Source of the DNA: Ardenticatenaceae bacterium
Lineage (GTDB): Bacteria; Chloroflexota; Anaerolineae; Promineifilales; Promineifilaceae
DNA: 44,649 nt
Assembly: GCA_027054335.1 (NCBI GenBank)
Contig: JALUPA010000754.1
Location: 1-44,649 of the forward strand
Reading direction: 5' to 3'
Of this stretch, positions 1-44,649 are shown one piece after another. The notes under the pieces are model-generated. The model was not told the DNA's origin. It made no database searches and worked only from the letters and a program-made list of their open reading frames with translations. The stretch's first letter is position 1, and each line of letters opens with the position of its first letter. Made by a program: the position numbers and the translations under genes.

Positions 1-224
1 GGTGTAATAGTGGGTGTGGGGGGCACGGCCGTAAAGGTTGGTGTAGATGGGGATGGAGATACGGCCGTAGCCATCGGCACAATCGTCTCCACCATCGCCG
101 CCCGCGTCGGCAGTTCCGGCGGCGGAACTGCCGGCAACAGACCGCACGCCGCCAAAAACAAAACGCCTCCCAGTACGACGATTAGGCAAATCGCCCTCCA
201 TTCATTAAGAAAAAATAGCTTCAT
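1..224 (-). CDS. Lipoprotein, N-terminal part (runs off window)
   Basis: This frame is absent from the ORF track because it leaves the window. Reading down from the ATG at 224 gives a short basic start, a hydrophobic stretch and a lipobox (FLAACG, Cys near residue 27). That predicts a signal peptidase II lipoprotein anchored outside the membrane. After the Cys comes a Pro/Thr/Ala-rich linker (repeated TP and TAV), as is usual before a folded extracytoplasmic domain. The domain itself lies outside the window, so no function can be given. The plus-strand ORF over the same bases is a shadow without a ribosome site. Confidence 0.7.
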   Translation of the reverse strand, partial: MKLFFLNEWRAICLIVVLGGVLFLAACGLLPAVPPPELPTRAAMVETIVPMATAVSPSPSTPTFTAVPPTPTIT

Positions 225-363
225 AGGCCACCCAACTTATAAAAAACCAAAATTGTGTTAAAATCCAGACAACTTGCCACGGTCATGCACACAAAAATCC
301 GTAAAAATCGGCCCGATCCAGACAAATCCGTGACAAAAACAATTGTAACAAGGAACTGCAAGC

Positions 364-1194
364 ATGGATAATATCATTGAGGTTTCCGAAACCACATTCC
401 AATACGACGTCCTGCAACGCTCTACAGAAATCCCCGTTGTCGTTGACTTTTGGGCGCCCTGGTGCGGCCCCTGCCAGATGCTCAGTCCCATTCTGGAACG
501 GCTGGCCGACGACCCCGACTATTATTTCATCCTGGGCAAAGTCAACGTAGACGAAAATCCGCAGTTGTCCATGCAATACAGCATTCAGGGCATTCCTGCC
601 GTCCTGGCCTTCGTGGATGGGGAACTGGTGGATGGCTTTGTCGGCATGCAGACTGAAGGGCGCATTCGTGAATTTCTCAGCGATCTCATCCCTGACGAGA
701 CAGAACAGGCCATCAGCGACGGCAAAAGCCTTCTGGCTACCCGCCACTGGCACGACGCCGAACACGCCTTCCGCGATCTGCACGACGAGTTTCCCCACCG
801 GGCCGACGTAAACCTGGGGCTGGGTCTGGCTCTGTTAGCCCAGGGGCAGGCGTGCGAGGCATTGGCATATCTGCAAAAAGTGAAAGACGGCCGTGAACTC
901 ACCCAAACCGAAAAACTAATTCCCCTGGCTGAATTCATGTGCCGCACCGCCGAATCCCCGGACGACGTCGCCGACTTGGAACCGCTGGACGCCCAATACC
1001 GGCAAGCCGGCCGGCTCCTGCTCCACGGCAACTACGAAGCCGCTATGGACGGCCTCATTGACATCCTGCGCCAGGACAAACGCTACCGCAAAGGGGAAGC
1101 CCGCGCCGTCATGCTCGGCCTCTTCGAACTCCTCGGCGAAAACAACACCCTGACGCGGCAATATCGCAATGAACTGGCCTCAGTGTTGTTTTGA
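364..1194 (+). CDS. cnoX: Thioredoxin-TPR protein, CnoX/YbbN-like
   Basis: Residues 1-110 form a thioredoxin domain with the intact active site WCGPC and the cis-Pro region GIPAVLAF. Residues 120-276 are alpha-helical TPR-like repeats, including the second YbbN-type block near the C-terminus. Length (276 aa) and order match the CnoX/YbbN family, cytoplasmic holdase co-chaperones that hand clients to GroEL/DnaK. E. coli CnoX lacks the second catalytic Cys; this one keeps both, so it is probably redox active. The start at 364 follows an AAGGA ribosome site. The gene appears monocistronic. Family assignment is secure; the chaperedoxin role is inferred. Confidence 0.85.
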   Translation: MDNIIEVSETTFQYDVLQRSTEIPVVVDFWAPWCGPCQMLSPILERLADDPDYYFILGKVNVDENPQLSMQYSIQGIPAVLAFVDGELVDGFVGMQTEGRIREFLSDLIPDETEQAISDGKSLLATRHWHDAEHAFRDLHDEFPHRADVNLGLGLALLAQGQACEALAYLQKVKDGRELTQTEKLIPLAEFMCRTAESPDDVADLEPLDAQYRQAGRLLLHGNYEAAMDGLIDILRQDKRYRKGEARAVMLGLFELLGENNTLTRQYRNELASVLF

Positions 1195-1204
1195 TGCTTG
1201 ATGA

Positions 1205-1378
1205 GATAACCGTCAGGCAGCCTTCCCTCTCGTCCTGGATGTGGAAATGGACAAAACGCGGGACAAAAAGCCCGTCACTGCCCACAACTCACCCCGCTGG
1301 TCGCTGAATGTGCCCAACTGGTCGCCGCTCTGGACGGCCGTAACCATCAACGGCAATCTGTTCCTAGAAATCGAATAA
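1205..1378 (+). pseudogene. Orphan C-terminal coding fragment
   Basis: An open frame of 57 codons without a usable start lies right after the cnoX stop and ends in TAA at 1376-1378. Its translation has protein-like composition (RWSLNVPNWSPLWTAVTING, ending LFLEIE), including an ACGGCCGT-encoded TAV as in the real genes here. Two adjacent stop codons (tga tga) precede it. I read it as the last part of a degraded gene, but I do not recognise the family. It could also be a chance open frame. Confidence 0.35.
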
Positions 1379-1399
1379 CCAGAAATAGCGTCTCCAACA

Positions 1400-1430
1400 A
1401 AAAAGCCACCCCGTCAAGGAGTGGCTTTTT
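1400..1430. terminator. Bidirectional rho-independent terminator
   Basis: A 10-bp stem AAAAAGCCAC / GTGGCTTTTT with an 11-nt loop has an A-run on the left and a T-run on the right, so it can stop transcription from both sides. It sits just past the 3' end of tRNA-Gln (minus strand) and after the cnoX region. Confidence 0.85.
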
Positions 1431-1434
1431 CTTA

Positions 1435-1505
1435 CTGCGGGACCAGGATTCGAACCTGGACTAGACGGTTCAGAGCCGCCGGTTCTGCCATTAAACTATC
1501 CCGCA
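1435..1505 (-). tRNA. tRNA-Gln (CTG)
   Basis: Reverse complement folds as a full cloverleaf. The acceptor is TGCGGGA/TCCCGCA with U1-A72 and discriminator G73, both typical of tRNA-Gln. The D arm contains AATGGCA, the anticodon loop is CTCTGAA with anticodon CTG, and the T arm is CAGG-TTCGAAT-CCTG. CCA is not encoded. It lies about 260 bp from gltX on the same strand. Confidence 0.97.
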
Positions 1506-1526
1506 CTATCAATCTCAAGCGGCAAA

Positions 1527-1555
1527 ATTCTACCAAAAGGTACCATTCAAGGCAA
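1527..1555 (-). promoter_or_regulatory. Promoter of tRNA-Gln(CTG)
   Basis: On the minus strand TTGCCT (1555-1550) and TAGAAT (1532-1527) are separated by exactly 17 bp, placing the start about 14 nt before the tRNA. The -35 hexamer is the same as in the phd promoter at 10066-10094. Confidence 0.7.
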
Positions 1556-1614
1556 CATCGTTTATTGCCGACTCAGGCCGCAGATTACACAACTTAGTAA
1601 TTGTCCAGAAATTA

Positions 1615-1666
1615 GTTCGTAGTAACGACTTTAGTCGTCCAGACCGCTAAAGCGGTTACTACGAAC
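1615..1666. repeat. Inverted repeat, GTTCGTAGTAAC family
   Basis: Perfect 12-bp arms GTTCGTAGTAAC and GTTACTACGAAC enclose two smaller hairpins (GACTTTAGTC and ACCGCTAAAGCGGT). It occupies the tRNA-gltX intergenic stretch and looks like a dispersed non-coding palindromic element. Confidence 0.7.
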
Positions 1667-1722
1667 AAAAACGGGAAATAATTTTTAGGCGTTTACTTAG
1701 CGCAGGTTTTCACAAATTCAAT

Positions 1723-1757
1723 CCAGAAAATCCGCACAATCCGCGGCTAAAAAATAA
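1723..1757. repeat. Dispersed AATCCGCGGCT-type repeat
   Basis: The motif CAATCCGCGGCT with an A-rich tail lies just after the gltX stop. Close relatives occur at 9340-9372 and, degenerated, at 255-345. Probably part of one non-coding repeat family. Confidence 0.4.
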
Positions 1758-1767
1758 AAATCCGAGC

Positions 1768-3234
1768 CTACTGAAATTGAGCCAACGCCGCATCAATCCG
1801 CTCCAGAGAAGGCAGCCGCCCCAAAGCCACAATACACTCAAACACCGGCGGCGACACCTTCTGCCCGGTAATCACCAGCCGCAATTTACCCAGAAACGGC
1901 CCCGGCTTGTCTGTAGACGTATTGCGCACGCCAATCAACGTCAACCCCTCGCCAATCGTGTCCACGTCAAACGAATCCACCGTCGCCAGGAAATTCCGCG
2001 CTTCCCGGAACGCATTTTCTGCGGCCGGTAACGGCAGTTTTTTGTCCCATAACTTTTCCAGCGGCGGGACCGGCCTCTCTTCATATAAAAAGCGGACAAA
2101 AGGCAGCACGTCCGTAAATTTCTTCAGCCGGATTGACAACGATGGCGTCAAAATCTCCAACTGCCCCACATCCACCTTGTACCCCTCTTTCTCCAAAAAC
2201 GGGGCGATGGCTTCCGCCAGGGCGTGCGGTTTCATCTCCTGAATGTACAAACCGTTCAGCCAATCCAGCTTACTGTAAGGCAGTTTGGTAGGGGACGAAC
2301 TGACGTCCGCCAGGTCAAACCGCTCAATCGCCTCCTCCATGCTAAACTTTTCCACGTCGTCGCCAAACGTCCAGCCCACGTTTGCCAAAAAGTTCAACAC
2401 CGCTTCCGGCAAATAGCCCGCCGCCATAAATTCGTCCGCCCGCACCAATACCTTTTCCCCGCTGTCCGTAAACGCCTGATGCCGCTTGCTCAGTTTACCC
2501 TTACCGCTGGGGTTCAAAATAACCGGCAGATGCACAAAAACAGGCATCTCCCAGCCAAACGCCTTATACAAATTGACGTGAACTGGCGCCGTATTGAGCC
2601 ATTCCACGCCCCGCGTAATGTGAGAAATTTCCATCAAATAATCGTCCACAACTACCGCCAGATGGTACGTGGGCAGACCATTGGATTTGAGCAGGACGTA
2701 ATCAGTAAACTGATCGTTGTTAAAAGTCACGTCACCACGCAGCAGGTCAGGCACAACCGTTTCCCCCTCCAGCGGCATTTTGAAGCGGATGACGTAGGGC
2801 TTACTCTGCGCTTCCAGTTCCGCCACCTTGTCCGCCGGGTAATCCCGATAACGGCGGTCATAGCCAAAAGGAACGCCCGCTTCCCGCATCTGGGCCAGTT
2901 CCTCCGGGGTGGCAAAACATTTGTAAGCGTGCCCGTTTTCCACTAACCAATTAGCCCATTTCTGGTACAGTCCCCGTCGCTCTGTCTGGACGTAGGGGCC
3001 ATAGGGGCCGCCGACGTCGGGGCCTTCGTCCCAGTCCAGGCCAAACCAGCGCAGGCTCTCTATCAGATTTTCCTGCGCGCCGGGGACGGTACGTTTGGTG
3101 TCTGTGTCCTCAATACGCAGAATAAATTGTCCGCCGTAATGCCGGGCGTGCAGCCAGGCAAACAAAGCGGCCCACACCCCGCCAATGTGCAGGTAGCCTG
3201 TGGGGCTGGGGGCAAATCGGGTTCGTACTGTCAT
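1768..3234 (-). CDS. gltX: Glutamyl-tRNA synthetase
   Basis: A 488-aa class I synthetase of normal length. It has the HIGH-type motif in PSPTGYLHIGG, LRIEDTD just after it, the KLSKR form of KMSKS, and the alpha-helical anticodon-binding C-terminus. It charges tRNA-Glu in the cytoplasm. In lineages without GlnRS it also mischarges tRNA-Gln for GatCAB, which would fit the neighbouring tRNA-Gln. The usual Arg after HIGGV/A is replaced by Trp (HIGGVWAALF), which is unusual. ATG at 3234 follows AAGGAA. The gene carries no ACGGCCGT palindrome, unlike most genes here. Confidence 0.97.
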   Translation of the reverse strand: MTVRTRFAPSPTGYLHIGGVWAALFAWLHARHYGGQFILRIEDTDTKRTVPGAQENLIESLRWFGLDWDEGPDVGGPYGPYVQTERRGLYQKWANWLVENGHAYKCFATPEELAQMREAGVPFGYDRRYRDYPADKVAELEAQSKPYVIRFKMPLEGETVVPDLLRGDVTFNNDQFTDYVLLKSNGLPTYHLAVVVDDYLMEISHITRGVEWLNTAPVHVNLYKAFGWEMPVFVHLPVILNPSGKGKLSKRHQAFTDSGEKVLVRADEFMAAGYLPEAVLNFLANVGWTFGDDVEKFSMEEAIERFDLADVSSSPTKLPYSKLDWLNGLYIQEMKPHALAEAIAPFLEKEGYKVDVGQLEILTPSLSIRLKKFTDVLPFVRFLYEERPVPPLEKLWDKKLPLPAAENAFREARNFLATVDSFDVDTIGEGLTLIGVRNTSTDKPGPFLGKLRLVITGQKVSPPVFECIVALGRLPSLERIDAALAQFQ

Positions 3235-3265
3235 AATTTTTCCTTGTAATTGGTAATTTAATTAG

Positions 3266-3311
3266 TAATTGGAGATTGGAGATCAATTTAATCTCCAATT
3301 TCTTAATCTCT
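3266..3311. repeat. Heptamer inverted array, ATTGGAG family
   Basis: ATTGGAG repeats twice, followed after a short A/T loop by AATCTCC in the opposite sense. It forms a hairpin directly upstream of gltX. Members of the same family lie at 7631, 8574, 21093 and 38875. The gltX-to-amidohydrolase gap (3235-3552) otherwise holds only this, the next repeat and AT-rich sequence. Confidence 0.75.
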
Positions 3312-3443
3312 ATAGAGAAATTTTACCCGGTTTGGAATTTGGTAGCCAATTTGGGCGCATTATCTTATGATTGGGGTATGTTTCGTACTTCGAATTGCGT
3401 ATTTGGGGATGGTTCAGCAATCCGGAAAATTAACTTGACATTT

Positions 3444-3498
3444 TGTAGGGCGATTTTGTAAATCGCCCCTCCTGGACGATTTGCAAAATCGTCCTACA
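3444..3498. repeat. Inverted repeat, GTAGGRC...GYCCTAC family
   Basis: The two halves TAGGGCGATTTTGTAAATC and GATTTGCAAAATCGTCCTA are diverged inverted copies, each containing its own small palindrome around TTTGYAAA. It resembles the perfect palindrome at 15827-15870. A possible TTGACA lies just before it, but it has no convincing -10. Confidence 0.65.
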
Positions 3499-3552
3499 TC
3501 CCCATATTTCGTGATTTTTTCGCAATACGGAATACACTAAATGGAGGCAATA

Positions 3553-4950
3553 ATGACAACTTTACTGGTGAAGAACACGGCCGTACTCGCCACCATGGAC
3601 GACGAAAGACGAGAAATCCCCAACGGCGGGCTGTTCATCCGGGATAATGTGATTGAGCAGGTGGGGCCAACGAAGGAGTTGCCGCAAACGGCTGATACCA
3701 TTTTAGACCTGACCGACCACGTCGTCCTGCCCGGCCTGGTCAACACTCACCACCACCTGTACCAATCCCTCACCCGTGTGTTGGCGCAGGACAGCAACCT
3801 GTTCGACTGGCTGACGACGCTGTACCCGATCTGGGCCAATCTGACAGACGAAGCCATTTACGTCAGCACGCTGACCGGGCTGGCGGAACTGGCGCTGGCA
3901 GGTTGCACCACCAGCAGCGACCACCTGTACATCTTCCCCAACGACTGTACGCTGGACAGCCAGATTCGGGCGGCGCAGGAGATTGGCGTGCGCTTTCACG
4001 CAGCGCGGGGTTCCATGTCGCTGGGCGAAAGCCAGGGCGGGCTGCCGCCGGATCGGGTGACGGAAGACGAGGATTTTATTTTACAGGACAGCCGCCGCTT
4101 GATTGAGACGTATCACGACAACGGCCGTCACGCCATGATCCGCGTCGTGCTGGCCCCCTGTTCCCCTTTCTCCGTTACCCCGGATTTAATGCGGGAATCG
4201 GCCGAAATGGCCCGCGCCTATGGCGTCCGCCTGCACACCCATCTGGCCGAAACCCTGGAAGAAGAGGAGTTTTGCCTGGAGACCTTCGGGATGCGCCCCG
4301 TCCCCTACGTGAAATCGCTCGGCTGGACGGGAGAGGATGTGTGGCACGCCCACTGCGTCCACATGAGCGCGCCGGAAATCGAGCTGTTTGGGCAAACGGG
4401 TACCGGCGTGGCTCACTGCCCCACCAGCAACATGCGTCTCGCTTCCGGTATTGCTCCCGTCCTGGCCTGGCGGGAAGCCAACGTGCCGGTCGGGTTGGGG
4501 GTGGACGGCTCCGCTTCCAACGACGGCGGCCATCTGCTCAGGGAAGCGCGGCAGGCGATGCTCTTGCAGCGCGTGGCCCCGCACCGCTATCTGAGCGAAA
4601 AACCGGGCGGCCGGGGCGGTTTTGGCGGCCGTCCCGACGCGATGTCGGCGCGGCAGGCGTTGGAACTGGCGACGCGGGGTGGCGCAGCCGTGTTGGGGCG
4701 GGACGATATTGGCTATCTGGCCCCCGGCATGAGCGCGGATTTTATTGCGTTGGACCTGAACGATATTGCTTTTTCCGGCGCGTGGCACGATCCGGTCGCG
4801 GCCGTCGTGTTCTGCCAGCCACCCAACGTGGATTACGCGGTGATCAATGGGCAGGTGGTGGTGGAAAACGGCCGTATCGCCACCATTGATCTCCCCGCCA
4901 TCCTGGAACGGCACAACCAAATTTCCTTGCAGATGGTGCGGGGAGATTAG
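3553..4950 (+). CDS. Amidohydrolase, 8-oxoguanine deaminase-like (TrzA/AtzB group)
   Basis: About 465 aa with the metal-dependent amidohydrolase signature: NTHHHLYQSL metal motif, LHTHLAE, HAHCVH and GVDGSASND. Order and length match the cytosolic deaminase branch annotated as 8-oxoguanine deaminase or hydroxydechloroatrazine ethylaminohydrolase, which removes an exocyclic amino group from a purine or triazine ring. The track start at 3541 is replaced by ATG 3553 because GGAGG (3543-3547) sits 5 nt before it. It faces an orphan MazE gene across a strong hairpin. Substrate is inferred from family resemblance only; a purine-salvage or detoxification role is most likely. Confidence 0.85.
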   Translation: MTTLLVKNTAVLATMDDERREIPNGGLFIRDNVIEQVGPTKELPQTADTILDLTDHVVLPGLVNTHHHLYQSLTRVLAQDSNLFDWLTTLYPIWANLTDEAIYVSTLTGLAELALAGCTTSSDHLYIFPNDCTLDSQIRAAQEIGVRFHAARGSMSLGESQGGLPPDRVTEDEDFILQDSRRLIETYHDNGRHAMIRVVLAPCSPFSVTPDLMRESAEMARAYGVRLHTHLAETLEEEEFCLETFGMRPVPYVKSLGWTGEDVWHAHCVHMSAPEIELFGQTGTGVAHCPTSNMRLASGIAPVLAWREANVPVGLGVDGSASNDGGHLLREARQAMLLQRVAPHRYLSEKPGGRGGFGGRPDAMSARQALELATRGGAAVLGRDDIGYLAPGMSADFIALDLNDIAFSGAWHDPVAAVVFCQPPNVDYAVINGQVVVENGRIATIDLPAILERHNQISLQMVRGD

Positions 4951-4983
4951 AGATTGGTTCAATCTTTGAGATTGAACCAATCT
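4951..4983. terminator. Perfect hairpin between convergent genes
   Basis: AGATTGGTTCAATCT and AGATTGAACCAATCT form a perfect 15-bp stem with a 3-nt loop right after the amidohydrolase stop. There is no T-run, so it may be a repeat-derived stem (same GATTGG words as the heptamer arrays) acting as a weak or processing terminator. Confidence 0.55.
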
Positions 4984-5026
4984 GGGCTAAATACGAAGTA
5001 GCGTATTGAGTTTACTCAAAACCTCT

Positions 5027-5269
5027 TTACCAAACCTCGTTGCCGACAGCGCCACCCGTCTCTATCTCGCCATGCAAATTTTCATCCGTCACGCCCGCCA
5101 AAAGATCCTCCAGCGTATGGGTAAGCGCTGGTTCCGGAGCTATCACCAGTTTGCCGTCGGTTAATGTCAGTTCAACAGGCGAATTAGCACTTATCTGGAT
5201 TTCATCTGCATATGTTTTGGGAATACGCAAAGCCAAACTGTTCCCCCATTTTTGCACATACGTTTTCAT
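5027..5269 (-). CDS. MazE/AbrB-type antitoxin, apparently orphan
   Basis: An 80-aa swapped-hairpin AbrB/SpoVT domain protein: KTYVQKWGNSLALRIPK is the classic MazE DNA-binding start, and the acidic C-terminus ends GNEVW, as in antitoxins that normally overlap mazF. The start is ATG 5269, with GGAGG 6 nt upstream; the track start at 5275 is a TTG. No MazF follows: the 75 bp downstream hold only the hairpin. It is either a solitary antitoxin or regulator, or the survivor of a decayed pair. Confidence 0.85.
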   Translation of the reverse strand: MKTYVQKWGNSLALRIPKTYADEIQISANSPVELTLTDGKLVIAPEPALTHTLEDLLAGVTDENLHGEIETGGAVGNEVW

Positions 5270-5410
5270 AATCAACCTCCGTCAATTCATGGCGTATCTA
5301 CAATGAATATACATCAGCAAAAGATAGAAGCCAGGTTTTTCTCGTATTGTCTCTGGCTTCCCCTTATAGTATAGTCCCCTCATTCACTGGTAAAAACATA
5401 GGGAACAAAA

Positions 5411-6289
5411 ATGCTCATTGCCACCAACGGTATCCTAATCAGCCAAAAAGGAGACGTGCTGCTCATTCAGCGGAACGATACGCGCACCTTTGCCCCGCCC
5501 GGCGGCACACTGGAAGCGGGCGAACTGCCTACCGACGGTGTGGCCCGCGAAGTGCGGGAAGAAACCGGACTGATCGTCATGCCGGTGCGTCTGGCAGCAC
5601 TTTCCTTTCTGCCCATCAAACCGCAGCCTTACTTTGCCTTCATCTTTCGCTGCCTGATGCGCGGTGGGGAGATTCAACCGTCCCCGGAATCGCCCCACGT
5701 GGGGTTTTATCCTTATGACAAGCTGCCCCGGCCGATGGCTGCCATGCACCGGCGGCGGATTGAAACGGCCGTCACCCATCCCGGCGGTCCCGTCATCTGG
5801 CAAACAGACACACTCAACTGGCGCGACCGTCTCGGCCACTTCCTCTTGAACAACGTCGTCTATCGCTATTACGCCTGGCAGCGGCAGCGGGGAACACGAC
5901 CGCCTTACCAGCCGCCCCCCACCTGGCAAATTACTGTCTACGCCGTCGTCCAGAACCCGCAGGGAGAGGTGTTGTGGCTGAAGGATGCCGGCGATCAATG
6001 GCGTCTGCCCGGCGGCCCGGCAAACGATCAGACGCCGCCCTGGGAAACGGCCGTAGCCCTCACCCCTCTGCCCATCCGGCTAACCAACCTGACCGGCGTC
6101 TACACCGCCAAAAATGCTGCCGAGATGACGTTGGTGTTTACGGCCGTAACCAACCAGACTACCCTGCCCGACTCCGCCCTCTGGTTCCCGTCCGATCAAC
6201 CCCCGCCAACATCAGCCGCGCAGCACCAGTACCGTCAGGACGCCCTCGGCCCCAGTGAAATCACCCTTTTCCACAGCTTACATAACTGA
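5411..6289 (+). CDS. Tandem Nudix hydrolase, second domain degenerate
   Basis: 292 aa. The N-terminal domain (about 1-140) has a complete Nudix box, GGTLEAGE...REVREETGL, with the catalytic REXXEE core, so it should hydrolyse a nucleoside diphosphate derivative using Mg2+. The C-terminal half (about 175-290) restarts with a Nudix-like strand and LPGGPAND, but the REXXEE helix is lost (PWETAVAL). It is therefore a structural or regulatory Nudix fold without catalysis. Substrate cannot be read from sequence. The start ATG 5411 lies behind an A-rich leader (GGGAACAAAA). The gene appears single. Confidence 0.85.
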   Translation: MLIATNGILISQKGDVLLIQRNDTRTFAPPGGTLEAGELPTDGVAREVREETGLIVMPVRLAALSFLPIKPQPYFAFIFRCLMRGGEIQPSPESPHVGFYPYDKLPRPMAAMHRRRIETAVTHPGGPVIWQTDTLNWRDRLGHFLLNNVVYRYYAWQRQRGTRPPYQPPPTWQITVYAVVQNPQGEVLWLKDAGDQWRLPGGPANDQTPPWETAVALTPLPIRLTNLTGVYTAKNAAEMTLVFTAVTNQTTLPDSALWFPSDQPPPTSAAQHQYRQDALGPSEITLFHSLHN

Positions 6290-6349
6290 CAAATGACCAA
6301 GAAGGAAGATATAGGCGCCCACCTCCAAATAACATCTCTGGAAAGATGA

Positions 6350-6736
6350 TTGACGACCGATCTTGCCCCTCAAGCGCCCTGCCATTTGCAAATTGCCTTT
6401 GCCCTCATCCGGCTGGAATCGTATGCGGAAGCGTTCAGCCATTTGCCGCAAAACCGAACCGTCATCAAGCTCAAGGAAGATGCCCAATTCGGCTATATTT
6501 CGGTGCAGGATCAGGGATTGGGTCTTTCAGCGCGTGATCAGGAGCAATTGTTCCACAAATTTGCTCGTCTGAGCACCACGCCGACGGGCCAGGAACGTTC
6601 GATTGGCCTGGGATTGTACATTACAAAGAAGATGGTGGAGATGATGAACGGCCGTATCTGGGCCGAGAGCGAGGGGAAGGGGAAAGGGTCTGTTTTTACG
6701 GTACAACTGCCTTTAGCCGGGCAGATGGCAACGTAG
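6350..6736 (+). pseudogene. Histidine kinase relic (ATP-binding C-terminus)
   Basis: The last ~75 residues carry the G1 box DQGLGLS, the F box FHKFARLS, the G2 box GLGLYITKKMVEMMNG and GSVFTVQLPL. That is the HATPase_c end of a sensor kinase. The phospho-acceptor helix, the N box and any sensor are missing. Upstream sequence (ESYAEAFSHLPQNRT) looks like a mutated N-box region, and nothing recognisable precedes it. The relic converges tail to tail with the helicase gene 4 bp away. It is most likely non-functional. Confidence 0.75.
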
Positions 6737-6739
6737 ACA

Positions 6740-8809
6740 TCACAACAACAGATGCAGTTTTTCGTAAATTTCGGGGCGTTTGACCAGAGCAGCTTCCCGG
6801 TATAGCTGGCTGAATCGGGACAGATCGAGGAGACGGAGGACGGCCGTTTCCGCCACGTCGGCCGGGAGTAGGCTGTGAAAACGGCCCATTTCCAGCCGGT
6901 TAGAGGCAAGGGAAACGCATTGTCGGGCCGCTTCCCGGCCGATTTTTTCCTCCCAGGCGGGCAGTTGGGTCAGCGGCGGCCGTACCAGCAAACAGTATTC
7001 GTTAATTGCTTCGGCGGCCAGAGCGTGATTGAGGAGGACGGCCGTCAGTAATTCCCCCCACACCGTCCCCCAAAAATGGAAGAGGTAAATGCCGTTTTCG
7101 GCCGGCAGCGCCGCCATCTGCCCCGGCTGCAAATTCAAGGAGCGAGCCACCGCCTGCGTGACGGTAAAGGGGATGGCAGCATACGTTTTCTGGAAGCGCA
7201 AAATCTCGTCCGCTTGCTGCCCCGGCGCGGGGGCCAGGCCAAAGCGGTATTTGTCCTGCCAGACCACCTTCATCAGCTTGCCGCCAAAGAGGACAACCGT
7301 GCCTTTTTTATAAACTCGCTCCGTTTGGGCAATAGTTTTACCGGTGTAGGCGTCTACGGCCGTGGCTGCCCGCACGTCTGCGCCGATGTTGGCGTAAATT
7401 TCGTGCCTGTCCAGCAACTCTTCCAGTTCCACGTCCGGCTTCCACTCCCCCAACCGCCCGGCGCGCAGATAACGGGCAAAAGTCAATTGGGCCAGAATGC
7501 GATTGATGTCGTCACTGGTCACTTCTGGGGGGGCAATGCGGCGCACGTCAGCCCGGCGGACACTGCCGGTGGGGCTTTGTTTGATCAGGCTGAAGATTTG
7601 CTGGATGAGAACAGAGGGGCGGAAAGCATATTGGGGAGATTGGAGATTGGAAATTGGAGATTGAGAATCGCCAATCTCTAATCGCCAATCTCCAGTCTCT
7701 TGCACTTCCGCTAACTGCAATAACGCCTCAAACCGCGCCCATTCGCCGGGGGATTTGGGCAGGCAGAGGACGCGGGTGTGGGCGGCGCGGCGGCTGCCCC
7801 GGCCGATGCGCTGTAAGAAGGAGGTCAGGTCAGGCGGCGCGCCGAGGAGGGCTACGTCGTCCACGCTGCCGATGTCAATGCCTAGTTCCAGGGTGGAGGT
7901 ACTGACGCAGACGGCCGTACTGGCTGCGGCAAAACGGGTTTCCACTTCCAGGCGCATTTTGGCGTCCAGATTGCTGTAGTGGACGAAAATTTCGGCGTGA
8001 TGGGGCAGATGGCGGCGCAGGTAAACGGCCGTTTCCTCCACCTCGTCCCGCGAATTACAAAAAAGCAGCGTCTTTTGCGCCGCCCGCCGCCCCAAAGCGT
8101 TGACCAGTTCGGCCAAATCATACAACGGCGCAATTTCCGCTTCAATGCGACGGCCGCCCGGCGCAGACACAATTACCCCGTCCCGCAAATACCGCCGGGC
8201 AATCCCTTCCGGGTCCGGCACGGTCGCCGAAAGGGCGATGCGCTGCATAAAACCGGCGTCCGGGTCGGCGTACTGGCGGATACGCTCGATACGAGGCAGC
8301 AGGCAGCGAATTTGGTCGCCGCGCGGCGCATTGTCAAACAGGTGAATCTCGTCCAGAACGATGGTGTGCAGCCCGGCAAAAAGGCGCGGGGCGCGGGTGA
8401 GCAGGCTGTCGGTGGATTCGGGCGTGGTGATGAGGATGGCCGGGGAACGTTCCACATCCAGGAAGGGAGCGTCCCCCGTTTTCCAGCCGAGGGCAATGCC
8501 ACTGCCGGCCAGGGGTTCGCGCAGCCGTTGGTACAGGTCGCGTACCAGGGCGCGGGTAGGGCAGATGTAGAGGATTGTGAGATTGGAGATTGGAGATTGG
8601 GTGAGGCGGGGCCAGTGGCGTTCCAGGAGGGGAGCGATGACGGCTTCGGTTTTGCCGGCGGCGGTGGCAGCGATGAGGAGGGTATCACGGCCGTTGAGGA
8701 TGAGAGGAATGGCTTGCTGCTGGATGGGGGTGAAACGGCCGTGTCGCGTAAAAAAGAGCGGCCATGTGTGGGGAATGGCGGCCTTAACCTCTTGCGGGGA
8801 GAACGTCAT
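6740..8809 (-). CDS. Lhr-type superfamily 2 helicase (BrxHI-like)
   Basis: A 689-aa DEAH-type SF2 helicase with Q-motif-like RFTPIQQQAI, Walker A ATAAGKTEA (about 48-56), motif Ia PTRALVRDL, DEIH (153-156), SAT (194-196), a second RecA domain with STSTLELGIDIG, and motif VI QRIGRGSR. A long C-terminal region follows. Layout and motifs fit Lhr-like helicases such as BrxHI of BREX type 2. I start at ATG 8809 (MTFSPQEV) rather than the upstream TTG; it overlaps the DUF433 gene by 26 bp, which suggests coupling. Two heptamer-repeat insertions are translated (residues ~70-77 and ~369-393). Likely part of the ATPase/nuclease island upstream. Confidence 0.88.
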   Translation of the reverse strand: MTFSPQEVKAAIPHTWPLFFTRHGRFTPIQQQAIPLILNGRDTLLIAATAAGKTEAVIAPLLERHWPRLTQSPISNLTILYICPTRALVRDLYQRLREPLAGSGIALGWKTGDAPFLDVERSPAILITTPESTDSLLTRAPRLFAGLHTIVLDEIHLFDNAPRGDQIRCLLPRIERIRQYADPDAGFMQRIALSATVPDPEGIARRYLRDGVIVSAPGGRRIEAEIAPLYDLAELVNALGRRAAQKTLLFCNSRDEVEETAVYLRRHLPHHAEIFVHYSNLDAKMRLEVETRFAAASTAVCVSTSTLELGIDIGSVDDVALLGAPPDLTSFLQRIGRGSRRAAHTRVLCLPKSPGEWARFEALLQLAEVQETGDWRLEIGDSQSPISNLQSPQYAFRPSVLIQQIFSLIKQSPTGSVRRADVRRIAPPEVTSDDINRILAQLTFARYLRAGRLGEWKPDVELEELLDRHEIYANIGADVRAATAVDAYTGKTIAQTERVYKKGTVVLFGGKLMKVVWQDKYRFGLAPAPGQQADEILRFQKTYAAIPFTVTQAVARSLNLQPGQMAALPAENGIYLFHFWGTVWGELLTAVLLNHALAAEAINEYCLLVRPPLTQLPAWEEKIGREAARQCVSLASNRLEMGRFHSLLPADVAETAVLRLLDLSRFSQLYREAALVKRPEIYEKLHLLL
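7631..7701. repeat. Heptamer hairpin inside helicase ORF
   Basis: Four ATTGGAG/GATTGGA-type heptamers are followed by four inverted AATCTCC/AATCGCC heptamers, all at a 7-bp period, inside the helicase frame. Translated on the minus strand it gives an insert of the type GDWRLEIGD...SPISNLQSP that breaks the motif VI-to-C-terminal linker. Reading frame is kept. Confidence 0.85.
8574..8601. repeat. Heptamer array (single arm) inside helicase ORF
   Basis: Four heptamers (GATTGTGA/GATTGGA type) without an inverted arm encode the residues TQSPISNL just before motif Ia. This is a second in-frame invasion of the same gene by the same family. Confidence 0.75.
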
Positions 8810-9122
8810 GGTATTCGGCAAAATCTTCCAGTGGCGCGTCAAAATCGTCGGCAATAAACAAGATGCTTTCTTTAGCTCCCCCCAGCCGTCTTTGCAGACG
8901 TGCTTCCGGTTGTGCTTCAGAGACAGCTACATATTCCAATACCGCGCGGATGTCGGCCAGCTCCAGTGAGGGGTATTCGCGCAGAATTTCTTCTTCAGAA
9001 ATACCTTGAGACACCATTCGCACAATTAACTCTATCGGAATGCGTGTATTCCTGATAACCGGTTTGCCGGTCATAACTCGCGGATTCATTTGAATGCGTT
9101 CTAAAATATCTTGCTTATCCAT
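8784..9122 (-). CDS. DUF433 antitoxin-like protein with Phd-type C-terminal tail
   Basis: 112 aa. Residues 1-68 are a DUF433 winged-helix/HTH domain (ILERIQMNPRVMTGKPVIRNTRIPIELI and the EEILREYPSLELADIRAVL helix), usually the antitoxin of a PIN-like DUF5615 toxin. Residues ~75-105 (RLQRRLGGAKESILFIADDF, then DAPLEDFAEY) nearly match the tail of the Phd antitoxin at 9828 (RPQRRLGGARESILFIADDF). DUF433 proteins normally end near residue 80, so this is a domain fusion. No toxin follows; the helicase start overlaps its end. ATG 9122 has only a weak AAAGAGA site. The tail may let it bind the VapC toxin encoded just upstream. Confidence 0.8.
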   Translation of the reverse strand: MDKQDILERIQMNPRVMTGKPVIRNTRIPIELIVRMVSQGISEEEILREYPSLELADIRAVLEYVAVSEAQPEARLQRRLGGAKESILFIADDFDAPLEDFAEYHDVLPARG

Positions 9123-9132
9123 AAGTTTGTCT

Positions 9133-9258
9133 CTTTACCAATCTTCATCATCTTCCATCTCGATCTCAGCAGCAACCAACTCTCGCCACAAATCAAACAG
9201 TTCAGGTTCAGCTCCGGATGTCTACAAACTATGCCGCGCATGGAGAGACGGCCGTTCC
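9133..9258 (-). pseudogene. Decayed 3' fragment of a BrxD-like ATPase gene
   Basis: A 26-bp stretch (ending at 9258) is identical to part of the ATPase gene at 10487-10512 and encodes the same NGRLSMRG. After an 11-bp length change the frame continues as ELFDLWRELVAAEIEMEDDE and stop, resembling ELFDLLYLYFDYDVAALLDE of the intact gene. I read it as the remains of a second copy of the 3' end. It has no start and is frameshifted. Confidence 0.5.
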
Positions 9259-9339
9259 CTAACTAAGTAAACATCCATGACTTTACTGAAAAAACTGCAA
9301 AGGACGCAAAGAGCGTGGAGATTTGCCAGAGAAAAATCT

Positions 9340-9372
9340 AGACAAATCCGCGCAATCCGCGGCTTTTTTCAG
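9340..9372. repeat. Dispersed AATCCGCGGCT-type repeat, second copy
   Basis: Contains TAGACAAATCCGCGCAATCC followed by GCGGCT and a T-run, closely like 1723-1757. Located between the ATPase remnant and the VapC terminator region. Part of it (GCGG...TTTTTT) could act as a weak terminator. Confidence 0.4.
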
Positions 9373-9402
9373 TAGACTCATCCATAAATAACTTCCCGTT
9401 TT

Positions 9403-9435
9403 AGTTGACAGTCACCTGAGAGGCGACTGTCAACT
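9403..9435. repeat. Inverted repeat AGTTGACAGTC, after vapC
   Basis: Arms AGTTGACAGTC and GACTGTCAACT with inner CCT/AGG pairing form a hairpin 13 bp past the vapC stop. A related element with TGACAGTCAC arms follows hicA at 33009-33073. Confidence 0.65.
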
Positions 9436-9447
9436 TGGCGCAAAAAA

Positions 9448-9831
9448 TCACCACATAGTGGGCACGTCATACGCCCGGATGTTGGCGTCAACGGTGAGCA
9501 GCGTCATCTTCTCGTATTGCGCCTGGGCAACGAGCATTCGGTCAAAGGGGTCTCGGTGCATCATGGGTAAAGTCAATACCCTTTGGCTATGTTCCTTGGC
9601 AATCGGCAGCCATTGAATAGTGTTGACGCGCATCTCTTCGTCAAATGCCTGTATCCAATTATCTGCCAGCTTTAACCGGCCGATGCTGACTTTGATACAA
9701 ATCTCCCAATAACTGGCCGCGCTTAAAAATAACGTGTTGTTTGTATCCAGAAAAAGGTCGCGGGCCGTCTGGCTTAAACCTTCGCCAAACAAACTCCAGA
9801 GAAAAACGTGCGTATCCAGCAGCAATTTCAT
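9448..9831 (-). CDS. vapC: VapC-family PIN-domain toxin
   Basis: 127 aa with the PIN ribonuclease pattern: MKLLLDTHVFLW (first Asp), the central Glu in SYWEICIK, and the C-terminal RDPFDRMLVAQAQ and LLTVDANI acidic pair. Such proteins cut RNA (often tRNA or rRNA) in an Mg2+-dependent way and are held inactive by their antitoxin. The ATG overlaps the stop of the Phd gene by 4 bp, so the two are translationally coupled. Nearly the same subfamily as the VapC at 27711. Confidence 0.92.
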   Translation of the reverse strand: MKLLLDTHVFLWSLFGEGLSQTARDLFLDTNNTLFLSAASYWEICIKVSIGRLKLADNWIQAFDEEMRVNTIQWLPIAKEHSQRVLTLPMMHRDPFDRMLVAQAQYEKMTLLTVDANIRAYDVPTMW

Positions 9832-10058
9832 GCCATGTAATCGGCAAAATCTGCCAACGGCGCGTCAAAATCATCAGCGATAAACAGAATGCTTTCCCTG
9901 GCCCCGCCCAGCCGTCTTTGGGGACGCGCTTCAGGCAAGACAACCAGTTTGACTAACGGCCGTTTACCTTTAGCAATAACCACTTCTTCTCCGGCCAATG
10001 CTTTTTGGATAAGCCGGGAAAGATGGGTCTTTGCTTCGTGAATTGTTACCTGTGTCAT
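9828..10058 (-). CDS. Phd/YefM-family antitoxin
   Basis: 76 aa. The N-terminal Phd fold (VTIHEAKTHLSRLIQKALAGEEVVIAKGKRPLVKLV) binds operator DNA. The C-terminal tail RPQRRLGGARESILFIADDF ends DAPLADFADYM, the toxin-binding segment. It directly precedes and overlaps vapC. The predicted promoter places the transcript start next to the ATG, so the mRNA may be leaderless. Its tail is shared with the DUF433 protein at 8784. Confidence 0.92.
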   Translation of the reverse strand: MTQVTIHEAKTHLSRLIQKALAGEEVVIAKGKRPLVKLVVLPEARPQRRLGGARESILFIADDFDAPLADFADYMA

Positions 10059-10065
10059 AGATATT

Positions 10066-10094
10066 ATCTTAGCTAAGTCTGTTGACTAAGGCAA
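10066..10094 (-). promoter_or_regulatory. Promoter/operator of phd-vapC
   Basis: TTGCCT and TAAGAT lie 17 bp apart on the minus strand, with the start predicted about 1 nt before the ATG at 10058. Between and over them lie a 10-bp palindrome CTTAGCTAAG and an imperfect inverted repeat TTAGTC-aaca-GACTTA, plausible antitoxin operators. Confidence 0.5.
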
Positions 10095-10121
10095 GTAAAA
10101 ATTAGAGAAAGCACCTGAACG

Positions 10122-10346
10122 TTACACCGGCGCAGCCTGATAAATTGCAGGGCGGTACTGCGGTTCAGGAATAGCAATGCCTTCCTCCCGCGCCGCTTCC
10201 AGCCAGGCGCTTTTGGCAATTTGCACTTCCTGCAACGCGGCAAAAGGCGTCTCGCCAAAGGCTGAACACCCCGGCAAATCAGGAATATCAGCAATGTATC
10301 CCTCGTCTTCTTCACTGTAAAAAATATTAATGTGGTAATCGCGCAT
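10122..10346 (-). CDS. HicB-family antitoxin-like protein, solitary
   Basis: 74 aa with the HicB partial RNase H-like fold: YHINIFYSEEDEGYIADIPDLPGCSAFGETPFAALQEV, then a helix of the type AKSAWLEAAREEG. It lacks a C-terminal DNA-binding domain and no hicA gene lies next to it. It sits between the Phd/VapC pair and the ATPase gene with 40-60 bp gaps and could be read with the ATPase operon. It may be an orphan antitoxin that neutralises a HicA elsewhere. Confidence 0.8.
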   Translation of the reverse strand: MRDYHINIFYSEEDEGYIADIPDLPGCSAFGETPFAALQEVQIAKSAWLEAAREEGIAIPEPQYRPAIYQAAPV

Positions 10347-10386
10347 CAGTCTTCCTCTTACAGTGTAACCAATTAGACTATTTTTG

Positions 10387-11781
10387 TCACCGCACCTGAT
10401 TGCGCAGTTCGTCGAGGAGGGCGGCTACGTCGTAGTCAAAGTAGAGGTAGAGGAGGTCGAACAGTTCGACAGCCAGGCGGACGACGCCGCGCATGGAGAG
10501 ACGGCCGTTCCGCAACCCCTGCGCCAACAATTCTGCCCCACCCCGCCGCACCTGGCTTTGCCGCTCGCCCGGTTCGTAATTGTAGGCGCGGGCGTGGTAT
10601 TCCAGGATGCGCTGCAAGAACTGACCCACTTCCTGCGGGTCTACGTCCGGTTCCAGGTAGAAAATCTGGTCGTCGTTCAGCCAGTCGCGCAGGGGCAGCC
10701 GGTTGTCGCTGCGGGTGACGGTGAAGAGGAAGAAGAGGGATTGCCCCTGGTCGTAGGCCATCGGGTAATGGCGGAAGCGGTGTTGGGGGAACTGGTCTTC
10801 GCGCAGTTTGTCTTGCCGGCCCCGCAGGGCGGCGTAGATGACGGCCTGGAAGAAGAGGGAGGCTTTGGGGCGTTGGTACGGCCGTAACAACGAATAACTT
10901 TCCGCCTCATCCACCAGCAGACACAGGCCGCTGTAATTGCCCAGCCGGGCCAGTGCGCTGACTCCCGTGAGCAGGTAGGCGATTTGCCGGGCATTGTGGC
11001 CGATTTTGTAGATGCTGGGGAACTTGACGCCGCGGGGCAGCCCCTTGTTCATGGATTTGACGCGACGGCCGCCCATCAACCATTTTATCCACGCCTTGCG
11101 CTGCCGGGAGGAGGCGGTGTTGGCAATCGCTTGCAGGCCAATGACCAGGGGATCGAGTTCAGTCGGGGAGAGGTCGCGCAGTTTAGGCAGGGTGGATTGG
11201 ATGGCGGCCGTTTTTTCCAGCAGCGGAGCCAGGCCCGTCTCGTCCGTATCCGGGTAACGCAAATGACGCATCGCTTCCCGGTAGATGGCAAAGGAGCGGT
11301 GCGGCGGCAGTTCCAGCAAATCCAGGCTGACGGCGGCCGTCAAAAAGTTGCGCGATAACGCTTCCTGCGCCGCCAGTTCTACCATGTGGCTCTTGCCGTA
11401 ACCGTACTCCCCCACCACGGCGCGGGCGTCGCCGCCCCACTGGTGGGCGTTGTTGAGCGCCTGGATCAAACTTTCCCGTTCCGGCCGCAGGTTCAGCGTC
11501 AATTCCACCACGTGCTGCGCCGGGGCAATCCCCAGGCGCAGCGATTCGATCAGCTGCCGGGCGTCCAGTTGGGTCTGGTTCATGGGGGGCGGCGGCTGGT
11601 AGGTGATGGCGTAGGTGGCGCGGGGTTCGGCCAACGTTTGCCCGTTGCCGGTAAATTCGGCGGCCGGCCGGCGGAAGCGCAGCCCGTTTTCAAAGCGCAC
11701 CATCCATTCTGTCCCGTTCCGGTAGACGGCGACAATTTGGCCACGGCCGTATTGGGGGTGTTCTACTTCTGTTCCGATCAT
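10387..11781 (-). CDS. BrxD-like P-loop ATPase with N-terminal Tudor-like domain
   Basis: 464 aa. Residues 1-40 (HPQYGRGQIVAVYRNGTEWM) look like the small Tudor/SH3-type domain found at the end of UvrD/PcrA helicases. The rest is a DUF2791/BREX BrxD-type AAA ATPase, with Walker A GEYGYGKSH (124-132) and Walker B CLLVDEAES near residue 300. In BREX type 2 such an ATPase works with an Lhr-like helicase, as here, although the cellular role is not settled. It is on the same strand as ATPase 2, the nuclease and the helicase. ATG 11781 follows a heptamer repeat that seems to have replaced the normal leader; no strong ribosome site is visible. Confidence 0.85.
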   Translation of the reverse strand: MIGTEVEHPQYGRGQIVAVYRNGTEWMVRFENGLRFRRPAAEFTGNGQTLAEPRATYAITYQPPPPMNQTQLDARQLIESLRLGIAPAQHVVELTLNLRPERESLIQALNNAHQWGGDARAVVGEYGYGKSHMVELAAQEALSRNFLTAAVSLDLLELPPHRSFAIYREAMRHLRYPDTDETGLAPLLEKTAAIQSTLPKLRDLSPTELDPLVIGLQAIANTASSRQRKAWIKWLMGGRRVKSMNKGLPRGVKFPSIYKIGHNARQIAYLLTGVSALARLGNYSGLCLLVDEAESYSLLRPYQRPKASLFFQAVIYAALRGRQDKLREDQFPQHRFRHYPMAYDQGQSLFFLFTVTRSDNRLPLRDWLNDDQIFYLEPDVDPQEVGQFLQRILEYHARAYNYEPGERQSQVRRGGAELLAQGLRNGRLSMRGVVRLAVELFDLLYLYFDYDVAALLDELRNQVR

Positions 11782-11816
11782 GGTTTTCAGTGTTCAGTTT
11801 TCAGTGTTCAGTCCTC
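11782..11816. repeat. Heptamer array, TTTTCAG/TGTTCAG family
   Basis: Four to five heptamers alternating TTTTCAG and TGTTCAG lie exactly between the ATPase 1 start and the stop of the 85-aa gene, overlapping that stop. Same family at 14502 and 26288. Confidence 0.8.
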
Positions 11817-12065
11817 TGGCAGCGCCGGCAGGCGTTTGAGGTCTGCCACGTATTTTTCCTCATCGTACTCCCGCTGATATTTGAGTACATTATATATTTC
11901 GGTAGCAAGAACGGCCGCTATCAATTCGCGGGCTTCCTGATGTGAATATCCGTCGCGCCGCAACCGTTTATACGTTTCTTTGGTTTCGGGCGGAGTGTTA
12001 TCGCGTAATTGGTTATCTACAGTTTCCAATAGGGTCTTCTTTAATATCGGGTCTGCTTGTTCCAT
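11808..12065 (-). CDS. Conserved small protein of unknown function
   Basis: 85 aa from ATG 12065 (MEQADPILKK). The longer track ORF starts inside a repeat and should be discarded. The protein is charged and helical (ETKETYKRLRRDGYSHQEAR, then ELIAAVLATEIYNVLK). The middle part (DGYSHQEARELIA) looks like a short helix-turn-helix-type arrangement, but I do not recognise a family. It lies directly upstream of ATPase 1 on the same strand, so it may belong to that operon. Confidence 0.6.
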   Translation of the reverse strand: MEQADPILKKTLLETVDNQLRDNTPPETKETYKRLRRDGYSHQEARELIAAVLATEIYNVLKYQREYDEEKYVADLKRLPALPED

Positions 12066-12085
12066 AACCACACCTGCTTTTTGGT

Positions 12086-12152
12086 ACGCAGATGAACGCT
12101 GATGACGCAGATAAAAAGATATAAAATCAGCGTCATCAGCGTTAATCTGCGC
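12086..12152. repeat. Inverted repeat, GCGTTAATCTGCG family
   Basis: Left arm ACGCAGATGAACGCTGATGA and right arm ATCAGCGTCATCAGCGTTAA (then TCTGCG) form a long hairpin around an AT-rich loop. Related copies lie at 30284-30357 and 41888-41957. Located between two small genes of the island. Confidence 0.8.
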
Positions 12153-12170
12153 CCACAAGTTTACATAACT

Positions 12171-12372
12171 CTACCTTTGATAAAATCTATAATAAATTTG
12201 CGCCTCGGCCATTTTTCGGAATGCGGCGCGTACGGCCAGCGTCGTCTCCAGCCGCCATTCAGCCAGCTTTTCCAGCCCGGTTTCATTTTCGGCAATGGCG
12301 TCCCAGGCGGCCGTTAACTCATTAAAAATCGCCCGCGTACCCCCGCACCATCTCCGCAATTTGTGTATTCAT
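12171..12372 (-). pseudogene. Frameshifted small gene (about 66 aa)
   Basis: From ATG 12372 the frame reads MNTQIAEMVRG and soon stops. Removing one G from a GGGGG run joins it to the open frame TRAIFNELTAAWDAIAENET...ending YYRFYQR at 12171. The restored product is a ~66-aa helical protein unlike anything I recognise. The homopolymer position means this is either a real frameshift or a sequencing/assembly error. It follows the DUF262 gene by 13 bp on the same strand. Confidence 0.55.
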
Positions 12373-12385
12373 ACAAACACGCCAA

Positions 12386-14479
12386 CTAATCTTCGTTTTC
12401 CCTCATAAAATCAAGATGCAGCAACTTTAATTTATCGCCTTCATCTCCAAGCGGCATATCCCATCGGGTTTCCATGAAACGCAAAAGTTTCAAGCCCCTT
12501 TCCTTAATTTCCTGCGCTGTCCATTGCTCGTAATGGGACACTTCCAATTCGGAAAACGATCCATCCGCATATCCGTTACGCAGCACCTTGCCATTCTTGT
12601 CTCGTTTGGTTCGCTTTTTGTCGGCAAAACAATCATTCTGCAAACTGGCATTGATTTTAGATGACAGCAACAATAAATTTCCCAAAGAACCACACAAATA
12701 CTTCCGCTGTTTTGTTGTAAATTCACCAAATCCATAACGCCAACATTGACGTTTATGTTTTTGTGGATAGATATGCTCAATAGATACTTTATCTTTCTCC
12801 CCCTTTGTAAAATCTTTCCACGTAACTTTGTGATGTTTGGCAAAACTCCTAGCCAACTCACTCTCATATTCAAAGAGAAAATAACGTAAACCAGACCAGC
12901 CGTAAAAACCGGTCCCATTTTTATTGTACTTTTGCGAAATACTATCCTGGAATGTTTCATACTTGAATTTCCCTTCTGAAAATTTCCAACTTACATCATC
13001 ATGCAACCAATTCGTAATATCTGAAACGGTATGTTTTCCCTTATACAGGTGACGAGCAGCATTGTAGTAGGTGCTGCTACCGTAATTTGAACGAGACTGA
13101 GAAACGCGGAATATCACAAAGATAAATCTCTCGATTGCTTTGAAAAGTTTTACACGCTCGTTTGATGTTACGTCACTGGTGGAAAAAGCGCTCATCACCA
13201 AAGGTCGAAAATAACCCATGCCGATACGGTTTAATCGATCCAGCCAGAGCTGATCTTCTTTTGTAAGATCAGGATTGTTTTCAGGATTGTAGCTATTATA
13301 CCAATGTCTGGCAGATTCTTTCAGGCTGAGAACATAATCATTTATATCTGATGGCGTCAGTTTAGCTTCCCAACTGTTTGCAGAGGCGGTTTCTTCATCT
13401 TCTTCATCTTCTTCATAATCTATTTCAACCTCATCCCCTACCATTTCTTCGACCTGTTTCATTGAATCTGTCTTTATCTCAACTTTTTGGCGGACATTCT
13501 TGGGTGAAAATTGTTCGTTCAACAAAAAGTTAATATAGTCTTTTCCTTTCTGGCGGGTATATTTCAAGTACATAATCCAGTGCGCACGCAGAAAATCATC
13601 ATCATCCAAAGGGCGGCGCTTGTTACGCCCCAAGTGATAATATACCTCTTTCCAGGCATCATTGATGTTGTCCCGGAGCTTTTTCCTCTCATCATCGCTC
13701 AATTCGTCGTCGGAATACAACGTTGACAGGTAAATCAAGCGGTTTTTCAACAATTCCAGGTTGGACAGCTTCTTACCCCGATTGTTCATTGTTTCAAAGG
13801 CAACAAAAACGTCAAAATCGTCGCCAATTTTATACTCGTTAAACATGAATCTTTGGGTAAGTTTTGTGAAGACAGATTCCAATGCTGACTTACCCTGCGC
13901 TTCAAAGAGGGCTTTTACATTTTCCGTAAAAAACTTTTTAGCATTTTCTAAATTAAGCGTATAAAATGTTTCTTCTATGACCCCTTCATTAGACTCATTA
14001 AAGATTCTGTACCGTAAAAATTTGAAGCCAGGATTATCTATTTCGTAACCGAATTTGTAGGTCTTGATAATTTTTTTCGGTGGTTTCTCGATAAACAGAT
14101 AATCTTCAACAATAGAAGTAAGCGGGCGAAGTCCTAAATATTCACGGTCTTCCTCATTTGGCAATTGTCTAACAAATTCAACCAATACTTGCAGAAGAAT
14201 AACGGCCGTTGTCAATCGCTGTTGCCCATCTACCACAAAAAACGGCACGTATTGCCAGCTTTCCATCAACCATCGCTCATCATGCCAATGTTTCCAAACA
14301 TCCCTTTCTACTTTTTTCAGAGACAGCACGCCAGTATAATGGGAGCGATTTTCTTCAAGATCAATCAAATCTTCCCAAAACTCTTTTAACTGCTGTTCGC
14401 CCCAGGCATAACCACGCTGATAATCAGGGATCCGAAGCAGCTTGTTACTGAAAACGTTGTGTAACGATTGTAATTCCAT
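12386..14479 (-). CDS. GmrSD-type nuclease, DUF262-DUF1524 fusion
   Basis: 697 aa from ATG 14479, preceded by GGGAGAG. The N-terminal DUF262 (ParB/GmrS-like) part carries IPDYQRGYAWG and FFVVDGQQRLTT, motifs linked to NTP binding and hydrolysis. The C-terminal DUF1524 part carries an HNH-like SIEHIYPQKH and the LGNLLLL...N segment. This is the single-chain GmrSD architecture, modification-dependent restriction enzymes that attack glucosylated or otherwise modified phage DNA; the BrxU protein found with BREX is of this kind. A very acidic linker (EEDEEDEE) lies mid-protein. It is more AT-rich than neighbours and has only one ACGGCCGT, suggesting later entry between the two ATPase genes. Confidence 0.9.
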   Translation of the reverse strand: MELQSLHNVFSNKLLRIPDYQRGYAWGEQQLKEFWEDLIDLEENRSHYTGVLSLKKVERDVWKHWHDERWLMESWQYVPFFVVDGQQRLTTAVILLQVLVEFVRQLPNEEDREYLGLRPLTSIVEDYLFIEKPPKKIIKTYKFGYEIDNPGFKFLRYRIFNESNEGVIEETFYTLNLENAKKFFTENVKALFEAQGKSALESVFTKLTQRFMFNEYKIGDDFDVFVAFETMNNRGKKLSNLELLKNRLIYLSTLYSDDELSDDERKKLRDNINDAWKEVYYHLGRNKRRPLDDDDFLRAHWIMYLKYTRQKGKDYINFLLNEQFSPKNVRQKVEIKTDSMKQVEEMVGDEVEIDYEEDEEDEETASANSWEAKLTPSDINDYVLSLKESARHWYNSYNPENNPDLTKEDQLWLDRLNRIGMGYFRPLVMSAFSTSDVTSNERVKLFKAIERFIFVIFRVSQSRSNYGSSTYYNAARHLYKGKHTVSDITNWLHDDVSWKFSEGKFKYETFQDSISQKYNKNGTGFYGWSGLRYFLFEYESELARSFAKHHKVTWKDFTKGEKDKVSIEHIYPQKHKRQCWRYGFGEFTTKQRKYLCGSLGNLLLLSSKINASLQNDCFADKKRTKRDKNGKVLRNGYADGSFSELEVSHYEQWTAQEIKERGLKLLRFMETRWDMPLGDEGDKLKLLHLDFMRENED

Positions 14480-14501
14480 TCTTGCTCTCCCATTCCCAGG
14501 C

Positions 14502-14533
14502 GCAACTGAACACTGCACACTGAAAACTGCATA
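14502..14533. repeat. Heptamer array, AACTGAA/CACTGCA family
   Basis: Heptamers AACTGAA, CACTGCA, CACTGAA and AACTGCA fill the gap between the ATPase 2 stop and the DUF262 start; they are the inverted form of the TTTTCAG/TGTTCAG units at 11782. Confidence 0.75.
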
Positions 14534-15817
14534 CTAATAAGGCGGCGTTTCCCCACCAGAAAGTTCGTCAATCTGGCCGCGCAGGATATGGTTGGCTTCG
14601 GCTTCGGTGATGGTGTGTTCCCCTTCGTAATGCTGGCGGGCCAGCTCGGTAACGAAGGATTTGACGAACAGGCGGCGGTGGCTCACGTCCAGGAAAACGT
14701 CGCGGGCCACGTTGGCCAGGATGGCAGCGTTAGCCCGCTGGACGGCGTGATCCAGTTGCGTGTCAAAGGCAATTTCGTAAATGGGGATCAGCTTCTCGCC
14801 AATCGCCAGCATCAGGTCGTCCTCGTCCAGGTCGAGATGTTCCAGGCTGATGATGGGGCTGAAATGGTTGACGCGGCTGAACCGGCCGGGGGCGCGGACG
14901 CGCTGCTGCAAGGCGGGATATTTGGGCACAACGTCGTTGATGAACTGAGGCGGCACGGCGTAGACGAACATGGCGCCGGGCAAATCTTCGCGGGTGCGGT
15001 CAATCACTTCCCGCAGGGTGTCCGTCGCCAGCTTTTCTGCCTTGCCGCCGACGGAAGCCATGCGGTCTACCTCGTCGAAGAGGAGGATGAGGCCGGAGTA
15101 GCTGAGGGCGCGGATTACCTGGCAGAGGGAGCGGAGCATCCGAAAGGCGTTGGTGCGGAAGATTTTGCCGGTGACGCCTACTTCGCGCAGGATTTTGGTG
15201 TCGTCCGGGCTGGTCTTTTCCCCCATCAGCCAGCGGGTGAGGGAATCCAGCCGCTCTTCCTGCTGGCGGATGAGGGCGTCGAAGTAGGCGAGTACGGCCG
15301 TCTGGTAAGCGGGACTATCTACGGGTGAAGCCTCCAGCGTATCCACCAACGCGCGGTATAACGGGTTGTTCAACGTCTCCAGGCTCAGGGGGCCACCGGT
15401 GATGCGTTCCAGCGTCCCCTCCAGGAAGCGAGTCAGGCCGCTCTCATCGCTGATCCCTTCCGGCTCGTGCCAGATGATATTGTTGGCTACGGCCGCGTAG
15501 ACCAGCTTCTGGTCGTTGTACGGCGTTTCCGTAGGGCTGAGGTCTACCTTGACCACGGCAAAATTCCGCTCCCAGGCGACGTCCCGCAGGCAGTAGAGGA
15601 AGTGGGATTTACCCGCACCGTAATCGCCTACCACCATTTTGTAGGCCGCGCCCCCTTCCTGCAGATAGGAAGAAAGGTAAAATTCGTCCAGGGCGTCCAG
15701 CAGGGATTGGTTGCCCACGTTAAAATATTGCAAACCGCGCGTCGGCGGCGTGCCGAAGCTGCCTAAAACTTCAATGATGTTGCGGGCGAGCGGGCGGGAG
15801 AGAGTAGATTCGTTCAT
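14534..15817 (-). CDS. BrxD-like P-loop ATPase, second copy
   Basis: 427 aa of the DUF2791/BREX BrxD group. Walker A is GDYGAGKSH (64-72), Walker B is LILLFDEVDRM near residue 246, and the sensor-like region is FVYAVPPQF. An alpha-helical C-terminal lid follows. Unlike ATPase 1 it has no Tudor-like N-terminus; the two are distant paralogues and could form a hetero-oligomer. The ATG at 15817 lacks a clear ribosome site because a 44-bp palindrome separates it from the upstream gene. It follows the coiled-coil gene by 51 bp and is probably co-transcribed. Confidence 0.85.
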   Translation of the reverse strand: MNESTLSRPLARNIIEVLGSFGTPPTRGLQYFNVGNQSLLDALDEFYLSSYLQEGGAAYKMVVGDYGAGKSHFLYCLRDVAWERNFAVVKVDLSPTETPYNDQKLVYAAVANNIIWHEPEGISDESGLTRFLEGTLERITGGPLSLETLNNPLYRALVDTLEASPVDSPAYQTAVLAYFDALIRQQEERLDSLTRWLMGEKTSPDDTKILREVGVTGKIFRTNAFRMLRSLCQVIRALSYSGLILLFDEVDRMASVGGKAEKLATDTLREVIDRTREDLPGAMFVYAVPPQFINDVVPKYPALQQRVRAPGRFSRVNHFSPIISLEHLDLDEDDLMLAIGEKLIPIYEIAFDTQLDHAVQRANAAILANVARDVFLDVSHRRLFVKSFVTELARQHYEGEHTITEAEANHILRGQIDELSGGETPPY

Positions 15818-15826
15818 AATTGGTTG

Positions 15827-15870
15827 GAGATTACGTAGGACAAGTTTGCAAACTTGTCCTACGTAATCTC
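15827..15870. repeat. Perfect 44-bp palindrome
   Basis: GAGATTACGTAGGACAAGTT and its exact reverse complement meet around TTGCAA with no mismatch and no loop. It overlaps the stop codon of the upstream coiled-coil gene and lies 10 bp before the ATPase 2 start. It belongs with the GTAGGRC...GYCCTAC element at 3444 and would extrude or form a strong mRNA hairpin. Confidence 0.95.
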
Positions 15871-16699
15871 ATTCAAAAGTAATATCGCTGTAATATTCGC
15901 CATTGGGGCCGGATTCCGGCAGCCAGATAGAGCGAGAGGGCTGGTCAGCCTGACTTTTGGTAGCCACGCCCAGGCGGAAGCTGTCGCTGGCGCCTTGTTC
16001 CTTGAGCAAAACGAGATCGCGCACAAACAGGGGGCGCTCGTAATCCTTGAAGGTGGCGCGGGAAGGCTGGTTCCAGAAGCGGTTACTTTGCCGGTTGAGC
16101 GTCAGTTGGCCGTAAACCTCGACGATATTGATCCGGCCGCCGGACGGTTTTTGCTTCCGTTTGGCCAGGCAATCCTGCCACGCCTGACGCAATTCTTCTA
16201 CCAATTCTGCGGCCTTGATTTCCCGGCCGCCGATTCGTTTGGCCTGCCGCTCATACGCTTTGACGATGCCGGTCAGGGAAAGAGGGATTGGTTTGGTCAG
16301 GGCTTCCTTGCCGTAAAACCATTGCCCTTTGCGGGCAGCCATGTTGATTTGCAGGGTGAGCAGGCCAACGTACAGGGTGGGGGGACGGCCGTCCACCGTT
16401 TCGCCCCGCGCTTCCAGTTCTTCCCGCAAATCTTTGGCAAATTCGTAGGCCAGGTCGTCCAGGGCGGTTTGGGTGACGGCGGCGAAGGCGGCTACGGCCG
16501 TATCCAGCGTATCGCTTTCCACTTCCGCGGCGGCCGTTTCCAGTTTGACCAGCGCTTTTTGCATGGGCAGTGCGTCCGCCTTATCGGCCGAGGCCAGGCG
16601 TGCGGCCGTCTTCAAGGCCCCCATCGCCCCGCGCAGCGCCTTAAACTGCGGTTCCAATTCTGCCTGGGCGGCTTGCAATTGTGATAAAAGTTCTTCCAT
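15869..16699 (-). CDS. Coiled-coil protein of the ATPase island
   Basis: 276 aa, family not recognised. Residues 1-95 are Ala/Leu/Glu-rich helices typical of a coiled coil (LLSQLQAAQAELEPQFKALR). The rest is a folded domain with LYVGLLTLQINMAA, a basic RKQKPSGGRINIVEVYGQL stretch and a beta-rich C-terminus. There are no membrane segments or signal. GAGGTG precedes ATG 16699. First gene of the minus-strand set, directly upstream of ATPase 2, so it is the likely partner or scaffold of the ATPases. Resemblance to the accessory proteins of TerB- or BREX-associated ATPase operons is contextual only. Confidence 0.7.
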   Translation of the reverse strand: MEELLSQLQAAQAELEPQFKALRGAMGALKTAARLASADKADALPMQKALVKLETAAAEVESDTLDTAVAAFAAVTQTALDDLAYEFAKDLREELEARGETVDGRPPTLYVGLLTLQINMAARKGQWFYGKEALTKPIPLSLTGIVKAYERQAKRIGGREIKAAELVEELRQAWQDCLAKRKQKPSGGRINIVEVYGQLTLNRQSNRFWNQPSRATFKDYERPLFVRDLVLLKEQGASDSFRLGVATKSQADQPSRSIWLPESGPNGEYYSDITFE

Positions 16700-16762
16700 T
16701 TTTCACCTCTTCCGTGACTGTTTCCTTAAATTTTAGGGGGGAACAACTTTTTCGGCAACTTG

Positions 16763-16840
16763 CGATTGACGATTGGTCATTTACGATTTACGATTGGGGC
16801 GGCGTATTGCGTATTGCGTATCTGGATCAATATGCAATAC
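16763..16840. repeat. Heptamer arrays between divergent genes
   Basis: Two adjacent arrays at a 7-bp period: GATTGAC/GATTGGT/CATTTAC/GATTTAC, then GCGTATT repeated three times with a partial inverted ATGCAATAC. They fill the divergent promoter region between the coiled-coil gene and the SWIM gene. Confidence 0.75.
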
Positions 16841-16854
16841 AAAAGGACATTTTT

Positions 16855-18642
16855 ATGAGCAAATTGACAGAAAGCGACATTCAGGCAAGGGCCAGCGGGC
16901 AATCGTATGATCGGGGCCGCCGGTATTATGACAACGGCTGCGTGCTGGACGTAACGCGGCGGGGGAACGCAGTCACGGCCGCCGTGGAAGGCAGCCAATA
17001 TGAACCATACCAGGTGGAAGTAATACTAAAGGAAGACGGCGGCATCGCCCGCGCTTACTGCGACTGCCCTTACGACTGGGGCGGCGACTGCAAGCACATT
17101 GTCGCCGTTTTGCTGACGCTGGTTCACGAGCCAGAAGAGGTGCAAGAGAAGCCGGAACTGGAAGAACTGCTGGTCGGCCTGAATGAGACGCAGCTGCGAC
17201 AGCTGCTCCTCAATACAGCTTCCCGCGAACCAAAAATAGTTGACATAATCGAAAAAGAAGCCGGGAAATTGGCTAAGGATGGGGCGGATACGGCCGTATC
17301 CCCCAAACCGCCGGCCGTAGACGTCAGCGCCACCCGCCGAGCCATCCGGGCCGCCTGGCGCAGCGCCGGCCGGAGCGGCGGCGGGTACAGCGGCGGCTAT
17401 TACGATGAGTACGACGGCATGGAAATTTTCGGCCACGAAATTTTTGGTGACGATCTGGCCAAGGTGGAAGAGTTGCTGGACGCGGAAGACCCGGATACGG
17501 CCGTAGAACTGATTACGGCCGTCATTGAAGAATGGGCTGAAGGAATTGAAGATTTAGACGAATGGGTGTACGAATACAATGAAGAGGCGCTGGCCCAAGA
17601 CACCCACGATTTGGCCGTAGCTCTGGCGGAAGCGCTGTTAAGCCTGGATTTGCCGCCGGAGGAGCGGGAAGATTGGCTGGATCAGATTGAGGGATGGGAC
17701 GAGTATTTGGGTGGCGGGATGGATGCGGCGGTTACGGCCGTCACCCAATGGTGGAATTATCCGCCCCTGGTCAAAGCCATGGCCGGGCACATCACCAACA
17801 AAGGCGCGTGGGAGGAAGAAGCCCTCTGGTACGCCGACGATCTGGCCCGCGCCCGTTTGCGCATCCTGGAACGGCAGGGCCGGCAAGAAGAGTACATCAA
17901 CCTGGCCGAGGCGGAAGGGCAGACGCTCCCGGCCATAAAAATGAAGATTCGTGTCGGCCGCATCAAGGAAGCCACAGAAAACGCCCAGAACTATCTAAAC
18001 ACCCCCGCCGAGATACTGGAAGTGGCGCAAACATTGACCGAAATGAACGAACAAGAAAAGGCATTGGCCCTGGCCCAACACGGCCTGAAAATGCCCCGCA
18101 AGGAAGGCAAAACAGACCTGGCTCAATGGCTGCGGCAGCAGGCGGAAGAAATGAACCGGCCGGAACTAGCGCTGGAAGCGGCTCAGGCTGCTTTCACCAG
18201 CGGCTACACCCTGGACGATTATCTGGAAGTCAAACGTCTGGCGGGCGACCGGTGGCCGCAAATCAAACCCAAAATGCTGGAAAGCCTGGAATCAGCCTGG
18301 TCAACGCCCCAGGTTAACGTCTATCTGCACGAAAATATGCTCAGGGAAGCGATGCAGGTTGTCGATCACTCCCCTTACAGCGGCGACATGGAACGGGTAG
18401 CGGCAGCGGTCAAAGATCAGTATCCTGACTGGGCCATCCAAAAGTACAAGGCGCGGGGAGAAGCGATTATGGACGCGGGCAAGGCGAAGTATTACGATAC
18501 GGCCGTATCCTGGCTGGCCAAAGCGCGTGACGTGTACCGGGAACACGGCCGTGATGCTGAATGGCAGGCTTATCTGGACAGTGTGCTGGAAAAACACCAG
18601 CGCAAATACAAACTGGTTCCCCTGCTGCGGCAGATACGGTAA
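16855..18642 (+). CDS. SWIM zinc-finger protein with helical repeat tail
   Basis: 595 aa from ATG 16855 after AAAGGA; the longer track ORF begins in repeats. The SWIM motif is C69-x-C71...C79-x-H81 (YCDCPYDWGGDCKH), a zinc-binding module for DNA or protein contacts. Around 175-200 is a Gly/Tyr-rich linker (SGGGYSGGYYDEYDG). The remaining ~400 residues are acidic helical repeats of TPR-like character (NLAEAEGQTLPAIK, VAQTLTEMNEQEKALALAQH). SWIM proteins of this size are often found beside Snf2-type helicases. Here it is divergent from the ATPase island, so a link is possible but unproven. Confidence 0.85.
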   Translation: MSKLTESDIQARASGQSYDRGRRYYDNGCVLDVTRRGNAVTAAVEGSQYEPYQVEVILKEDGGIARAYCDCPYDWGGDCKHIVAVLLTLVHEPEEVQEKPELEELLVGLNETQLRQLLLNTASREPKIVDIIEKEAGKLAKDGADTAVSPKPPAVDVSATRRAIRAAWRSAGRSGGGYSGGYYDEYDGMEIFGHEIFGDDLAKVEELLDAEDPDTAVELITAVIEEWAEGIEDLDEWVYEYNEEALAQDTHDLAVALAEALLSLDLPPEEREDWLDQIEGWDEYLGGGMDAAVTAVTQWWNYPPLVKAMAGHITNKGAWEEEALWYADDLARARLRILERQGRQEEYINLAEAEGQTLPAIKMKIRVGRIKEATENAQNYLNTPAEILEVAQTLTEMNEQEKALALAQHGLKMPRKEGKTDLAQWLRQQAEEMNRPELALEAAQAAFTSGYTLDDYLEVKRLAGDRWPQIKPKMLESLESAWSTPQVNVYLHENMLREAMQVVDHSPYSGDMERVAAAVKDQYPDWAIQKYKARGEAIMDAGKAKYYDTAVSWLAKARDVYREHGRDAEWQAYLDSVLEKHQRKYKLVPLLRQIR

Positions 18643-18714
18643 AGCGTTACAGAGTGACCAGGGGAGTAAGCAACAAAGTGAAACGCCTGCCGCTCTGCCG
18701 CCTCGCTCCAAAAT

Positions 18715-18724
18715 ATGCTATACT
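18715..18724 (+). promoter_or_regulatory. Extended -10 promoter of the Uma2 gene
   Basis: TGCTATACT is a TGn-extended -10 hexamer 39 nt before the ATG. No good -35 lies at the right distance. Confidence 0.4.
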
Positions 18725-18762
18725 GAAACCAGCTACCAGCCACTATAAAAAAGGAAACACCT

Positions 18763-19365
18763 ATGGCCGCATTAACCTTACCGGAAACAGAAACCAAAAT
18801 CTACCAATGGCCCCGGCAGGGAGAATGGACGTATGAAGATTACCGCCGCTTGCCGGATGACCGCTTCCGTTACGAGATCATAGGAGGGAATTTATACATG
18901 AGTCCGGCGCCGCGCACCAAACACCAATTGACGTTATTTGAATTGGCTATGGCTTTAAGCAATTTTGCCCAAAAACACAAAGCCGGACAGGTTCTCATCG
19001 CGCCCATTGACGTGATTCTGCCCGACCTGGCCAGCCCGGTGCAGCCGGACATCCTGTTTATTGCCAAAGAGCGGCTGAATATCGTGCAGGAACAATTTAT
19101 TGACGGCGCGCCGGATTTGATTGTGGAAGTGCTGTCGCCGAGAAACCTGCGGCATGACCGGCACACCAAATTCCAGTTATACGCCGCAGCGGGGGTCAAA
19201 GAGTACTGGATTGCCGACCCGGACGCCCGCGCGGTGGACGTGTACGTGCCGCGAGGCAACGCTTACGTGCCGCTGGGCCATTTTGCCCTGGACGGCGCCA
19301 TCCAGTCGGAACTGTTCCCCGAATTGCGTATCCCCGTAAAAGACATTTTTCCGTTTGAGATTTGA
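18763..19365 (+). CDS. Uma2-family (DUF820) restriction-like nuclease
   Basis: 200 aa with the Uma2/DUF820 PD-(D/E)XK pattern: RYEIIGGNLYMSPAP, the metal-binding VQPDILFI, then LIVEVLSP and the later KFQLYAAAGVKEYWIADP. These proteins are common in cyanobacteria and Chloroflexota in many copies; catalytic activity is predicted from the fold and their role is unknown. AAGGAAA precedes ATG 18763. It is followed by a heptamer repeat and then the DUF488 operon. Confidence 0.9.
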   Translation: MAALTLPETETKIYQWPRQGEWTYEDYRRLPDDRFRYEIIGGNLYMSPAPRTKHQLTLFELAMALSNFAQKHKAGQVLIAPIDVILPDLASPVQPDILFIAKERLNIVQEQFIDGAPDLIVEVLSPRNLRHDRHTKFQLYAAAGVKEYWIADPDARAVDVYVPRGNAYVPLGHFALDGAIQSELFPELRIPVKDIFPFEI

Positions 19366-19370
19366 CGACT

Positions 19371-19421
19371 TATTGCGTATTGCGTAGGAGGAAAGGATAC
19401 GCAATACGCAACACGCATCAC
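19371..19421. repeat. Heptamer inverted array, GCGTATT family
   Basis: GTATTGC heptamers, a GGAGGAAAGG spacer, then TACGCAA, TACGCAA, CACGCAT in the opposite sense. It ends 5 bp before the ATG of the first DUF488 gene, which therefore has no clear ribosome site of its own apart from the loop GGAGG. Confidence 0.8.
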
Positions 19422-19426
19422 GTCCC

Positions 19427-19987
19427 ATGTCCCCCATTTACACTATTGGCTACGGCGTGCGGGAGATGGACGCCTTTATTGCCGTACTCAAATCCCGTAA
19501 CATTGCCTGGCTGATTGATGTACGCTCACGGCCGTATTCCCGTTACAAACCAGACTTTTCCCGCCAGGCGCTGGCCGAACATCTAAAAAAAGTAGGCATC
19601 CGGTACGTGTTCATGGGGGATACGCTGGGCGGGCAGCCGGAATCGCTGGATTGTTACACAGACGGCAAAGTAGATTACGAAAAAGTGCGGCGGCAGCCAT
19701 TTTATCAGGCAGGCATCGGCCGTTTGCAAAAAGCGCACAGCCAAAACCTGCCCGTCATTCTGATGTGCAGCGAAGGGAAGCCGGAAATGTGCCATCGCAG
19801 CAAACTGATCGGCGAAACGTTGGCAGAAATGGGCATTGAAGTACAGCACATTGACGAAAAAGACCAGTTAATCACCCAGGAAGATGTGATTTTACGCCTG
19901 CACAAAGGGCAGCCCAGCCTGTTTGACGATTTTTTCAGTTACACCTCACGCAAACGTTATGTCAATGATGATGAGGGAGCAGAATGA
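19427..19987 (+). CDS. DUF488 family protein, copy 1
   Basis: 186 aa with DUF488 hallmarks: YTIGYGVREMDAFI at the start, LIDVRSRPYSRYKPDFS, and the C-terminal VILMCSEGKPEMCHRSKLI with the paired Cys/His region. The biochemical function of DUF488 is not established; it recurs beside OB-fold and RecQ-type proteins in conflict-like operons, as here. Overlaps the next DUF488 gene by 4 bp (ATGA). Confidence 0.88.
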   Translation: MSPIYTIGYGVREMDAFIAVLKSRNIAWLIDVRSRPYSRYKPDFSRQALAEHLKKVGIRYVFMGDTLGGQPESLDCYTDGKVDYEKVRRQPFYQAGIGRLQKAHSQNLPVILMCSEGKPEMCHRSKLIGETLAEMGIEVQHIDEKDQLITQEDVILRLHKGQPSLFDDFFSYTSRKRYVNDDEGAE

Positions 19988-20469
19988 TTAAAATTGTTAC
20001 TATCGGCGTTTATGGCTCTACTGAAGAGCAATTTTTTCAGGCGCTGCAAGAAGCGGGGGTAGACACGTTTTGCGACATCCGGCAGCGGCGCGGCGTGCGC
20101 GGGGCTAAATATGCCTTTGTGAATAGCAAGCGATTGCAAGCGCGGCTGGCGGAGATGGGCATCCATTACCTGCACCGGAAGGATTTGGCCCCGACAACGG
20201 CCGTGCGCCAACGCCAAAAAGAGGCAGACAAAGCCAGCAAAACGGCCAAACGGCAGCGCGTCACCCTGGGACAAGCGTTCATTGACGCCTACGAAGCGGA
20301 AATATTGGCCGATTTTGACCCGCAATCCCTTTTGGATGATTTGGAACCAGACACTCAGGTAGTGGCCCTCTTTTGTGTGGAGCGGGAACCGGACGCCTGC
20401 CATCGTTCCCTGGTTGCCGCCAAATTACAGCGGGAATTGGAGGTTGAAGTGGAGCATATCACGCCATGA
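19984..20469 (+). CDS. DUF488 family protein, copy 2
   Basis: 161 aa, diverged from copy 1 but keeping the pattern: VTIGVYGSTEEQF, TFCDIRQRRGVRG, and ALFCVEREPDACHRSLVA. The middle is basic (KTAKRQRVTLG). It overlaps both neighbours by 4 bp (ATGA at each end), so three genes are translationally coupled. That suggests the two DUF488 proteins act as a pair with the RecQ product. Confidence 0.88.
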   Translation: MIKIVTIGVYGSTEEQFFQALQEAGVDTFCDIRQRRGVRGAKYAFVNSKRLQARLAEMGIHYLHRKDLAPTTAVRQRQKEADKASKTAKRQRVTLGQAFIDAYEAEILADFDPQSLLDDLEPDTQVVALFCVEREPDACHRSLVAAKLQRELEVEVEHITP

Positions 20470-23357
20470 AAGTTGTCATTGTAGCCAAAACACGGATGGG
20501 GAGCGGGGCCTGTATCGGCGCGGTCACGTTTGACGGCCGTTCCTTGCGCCTCATCGCCCCGGACGCCGCCACCAACGATCATTTCAACCTGGAATACAAC
20601 GTCGGCGACGTGTGGGAAATTGAAGCCGAGCCTGATCCTGACATCATTCCGCCCCACACGGAAAACGTCATCGTGCGCGGCAAACGAAAACTGCCCCCCG
20701 TAGATGACATCATCGCCTTTATCGAATACCAGATGCCGCCCAAAGAAGGCGGGCTGGATGTACTGTACGAGGGAATGTTGAAAGAAGCCACTTCGGCCGG
20801 GGCCATGTTCATTGCCGAGCGTACCGGCATTCCGCCCCACAGCACCACCTTCTGGCGGCCGGACAAACCTCTCGTCCGCGACGACGACGCCAAACGCATC
20901 CGTTACCGCTACCCCACGCCGGACGACGGCCGTACTCTGACCTTCGTCGGTTTTCAGGAACCGCTAGACGAGATTCCGGCCGGTACATTACTGCGCGTTT
21001 CCCTGGCTCATTGGTGGCGGCCGTCAGATATGCCGGAGGGTGAACTGCGCTGCTATGTCCAACTATCTGGCTGGTATTTACCGGAAGAAAAAGAGATTGG
21101 AGATTGGGGATTGGAGATTGCGGACGATCCAATCTCCCAATCCCCCAATCCCCCAATCTCCCAATATCCCCTCGATATCCCCACCGCCCAATCCCTGTTG
21201 AAAAAGGTATTTGGCTACGACGAATTCCGCTCCTTACAGGCGAAGATCATCCAAAATGTGCTGGACAAGCGGGATTCGCTGGCGGTGATGCCCACGGGCA
21301 GCGGCAAATCGTTATGCTACCAATTGCCCGCGCTAATGTTTCCCGGCCTGACGGTGGTGGTGTCGCCGCTCATTTCCTTGATGGAGGATCAGGTGGCGCA
21401 GCTGCGAGAGGCGGGGGTGACGGCCGTTTACCTCAACAGCACCCTCTCCTACCAGGAATACCTTTATACAACCAACCAAATCAGAAGCGGAGCCGTCAAA
21501 CTGCTCTACGTCGCCCCGGAAACGCTGCTGCGTCCAGAAACACTCAACCTGCTGCAACAAATCCGCGTAGACTGCCTGACCATTGACGAAGCCCACTGCA
21601 TCTCCGAATGGGGCCACGATTTCCGTCCCGAATACCGCCAACTGGCCGACGTGCGCCGCCGCCTGCCTACGGCCGTTAGTCTCTCCGTTACCGCTACCGC
21701 CACCGGCCGGGTACGCCAGGACGTCAAAAGCTCTCTGGGCATTGCTGATGCGGATGAATTTGTGGCCAGTTTTGACCGGAAAAACCTGTTCCTGGCCGTC
21801 GAACCCAAATCCGGCGGCGTGCGGCAGTTGCTGGCCTTTCTGGAAGCGCACAAGGAGCAGGCTGGCATCGTTTATTGCGCCACGCGCAAGCAAGTGGACA
21901 ACCTGACGCAGCAACTGTCTAACCTGGGCTGGCCGGTTCTCCCCTACCATGCCGGCCTGGACGCCCAAACACGCCGCCAAAACCAGCGCCGCTTCAGCTA
22001 TGAAGAAGGCATTGTCATGGTGGCAACGATTGCTTTTGGCATGGGCATCAACAAATCCAACGTGCGCTTTATTGTGCATTACGATCTGCCCAAAAATCTG
22101 GAAAGCTATTACCAGCAAATCGGCCGGGCGGGGCGGGACGGGCTGCGGGCTGACTGCCTGCTCCTGTTCAGCTACGGGGACGTACAGAATATCAATTACT
22201 TCATCATGCAAGCTGCCCCCAGCCAGCAGGCGGGCGCCAGAGCGCGGCTGGAAGCGATGATCCGTTTTGCCGAGACAAATGTGTGCCGCCGACGGCCGTT
22301 GCTCGACTACTTCGGCGAAACATACCAGGCGGACAACTGCGACATGTGCGACAACTGCCAGGCAGAAGAAGAGGAACTGGCCGACCTGACCATCCCCGCG
22401 CAAAAATTCCTCTCCTGCGTCAAGCGCACCGGTGAATTTTACGGTACGTCACACATTATTGACGTACTGCGTGGCTCCCGCTCGCAAAAAGTGCGGCAAA
22501 AACGGCATGACCAGCTTTCTACCTATAATATCGGCGGCGAATTTTCCAAAAAGGAATGGCAGTATCTGGCGCGGCAGTTCATTCAACAAGGGCTGCTGGT
22601 ACAGGATATGCAGTATGGCAGCTTGAAACTAACGCCAAAAGCGTATGCCGTCTTCAAGGGAGAAAAGGTGCTGGGTGTGCTGCCACAGCGGGAAACGACC
22701 GTGACCTACCGCGAAGCAGAAACCGCTCACGACCCCGGCCTGTTTGCCTTACTGCGCCAGAAACGCACCGAACTGGCCTCTGCCGCCAACGTGCCACCTT
22801 ACGTCATCTTCTCTGACCGCTCTCTGGTGGAAATGGCCGCGTACTATCCCCAATCCCAGCAAAGCTTTGCCCAATTGTACGGCGTGGGACAAGCAAAATT
22901 GGAGAAATACACGGCTGAATTTTTGCCCGTTATCCGGGAATACTGCCGGGAACATGGCCTGGAGGAGAAGAAGAGGGCTACGGCCGTAGCCAGCACCCCA
23001 GCCCAACGCATCGCCCGCAGCACCGGGGGAAACCGCACTGTAGAAGTGGGCGAGGCGTTTAATGCCGGTCAATCCGTGCCGGAAATTGCCGGGGCGTATG
23101 GCGTGAAGGAACGGACGGTGTTGAATCATTTGTGGAAGTACGCGCAGGGGGGACGGCCGTTGCGCTCAGATAACCTGCTGGAACGCTCCCAACTGCCCCC
23201 GGAAACCCAACAGCGCGTCCTGGACGCCTTCGCCGAACTGGGCACCGACTTCCTGCGCCCCGTCTACGAGAGCTTAAACGAAACCGTCAGCTACGACGAA
23301 CTGCACCTTTTGCGGCTGTACGTTGTGGCAACTCAAAAAACCGGGCAGCCAGATTGA
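20466..23357 (+). CDS. recQ: RecQ helicase fused to an N-terminal OB-like domain
   Basis: 963 aa. Residues 1-208 form a separate domain ([20 protein letters not shown]...LRLIAPD...[10 protein letters not shown]) that resembles the dual-OB proteins encoded next to DUF488 genes; here it is fused. Residues ~209-235 are translated heptamer repeat. RecQ follows: Walker A PTGSGKS near 275, [17 protein letters not shown] near 373, GRAGRDG motif VI, RQC zinc cysteines (CDMCDNC) near 625, HRDC ~757-835, and a C-terminal HTH that ends the family. It should unwind 3'-overhang DNA. The fusion makes the operon a DUF488-DUF488-OB/RecQ unit. Confidence 0.92.
21093..21170. repeat. Heptamer/octamer hairpin inside recQ
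   Basis: GAGATTG/GGGATTG units at a 7-bp period are followed by inverted CAATCTCC/CAATCCCC units at an 8-bp period, in frame, between the OB-like and helicase domains. It encodes a linker of the type [20 protein letters not shown]. Confidence 0.85.
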
Positions 23358-23382
23358 CAAATATCCCAAAACGGGATATTAT
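23354..23382 (+). promoter_or_regulatory. Promoter with embedded operator of the methyltransferase
   Basis: TTGACA (23354-23359), 17-bp spacer, TATTAT (23377-23382). The spacer and -10 contain the perfect inverted repeat AATATCCC-AAAAC-GGGATATT (23360-23380). The ATG starts 7 nt after the -10, so the transcript should be leaderless. The same operator occurs at 25015-25034. Confidence 0.85.
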
Positions 23383-23388
23383 CTCGCT

Positions 23389-24111
23389 ATGAAAGCCATT
23401 CAACCCCAACTCTTTTCTGAAAATCCCCCCGTTTCCCGGCGCGTTCAGGGCGGGGAACCGACAAGCAACCTGATTTTGTCTGCTTGCGTGGGGGGCAATG
23501 CGGACGTTTTTCCCCAAATATTGGCGCTACACGTTCCACCGGGTTCAGTGATAGCCGACGTAACGTATGGTAAAGGCGTATTCTGGCAAAAGGTGCCGCC
23601 GGGACAGTATATTATCAAAGCAACGGATATAGCCGACGGAATAGATTGCCGTCAGTTGCCATATGCTGATGAATCCATAGACTGCGTAGTACTTGACCCG
23701 CCGTATATGGAAGGATTTTATCGGAAGGAAAATTCCCAAAAGGCTGGTTCCGGTTCGCACACATCTTTCCGCAGCGCATATGCCAATGGAGATGAAGTAA
23801 ACAGGCAAACCCGAAAAAAAGGTACGGCAAAATGGCACGCCGCCGTTACCGACATGTATTTTCGCGCCGGCCGTGAAGCCTGGCGTGTTTTGAAAAAGAA
23901 AGGAACGCTAATTGTTAAATGCCAGGACGAGGTAAGCGGGGGCAAGCAATGGCTGACCCACGTGGAAATCATCAACGAATACGAAAAGTATGGTTTTTAC
24001 ACAAAGGATTTATTTGTGGTGGTAAGAAATAATCGCCCTAGCGTCAGCCGCCTGAAAAAGCAGGTTCACGCCAGAAAAAACCATTCTTATTTTTTGGTAT
24101 TCGTCAAATAA
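23389..24111 (+). CDS. DNA N6-adenine (or N4-cytosine) methyltransferase
   Basis: 240 aa from ATG 23389; the longer track ORF reads through the promoter. It has motif I-like [13 protein letters not shown], the catalytic DPPYMEGFY (motif IV, amino-MTase type), and the [14 protein letters not shown] strand. A variable region with [15 protein letters not shown] probably supports target recognition. It methylates a specific DNA site with S-adenosylmethionine. It converges with the endonuclease gene (8-bp overlap of 3' ends) and shares its operator with the controller gene, so it is the modification subunit of a type II system. DPPY suggests adenine but does not exclude cytosine-N4. Confidence 0.85.
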
Positions 24112-24724
24112 CCGGAACTGCCGGAGCAGAACCTTCTCCATTGGCAATCATTTCATCCAGTAAATCCTGAAGGTTGGCGTAAAAGGGACGTTCAGGCGGC
24201 CACATTACCGGTATCAAACTGGCTATCAAAAATCTTTTTTGCGTTTCAGAATAACCATGGTAGTTTGACGCGGGCAAATCACTGTTTCGGGCAAAAACAA
24301 ACCGCCATTCCCCCTCAAACGCATAACAATTCACCGCCAAAATATTAAACTCGCCACGCAGCAGTAACGTGGTGTTTAACGTTGAACCATCCGGCAAGGT
24401 AATTGTTCGTCTGTCACTGGCATCTACTTGCGCTTTGCCTGTCCATTGCTGTTTTTGAGCATTCCACTTAACGGTACTGGACTGGAGTGATTTTGACTCC
24501 AGACTAAATGCCTTGTTCCGGTACACAACGTACAGATCTCCTTTTTTCTTCCGATTGTGATCATCGAACTTCACGCTGAAAGAAACGCCGGGAATACTGG
24601 TAACAATTTCTCGAAGTTTCAGCTCGGCAACATAACCAAGCAGCATACCGCGCAGGCTGGGGTTTTCTGCCAGCAGTTTTGTCAACTGTTCAGGTGTAAT
24701 TTCCCATTCTTCGAGAATGTTCAA
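24104..24724 (-). CDS. Type II restriction endonuclease, PD-(D/E)XK-like
   Basis: 206 aa. A PD-(D/E)XK-type core is visible as [20 protein letters not shown] (Asp, then E-x-K). The N-terminus is helical ([20 protein letters not shown]). It overlaps the controller gene by 4 bp (ATGA at 24721-24724), giving the C-R arrangement common in controlled R-M systems, and overlaps the methyltransferase 3' end. It is expected to cut the site protected by the neighbouring enzyme. Assignment rests on motif plus context. Confidence 0.75.
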
Positions 24725-24975
24725 ACGCCATCCTCCACAACTGTTTCCTGAAAATCGCGGACGAATTTAACCGGGTCTATGCCCAAGGCCGCCGCTATTT
24801 CCATAAATTCGATCAAATCTATCCGCCGCTCGCCATTCTCGTATTTGGAAACGAAAGATTGCGGCCGCCCTAATTTTTCAGCAAGCTGCGACTGGGTAAC
24901 ACCTTGCTGCCGGCGTTTTTCTATGATTAAATGGCAAAATCTTTTATACTTGGGGTTGTGAGTTGAAGATATCAT
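24721..24975 (-). CDS. HTH (Xre-type) controller protein of the R-M system
   Basis: 84 aa from ATG 24975. A full Xre helix-turn-helix is seen: IIEKRRQQGVTQSQLAEKLG, RPQSFVSKYENGERR, then an IDLIEFMEIAAALG helix. Size and position (overlapping the endonuclease start) are those of C proteins, which delay endonuclease expression until methylation is established. The operator repeats AATATCCC upstream of its own gene and in the methyltransferase promoter are the expected binding sites, so it should regulate both. The ORF-track N-terminal extension is promoter sequence. Confidence 0.85.
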   Translation of the reverse strand: MISSTHNPKYKRFCHLIIEKRRQQGVTQSQLAEKLGRPQSFVSKYENGERRIDLIEFMEIAAALGIDPVKFVRDFQETVVEDGV

Positions 24976-24999
24976 AGCATTACCTGCCGATACTATTGT

Positions 25000-25034
25000 A
25001 ATATCCCAACATCGAATATCCCAAAAGGGGATAA
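25000..25034. promoter_or_regulatory. Controller operator region
   Basis: AATATCCC occurs at 25000-25007 and 25015-25022 as direct repeats 15 bp apart; the second pairs with GGGATA at 25028-25033 across AAAAG. On the minus strand TTGGGA and TACAAT (18-bp spacing) give a C-R promoter overlapped by the sites. The right arm also forms the AAGGGG ribosome site of the divergent ATP-grasp gene. Confidence 0.75.
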
Positions 25035-25035
25035 A

Positions 25036-26307
25036 ATGCTCAATGTAAATCAAAACAATTTGCCTAAACGGGTTTTGCTGCTCACCACAGCCCATTCGTA
25101 CCGGGGCGAGGCGTTTTTGCAAGCTGCCAAATCATTGGAGATTGAGGTCATTCAGGCGGTGGATATGCCGCCGGGGCTGGCTCAACCCGCGCCGAAGATT
25201 TTGCCCGTCACGTTTAACCAGCCGGATGAGGCAGTGGCGGCGATTGTAGATTTTGCGGAAACACGGCCGTTAACCGCCATTCTTTCTGTGGATGACAGCG
25301 GCGCCCTGATTGCGGCGCGGGCGGCACAGGCGTTGGGGCTGCCGCACAATGCTCCAGCAGCGGCGCAGGCGGCCCGCGACAAGTACATCATGCGGCAAAT
25401 GCTGGCGGCGGGAGGCGCGGCTGTGCCTCTATTCCATAATTTTTCTGTAGATGAGACGATGGAACGGGTAACGACCATTGTCCGGCAAGAAATCGGCTGC
25501 CCCTGCGTCGTCAAGCCGCGCACGCTTAATGGTAGCCGGGGCGTGATTCGGGCGGATGATGAGGGGGAACTGGTTACGGCCGTCGCCCGCCTGCGCCAAC
25601 TGCTGCAATCCTTTGGCGGAGAGGCGTATCTGGTGGAGCAGTTTATACCAGGGTTTGAAGTAGCGCTGGAAGGAGTGTTGGCTAACGGCCGTCTCCACGT
25701 TCTGGCCCTGTTCGACAAGCCCGATCCGCTGGACGGCCCTTATTTTGAAGAAACGATCTACGTCACCCCGTCCCGCCTGCCCGCAGAAATACAGCAAGCC
25801 ATTGCAGAGATGGCTGAGCGGGGTGCGCGTGCTTTAGGGCTACAAACTGGTTCCGTTCACGCCGAGCTGCGGGTAAATGGAGCTGGCCCCTGGATTGTGG
25901 AGGTGAACGGCCGTTCCATTGGCGGCCTTTGCTCCCGCACTCTGCGTTTTGAGATGAATATGTCGCTGGAAGAACTGCTGCTGCGGCAGGCGTGCGGCCT
26001 GGATGTGAGCGGCTTACAGCGGGAAGAAAAGGCCAGCGGCGTGATGATGATCCCCATCCCCCAGACCGGTATTTTGCGCAGTTATGACGGCGTAGAAGCC
26101 GCCCGGCAGATTCCCCACATTGACGACGTCGTTATCACTGCGCCACTAAACCAGCACATCCGTCCCCTGCCAGAGGGAGAAAGCTATTTGGGATTCATTT
26201 TTGCTTCCGGGAAAACACCGGATGAGGTAGAGACAGCGCTGCGGCAGGCGCACGGCCGTCTCCATTTTCAGATTGACGAGGAAATTCCAGTTTTCAGTGT
26301 TCAGTAA
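25036..26307 (+). CDS. ATP-grasp ligase
   Basis: 423 aa. A pre-ATP-grasp domain (RVLLLTTAHSYRGEAFLQAA) is followed by the ATP-grasp core: KYIMRQMLAAGGAAVP, CVVKPRTLNGSRGVIRA (nucleotide-binding loop), EAYLVEQFIPGFEVALEG, and the Mg-binding VEVNGRSIGG. A C-terminal lobe similar to carbamoyl-phosphate synthase-like amino-acid ligases follows. It should activate a carboxylate with ATP and join it to an amine; the substrate is unknown. The last residues (PVFSVQ) are encoded by a heptamer repeat. Its 5' end abuts the R-M operator, so expression may be affected by the controller. Confidence 0.88.
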   Translation: MLNVNQNNLPKRVLLLTTAHSYRGEAFLQAAKSLEIEVIQAVDMPPGLAQPAPKILPVTFNQPDEAVAAIVDFAETRPLTAILSVDDSGALIAARAAQALGLPHNAPAAAQAARDKYIMRQMLAAGGAAVPLFHNFSVDETMERVTTIVRQEIGCPCVVKPRTLNGSRGVIRADDEGELVTAVARLRQLLQSFGGEAYLVEQFIPGFEVALEGVLANGRLHVLALFDKPDPLDGPYFEETIYVTPSRLPAEIQQAIAEMAERGARALGLQTGSVHAELRVNGAGPWIVEVNGRSIGGLCSRTLRFEMNMSLEELLLRQACGLDVSGLQREEKASGVMMIPIPQTGILRSYDGVEAARQIPHIDDVVITAPLNQHIRPLPEGESYLGFIFASGKTPDEVETALRQAHGRLHFQIDEEIPVFSVQ

Positions 26308-26359
26308 TCAGTATTCAGCGCGTGACTGCACACTGAAAACTGAAAACTGCGCACTGAAA
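26288..26359. repeat. Heptamer inverted array, TTTTCAG/TGTTCAG family
   Basis: TTTTCAG, TGTTCAG, TAATCAG, TATTCAG, a GC-rich loop, then CACTGAA, AACTGAA, AACTGCG, CACTGAA. It contains the stop codon of the ATP-grasp gene and the space up to the yggX stop, forming a hairpin between convergent genes. Confidence 0.85.
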
Positions 26360-26665
26360 TTACTTCTTCCGCGGCGCACTGGGCGGCGGCGTCCAATCTT
26401 CCGGCATTTGCGCTCCTTCGCCGAAGAAGAACGTTTCCATTTGCTCAAAAAGGAATTCCTGCGCCCGCGGATCGGCCATATTCAAATTATAATGATTGAT
26501 GAGAATGGTAGATTGTTCCTGCCACAACTCCCAGCCCATTGCCGAAACTTCATTATAAATACGCTGCCCTAGATCACCGGGGAAAGGCGGCTGATCCAAT
26601 GCTTCCATTTCCCGGCCAAATTTAACACAATCTACAACCCAGATAGTCTTTTGTCTTCTTGCCAT
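26360..26665 (-). CDS. yggX: Fe(II)-trafficking/oxidative damage protection protein YggX
   Basis: 101 aa with the YggX pattern: near-N-terminal Cys (VVDCVKFGREMEAL), PPFPGDLGQRIYNEVSAMGW and ELWQEQSTILINHYNLNMAD, then a final helix. YggX helps protect or repair Fe-S clusters and is best known from Proteobacteria. The C-terminal tail (PPPSAPRKK) is an extension. ATG 26665 lies in the gap divergent from the formyltransferase. Confidence 0.9.
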   Translation of the reverse strand: MARRQKTIWVVDCVKFGREMEALDQPPFPGDLGQRIYNEVSAMGWELWQEQSTILINHYNLNMADPRAQEFLFEQMETFFFGEGAQMPEDWTPPPSAPRKK

Positions 26666-26723
26666 GTCTGCCTCGTTTTTCGGAGAGATAAATCAGGTTT
26701 GGTTATACTTCTAAGGGGATTAT

Positions 26724-27686
26724 ATGATGAATATGACGCATAGCAAACCTTCTTATTTAGGCCAGGTCCGGGTTTTGTATTTTGGCATGACCGGTATTCT
26801 GTCCCGCGTGCCGTTGGCCCGGCTGCTGGCGGAAGGCGTGCGTGTAGTTGGTATCGTCTTACCCATGTCGGCGCTACCCCCGTATTTGCTGGAAGATGAC
26901 GGCCGTCCCTGCACCAATCCAGCCATCCCGCAAAGCTCACAATCGGACTCAAGCATCCTTTTGACGTCTCCGCCGGACATCCTGCAACTGGCGGCGCAAT
27001 ACCGTATTCCGGTAATGGCCGTGCGCCAAATCAATCACCCCCAATTCATCCAACAAGTCGCCCAAATGAACCCCGATCTTATTCTGGTTTCCTGTTTTCC
27101 CTACAAATTTCATGGCAATCTGCTCGACCTGCCCCGCTATGGCTGCTGGAATCTACATCCTTCCCTGCTGCCCCACTTTCGCGGCCCGGCCCCCCTTTTC
27201 TGGACGTTTTGGGAAGGGCAAAATGATACCGGCGTCACCTTACACCTGATGGATGAATCGCTGGACACGGGAAATATTCTCAAACAGGCGACTTTTCATC
27301 TGGCGGATGGCGTCAGCGGGCCAACGGCCGAGCAGCAGTTGGCGGAATTGGGCGGGCAGTTGATTTTGCAGGCGTTGGCAGACCTGGCCGACGACGACTT
27401 GTCATTCAAGTTACAGTCGGAAGATGGTTCTTATTATCCCCTCCCCAAGTCAGGTGATTTTATGCTGGATACCAACTGGTCGGCGCGACGAGCGTTTAAT
27501 TTCATGCGGGGCACGGCCGTATGGGGGCAGCCTTACCCGGTAGAAATTGGCGAACAGGAGATATGGTTGGATACGGCCGTTTCCTTCCAACCCAATCAAA
27601 GACAGAATGAACCGGTGGTGCGGGACGGTCGTATTGTCTCCATCCAATTCACCCCCGGCGTGTTAACAGCCTTGTCACTTATCTGA
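26724..27686 (+). CDS. Formyltransferase-family protein (Fmt-like)
   Basis: 320 aa with the formyl-transferase fold: RVLYFGMTGILSRVPL, the catalytic block CWNLHPSLLPHFRGPAPLFW (Asn-His), and GVTLHLMDESLDTGNIL (catalytic Asp). A C-terminal domain follows. Length is near methionyl-tRNA formyltransferase, but the N-terminal region (VLPMSALPPYLLEDD) differs from core Fmt. It may formylate a sugar nucleotide or another amine using 10-formyl-THF. Whether the genome has another Fmt would decide. It precedes the VapC gene convergently. Confidence 0.82.
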   Translation: MMNMTHSKPSYLGQVRVLYFGMTGILSRVPLARLLAEGVRVVGIVLPMSALPPYLLEDDGRPCTNPAIPQSSQSDSSILLTSPPDILQLAAQYRIPVMAVRQINHPQFIQQVAQMNPDLILVSCFPYKFHGNLLDLPRYGCWNLHPSLLPHFRGPAPLFWTFWEGQNDTGVTLHLMDESLDTGNILKQATFHLADGVSGPTAEQQLAELGGQLILQALADLADDDLSFKLQSEDGSYYPLPKSGDFMLDTNWSARRAFNFMRGTAVWGQPYPVEIGEQEIWLDTAVSFQPNQRQNEPVVRDGRIVSIQFTPGVLTALSLI

Positions 27687-27710
27687 AATTAGAACGCTTC
27701 TGCAAAAAAA

Positions 27711-28091
27711 TCACGCTTCCAGAATTTTCACCGGATACGCCTTCAGTCTCAAGTCTCCAGTCACCAAAGTTAAACGTTCCACCTGCGCCTGGGCAATCAG
27801 CATTCTATCAAACGGGTCTTTATGGTAATGCGGCAAATTCTCAACAGCTAATGCGTGTTCAGTGGAAATATCAAGCGATGTAAAACGGTGTAATCTTAAC
27901 TCCTCCAGGTAATCACCTTGAGGAGCCTTTAACTTGCCAATCGCTTTCTTTATAGAAATCTCCCAGGCTGTCGCTGCACTGACAAAAACCACGTTGCTTC
28001 CCGCCACAATCGCGGCGCGAGCTTTTGCAGAAAGTTTGGGATTATCATCAACAGCCCACAAAAAAACGTGTGTGTCAAGCAGCAAATTCAT
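27711..28091 (-). CDS. vapC: VapC-family PIN-domain toxin, second copy
   Basis: 126 aa from ATG 28091; the track extension lies inside the antitoxin gene. MNLLLDTHVFLWAV, AWEISIKKAIGKLK, KDPFDRMLIAQAQ and LVTGDLRLKAY carry the four acidic PIN positions. It overlaps the antitoxin gene by 17 bp. Predicted Mg-dependent RNase. Confidence 0.93.
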   Translation of the reverse strand: MNLLLDTHVFLWAVDDNPKLSAKARAAIVAGSNVVFVSAATAWEISIKKAIGKLKAPQGDYLEELRLHRFTSLDISTEHALAVENLPHYHKDPFDRMLIAQAQVERLTLVTGDLRLKAYPVKILEA

Positions 28092-28338
28092 TATCTTCAA
28101 TTTCTCCCGTAAATAACTGCAAAATATCATCAGGCAGATCGTCAAAATCATCTGCCATCCATATTTTCCCTTTCCAGTTACCCGCCCCTAACTTGCGCGG
28201 CGTTTCATCCAGGTCATACGGCACAATTTTGACGACAGGTTTGCCGGCTTTGCCGATAACAACTTCTTCGCCCTGTAACACCCGCTCAATTAATCGGGAC
28301 AAACTGGCTTTGGCATCAGAAATATTCGTGATTTGCAT
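28075..28338 (-). CDS. Phd/YefM-family antitoxin, second copy
   Basis: 87 aa from ATG 28338. MQITNISDAKASLSRLIERV is the Phd DNA-binding start and PRKLGAGNWKGKIWMADDFD the toxin-binding tail. The longer track N-terminus lies over the promoter and is rejected. Its tail has the same layout (Arg/Lys-Leu-Gly...ADDFD) as the first Phd and the DUF433 fusion but is clearly diverged. Confidence 0.93.
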   Translation of the reverse strand: MQITNISDAKASLSRLIERVLQGEEVVIGKAGKPVVKIVPYDLDETPRKLGAGNWKGKIWMADDFDDLPDDILQLFTGEIEDNEFAA

Positions 28339-28369
28339 TTGATTACCGCCTCTCTTACTGTTTAACAAA

Positions 28370-28398
28370 ATTATAGTCCGATCTGGTCTGGTTTGCAA
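28370..28398 (-). promoter_or_regulatory. Promoter of the second phd-vapC operon
   Basis: Minus-strand TTGCAA (28398-28393), 17-bp spacer, perfect TATAAT (28375-28370). The start is about 25 nt before the antitoxin ATG. Confidence 0.75.
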
Positions 28399-28430
28399 TT
28401 ATGGAAACGATAGGCCAACTCAAACCATTA

Positions 28431-28459
28431 TTGGAGTTTGTCTCCATCTTGAGTACAAT
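28431..28459 (+). promoter_or_regulatory. Promoter of the formate dehydrogenase region
   Basis: TTGGAG (28431-28436), 17-bp spacer, TACAAT (28454-28459), about 64 nt before the GTG start of the NuoEF-like gene. Confidence 0.5.
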
Positions 28460-28522
28460 CAAGCCATAGTCCATTACTGGCCCGGATGCCCTGCGCATCA
28501 CGTATGATCAACGAGGTGTCTT

Positions 28523-30259
28523 GTGATCGCCACAACTAAAACCATAGACCTTTCCCTGCTAGACCCCATTCTGGAAAAGTATCAGGGTCGCCAGCGCGAC
28601 GCCCTTCTGCCCCTACTGCATGAAGCGCAAGCTGTGTACGGTTGGCTGCCCCGCGAAGTGCAAACGGCCGTCAGCCAAACCCTGCGCGTTCCTTTGTCAG
28701 ATGTGTACGGGGTGATTGAGTTTTACACCATGTTTTATGGTGAGCCAACGGCCAAACAGGTCATTCGGGTGTGTGAGGATGTGGCCTGCCAGTTAGCCGG
28801 GTGTACGGCCGTCCACGAAGCCATCGAAGCCAAACTGGGCCTGCAAAACGGGGAAACCAGCGCCGGCGGCCGTATCACCTACGAGCGCGTCCCTTGCCTG
28901 GGCCTGTGCGAACACGCTCCCGCCGCCCTCAACGGCAACCGTCCTGCCGGCGATCTGACTGTAACGGCCGTAGACGACTTCCTGGCCGGGGAATGGCCCG
29001 AACCGGCTGCTAAAATCTACGGCAAACCCCGCCTGCTCCTGCGCCGCGCCGGAAAGGTTGATCCCCTCAACCTGGACGATTATCTGGCGCATGAAGGCTA
29101 CGTCGGCCTGCAAAACGCCCTGCAGCACGAACCGGAAGCCATCATCCAGTGGATGGACGAAAGCGGCATTTTGGGCCGGGGCGGGGCCATGTTTCCCCTG
29201 GGGCTGAAATGGAAATTTACCCGCAGCGCTCCCGGTTCTCCGGCAGAAAAACACATCATTGCCAACGCTGACGAAAGCGAACCGGGCACTTTCAAAGATC
29301 GCGGCCTGATGGAAGAAGACCCGTTTAGTCTAGTTGAAGCTATGACCCTGGCCGGTTACGTAGTGGGCGCGGAAAACGGCTGGATTTTTGTGCGCGGCGA
29401 ATATCCGCGCAGCGCCCAACGGCTGCAAAATGCCATCGAGCAGGCGCGAGCCGCCGGTTATCTGGGGCAAAACATTTTGGGGCGGCCCGGCTTCCATTTT
29501 GACATCGAACTGCGGCTGGGCGCGGGCGCGTACATTTGCGGCGAGGAGACGGCTTTGTTTGAGGCCATTGAGGGGAAACGAGGCTTTCCCCGCGTCAAGC
29601 CGCCCTTCCCCACCACGCACGGCCTGTTTAACCAGCCGACGGCCATCAACAACGTGGAAACGCTGGCCGCCGCCCTCACTGTCGCCCGCATCGGCTGGGA
29701 TGAATGGCAAAAGCTGGGCACAACCGATTCGCGGGGGATGAAGTGGTTTTGCCTGAGCGGGCACGTAAACCGGCCGGGTTTGTATGAACTGCCCTTCGGC
29801 CTGACAGTGCGGGAATTGATTGAGATGGGCGGCGGCGTGCCTGATGGCCAGGGGATTCAGGCGGTTCTGGTCGGAGGCGCGGCCGGCGTGTTCCTCGGCC
29901 CGGATCAACTGGATTATCCGCTGACCTATGAATCGTCCCGCAATAACAATTTCCCTATCGGTTCCGGCGTGGTGATGGTGATTGACGAGACGTATGACAT
30001 GCGGCAAACACTGTACCACCTGTCCCACTTTTTCGCTCACGAAAGCTGCGGCAAATGCTTCCCTTGCCAACTGGGCACGCAGCGGCAAATGGAAATTCTG
30101 GATCACGTGGTCCACAATGGCGGCGCGCAGCCGGACGACAAAGCCCGCTTGCAAGACGTGGGTTTTGCCATGACGCAAACGTCTCTCTGCGGCCTGGGGC
30201 AAACGGCCGCGTCTGCTATTTTGAGCGCGATTGAGTTGTGGCCAGAGTTGGTCGAATAA
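28523..30259 (+). CDS. NAD-dependent formate dehydrogenase, fused NuoE-NuoF-type subunit
   Basis: 578 aa. Residues 1-~160 are a NuoE/thioredoxin-like [2Fe-2S] domain (CEDVAC and CLGLC). Residues ~170-578 are NuoF-like: GRGGAMFP FMN/NADH site, NADESEPGTFKDR, GAYICGEETAL, and C-terminal [4Fe-4S] ligands ESCGKCFPC plus SLCGLG. It passes electrons from the catalytic subunit to NAD+ in the cytoplasm. Such fusions serve NAD-linked formate dehydrogenases and some hydrogenases; the nearby fdhD and FdhF fix the choice as formate. GTG start with GAGGTG upstream. Confidence 0.93.
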   Translation: MIATTKTIDLSLLDPILEKYQGRQRDALLPLLHEAQAVYGWLPREVQTAVSQTLRVPLSDVYGVIEFYTMFYGEPTAKQVIRVCEDVACQLAGCTAVHEAIEAKLGLQNGETSAGGRITYERVPCLGLCEHAPAALNGNRPAGDLTVTAVDDFLAGEWPEPAAKIYGKPRLLLRRAGKVDPLNLDDYLAHEGYVGLQNALQHEPEAIIQWMDESGILGRGGAMFPLGLKWKFTRSAPGSPAEKHIIANADESEPGTFKDRGLMEEDPFSLVEAMTLAGYVVGAENGWIFVRGEYPRSAQRLQNAIEQARAAGYLGQNILGRPGFHFDIELRLGAGAYICGEETALFEAIEGKRGFPRVKPPFPTTHGLFNQPTAINNVETLAAALTVARIGWDEWQKLGTTDSRGMKWFCLSGHVNRPGLYELPFGLTVRELIEMGGGVPDGQGIQAVLVGGAAGVFLGPDQLDYPLTYESSRNNNFPIGSGVVMVIDETYDMRQTLYHLSHFFAHESCGKCFPCQLGTQRQMEILDHVVHNGGAQPDDKARLQDVGFAMTQTSLCGLGQTAASAILSAIELWPELVE

Positions 30260-30283
30260 CTGAAACGAGAGTTGTTGTTTTTC

Positions 30284-30357
30284 AGGACGCGGATTAACGC
30301 TGATCTACGCAGATCATAAAGATAAAAATCAGCGTCATCCGCGTTAATCAGCGTCCC
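30284..30357. repeat. Inverted repeat, GCGTTAATCTGCG family
   Basis: GGACGCGGATTAACGCTGAT and ATCAGCGTCATCCGCGTTAA (then TCAGCGTCC) bracket an AT-rich loop. Lies between the NuoEF-like gene and fdhD, ending 12 bp before the fdhD start. Confidence 0.85.
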
Positions 30358-30369
30358 AAGAGGTCTTGG

Positions 30370-31140
30370 ATGAGCGGGGTCAAAGCAATCAAATATATTA
30401 GCCTGAACGGCCGTGCCCCACACACAGTTGAGGGCGCCATCATCGAAGAAACGCACGTGTGCATTTCGGTGAATGGCGTGGAATGGGTCGCGTTTATGGC
30501 CTCGCCGCGCCATCTGGACAAACTGGCGCTGGGCTTTCTGGCGAATGAAGGCGTGATTGGCAGTCTGGCGGACGTGCGGCACGTGCATCTGTCCCGCAAC
30601 GGCCGTTGCGCAGACGTCTGGCTGCGGGATACGACGGTAGAAAAACCAGCCCGCTTTACCATTACGGCCGGCTGCGGCGGCGGGGTGACGTTTAATGATT
30701 TATCGCAGCGGCACGAACCACTCTACTCGGATTTGACGGCGACGCCGCAGCAATTGGCCGCTTTGATGCGGCAGACGTTGTTAGGCGCAGAGATGTACCG
30801 GGAAGCGCGGGGTGTGCATACGGCCGTACTCGCCGAGGGTAATCGCATCCTCCTGCAAATGGAAGACATTGGCCGCCACAACTGTCTGGACAAACTGCGC
30901 GGCGCGGCCCTGCTGGACGGCGTACCCACGGAGAATAGAATTTTGTTGAGCAGCGGCCGTATTTCCAGCGAGATGATCAACAAGGCGCGGCGCATAGGGA
31001 CGCCCATCGTCTGCTCCCGCACCAGCCCCACCAGCCTGTCTGTGGCTTTGGCCGAAGCGTGGCACATGAGTATCGTCGCCTACCTGCGCCAGGATCGGAT
31101 GCGTATTTACACCCATCCGGAAAGGATTCTGGAAGGTTAG
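30370..31140 (+). CDS. fdhD: FdhD sulfurtransferase
   Basis: 256 aa with the FdhD signature: EETHVCISVNGV, HLDKLALGFLANEGVI, the active-site TAGCGGG loop, VHTAVLAEG and MEDIGRHNCLDKLRG. It transfers sulfur from a cysteine desulfurase to the molybdenum cofactor, essential for formate dehydrogenase. Only one Cys is present in the loop (AGCGGG) instead of the CxxC of E. coli. The gene lies inside the fdh region. ATG 30370 with GAGGT. Confidence 0.96.
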   Translation: MSGVKAIKYISLNGRAPHTVEGAIIEETHVCISVNGVEWVAFMASPRHLDKLALGFLANEGVIGSLADVRHVHLSRNGRCADVWLRDTTVEKPARFTITAGCGGGVTFNDLSQRHEPLYSDLTATPQQLAALMRQTLLGAEMYREARGVHTAVLAEGNRILLQMEDIGRHNCLDKLRGAALLDGVPTENRILLSSGRISSEMINKARRIGTPIVCSRTSPTSLSVALAEAWHMSIVAYLRQDRMRIYTHPERILEG

Positions 31141-31144
31141 TACT

Positions 31145-31402
31145 ATGCCCACAATTTCCCGTTTTTACGGCATCGTTGTCTTTATGAACTATCGGGATCA
31201 TTCCCCGCCTCATTTTCACGCCCGTTACCAGGATCAAGAAGTAACTATTGAAATCAAAACGGGTATGGTTACAGGTAAGATGTCTCGCCGGGCGCTGAAT
31301 ATGCTTTTTGACTGGCTGGACGTACATCGTGACGAACTGATGGAAAATTGGAAACTTGCTCGGCGCGGGGAACCTTTGCAAAAGATTCCCCCGCTCTTTT
31401 AG
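31145..31402 (+). CDS. DUF4160 protein
   Basis: 85 aa: MPTISRFYGIVVFMNYRDHS, then PPHFHARY, the DUF4160 hallmark, usually found directly before a DUF2442 gene as here. The pair behaves like a toxin-antitoxin-type module but has no proven mechanism. It begins 4 bp after the fdhD stop and interrupts the fdh gene order. Confidence 0.9.
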   Translation: MPTISRFYGIVVFMNYRDHSPPHFHARYQDQEVTIEIKTGMVTGKMSRRALNMLFDWLDVHRDELMENWKLARRGEPLQKIPPLF

Positions 31403-31411
31403 GAGGCTGTC

Positions 31412-31669
31412 ATGTTTTTACACGTTGATCAGGCAGAGTACTTAAGTGAATATAAGTTAAGGTTACGATTTAACAATGGCGTTACCAAGGAAGTTGACTT
31501 GAAGAAAGAGTTAACTGGCCCGATTTTCCAACCTCTACAAGACCCCGCTTTTTTTCGCCAGGTTTACGTCAATGAGGAAACCAATACAATTGAATGGCCG
31601 AATGGGGCTGATTTTGCGCCGGAATTTTTATATAAACTGGGCCGGGAACTAACGCCGGTAAAAGCATAA
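31412..31669 (+). CDS. DUF2442 protein
   Basis: 85 aa: YKLRLRFNNGVTKEVDLKKE, FFRQVYVNEETNTIEWPNGA, DFAPEFLY, a typical DUF2442 chain. Preceded by TTTAGGAGG just after the DUF4160 stop, so it is translated with it. Confidence 0.9.
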   Translation: MFLHVDQAEYLSEYKLRLRFNNGVTKEVDLKKELTGPIFQPLQDPAFFRQVYVNEETNTIEWPNGADFAPEFLYKLGRELTPVKA

Positions 31670-31687
31670 CCGGTAACGGAGACAACC

Positions 31688-32386
31688 ATGAACGAATCTG
31701 TAACTTTGACGATTGACGGCCGTGAAGTAACTGTGCCCAAAGGGACAACGATTTTAGACGCAGCGGCCCAGGCCGGCATTGAGATTCCGGTTATTTGTTA
31801 TCATCCGCATCTGACAGCCAACGGCCTGTGCCGCATCTGCTCGGTGGAGGCGGGAGCGCGGGTGCAGTTGGCCGCCTGCGTGACGGAAGTCAGCGACGGG
31901 ATGGAAATTGTGACGAACAGCGAAAATGTGCGCCACGGCCGTCGCACCATCCTGGAAATGTTAGCCGCCACGGTAGACTTGAGCGAAGCCCCGGAAATTC
32001 TGCCCCTACTGGATGAATACGACGCAGACCAGAACCGTTTTGCCGGCGGCGCACGGCGCACGGCTCCGGTTTATGACGACAACCCCTTCTTCATCCGCGA
32101 CTACAATCAATGTATCAACTGCTGGCGCTGCGTGCAGGTATGCGGCAGCGACGCCCAATACGCCTTTGCCCTGACGTTTGACGGCCGTGGCTTCTACACC
32201 CAAATCGCCACATTCATGGACGATGCTTTGCCCGACACCACCTGCGTCTTTTGCGGCCAATGTGTCGGCGTCTGCCCCACCGGCGCGCTCAAACCGAAGC
32301 GGCAGGCGCTGCTGGAACAGGGACTGGACCCGGACGCCATCTTCAGCCAAACCCGCCGTAAACGGAAAAAGAAACGTCGAGTCTAA
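31688..32386 (+). CDS. Formate dehydrogenase ferredoxin-type subunit (NuoG N-terminal-like)
   Basis: 232 aa. It begins with a [2Fe-2S] plant-ferredoxin fold ([31 protein letters not shown]) and continues with two [4Fe-4S] motifs, [11 protein letters not shown] and [16 protein letters not shown]. In most NAD-linked formate dehydrogenases this forms the N-terminus of the alpha subunit; here it is a separate protein, about 1.6 kb upstream of fdhF. The His/Cys cluster of NuoG (HxxxCxxC) is missing between the two parts. The tail is strongly basic ([10 protein letters not shown]). It carries electrons between FdhF and the NuoEF-like subunit. Confidence 0.88.
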
Positions 32387-32390
32387 TCTT

Positions 32391-32399
32391 TGCTATAAT
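32391..32399 (+). promoter_or_regulatory. Extended -10 promoter of hicBA
   Basis: TGCTATAAT is an extended -10 with a perfect TATAAT, directly after the ferredoxin-subunit stop. Transcription would start near 32406, about 130 nt before hicB. Confidence 0.5.
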
Positions 32400-32439
32400 G
32401 AGATAAAAAGGTTGGGTCTTCAGGATTTCATAGGGTTGG

Positions 32440-32481
32440 GACGTGATGCGTGATGCGTGATTTTCTCTGGATACGCATCAC
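32440..32481. repeat. Heptamer inverted array, GATGCGT family
   Basis: GATGCGT is repeated twice, then after a TTTTCTCTGG loop ACGCATCACG returns on the opposite strand. It lies upstream of hicB. Confidence 0.75.
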
Positions 32482-32534
32482 GGATTTGCCAACCTCCGGA
32501 GTTCCCAAAGAGCCAAAAAGTTGTGAGGTGTACT

Positions 32535-32753
32535 ATGGAAAGATTTACGGCCGTTTATGAAAAAATTGATGATTCATGGATAGCTTACGTGGAAGAATTG
32601 CCTGGAGCTAACACACAGGGAGAAACACTGGCAGAAACAAGAGAAAATCTCAAAGAGGCTGTCCAGCTAATTATTGAAACAAACAGAGAAATTGCCCGCC
32701 GCCAATCACATAGCAACAATGTTATTCGGGAAGAACTGCTGGTACCTGTGTAA
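32535..32753 (+). CDS. hicB: HicB antitoxin
   Basis: 72 aa from ATG 32535 behind GAGGTG. TAVYEKIDDSWIAYVEELPG then ANTQGETLAETRENLKEAVQ is the HicB fold, followed by a short tail without a DNA-binding domain. It directly abuts hicA (stop and ATG touch), so the pair is a type II toxin-antitoxin module in antitoxin-first order. Confidence 0.93.
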   Translation: MERFTAVYEKIDDSWIAYVEELPGANTQGETLAETRENLKEAVQLIIETNREIARRQSHSNNVIREELLVPV

Positions 32754-32942
32754 ATGAAGAGACGGGCACTGCTAAAACATCTCAAAAAACATGGATGTGA
32801 ATTGTTCCGGGAAGGCAGTAAGCATTCAGTTTATTGGAATCCGGGAAACGGCCGTAGTTCAACAGTCCCCCGACACAGAGAAATCAAGAACCAACTCGCC
32901 GTCAAAATTTGTAAAGATTTGGGCATCCCTCGAATCAAATAA
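32754..32942 (+). CDS. hicA: HicA toxin
   Basis: 62 aa: MKRRALLKHLKKHGCELFRE, GSKHSVYWNP (catalytic His), STVPRHREIKNQLAVKICKD. A dsRBD-like mRNA interferase that degrades mRNA when free. It begins immediately after hicB. It splits the fdh region from its catalytic gene. Confidence 0.93.
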   Translation: MKRRALLKHLKKHGCELFREGSKHSVYWNPGNGRSSTVPRHREIKNQLAVKICKDLGIPRIK

Positions 32943-33008
32943 AAACTTCGAGGCGGCAATCACTTTTTCCAGACAGAGTAGCCGTAACAAAATGTTTTGT
33001 AATTATAC

Positions 33009-33073
33009 AGGTGACAGTCACTTTCTCCGGAGGCGTCAGGCAAAATCACAACGCTTATAAGTGACTGTCACCT
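33009..33073. repeat. Inverted repeat AGGTGACAGTCACTT, after hicA
   Basis: Perfect 15-bp arms AGGTGACAGTCACTT and AAGTGACTGTCACCT, 35-nt loop. The track start (GTG 33061) of the next gene lies in the right arm and is spurious. Compare 9403-9435 after vapC. Confidence 0.85.
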
Positions 33074-33096
33074 CTGACAACATAACCCAAACAGTA

Positions 33097-33453
33097 ATGA
33101 AAGACGAAGCAGTTGAAGCCTATATCCAAACATTGCCAGATATGTGCCAAATGCAGGTCAGCCAACTGCGGGCGCTGATTCTGGACACATTGCCGGAAGC
33201 CCGCGAGACGTTTGCTTACGGGATGCCGGCCGTAACCGTAACCGATGACGACATTGTATGCAGCTACAAGGCGCAAAAACATTACATCAGCCTCTACATG
33301 GATGTAGAAGTGGTGGCCGATCATGCGGATGATTTGGCAGCGTTAAATTGTGGCAAAAGCTGCATTCGTTTTCGTCGCTATGAACAGTTGCCGGAAGAGG
33401 CCATTAGAGAGATGCTGCGAGAAACGGCCGTAAAACAAAAGAAACCCAAATGA
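33097..33453 (+). CDS. DUF1801 (YdhG/iron chaperone-like) protein
   Basis: 118 aa from ATG 33097. MKDEAVEAYIQTLPDMCQMQ, LPEARETFAYGMPAV, then a core with HYISLYMD and CGKSCIRFRR. This is the DUF1801 fold, related to frataxin-like iron chaperones; role uncertain. It overlaps the next gene by 4 bp (ATGA), so the two are coupled. Confidence 0.85.
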   Translation: MKDEAVEAYIQTLPDMCQMQVSQLRALILDTLPEARETFAYGMPAVTVTDDDIVCSYKAQKHYISLYMDVEVVADHADDLAALNCGKSCIRFRRYEQLPEEAIREMLRETAVKQKKPK

Positions 33454-33929
33454 CCGACAACAAAACCCTCATTACCAACTTCTACACCGCCTTTCAGCAG
33501 CGGGATTACGGGGCTATGACTGCCTGCTATCGCCCTGACATCCACTTTTCCGATGCCGTCTTTACCGATTTACAGGGCAAACAAGTCGGGGCAATGTGGC
33601 ATATGTTATGTGAGCGGGGCCAGGATTTGCAAATCAGTTTTACCAACATTCAGGCCGACGGGACACAAGGCCAGGCGCATTGGGAAGCAACCTATACTTT
33701 TTCTACCAGCCGTAAAGTGCATAATATCATCGAAGCTGCCTTTACTTTTCAGGACGGCCGTATCATCCAACACCAGGATTCATTCGACCTGTGGCGCTGG
33801 ACACGCATGGCTTTGGGACCAACCGGCACGCTGCTGGGTTGGAGTCCCATGGTGCAAAACAAGGTGAGGGCTACGGCCGTAAAAAGCCTCAACGCCTTCA
33901 TCGCCAAACATCCCGAATACCAGGCTTAA
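33450..33929 (+). CDS. SnoaL/NTF2-like protein
   Basis: 159 aa. NFYTAFQQRDYGAMTACYRP, HFSDAVFTDLQGKQVGAMWH and HQDSFDLWRWTRMALGPTG are the SnoaL-like polyketide cyclase/NTF2 fold that binds small ligands. Catalytic role cannot be assigned. It is co-translated with the DUF1801 gene. Confidence 0.85.
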   Translation: MTDNKTLITNFYTAFQQRDYGAMTACYRPDIHFSDAVFTDLQGKQVGAMWHMLCERGQDLQISFTNIQADGTQGQAHWEATYTFSTSRKVHNIIEAAFTFQDGRIIQHQDSFDLWRWTRMALGPTGTLLGWSPMVQNKVRATAVKSLNAFIAKHPEYQA

Positions 33930-33930
33930 A

Positions 33931-34010
33931 GCGTGATACATGATACGTAATGCGTGACAATTAGTTACGCATCACGCATCACGCATCACGCATCACGTAT
34001 CACGTATCTC
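33931..34010. repeat. Heptamer inverted array, CACGCAT family
   Basis: GCGTGAT, ACATGAT, ACGTAAT, GCGTGAC, a short loop, then four ACGCATC and two ACGTATC units, all at a 7-bp period. It lies immediately upstream of the fdhF ribosome site GGAGG and could form a long mRNA hairpin or mark a processing site. Confidence 0.9.
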
Positions 34011-34023
34011 ATGGAGGTAAACC

Positions 34024-36195
34024 ATGATCTCACCAGATCGTGTAGTACGCACAACTTGCCCTTATTGCGGCGTGGGCTGCCAGCTAAATCTGAACGTCAA
34101 GGATGAATTTATCTATTCTGTAGAAGCCCCCTTTGACGCCGCACCCAACTACGGCATGTTGTGCGTCAAAGGCCGCTTTGGTACAGATTATGTCAAGCAT
34201 CCCGGCCGGGTAAAGACGCCGCTGATACGGGTGAACCGGGCAGACGGCCGTTCCGCCCCACCCGTCTGGCGCGAAGCAAGCTGGGACGAAGCCCTCAACT
34301 ACGTGGCGGACGAGTTGGTGCGCATCGCCCGCGCCCACGGCGGCGACGCTATCGCCAGCTACGCCAGCGCCAAAGCCACCAACGAAGACAATTACGTTTT
34401 CCAAAAACTGATGCGCGCCCTCCTCCACACCAACAACGTAGACCACTGCGCCCGCCTCTGCCACGCCGGTTCCGTCACCGGTTTGCAGCTTTCCATCGGC
34501 TCCAGCGCCATGTCCAATTCCATCGCCGAGATGGAAAATCTGGACACCTTCATCGTCACCGGTTCCAACACGGCCGAAACCCATCCCGTTATCGCCAACT
34601 TCCTCAAGCGGGCCGCGCGGGAAAACGAAGCCGCACTCATTGTTATCGACCCCCGCCGCGTAGAAATGGTAGATTTTGCCACGCTCTGGCTGCGCCAAAA
34701 TCCGGGAACCGACGTGGCCGTATTCCAGGCTATGGCCCACGTCATCGTCAAAGAAGGGTTGTATGACGAAGCGTTCATCGCCGGGCGCACCGAAGGGTTC
34801 CAGGAATATCTGGAATCGCTGGAAAAGTACACGCCGGAATGGGTCGAATCGGTCAGCGGCGTCCCGGCCGAGAGCCTCCGTGAAGTTGCCCGCCTGTACG
34901 CCAAAGCCAATCGCGCCGCCATCTATTGGGGGATGGGCATCAGCCAAAGCACCCACGGCACAGACAACACCCTCAGCCTGGTCAACCTGGCCCTGATGTG
35001 CGGCCACGTAGGCAAGGCGGGCACAGGGTTGAACCCGCTGCGCGGCCAGAATAACGTGCAAGGCTGCTCCGACAGCGGCGGCCTGCCCAACGTCTTCACC
35101 GCCTACCAAAGCGTCACCGCCCCGGACACCAAAGGTAAATTTGAAGATTATTGGGGCGTAGAACTCAACCCCAACGTCGGCTTGACTGCTACAGAAATGG
35201 TCAGCGGCATTCTGGATGGGGCCGTGCGCGGCATGTTCATCATGGGCGAGAACCCGATGATCAGCGAGCCGGACCAAAACCACACGCGGCGCGCCCTGGA
35301 ACAACTGGAATTTCTGGTCTGCCAGGACATTTTTATCAACGAGACAGGGGAGATGGCAGATGTGATTTTACCGGCCGTCAGCTTTGCGGAGAAGGATGGC
35401 ACGTTTACCAACAGCGACCGGCGGGTGCAGCGGGTGCGCCAAGCGGTGGAACCGGTGGGCCATTCGCGGGCAGATTGGGAGATTCTGGCCGATTTGGGGC
35501 GGCGCCTTGAGCGGCGTTTGGGGCTGAACCTGGCGCACGGCTTTGCATACGACCATCCCCGCGATATCTGGGAAGAGATGCGGCAGGTGACGCCTGATTT
35601 TTACGGCATCACTTACGAGCGGCTGGAACGGGAGGGCGGCGTCCATTGGCCCTGTCCCAGTCTGGATCATCCGGGCACGCCGTTCCTCTTTGCGGACAGT
35701 TTTCCGCGCGGCCGGGGCAAGTTCTGGGAAGTGGAATTTGGCACGGAATCGGAACAGCCGGATGCGGACTATCCATTCAATCTGAGTACGGGACGGGTGC
35801 TGTACCATTGGCACGGCAGCACGATGTCCGGCCGCTCGAAGCTGGAAGATATTTTCCCGGAAGCCATCTGCGAGATGAGTCCGGCGGATGCCAGGGATTT
35901 GGGCCTGGTGACTGGCGATTGGGTGGAAGTTAGTTCCCGGAGAGGGGCCATCAAAACGCGAGTATTGGTAACGGAACGCTCGCCCAAGGGGACTGTTTTT
36001 ATTCCATTCCACTTTGCGGAGGCAGCGGCGAATTTGCTGACGGCCGTCCAACTGGACCGCCGCGCCAAGATACCGGATTACAAGAATACGGCCGTAGCCA
36101 TCCAAAAAACCATCCCTCCCGAAAACTGGGACGAGGGGTATAATATAGCGTTAACAGACCGGGGCGCTATCAAAGACCCAGTACAAATTCATTAG
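34024..36195 (+). CDS. fdhF: Formate dehydrogenase catalytic (alpha) subunit
   Basis: 723 aa molybdopterin oxidoreductase. N-terminal [4Fe-4S] ligands TTCPYCGVGC and MLCVKG; active site HCARLCHAGSV, with Cys (not selenocysteine) before the essential His; bis-MGD binding GSNTAETHP, NNVQGCSDSG and the C-terminal DKRAK-like IPDYKNTAVAI region. It oxidises formate to CO2 in the cytoplasm. It is short because the ferredoxin-like N-terminus is encoded separately upstream. GGAGG precedes ATG 34024. OsmC follows 29 bp later. Confidence 0.97.
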   Translation: MISPDRVVRTTCPYCGVGCQLNLNVKDEFIYSVEAPFDAAPNYGMLCVKGRFGTDYVKHPGRVKTPLIRVNRADGRSAPPVWREASWDEALNYVADELVRIARAHGGDAIASYASAKATNEDNYVFQKLMRALLHTNNVDHCARLCHAGSVTGLQLSIGSSAMSNSIAEMENLDTFIVTGSNTAETHPVIANFLKRAARENEAALIVIDPRRVEMVDFATLWLRQNPGTDVAVFQAMAHVIVKEGLYDEAFIAGRTEGFQEYLESLEKYTPEWVESVSGVPAESLREVARLYAKANRAAIYWGMGISQSTHGTDNTLSLVNLALMCGHVGKAGTGLNPLRGQNNVQGCSDSGGLPNVFTAYQSVTAPDTKGKFEDYWGVELNPNVGLTATEMVSGILDGAVRGMFIMGENPMISEPDQNHTRRALEQLEFLVCQDIFINETGEMADVILPAVSFAEKDGTFTNSDRRVQRVRQAVEPVGHSRADWEILADLGRRLERRLGLNLAHGFAYDHPRDIWEEMRQVTPDFYGITYERLEREGGVHWPCPSLDHPGTPFLFADSFPRGRGKFWEVEFGTESEQPDADYPFNLSTGRVLYHWHGSTMSGRSKLEDIFPEAICEMSPADARDLGLVTGDWVEVSSRRGAIKTRVLVTERSPKGTVFIPFHFAEAAANLLTAVQLDRRAKIPDYKNTAVAIQKTIPPENWDEGYNIALTDRGAIKDPVQIH

Positions 36196-36224
36196 ACAGA
36201 TTAAACAAAAGGAGTAAACAAATT

Positions 36225-36656
36225 ATGACCACACGAACAGCAAACGCCATCTGGCAAGGCACATTAAAAGACGGGAACGGCGTGATGAAAGTCGGCAGCG
36301 GCTTGATTGAAGGGCCGTTTACCTTTGCCTCCCGTTTTGAGACGGGCGAAGGGACGAACCCGGAAGAACTGATTGGCGCGGCACAAGCCGGCTGCTTTTC
36401 CATGTTCCTCTCCGCCCTTCTCAGCGGCAACGGGTATACGCCGGAAAGCATCAATACCACGGCCTCCGTCACCCTGGGCAAAGACGACACCGGCCCGCTG
36501 ATCACCCTGATTGAACTGGAAACTGAGGCCGTTGTTCCTGGCCTGGGCGAAGAAGAATTTCAGGAATTGGTGGCCACAGCCAAAGCCAACTGCCCCATTT
36601 CACGGGCACTGGCGGCTACAGAAAGTGCCGTGAAAAGCGCTGTATTGAAGGGATAA
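36225..36656 (+). CDS. OsmC-family peroxiredoxin
   Basis: 143 aa with both catalytic cysteines, AAQAGCFSM and ANCPISRALA. OsmC/Ohr proteins reduce organic peroxides with dithiol reductants. ATG 36225 follows AAAGGAGT. It follows fdhF by 29 bp and may be part of the same transcript. Confidence 0.93.
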   Translation: MTTRTANAIWQGTLKDGNGVMKVGSGLIEGPFTFASRFETGEGTNPEELIGAAQAGCFSMFLSALLSGNGYTPESINTTASVTLGKDDTGPLITLIELETEAVVPGLGEEEFQELVATAKANCPISRALAATESAVKSAVLKG

Positions 36657-36682
36657 TTGTTAGATGCGGCGGCGATTTTTGC

Positions 36683-36711
36683 TTGCGAATGCCCTTCGCT
36701 TGTGCTAATAT
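36683..36711 (+). promoter_or_regulatory. Promoter of tRNA-Gln(TTG)
   Basis: TTGCGA (36683-36688), 17-bp spacer, TAATAT (36706-36711). The start lies about 5 nt before the tRNA. Confidence 0.55.
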
Positions 36712-36722
36712 CTTGCCGTCTT

Positions 36723-36793
36723 TGGGGTGTCGCCAAGTGGTAAGGCAGCGGACTTTGAATCCGCCATCCCAGGTTCAAATCCTGGCACCCCAG
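36723..36793 (+). tRNA. tRNA-Gln (TTG)
   Basis: Acceptor TGGGGTG/CACCCCA with U1-A72 and discriminator G73, D arm with AAGTGGTAAGGC, anticodon loop CTTTGAA (anticodon TTG), T arm CCAGG-TTCAAAT-CCTGG. No encoded CCA. The second glutamine isoacceptor in the window. Confidence 0.97.
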
Positions 36794-36797
36794 CTAG

Positions 36798-36827
36798 AGA
36801 GGCCATATCTTCATATGGCCTCTTTTT
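36798..36827 (+). terminator. Rho-independent terminator of tRNA-Gln
   Basis: AGAGGCCATAT / ATATGGCCTCT form a perfect 11-bp stem with a CTTC tetraloop, followed by TTTTTATTTT. Confidence 0.95.
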
Positions 36828-36859
36828 ATTTTCTGTCTGTTAGCCTATGGATATGCAAA

Positions 36860-37294
36860 ATGGATACAAGGATCTGTAATCATTGCGGAGAAACAAAACC
36901 CGTTGACGAATTTAATTGGCGTTGGAAAAGCCGAGGAGAGCGTCAGAGAACTTGCCGATCCTGTCAAAACAAACAAAAAAGCAACTGGTATCTGAAAAAT
37001 AAAGAAACCCACAAGTCAAACGTCTACAAAAACAAATTAAAAAAGATCGAAGCAGCCCGCGAGTATATTTGGAACTATCTGTCCACTCATCCTTGCCAGG
37101 AGTGCGGGGAAAACGATCCTTCTGTCCTCGAATTTGATCATGTTAAAGGAAAGAAAAAAGCCGAAGTCACAAAACTAATGCGGGATGGTTATTCAATTGG
37201 TGCAATTCAGCAAGAGATTGCCAAATGTGTAGTTCTTTGTGCCAATTGCCATAAAAAGAAAACTTATAAAGATTCATGGAGGGATAGAGGATGA
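36860..37294 (+). CDS. HNH endonuclease with N-terminal zinc ribbon
   Basis: 144 aa from ATG 36860. N-terminal CxxC pair (CNHCGETKPVDEFNW, then TCRSC) with lysine-rich linker, then an HNH core: CQECGENDPSVLEFDHVKG and CVVLCANCHKKKT. Resembles phage or mobile-element HNH nucleases. AT-rich, without ACGGCCGT, unlike the flanking genes. Its stop overlaps the glmU start by 4 bp (ATGA), which would couple them, although this seems accidental. Confidence 0.85.
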   Translation: MDTRICNHCGETKPVDEFNWRWKSRGERQRTCRSCQNKQKSNWYLKNKETHKSNVYKNKLKKIEAAREYIWNYLSTHPCQECGENDPSVLEFDHVKGKKKAEVTKLMRDGYSIGAIQQEIAKCVVLCANCHKKKTYKDSWRDRG

Positions 37295-38319
37295 GTTTAG
37301 CCATTGTTTTACTGGCAGCCGGAAAAGGCACGCGGATGAATTCCAAAAAGCAGAAGATTTTGCATGAGGTGGGCGGGAAGCCGATGGTCAGGCACGTTTT
37401 TGAGGCGGCGGAGGCAACGGCCGATTTGCTGCCGGTGTTGGTGGTGGGGCCGGGCGAGGGTGGCGTGCAGGCACTTATCGGCCGTCGGGCGGAGTACGTG
37501 GTGCAGCCGGAGCAGTTGGGCACAGGGCACGCCACGTTGATGGCCCGGCCGGCGCTCATCAACCGCAGCAGTCAAGTCATTGTCACTTATGGGGATATGC
37601 CTTTACTGCGGGTAGAAACGCTGCAAAAACTGGCCGAAACGCAGCGGGAAAGCGGCACGGCCGTCACTCTCCTCTCCGTCATGGGCAAACCATCCAGTTC
37701 TTTTGGCCGGGTGGTGCGGGATGAAGCAGGCTACGTGCGGGAAATTGTGGAAGTAGCCGAGGCCAAACGCCGCCCCAACACGGCCGAATTGCTGGCTATC
37801 CGGGAGTTAAACGCCGGGGTGTATTGCTTTGACGCTGATTTTTTGTGGCAAAATGTGGACAAGCTACCTTTGCGTCAGGCGCGTTCCGGGCCGGAGTATT
37901 ATTTGACGGATATGATTGAATTGGCGCAGGAGCAGGGGATAGGGGTTACGGCCGTGACCACCGAAGACCCGGATGAATGTTTGGGGGCGGGGACCAGGGC
38001 GGAGTTAACGGCCGTAGAAAAAGCGTTCCGCCGCCGGGCCAACAACCACTGGTTGGCTCACGGCGTCACCCTGATCGATCCGGATGCCGTCTACATTGAC
38101 CAGGATGTGTCCATTGGGCAGGACACCGTCATCTGGCCGGGCAGCTACATTCAGGCTGGCGCGGTTATTGGCGAGGAGTGCGTGATCGGCCCCAACGCCA
38201 TTATCCGCCGGGCCACTGTTGGGGATGGCTGCCGGATTGAGCAGGCGGTTGTGGAGGATGCGACGGTGGAGAAGGGTACGGCCGTGCCGCGATTTTCGGT
38301 AGTGTCAGGCACGGGGTGA
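37291..38319 (+). CDS. glmU: GlmU-type UDP-GlcNAc pyrophosphorylase, C-terminally truncated
   Basis: 342 aa. The N-terminal uridyltransferase domain is complete: LAAGKGTRMNS, QLGTGHATLMA, TYGDMPLL, and ELNAGVYCFD. The left-handed beta-helix is only partial (VYIDQDVSIGQDTVIWPG, then GAVIGEECVIGP). Full GlmU is about 450 aa, so the acetyltransferase active region is lost; the end SVVSGTG is encoded by an inverted repeat. It should make UDP-GlcNAc from GlcNAc-1-P, but acetylation would need another enzyme. Alternatively it belongs to a naturally short GlmU-like family. Confidence 0.85.
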   Translation: MSLAIVLLAAGKGTRMNSKKQKILHEVGGKPMVRHVFEAAEATADLLPVLVVGPGEGGVQALIGRRAEYVVQPEQLGTGHATLMARPALINRSSQVIVTYGDMPLLRVETLQKLAETQRESGTAVTLLSVMGKPSSSFGRVVRDEAGYVREIVEVAEAKRRPNTAELLAIRELNAGVYCFDADFLWQNVDKLPLRQARSGPEYYLTDMIELAQEQGIGVTAVTTEDPDECLGAGTRAELTAVEKAFRRRANNHWLAHGVTLIDPDAVYIDQDVSIGQDTVIWPGSYIQAGAVIGEECVIGPNAIIRRATVGDGCRIEQAVVEDATVEKGTAVPRFSVVSGTG

Positions 38320-38365
38320 ACGGTCTTGGCTATGTAAGTGTTGCTACCCCGTGCCTGACACTACC
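38298..38365. repeat. Inverted repeat GGTAGTGTCAGGCACGGGGT
   Basis: Perfect 20-bp arms with a 28-nt loop. The left arm contains the last seven codons and stop of glmU, so the repeat defines the present C-terminus; it could also serve as terminator for the plus-strand transcript. Confidence 0.9.
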
Positions 38366-38368
38366 CGG

Positions 38369-38863
38369 TTAACGACGGCTGAAGATGAAACCAAAAATCA
38401 AAACGACGCCAAACACAATCGCCTCATCCACACAACCGACAATCCATTCCCGGCCAAACCAGGCATACAGGCCCGTCACCAGTACTGCCAGCAAAACATA
38501 GGGTGGAGCTATCTTTTTGACGATCAGAACCAGAGAGAAAAAGATGCCCACTGCCAGGACAGTAATATCGTCCAGAGGCAGGGGAATAAAATCGGGAGCA
38601 ATGGCGTAAACCACACCGCCCACCGTCGGCAGAAAGGAATACAGCCAGGAAATGTCTTGAATAAGCAGGGCTGACACTAACGCGCCCAGCCAGAAAACAG
38701 CAAAAATGATCCCGGACAACGTGGCCGACGCCGCCACATCCTGCCACACCTTCATGCCGTAAGCAAAACCTACCGCCGGTAAGATTACCCCCAGCACCAT
38801 AAAGGAACAGGAAAGGCAGCCTTTGGCTTTGTCGCTTTGCTGTTGGGCCTTTTCGGAGGACAT
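38369..38863 (-). CDS. Membrane protein with DUF1232-like segment
   Basis: 164 aa with four to five hydrophobic segments. VYAIAPDFIPLPLDDITVLA resembles the DUF1232/YkvA motif (SPIDLIPD...). The cytoplasmic N-terminus has a Cys pair (KGCLSC). Function unknown. It follows DUF4126 on the same strand after a heptamer repeat. Confidence 0.7.
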   Translation of the reverse strand: MSSEKAQQQSDKAKGCLSCSFMVLGVILPAVGFAYGMKVWQDVAASATLSGIIFAVFWLGALVSALLIQDISWLYSFLPTVGGVVYAIAPDFIPLPLDDITVLAVGIFFSLVLIVKKIAPPYVLLAVLVTGLYAWFGREWIVGCVDEAIVFGVVLIFGFIFSRR

Positions 38864-38874
38864 AGGGAAGAGAT

Positions 38875-38932
38875 TGGGAGATTAGAGATTGAAAGTTTAA
38901 TCTCCAATCCCTCAATCTCCAATCTCCAATTA
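38875..38932. repeat. Heptamer inverted array, ATTGGAG family
   Basis: GATTGGGA, GATTAGA, GATTGAA and inverted AATCTCC, AATCCCT, AATCTCC, AATCTCC between two membrane protein genes; it touches the stop of the upstream DUF4126 gene (ending FA). Confidence 0.8.
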
Positions 38933-39502
38933 CGCAAACGCCGGTTTACGTCGTCGCCGCCAGCGACGTACCAAACGATAAACTATGAAGGCAATAACAA
39001 TCAACATCAATCCAGCCAGAGCCGGGACAAAGATTGCCAGCAAGGTCATAGTTAGTGCGACTATGTCCTCAACCAGGCTGACGGCCCAATTGCCGGTTCC
39101 GCCGGTGGCGGCTGTTACAACGGGCCGGGCTGTGCCTTTGACGGCGTGAACGCTGCCGGCCGTGAGCAAACCGGCCGTGAGGGATAATGCCGGGTGAATG
39201 TCGGTAAGAATGTTGGCACTGGCGGCAAACAATAACGCACCTGCGGCGGGGCGGATGAAGGTTTGAATGCCGTCATTGAGCGTGTCTACGGCCGGTATCT
39301 TGTCCGCCAGCATCTCGATAATCAGGAAAAAGGCGATGATCATAATCGCCCACCAACTGCCAATAGCGTCATAAGGCGCTTGCAGTTTGATGAAGGGATC
39401 GTTCAGGGGATAATGGGCGGCCAAGGCGACGATGAACAGGGGAATGTAGGCATTCAACCCCGCGCTGCCGGCTAACCCAAAGGCACTGATGATGTTTAAC
39501 AT
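38930..39502 (-). CDS. DUF4126 membrane protein
   Basis: 190 aa with about five transmembrane helices. SAFGLAGSAGLNAYIPLFIV and the GSVHAVKGTARPVV loop match DUF4126. A basic C-terminal tail (RRWRRRRKPAFA) marks the cytoplasmic side. Role unknown. ATG 39502 follows AAGGAGCCA. Confidence 0.85.
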   Translation of the reverse strand: MLNIISAFGLAGSAGLNAYIPLFIVALAAHYPLNDPFIKLQAPYDAIGSWWAIMIIAFFLIIEMLADKIPAVDTLNDGIQTFIRPAAGALLFAASANILTDIHPALSLTAGLLTAGSVHAVKGTARPVVTAATGGTGNWAVSLVEDIVALTMTLLAIFVPALAGLMLIVIAFIVYRLVRRWRRRRKPAFA

Positions 39503-39580
39503 AGATATGGCTCCTTTTTATAAGTTGCAAAGTGGCAAGGCGCTTGATCACTTTGCAACTCTGCAACCTGCCGTTTTGCT

Positions 39581-39955
39581 CTATAACCCCGGAGAGCCGC
39601 TAATGGTTCCGAGAGTGGTTAAACGCAGCCAGGAAACGGCCGTAACCTGAGCGACAGCTAAGAATAAGGCAATGGTCAAGGGCGTAACTGTATCCCGCCA
39701 GCACCCTGCCCGGCCATCCCGCCGCAGAATGATCAACAGAATAACGGCGTTGATTGCCATGAGAATGAGCCGGACGCCAGCTGCGCTCACTAAAGCCAAT
39801 ACGTACAACGGGGCGGGTTAGTTGCTCACTATCAGTAATACGGCCGTAAACGACAAATGAATGGGAAGGTAAACGATGGCAAATCCCCGCTCCCACCTAA
39901 TCAGCGCCGGAAAGCGCCGCATTATTCGCCAAGTGAGACCCATCCGTGACCGCAT
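39581..39955 (-). pseudogene. Membrane protein gene with in-frame stop
   Basis: One frame from ATG 39955 gives MRSRMGLTWRIMRRFPALIR then a hydrophobic helix ending LLIVSN, a TAA at 39820-39818, and then continues in frame with hydrophobic segments (LYVLALVSAAGVRLILMAIN, AVILLIILRR) to 39581. The frame is preserved on both sides of the stop, which is most simply a nonsense mutation in a ~124-aa polytopic protein. Family not recognised. Confidence 0.5.
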
Positions 39956-40046
39956 AAAAACTCATCAACAATAATACGCTTACGGCAATGAGCAGCGCCC
40001 ACCAACGACGATTTGAAAACAGGGTCTTATTGTGGGCCAGATTCAT
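39897..40046 (-). CDS. Small single-span membrane protein
   Basis: A 49-aa ORF too short for the track: MNLAHNKTLFSNRRWW, then ALLIAVSVLLLMSFYAV as one transmembrane helix and a short polar tail. It overlaps the start of the disrupted membrane protein by 59 bp in another frame, a layout typical of coupled small genes. No clear ribosome site; low-to-moderate confidence. Confidence 0.4.
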   Translation of the reverse strand: MNLAHNKTLFSNRRWWALLIAVSVLLLMSFYAVTDGSHLANNAALSGAD

Positions 40047-40181
40047 CAGATTTGGATAAGATTTTTAAGGCCAGCCGACCGGACAACCGTCTCATAGAAG
40101 TGCATATCAGCTGCTTTCTGGTAGAATACCCTCTACAAAAGCAAGTATATCATAAGCACAATAAGGAGAAGGGATGCGAAT

Positions 40182-40988
40182 ATGGCTTACCGACCGGAAA
40201 ATTATTACCGCCCCACCAATCTTGAAGAAACCTTAAATTTACTGGCCCAACCTGACGTATACCCATTGGCGGGCGGAACGCAGCTATTGGCCGGCGATGA
40301 CAAAACGGCCGTCGCCGGCGTGGTAGATTTGCAGGCTTTGGGGCTGAATCAGATTCGGGTAACAAATGACATTTTGCGCATCGGCGCTACGGCTGCTCTG
40401 ACCGCTGTTTATGATTTTTTAGGAGCAGAGTTGGCAACGGCCGATTTTACACCGCTTTTGCAGCAAGCAATTAAGCAAGCCGGGCCAAATACCTACCGGA
40501 ACGCAGCTACGTTGGGCGGTATTATTGCCAGCCGTCTGCCGGACAGTGAACTACTGGCCGCACTGCTGGTTCTGGACGCTCAGTTATCGTTACGCACCCC
40601 GGATACAGCCGTCATCAGCCTGATCGATTATTTAGGCGCAGATGAAACCCCCCACGGCCTGATCACCGACATCTTCTTTACTGTGGCCTCCGGCGCAGGT
40701 TCCAGCGAGCGCGTCGCCCGCACCCCGGCCGATACGCCCATTGTGTCCATCACTTGCTGGCAGTCATCAGGGGCTACGCCGCGATTGGCAGCTACGGGGC
40801 TTGGGGCACGGCCGTTTCGCCTGTATACGGCTGAAGAGATGTTAGCAGATGGGATAACGGAGACGGCCGTAGCCTCTGCCGCCCAGGCTGCTCGAGCTGC
40901 CAACACCCATCCCGGCGACTTCCGCGGCAGCGCCGCTTACCGGGGCGAAATGGCCGCCGTCCTCACTCGCCGCATCCTCCTGAAGTAA
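40182..40988 (+). CDS. FAD-binding subunit, xanthine/CO dehydrogenase family (CoxM-like)
   Basis: 268 aa with YPLAGGTQLLAGDDK and TYRNAATLGGIIASRLPDSE, the two FAD pyrophosphate-binding motifs of the medium subunit of molybdenum hydroxylases. The large (molybdopterin) and small (2Fe-2S) subunits are not adjacent. RBS GGAGAAGGG lies before ATG 40182. Partner and substrate unknown; together with the amidohydrolase near 3.5 kb it hints at purine or related heterocycle catabolism, but this is only suggestive. Confidence 0.9.
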   Translation: MAYRPENYYRPTNLEETLNLLAQPDVYPLAGGTQLLAGDDKTAVAGVVDLQALGLNQIRVTNDILRIGATAALTAVYDFLGAELATADFTPLLQQAIKQAGPNTYRNAATLGGIIASRLPDSELLAALLVLDAQLSLRTPDTAVISLIDYLGADETPHGLITDIFFTVASGAGSSERVARTPADTPIVSITCWQSSGATPRLAATGLGARPFRLYTAEEMLADGITETAVASAAQAARAANTHPGDFRGSAAYRGEMAAVLTRRILLK

Positions 40989-40999
40989 CAGCCTAATCG

Positions 41000-41230
41000 C
41001 CAGCTACAAAAATATAAGTAGAACCGGCCGTTGCTGCCCGCGTCATCGTCCTGCGGCGCGCCCACGACGGCGTAACTGCCGGACAGCCCCACGAAAAAGC
41101 CGAACTGGTCGCCCGACGCCCCGGTATCGGCCGTTAATTTAGCCTGCTGGCCCCAACTGCCGTTCTCGTAGGCAAAGACGTAAGCCGCCCCGGTATCGGC
41201 CGCGCCCGCATCCTGGCTCATCGTCCCGAC
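41000..41230 (-). pseudogene. FG-GAP repeat fragment
   Basis: The frame reads AGAADTGAAYVFAYENGSWG, QQAKLTADTGASGDQFG and SGSYAVVGAPQDDDAGSNG: one to two FG-GAP/beta-propeller repeats of a secreted or surface protein. No start or completion is present; the frame then runs into unrelated residues. A stranded piece of a larger surface-protein gene. Confidence 0.7.
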
Positions 41231-41234
41231 GAGA

Positions 41235-41576
41235 TTACAATATAATCTGATAAACTAATGATGTACTCGACTTTTTAACCAGTTTCAGATGTGACTTAAT
41301 CATAGCATCACGTTTTCTAACTATTTCAAAATATGATCTGAGATCGATTGGGTTTGGTCGCCGCTCAACTACGAAACCATCAAGTTTTTTTCTAAAAATA
41401 GTTTCGCCTTTCGTGACTTCTATTATTAAGTTTAGTCTTCTAATTGCTCCTTTAATCATAATATAAACTGATAGTAACGGTTCAGGACCTAAATCCATTA
41501 CTTCGTCTTCAGAAAATAGTTGCAATTTTGCTGACTGTGGGTCAGTCAAGTATTTTTCTAGTTCAGAGTGTTCCAT
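41235..41576 (-). CDS. Probable immunity protein, unrecognised
   Basis: 113 aa, charged, no signal or membrane helix (MEHSELEKYLTDPQSAKLQL, DGFVVERRPNPIDLRSYFEI). It starts 9 bp after the stop of the displaced toxin-like fragment, the usual position of an immunity gene behind a polymorphic toxin C-terminus. AAAGGT precedes the ATG. AT-rich. The assignment is by position only. Confidence 0.55.
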   Translation of the reverse strand: MEHSELEKYLTDPQSAKLQLFSEDEVMDLGPEPLLSVYIMIKGAIRRLNLIIEVTKGETIFRKKLDGFVVERRPNPIDLRSYFEIVRKRDAMIKSHLKLVKKSSTSLVYQIIL

Positions 41577-41584
41577 TGTGACCT

Positions 41585-41890
41585 TTATCTCGTCACTAAA
41601 TTGTTATAGGCGCGAGGGTTAAATTTTACTTGCCACCATCGTTCGATGCCTGCTATAGGAGCAACATTCATATCGTAATTGTTAAGATACGTCTGCGGCA
41701 TATTCCTTTGATATGGTGTGTCCCAAAACTGCCTTTCTACAACAATTCCTGACATTTCCTCAAAATTTTTTACGCATATCGGTAAAACAACCGGTGTGCC
41801 ACCCCAATTATCAGCGGCGATTTTAGCGAAGTATTCCGCAGCTTCATAATCGAGAGTTGGTCCTCGGTCATCGTTTCGGCCACAAGCCAG
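41585..41890 (-). pseudogene. Displaced polymorphic-toxin C-terminal module
   Basis: A 100-codon open frame without a start: GRNDDRGPTLDYEAAEYFAK, NWGGTPVVLPICVKNFEEMS, ERQFWDTPYQRNMPQTYLNN, ending RAYNNLVTR. Protein-like and AT-rich, it begins at a repeat boundary and is followed by a probable immunity gene. It matches the layout of orphan RHS C-terminal modules. Toxin family not recognised. Confidence 0.55.
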
Positions 41891-41986
41891 ACAATAGGAC
41901 GCAGATTTACGCTGATAAAAGCAAAAAATCAGCGTTATCTGCGTTAATCTGTGTCCGAATCAGACCGCTTGGTCGAAACGATGACC
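41866..41986. repeat. GCGTTAATCTGCG repeat bracketed by GGTCATCGTTTCG arms
   Basis: Outer arms GGTCATCGTTTCG and CGAAACGATGACC (41866-41878, 41974-41986) enclose a copy of the GCAGATTTACGCTGAT/ATCAGCGTTATCTGCG inverted repeat. Sits between the displaced toxin module and the next gene. A similar bracketing occurs at 42681-42816 around a different repeat. Confidence 0.7.
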
Positions 41987-42577
41987 ATCCCCAACAAATT
42001 GATTCAAAATATTTTGAATAAACTTTTGTGAAAATCCAATACGAGAGCCCAGATTGTTTTGGGTTTGGTAGGGGACCACTAAGGTTTTGGAGTCTAATCC
42101 TAACAAAGCAAGCATTTCATCATTTGAAACAAGAGGGTGTCCATCACTGACAGCTATTATCAGTTTATTGAGAGATGTTGTTCTAAACCAGCCAATTTGC
42201 TCAAATTTTGCAGATTGTATATATTCAAGATAAGTTTGGTTTTCTAACCAAAGTGCTTTTTGGGATAAGTTTATTATTAAAATCAACCCAATAAGTTGAA
42301 AAGAGAATTCCAAATCATCTAATGCAAAATCTCTGCGAATCGCTTCGGGTAAAGTCGCGACAATGCATGTGTACGGTTTGCTTGGGATGGTATATTCTTT
42401 ACACGGTAGGTGTAACTCCTCAGAAGAAGCCCATGCGGGTCGGTTCTTCCAAATCGCCAAGGCGTCTAACCAATCACTGGGAGTCACTGATTCCAAAAAT
42501 TCATAAGCATCAAAGTCGTAGAAAGGGTCTACAACCAAAAGACCTAGTTGTTTCGTAGCATTATTGTTTTTTCCCAT
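41960..42577 (-). CDS. Unknown protein, possible immunity protein
   Basis: 205 aa from ATG 42577 with GAAGGA upstream; the track start is a TTG. Contains GLLVVDPFYDFDAYEFLESV, SWLDALAIWKN-type W motifs and a hydrophobic stretch FSFQLIGLILIINLS. No recognised family. It lies downstream of the RHS gene, so immunity is the default guess. Its last residues (GDGHRFDQAV) fall in the bracketing repeat. Confidence 0.6.
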   Translation of the reverse strand: MGKNNNATKQLGLLVVDPFYDFDAYEFLESVTPSDWLDALAIWKNRPAWASSEELHLPCKEYTIPSKPYTCIVATLPEAIRRDFALDDLEFSFQLIGLILIINLSQKALWLENQTYLEYIQSAKFEQIGWFRTTSLNKLIIAVSDGHPLVSNDEMLALLGLDSKTLVVPYQTQNNLGSRIGFSQKFIQNILNQFVGDGHRFDQAV

Positions 42578-42680
42578 TTTATTATCCTTCAAATAGACAG
42601 CAAGAGAAAAGAAATGAAAACCTTAACCATTTGAAAAAAACGACAGGAAAATCTAGGCCTGACTTTTTGTGTTTGGGCAT

Positions 42681-42816
42681 GGTCATCGTTTGAACCAAAA
42701 GTGAACTGCCATTCCTGCGAAGGCGGGAATCCACAGGTGAAGATGAATTCCTGCCTGCGCAGAGCCTGCCCTCACGAAGGTGGGGGAATGACAACGGCGT
42801 GAACGAAACGATGACC
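42681..42816. repeat. CATTCCTGCGAAGG-type repeat bracketed by GGTCATCGTTT arms
   Basis: Arms GGTCATCGTTTGA and CGAAACGATGACC enclose an inverted repeat with GAAGGCGGGAATCC and CATTCCTGCG...GGGGGAATG. It lies in the 42594-42959 gap between the RHS gene and the next one, which otherwise holds no convincing gene. Confidence 0.65.
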
Positions 42817-42959
42817 GTCCCCCTTTTGCCAAACAAGCGGCAACTTCTTCCAGTTATCTGTAGGCTAGTGAAGAACGAGACGGTGCGAGGAGAGCGTTTG
42901 TCTGCACCGCCTTATTCCAGACAGTCAGAAAACTTATCAGAGTCAGGGAAAATGAAACT

Positions 42960-44649
42960 CTACTTGTTGCGGCGTAACCACCAAGATTCTCCTCTTTTGA
43001 AGTTGATAATTTCCCTTTCCAAATCGCCGATATTATCAAACCATTTTTGAGTAACGTTTTGGTTCACCTCCGAAAAAACACTAAGATATTCCACTGCATT
43101 TCCTTGATAACCCCCATTATCCCAAAAATCCCCTTGTCTATCCACCGTACCAACATGCCATCCATCTGGTGCGCCAATATCGGTGTACCCAGGACCATAA
43201 CCGCCTGGACCAACTAGCTCTTTTCGATAAGTTCCTGATGTTATTAACACTATATCGTCTCCAAAAGTCTCATGCAATTCTTTCGCACAATAAAAGCATC
43301 TGTATTCAGCGTATCTATCAGTAATCTCTCGTCGCAAGTTAAACTCATCATCCACATCCAATCCACCCTTTAAGGCCAGAGTAGGATTCCAAGTTGCCAT
43401 GGCCTCAGCCATTGCGGCTTGCGCATATGGGTCACCCATCATAGCCCGAATACGTAGGATGTTGTCAGAGATAGTGTCTGACAAGCCAACGGCCGTACCT
43501 CCCAACGCTACCGTTTTTCCCAGCCACGGATATTTGAACCCAGAGTAATACAGCCATTGAGCGTAAGCAGAAGGGACAGAGTTATAAACCGCGCCGGCCG
43601 CCGAAGGAACGGCCGCAATAACCGGCGCCGCTGTACCGCCTATCAATCCGCCTAATCCGCCGGAAAGCCCGGCGCGCTCCCAATCAACACGGCAGCGCAG
43701 ATTATCCCAGAGTGCGCCGCTCAAGACGTTATCAATTCCGCCTGCGCCTTGAACAACCATCACATCCCAAGTGACACCCGTGACGGCGCCAATGATTATT
43801 CCGCCCACAATCAACGGCACGATCTCGCCGCTGGGGTCTGTCAGAAGAACGGGATTGTTATGGGCGTAGGTGTAGCCATGTTGTGAAGCAGGCAGCCCCA
43901 GCCAGCCGGGGAATGGGTCACGGGACATGAACAGTTTGAGACCGGGGTTGTAATACCGCGCCCGCAGGTAGAGGAGGTTGGTTGCGCCGTCAAACTGCTC
44001 GCCGGTGAAGCCGTAAACGGTGCCGCTGCTTCCGGTTTGGGCCAGGATGTTGCCGTACGGTTCGTAAGTGGTGGCGGTTTCCAGCACGCTGCCCGCCATC
44101 TCCTGGCGCACGCTGCCCAGGCCGTCAGTGAGCAGGGTGCGGGTTTGCGCGCCGTCGTCTTGCAGGATCAAATCCAGGCCGTACAGGTTGGCAGTTTGGG
44201 TTGTTCCATTGTCGGCGATGAGCGCCTGGGAGAGACCAAGGTTGTCGTTGGTGTAGATGGTGGTGACGGGTTGGCTGCCGCTGTAGTCGGTTTGCTGTAC
44301 CCGGTTGCCGTCGCCGTCGTAGGCGTAGCTGGCGTTGGGGGTGTACACGCCGCCCCCTGCGCCGGTGGCAACGGTGAGGAGCAGATTGCGCTGGTTGTAG
44401 CTGTACTGTTGCTCCCCCGCTTCTCCGGCATTGACGCCTGGCGGCAGGATGCGGGTCAGATTGCCGTTGGCGTCGTAATAGTAGCTGGTTGTGCCACTGG
44501 TTGCATCCGTGGCCGTCACAAGCTGATTGGCGGCGTTGAAGGTGCGGTTGACGCTGGTGGTATTGGCCCCGACGGTTTCGGTGTAGGCGGTCATGTTCCC
44601 CACAGCGTCGTAAACGTAGTTGTAGCTGGCGGTGACGCTGCCAGTATAG
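42960..44649 (-). CDS. RHS-family polymorphic toxin, C-terminal part
   Basis: The frame is open to the window edge. RHS/YD repeats (YYYDANGNLTRI, YAYDGDGNRVQQ) lead to the core boundary YLRARYYNPGLKLFMSRDPF. A hydrophobic Gly-rich pretoxin region follows (PLIVGGIIIGAVTG, LSGGLGGLIGG). The last ~150 residues are a variable toxin: YRCFYCAKELHETFGDDIVL and GWHVGTVDRQGDFWDNGG. A Cys in front of a helix and a later W-H-V...D-x-W-D-N suggest a papain-like cysteine protease fold, by pattern only. Secreted or exported toxin for contact-dependent competition. The toxin part is AT-rich compared with the GC-rich core. Confidence 0.9.
   Translation of the reverse strand, partial: YTGSVTASYNYVYDAVGNMTAYTETVGANTTSVNRTFNAANQLVTATDATSGTTSYYYDANGNLTRILPPGVNAGEAGEQQYSYNQRNLLLTVATGAGGGVYTPNASYAYDGDGNRVQQTDYSGSQPVTTIYTNDNLGLSQALIADNGTTQTANLYGLDLILQDDGAQTRTLLTDGLGSVRQEMAGSVLETATTYEPYGNILAQTGSSGTVYGFTGEQFDGATNLLYLRARYYNPGLKLFMSRDPFPGWLGLPASQHGYTYAHNNPVLLTDPSGEIVPLIVGGIIIGAVTGVTWDVMVVQGAGGIDNVLSGALWDNLRCRVDWERAGLSGGLGGLIGGTAAPVIAAVPSAAGAVYNSVPSAYAQWLYYSGFKYPWLGKTVALGGTAVGLSDTISDNILRIRAMMGDPYAQAAMAEAMATWNPTLALKGGLDVDDEFNLRREITDRYAEYRCFYCAKELHETFGDDIVLITSGTYRKELVGPGGYGPGYTDIGAPDGWHVGTVDRQGDFWDNGGYQGNAVEYLSVFSEVNQNVTQKWFDNIGDLEREIINFKRGESWWLRRNK

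Follow-up and report, generated by a model that had tools for sequence, protein, structure and literature searches.

The gene at 8784-9122 of the window (the whole 44,649-nucleotide stretch of Ardenticatenaceae bacterium DNA analysed here) encodes a DUF433 domain that carries the C-terminal tail of a Phd-type antitoxin, and a Phd gene with a homologous tail lies close by, next to its vapC partner. We consider it probable, at roughly 60%, that this chimera is a recombinant orphan type II antitoxin whose tail came from the adjacent Phd or a close paralogue and which has been retargeted to the VapC encoded from 9448 (VapC 9448). In this scenario, the normal DUF433 partner of a DUF5615 toxin would have lost its last ~15 residues together with the toxin gene and gained, in frame, the VapC-binding tail of a Phd, either that of the neighbouring phd-vapC pair or a closely related paralogue. 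The chimera most likely still binds DNA via the DUF433 winged helix, and may now be able to bind and neutralise VapC 9448 via the tail, giving VapC two antitoxins. The promoter to which the DUF433 protein binds, and from which the overlapping BrxHI-like helicase gene would also be transcribed, would then come under the influence of VapC. The functional reading as a whole is of moderate strength. The features concerned are collected in Table 1.

Table 1. Features of the locus (positions are those of the window)
Feature	Position	Strand	Basis
BrxHI/SngC-like DEAD/DEAH helicase	6740..8809	-	PADLOC BrxHI E=4e-70, SngC E=8e-65; start agrees with orthologues
DUF433-tail antitoxin gene (112 aa), the chimera	8784..9122	-	PF04255 E=1e-22, residues 10-64; DUF2281/VapB C-terminal match, residues 71-104
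Toxin-binding tail in DUF433 gene, apparently acquired, PEARLQRRLGGAKESILFIADDFDAPLEDFAEY	8811..8909	-	DNA alignment to Phd tail; tail-profile match 73 bits
DUF433 winged-helix DNA-binding domain	8931..9095	-	PF04255; AlphaFold model; Foldseek 2ga1
VapC PIN-domain toxin (127 aa), D6, E43, D94, D115 present	9448..9831	-	PF01850 E=6.7e-15; acids read from translation
Phd-type antitoxin (76 aa), VapC cognate, donor-type of tail	9828..10058	-	PF02604 E=1.1e-7; orthologues 57-80% identical in family
Homologous native tail in Phd gene, PEARPQRRLGGARESILFIADDFDAPLADFADY	9837..9935	-	DNA alignment; orthologous Phd tails in family genomes
HicB-like antitoxin without HicA, same TA cluster	10122..10346	-	PF15919 E=6.5e-7
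BrxD/SngB-like ATPase, upstream border of TA cluster	10387..11781	-	PF10923 E=1.7e-23; PADLOC BrxD E=4e-21

Architecture of the chimera and its surroundings

The domain content of the chimera was examined with profile searches and structure prediction. The PF04255 score of the protein was 80.1 bits, against a curated cut-off of 23.6, and all residues invariant in the DUF433 family are kept in an open frame. The AlphaFold model (pLDDT 92-98 over residues 21-70) comprises a folded DUF433 domain followed by a flexible tail, in which the PLxDFxxY motif forms a short helix, as it also does in the Phd model. The fold is a winged helix, its best Foldseek match being the DUF433 structure 2ga1 (E=8.8e-5, probability 1.00), and Rv2018 was also among the solved relatives. 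No match to the Phd/YefM N-terminal domain (PF02604) was found in 8784-9122, and the whole chimera stays below the curated cut-offs of the VapB model NF050009 (32.7 vs 60 bits) and of DUF2281 (26.2 vs 26.5), with only the tail region matching. The sequence-only reading had proposed that the two antitoxins have different DNA-binding folds, and this is borne out by the domain matches (PF04255 at E=1e-22 in one, PF02604 at E=1e-7 in the other) and by the models, which match 2ga1 and, for Phd, the Phd of phage P1 and the N-terminal domain of VapB46.

That reading had also held that the DUF433 form is without a toxin of its own. Directly downstream of the chimera, in place of a DUF5615 toxin gene, stands a DEAD/DEAH helicase, and no DUF5615 match was obtained on the window's contig. 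A DUF5615 match lies close downstream of 11 of the 14 DUF433 genes of the same genome, the chimera not being among them. The relatives of the assembly, including an Anaerolineales genome, point to Chloroflexota, and the abundance of DUF433 is in line with PMC2701414. Six-frame reading of the intergenic stretch 9123-9447 revealed no recognisable remnant of DUF5615 or of a second VapC. The search for an operator or promoter upstream of 9122 gave nothing above shuffle expectation, and the sole strong inverted repeat, at 9403-9435, closely follows the stop codon of vapC.

Since the helicase ATG at 8809 falls inside the 3' end of the chimera, with a 26-nt overlap, translation of the helicase is probably coupled to that of the chimera. 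In the neighbouring pair (9448-10058), a PF02604 gene is followed by an overlapping PF01850 gene with the acidic residues, as in Phd-VapC systems; the vapC ATG overlaps the phd stop by 4 nt, and VapC 9448 appears intact from its sequence. ATPase and helicase genes are adjacent in five relatives (L070, L075, L081, L083 and L086), and are separated by hicA-hicB or a nucleotidyltransferase-like gene in L074 and L069, the hicA-hicB of L074 including a HicB identical to that of the window at 62 of 74 positions. In the window, the gap between them holds HicB without HicA, phd-vapC and the chimera.

The shared tail and its origin

The C-terminal block common to both antitoxins spans ~33 residues, with 88% amino acid identity and ~80% DNA identity over ~99 nt; counted over the aligned codons, 28 of 32 residues and 79 of 96 nucleotides are identical. 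Local DNA alignment pairs 8807-8909 with 9834-9935 (~100 nt) at a score of 109, compared with a maximum of 29 in 1000 shuffles, which rules out chance similarity and confirms the initial impression of C-termini that are nearly identical as protein and similar as DNA. The edges of the homology are sharp, identity collapsing just beyond the block on both sides.

Third codon positions account for 12 of the 17 nucleotide differences between the tails. All invariant tail residues are kept in the DUF433 copy, and its choices at the four differing residues also occur in functional-looking Phd tails. The pair has a dN of 0.056 and a dS of 1.12 (P=5e-5 vs no constraint), so that constraint since the split is clear from the sequences for the pair as a whole; on the DUF433 branch specifically it cannot be assigned with certainty. 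Drift of the DUF433 copy alone agrees with the raw substitution count (P=0.18) and is disfavoured only if at most two changes fell on the DUF433 branch (P ~0.007). A dS of ~1.1 places the split of the tails long ago; the donor may therefore be a diverged paralogue, and some of the tail's conservation may go back to when it was still part of a Phd.

The distribution of the tail was assessed with a profile built from ten such tails, which was searched against 396 genomes of the class and gave ~120 matches in 79 of them. In a domain scan of 109 tail-bearing proteins, 58 matched Phd, 86 matched DUF2281 (at least by the tail) and one matched DUF433; this sole PF04255 carrier is the window protein itself. 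The next ORF was PIN-like for 92 of 111 tail-bearing ORFs (about 80%), and a few other tails sit on MraZ/AbrB-like, ribbon-helix-helix-like or unassigned N-termini, these assignments being weak. Since it mostly precedes a PIN ORF and occurs with several DNA-binding types, the tail is a recognised module by which VapC antitoxins bind their toxin, and the sharing of one tail by two unrelated antitoxins is less unusual than it sounds.

On DUF433, however, the tail was seen once. The sequence-only reading had named its wide occurrence in ordinary DUF433 proteins as an outcome that would count against a tail swap; the tail-less DUF433 matches listed and the single PF04255 carrier in the profile scan rule this out. 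In a whole-protein search of ~740 Chloroflexota genomes, none of the other DUF433 proteins listed (best ~150 matches per search) carries the tail; the list is informative because such a chimera would rank highest in it. Other phyla were covered thinly, through plasmids, phages and a near-exact contig scan: DUF433 matches in the plasmid and phage collections did not extend over the tail, viral contigs gave no match, and the contig scan returned one DUF433 relative, without the tail. A tail-only plasmid search, for which the 34-residue query is weak, found nothing. The chimera is thus known from one genome only.

Across the family, many genera have a full-length Phd-tail orthologue that overlaps a vapC, with 57-80% identity to the window Phd. 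The closest DUF433 relatives among the matches listed (up to 67-74% amino acid identity) are without the tail and, in the loci read, mostly precede a DUF5615 toxin; the normal DUF433 protein ends ~15 residues past the domain. Because the tail is native to Phd across the family and never found on DUF433 relatives among the matches listed, the sequences indicate transfer from Phd to DUF433. DNA homology with the DUF433 relative of genome G733 fades at about codon 60-70, which places the breakpoint just before PEAR. The tail of the DUF433 copy has 82% nucleotide identity to the local Phd tail, compared with 58-69% to those of close family Phd orthologues; this points to this locus or lineage, or a close paralogue, as the donor and not to the Phd of another family member. 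The tail swap by recombination that had been suggested from the letters alone is therefore well supported.

Alternative explanations

The same parts could have been assembled in another way: a second phd-vapC pair, no longer present, would have stood immediately ahead of the helicase and supplied the tail, the DNA-binding part of its Phd would later have given way to the DUF433 domain, and its vapC would have disappeared. This account differs from the preferred one solely in the order of events, and we regard it as possible, if on the unlikely side: the helicase begins just where the tail ends, a place at which a vapC start would be expected, and the dS between the tails fits an old paralogue, but no vapC remnant was detected and, at the ~20 sites read, no relative has phd-vapC directly before the helicase. 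It is unlikely that the chimera is a relic, that is, a recombination accident on a toxin-deleted DUF433 gene which has no selected function and is kept only through its overlap with the helicase start. The absence of a toxin partner in a TA cluster whose HicB likewise has no HicA, the restriction of the chimera to one genome and the substitution counts, which alone agree with one-branch drift (P=0.18), would all suit a relic; against this, the frame is open, all invariant residues of DUF433 and tail are kept, and the differences are mainly synonymous over a dS of ~1.1. Chance resemblance or an assembly artefact is scarcely credible. The assembly is indeed a draft of 761 contigs with 5.5% estimated contamination, but the alignment score far exceeds the shuffle maximum, and with 17 mismatches in 96 positions, most of them at third codon positions, the copies are not a single sequence that was misassembled.

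A quite improbable alternative is that the fusion is kept mainly as a regulator of the helicase in a BrxD/BrxHI-like defence-type cluster, not as a spare antidote, with VapC as a co-factor modulating how the DUF433 domain binds upstream of 9122. The probable translational coupling of the helicase, whose ATG lies within the chimera's last codons, would favour such a role, as would the characterised DUF433 member VapB10 of Synechocystis, which neutralises the PIN toxin VapC10 and acts as a DNA-binding activator of its own promoter, the binding being abolished by VapC10 (PMC3834315). Yet neither an operator nor a promoter rose above chance, and in relatives no gene of this kind precedes the helicase. 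More doubtful still is the proposal that the DUF433-tail protein became, by TA recombination, a VapC-sensing transcription factor with a BrxHI-like defence helicase in its operon; if true, the level of helicase expression would respond to changes in the ratio of VapC to Phd. For the preferred explanation, a retargeted orphan antitoxin, action of the chimera on VapC 9448 is plausible from the sequence, since the tail keeps every invariant position and such tails normally precede a PIN toxin; VapC binding by the chimera is inferred from this conservation, and neutralisation, the DNA target and control of the helicase are predictions.

Relation to known antitoxins

That type II antitoxins are modular has been deduced mainly from families in which one and the same toxin goes with several DNA-binding domains. 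Such antitoxins bind DNA through their N-terminal part and the toxin through their C-terminal part (PMC4803016), and the toxin-antitoxin pairing network is modular (PMC2701414). Compared with the DUF433/COG2442 antitoxins (PIN-COG2442 pairs, VapB10, Rv2018 VapB45 and 2ga1), the chimera has the same N-terminal domain, fold and invariant residues, but is without the native C-terminus and the DUF5615/PIN gene and bears a Phd/VapB-type tail instead. The COG2442 fusions described in PMC2701414 are to extra winged-HTH domains, whereas the fusion reported here is to a tail. Compared with Phd-VapC pairs, of which 9828-10058/9448-9831 is an ordinary member, it has the same C-terminal 33 residues but lacks the Phd domain, and the gene that follows it is not a vapC. 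Its likeness to DUF2281 (PF10047) and to the NCBIfam VapB model (NF050009) is confined to the tail, which matches the C-terminal part of both profiles. Like the stand-alone COG2442 genes of Synechocystis (PMC4963859), it is a DUF433 antitoxin without an adjacent toxin; unlike them, it bears the tail of another system's antitoxin. The networks of the hyperpromiscuous antitoxin domain Panacea (PMC8832971, PMC10440598) likewise consist of modular antitoxins whose partners can be exchanged; in those networks a single antitoxin domain is combined with many toxins, whereas here, at a single locus, one toxin-binding tail is joined to a second kind of DNA-binding domain.

Part-swapping among modular type II antitoxins is already known, and DUF433 with a Phd/VapB tail is a new combination within the scope searched, mainly Chloroflexota. 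The chimera is a clean, lineage-specific case of that modularity. Donor module and recombinant lie 0.7 kb apart with their DNA-level homology still visible, so that the breakpoints can be placed and the proposition that specificity follows the tail can be tested with two small genes and one toxin. Matched by both the DUF2281 and the VapB models, the tail is a mobile module, and annotation by the tail alone therefore mislabels proteins.

Distribution of the VapC-binding tail

The VapC-binding tail was also found at seven further loci (L142, L144, L154, L177, L193, L196, and L201), where the N-termini are ribbon-helix-helix-like or MraZ/AbrB-like and have no Pfam assignment or only a weak one. 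These proteins are candidates for further antitoxin recombinants. At another locus, L128:178-531, a single Phd-type chain carries the tail twice in tandem, the copies being GSAKGLIRMADDFDAPLEDF and GYAKQYLIHMADDFDEPLEDFAEYM.

Additional Phd-PIN pairs

Beyond the pair that includes the PIN-domain toxin VapC 9448, the window contains another Phd-PIN pair (27711-28398), whose PIN protein shares 49% identity with VapC 9448. At G000:C339:426-835, a Phd bearing a related tail is followed by a VapC match limited to residues 75-127, which is possibly a decayed or truncated pair.

Defence-type gene cluster

Positions 6740-15817 of the window encode two BrxD/SngB-like ATPases together with a GmrSD-type protein and a BrxHI/SngC-like helicase, and an insertion of small TA genes separates the helicase from the ATPase. 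HicA is absent beside the HicB antitoxin at positions 10122-10346 of the window; the hicA-hicB pair is kept at the equivalent site of a relative (L074), with a HicB identical to that of the window at 62/74 residues. The cluster as a whole is BREX- or Shango-like, though unusual in its composition.

Features of the cluster and of the second Phd-PIN pair
Feature	Window position	Pfam match
BrxD/SngB-like ATPase, first copy	10387-11781	
GmrSD-type protein	12386-14518	
BrxD/SngB-like ATPase, second copy	14534-15817	
Phd of second Phd-PIN pair	28075-28398	PF02604
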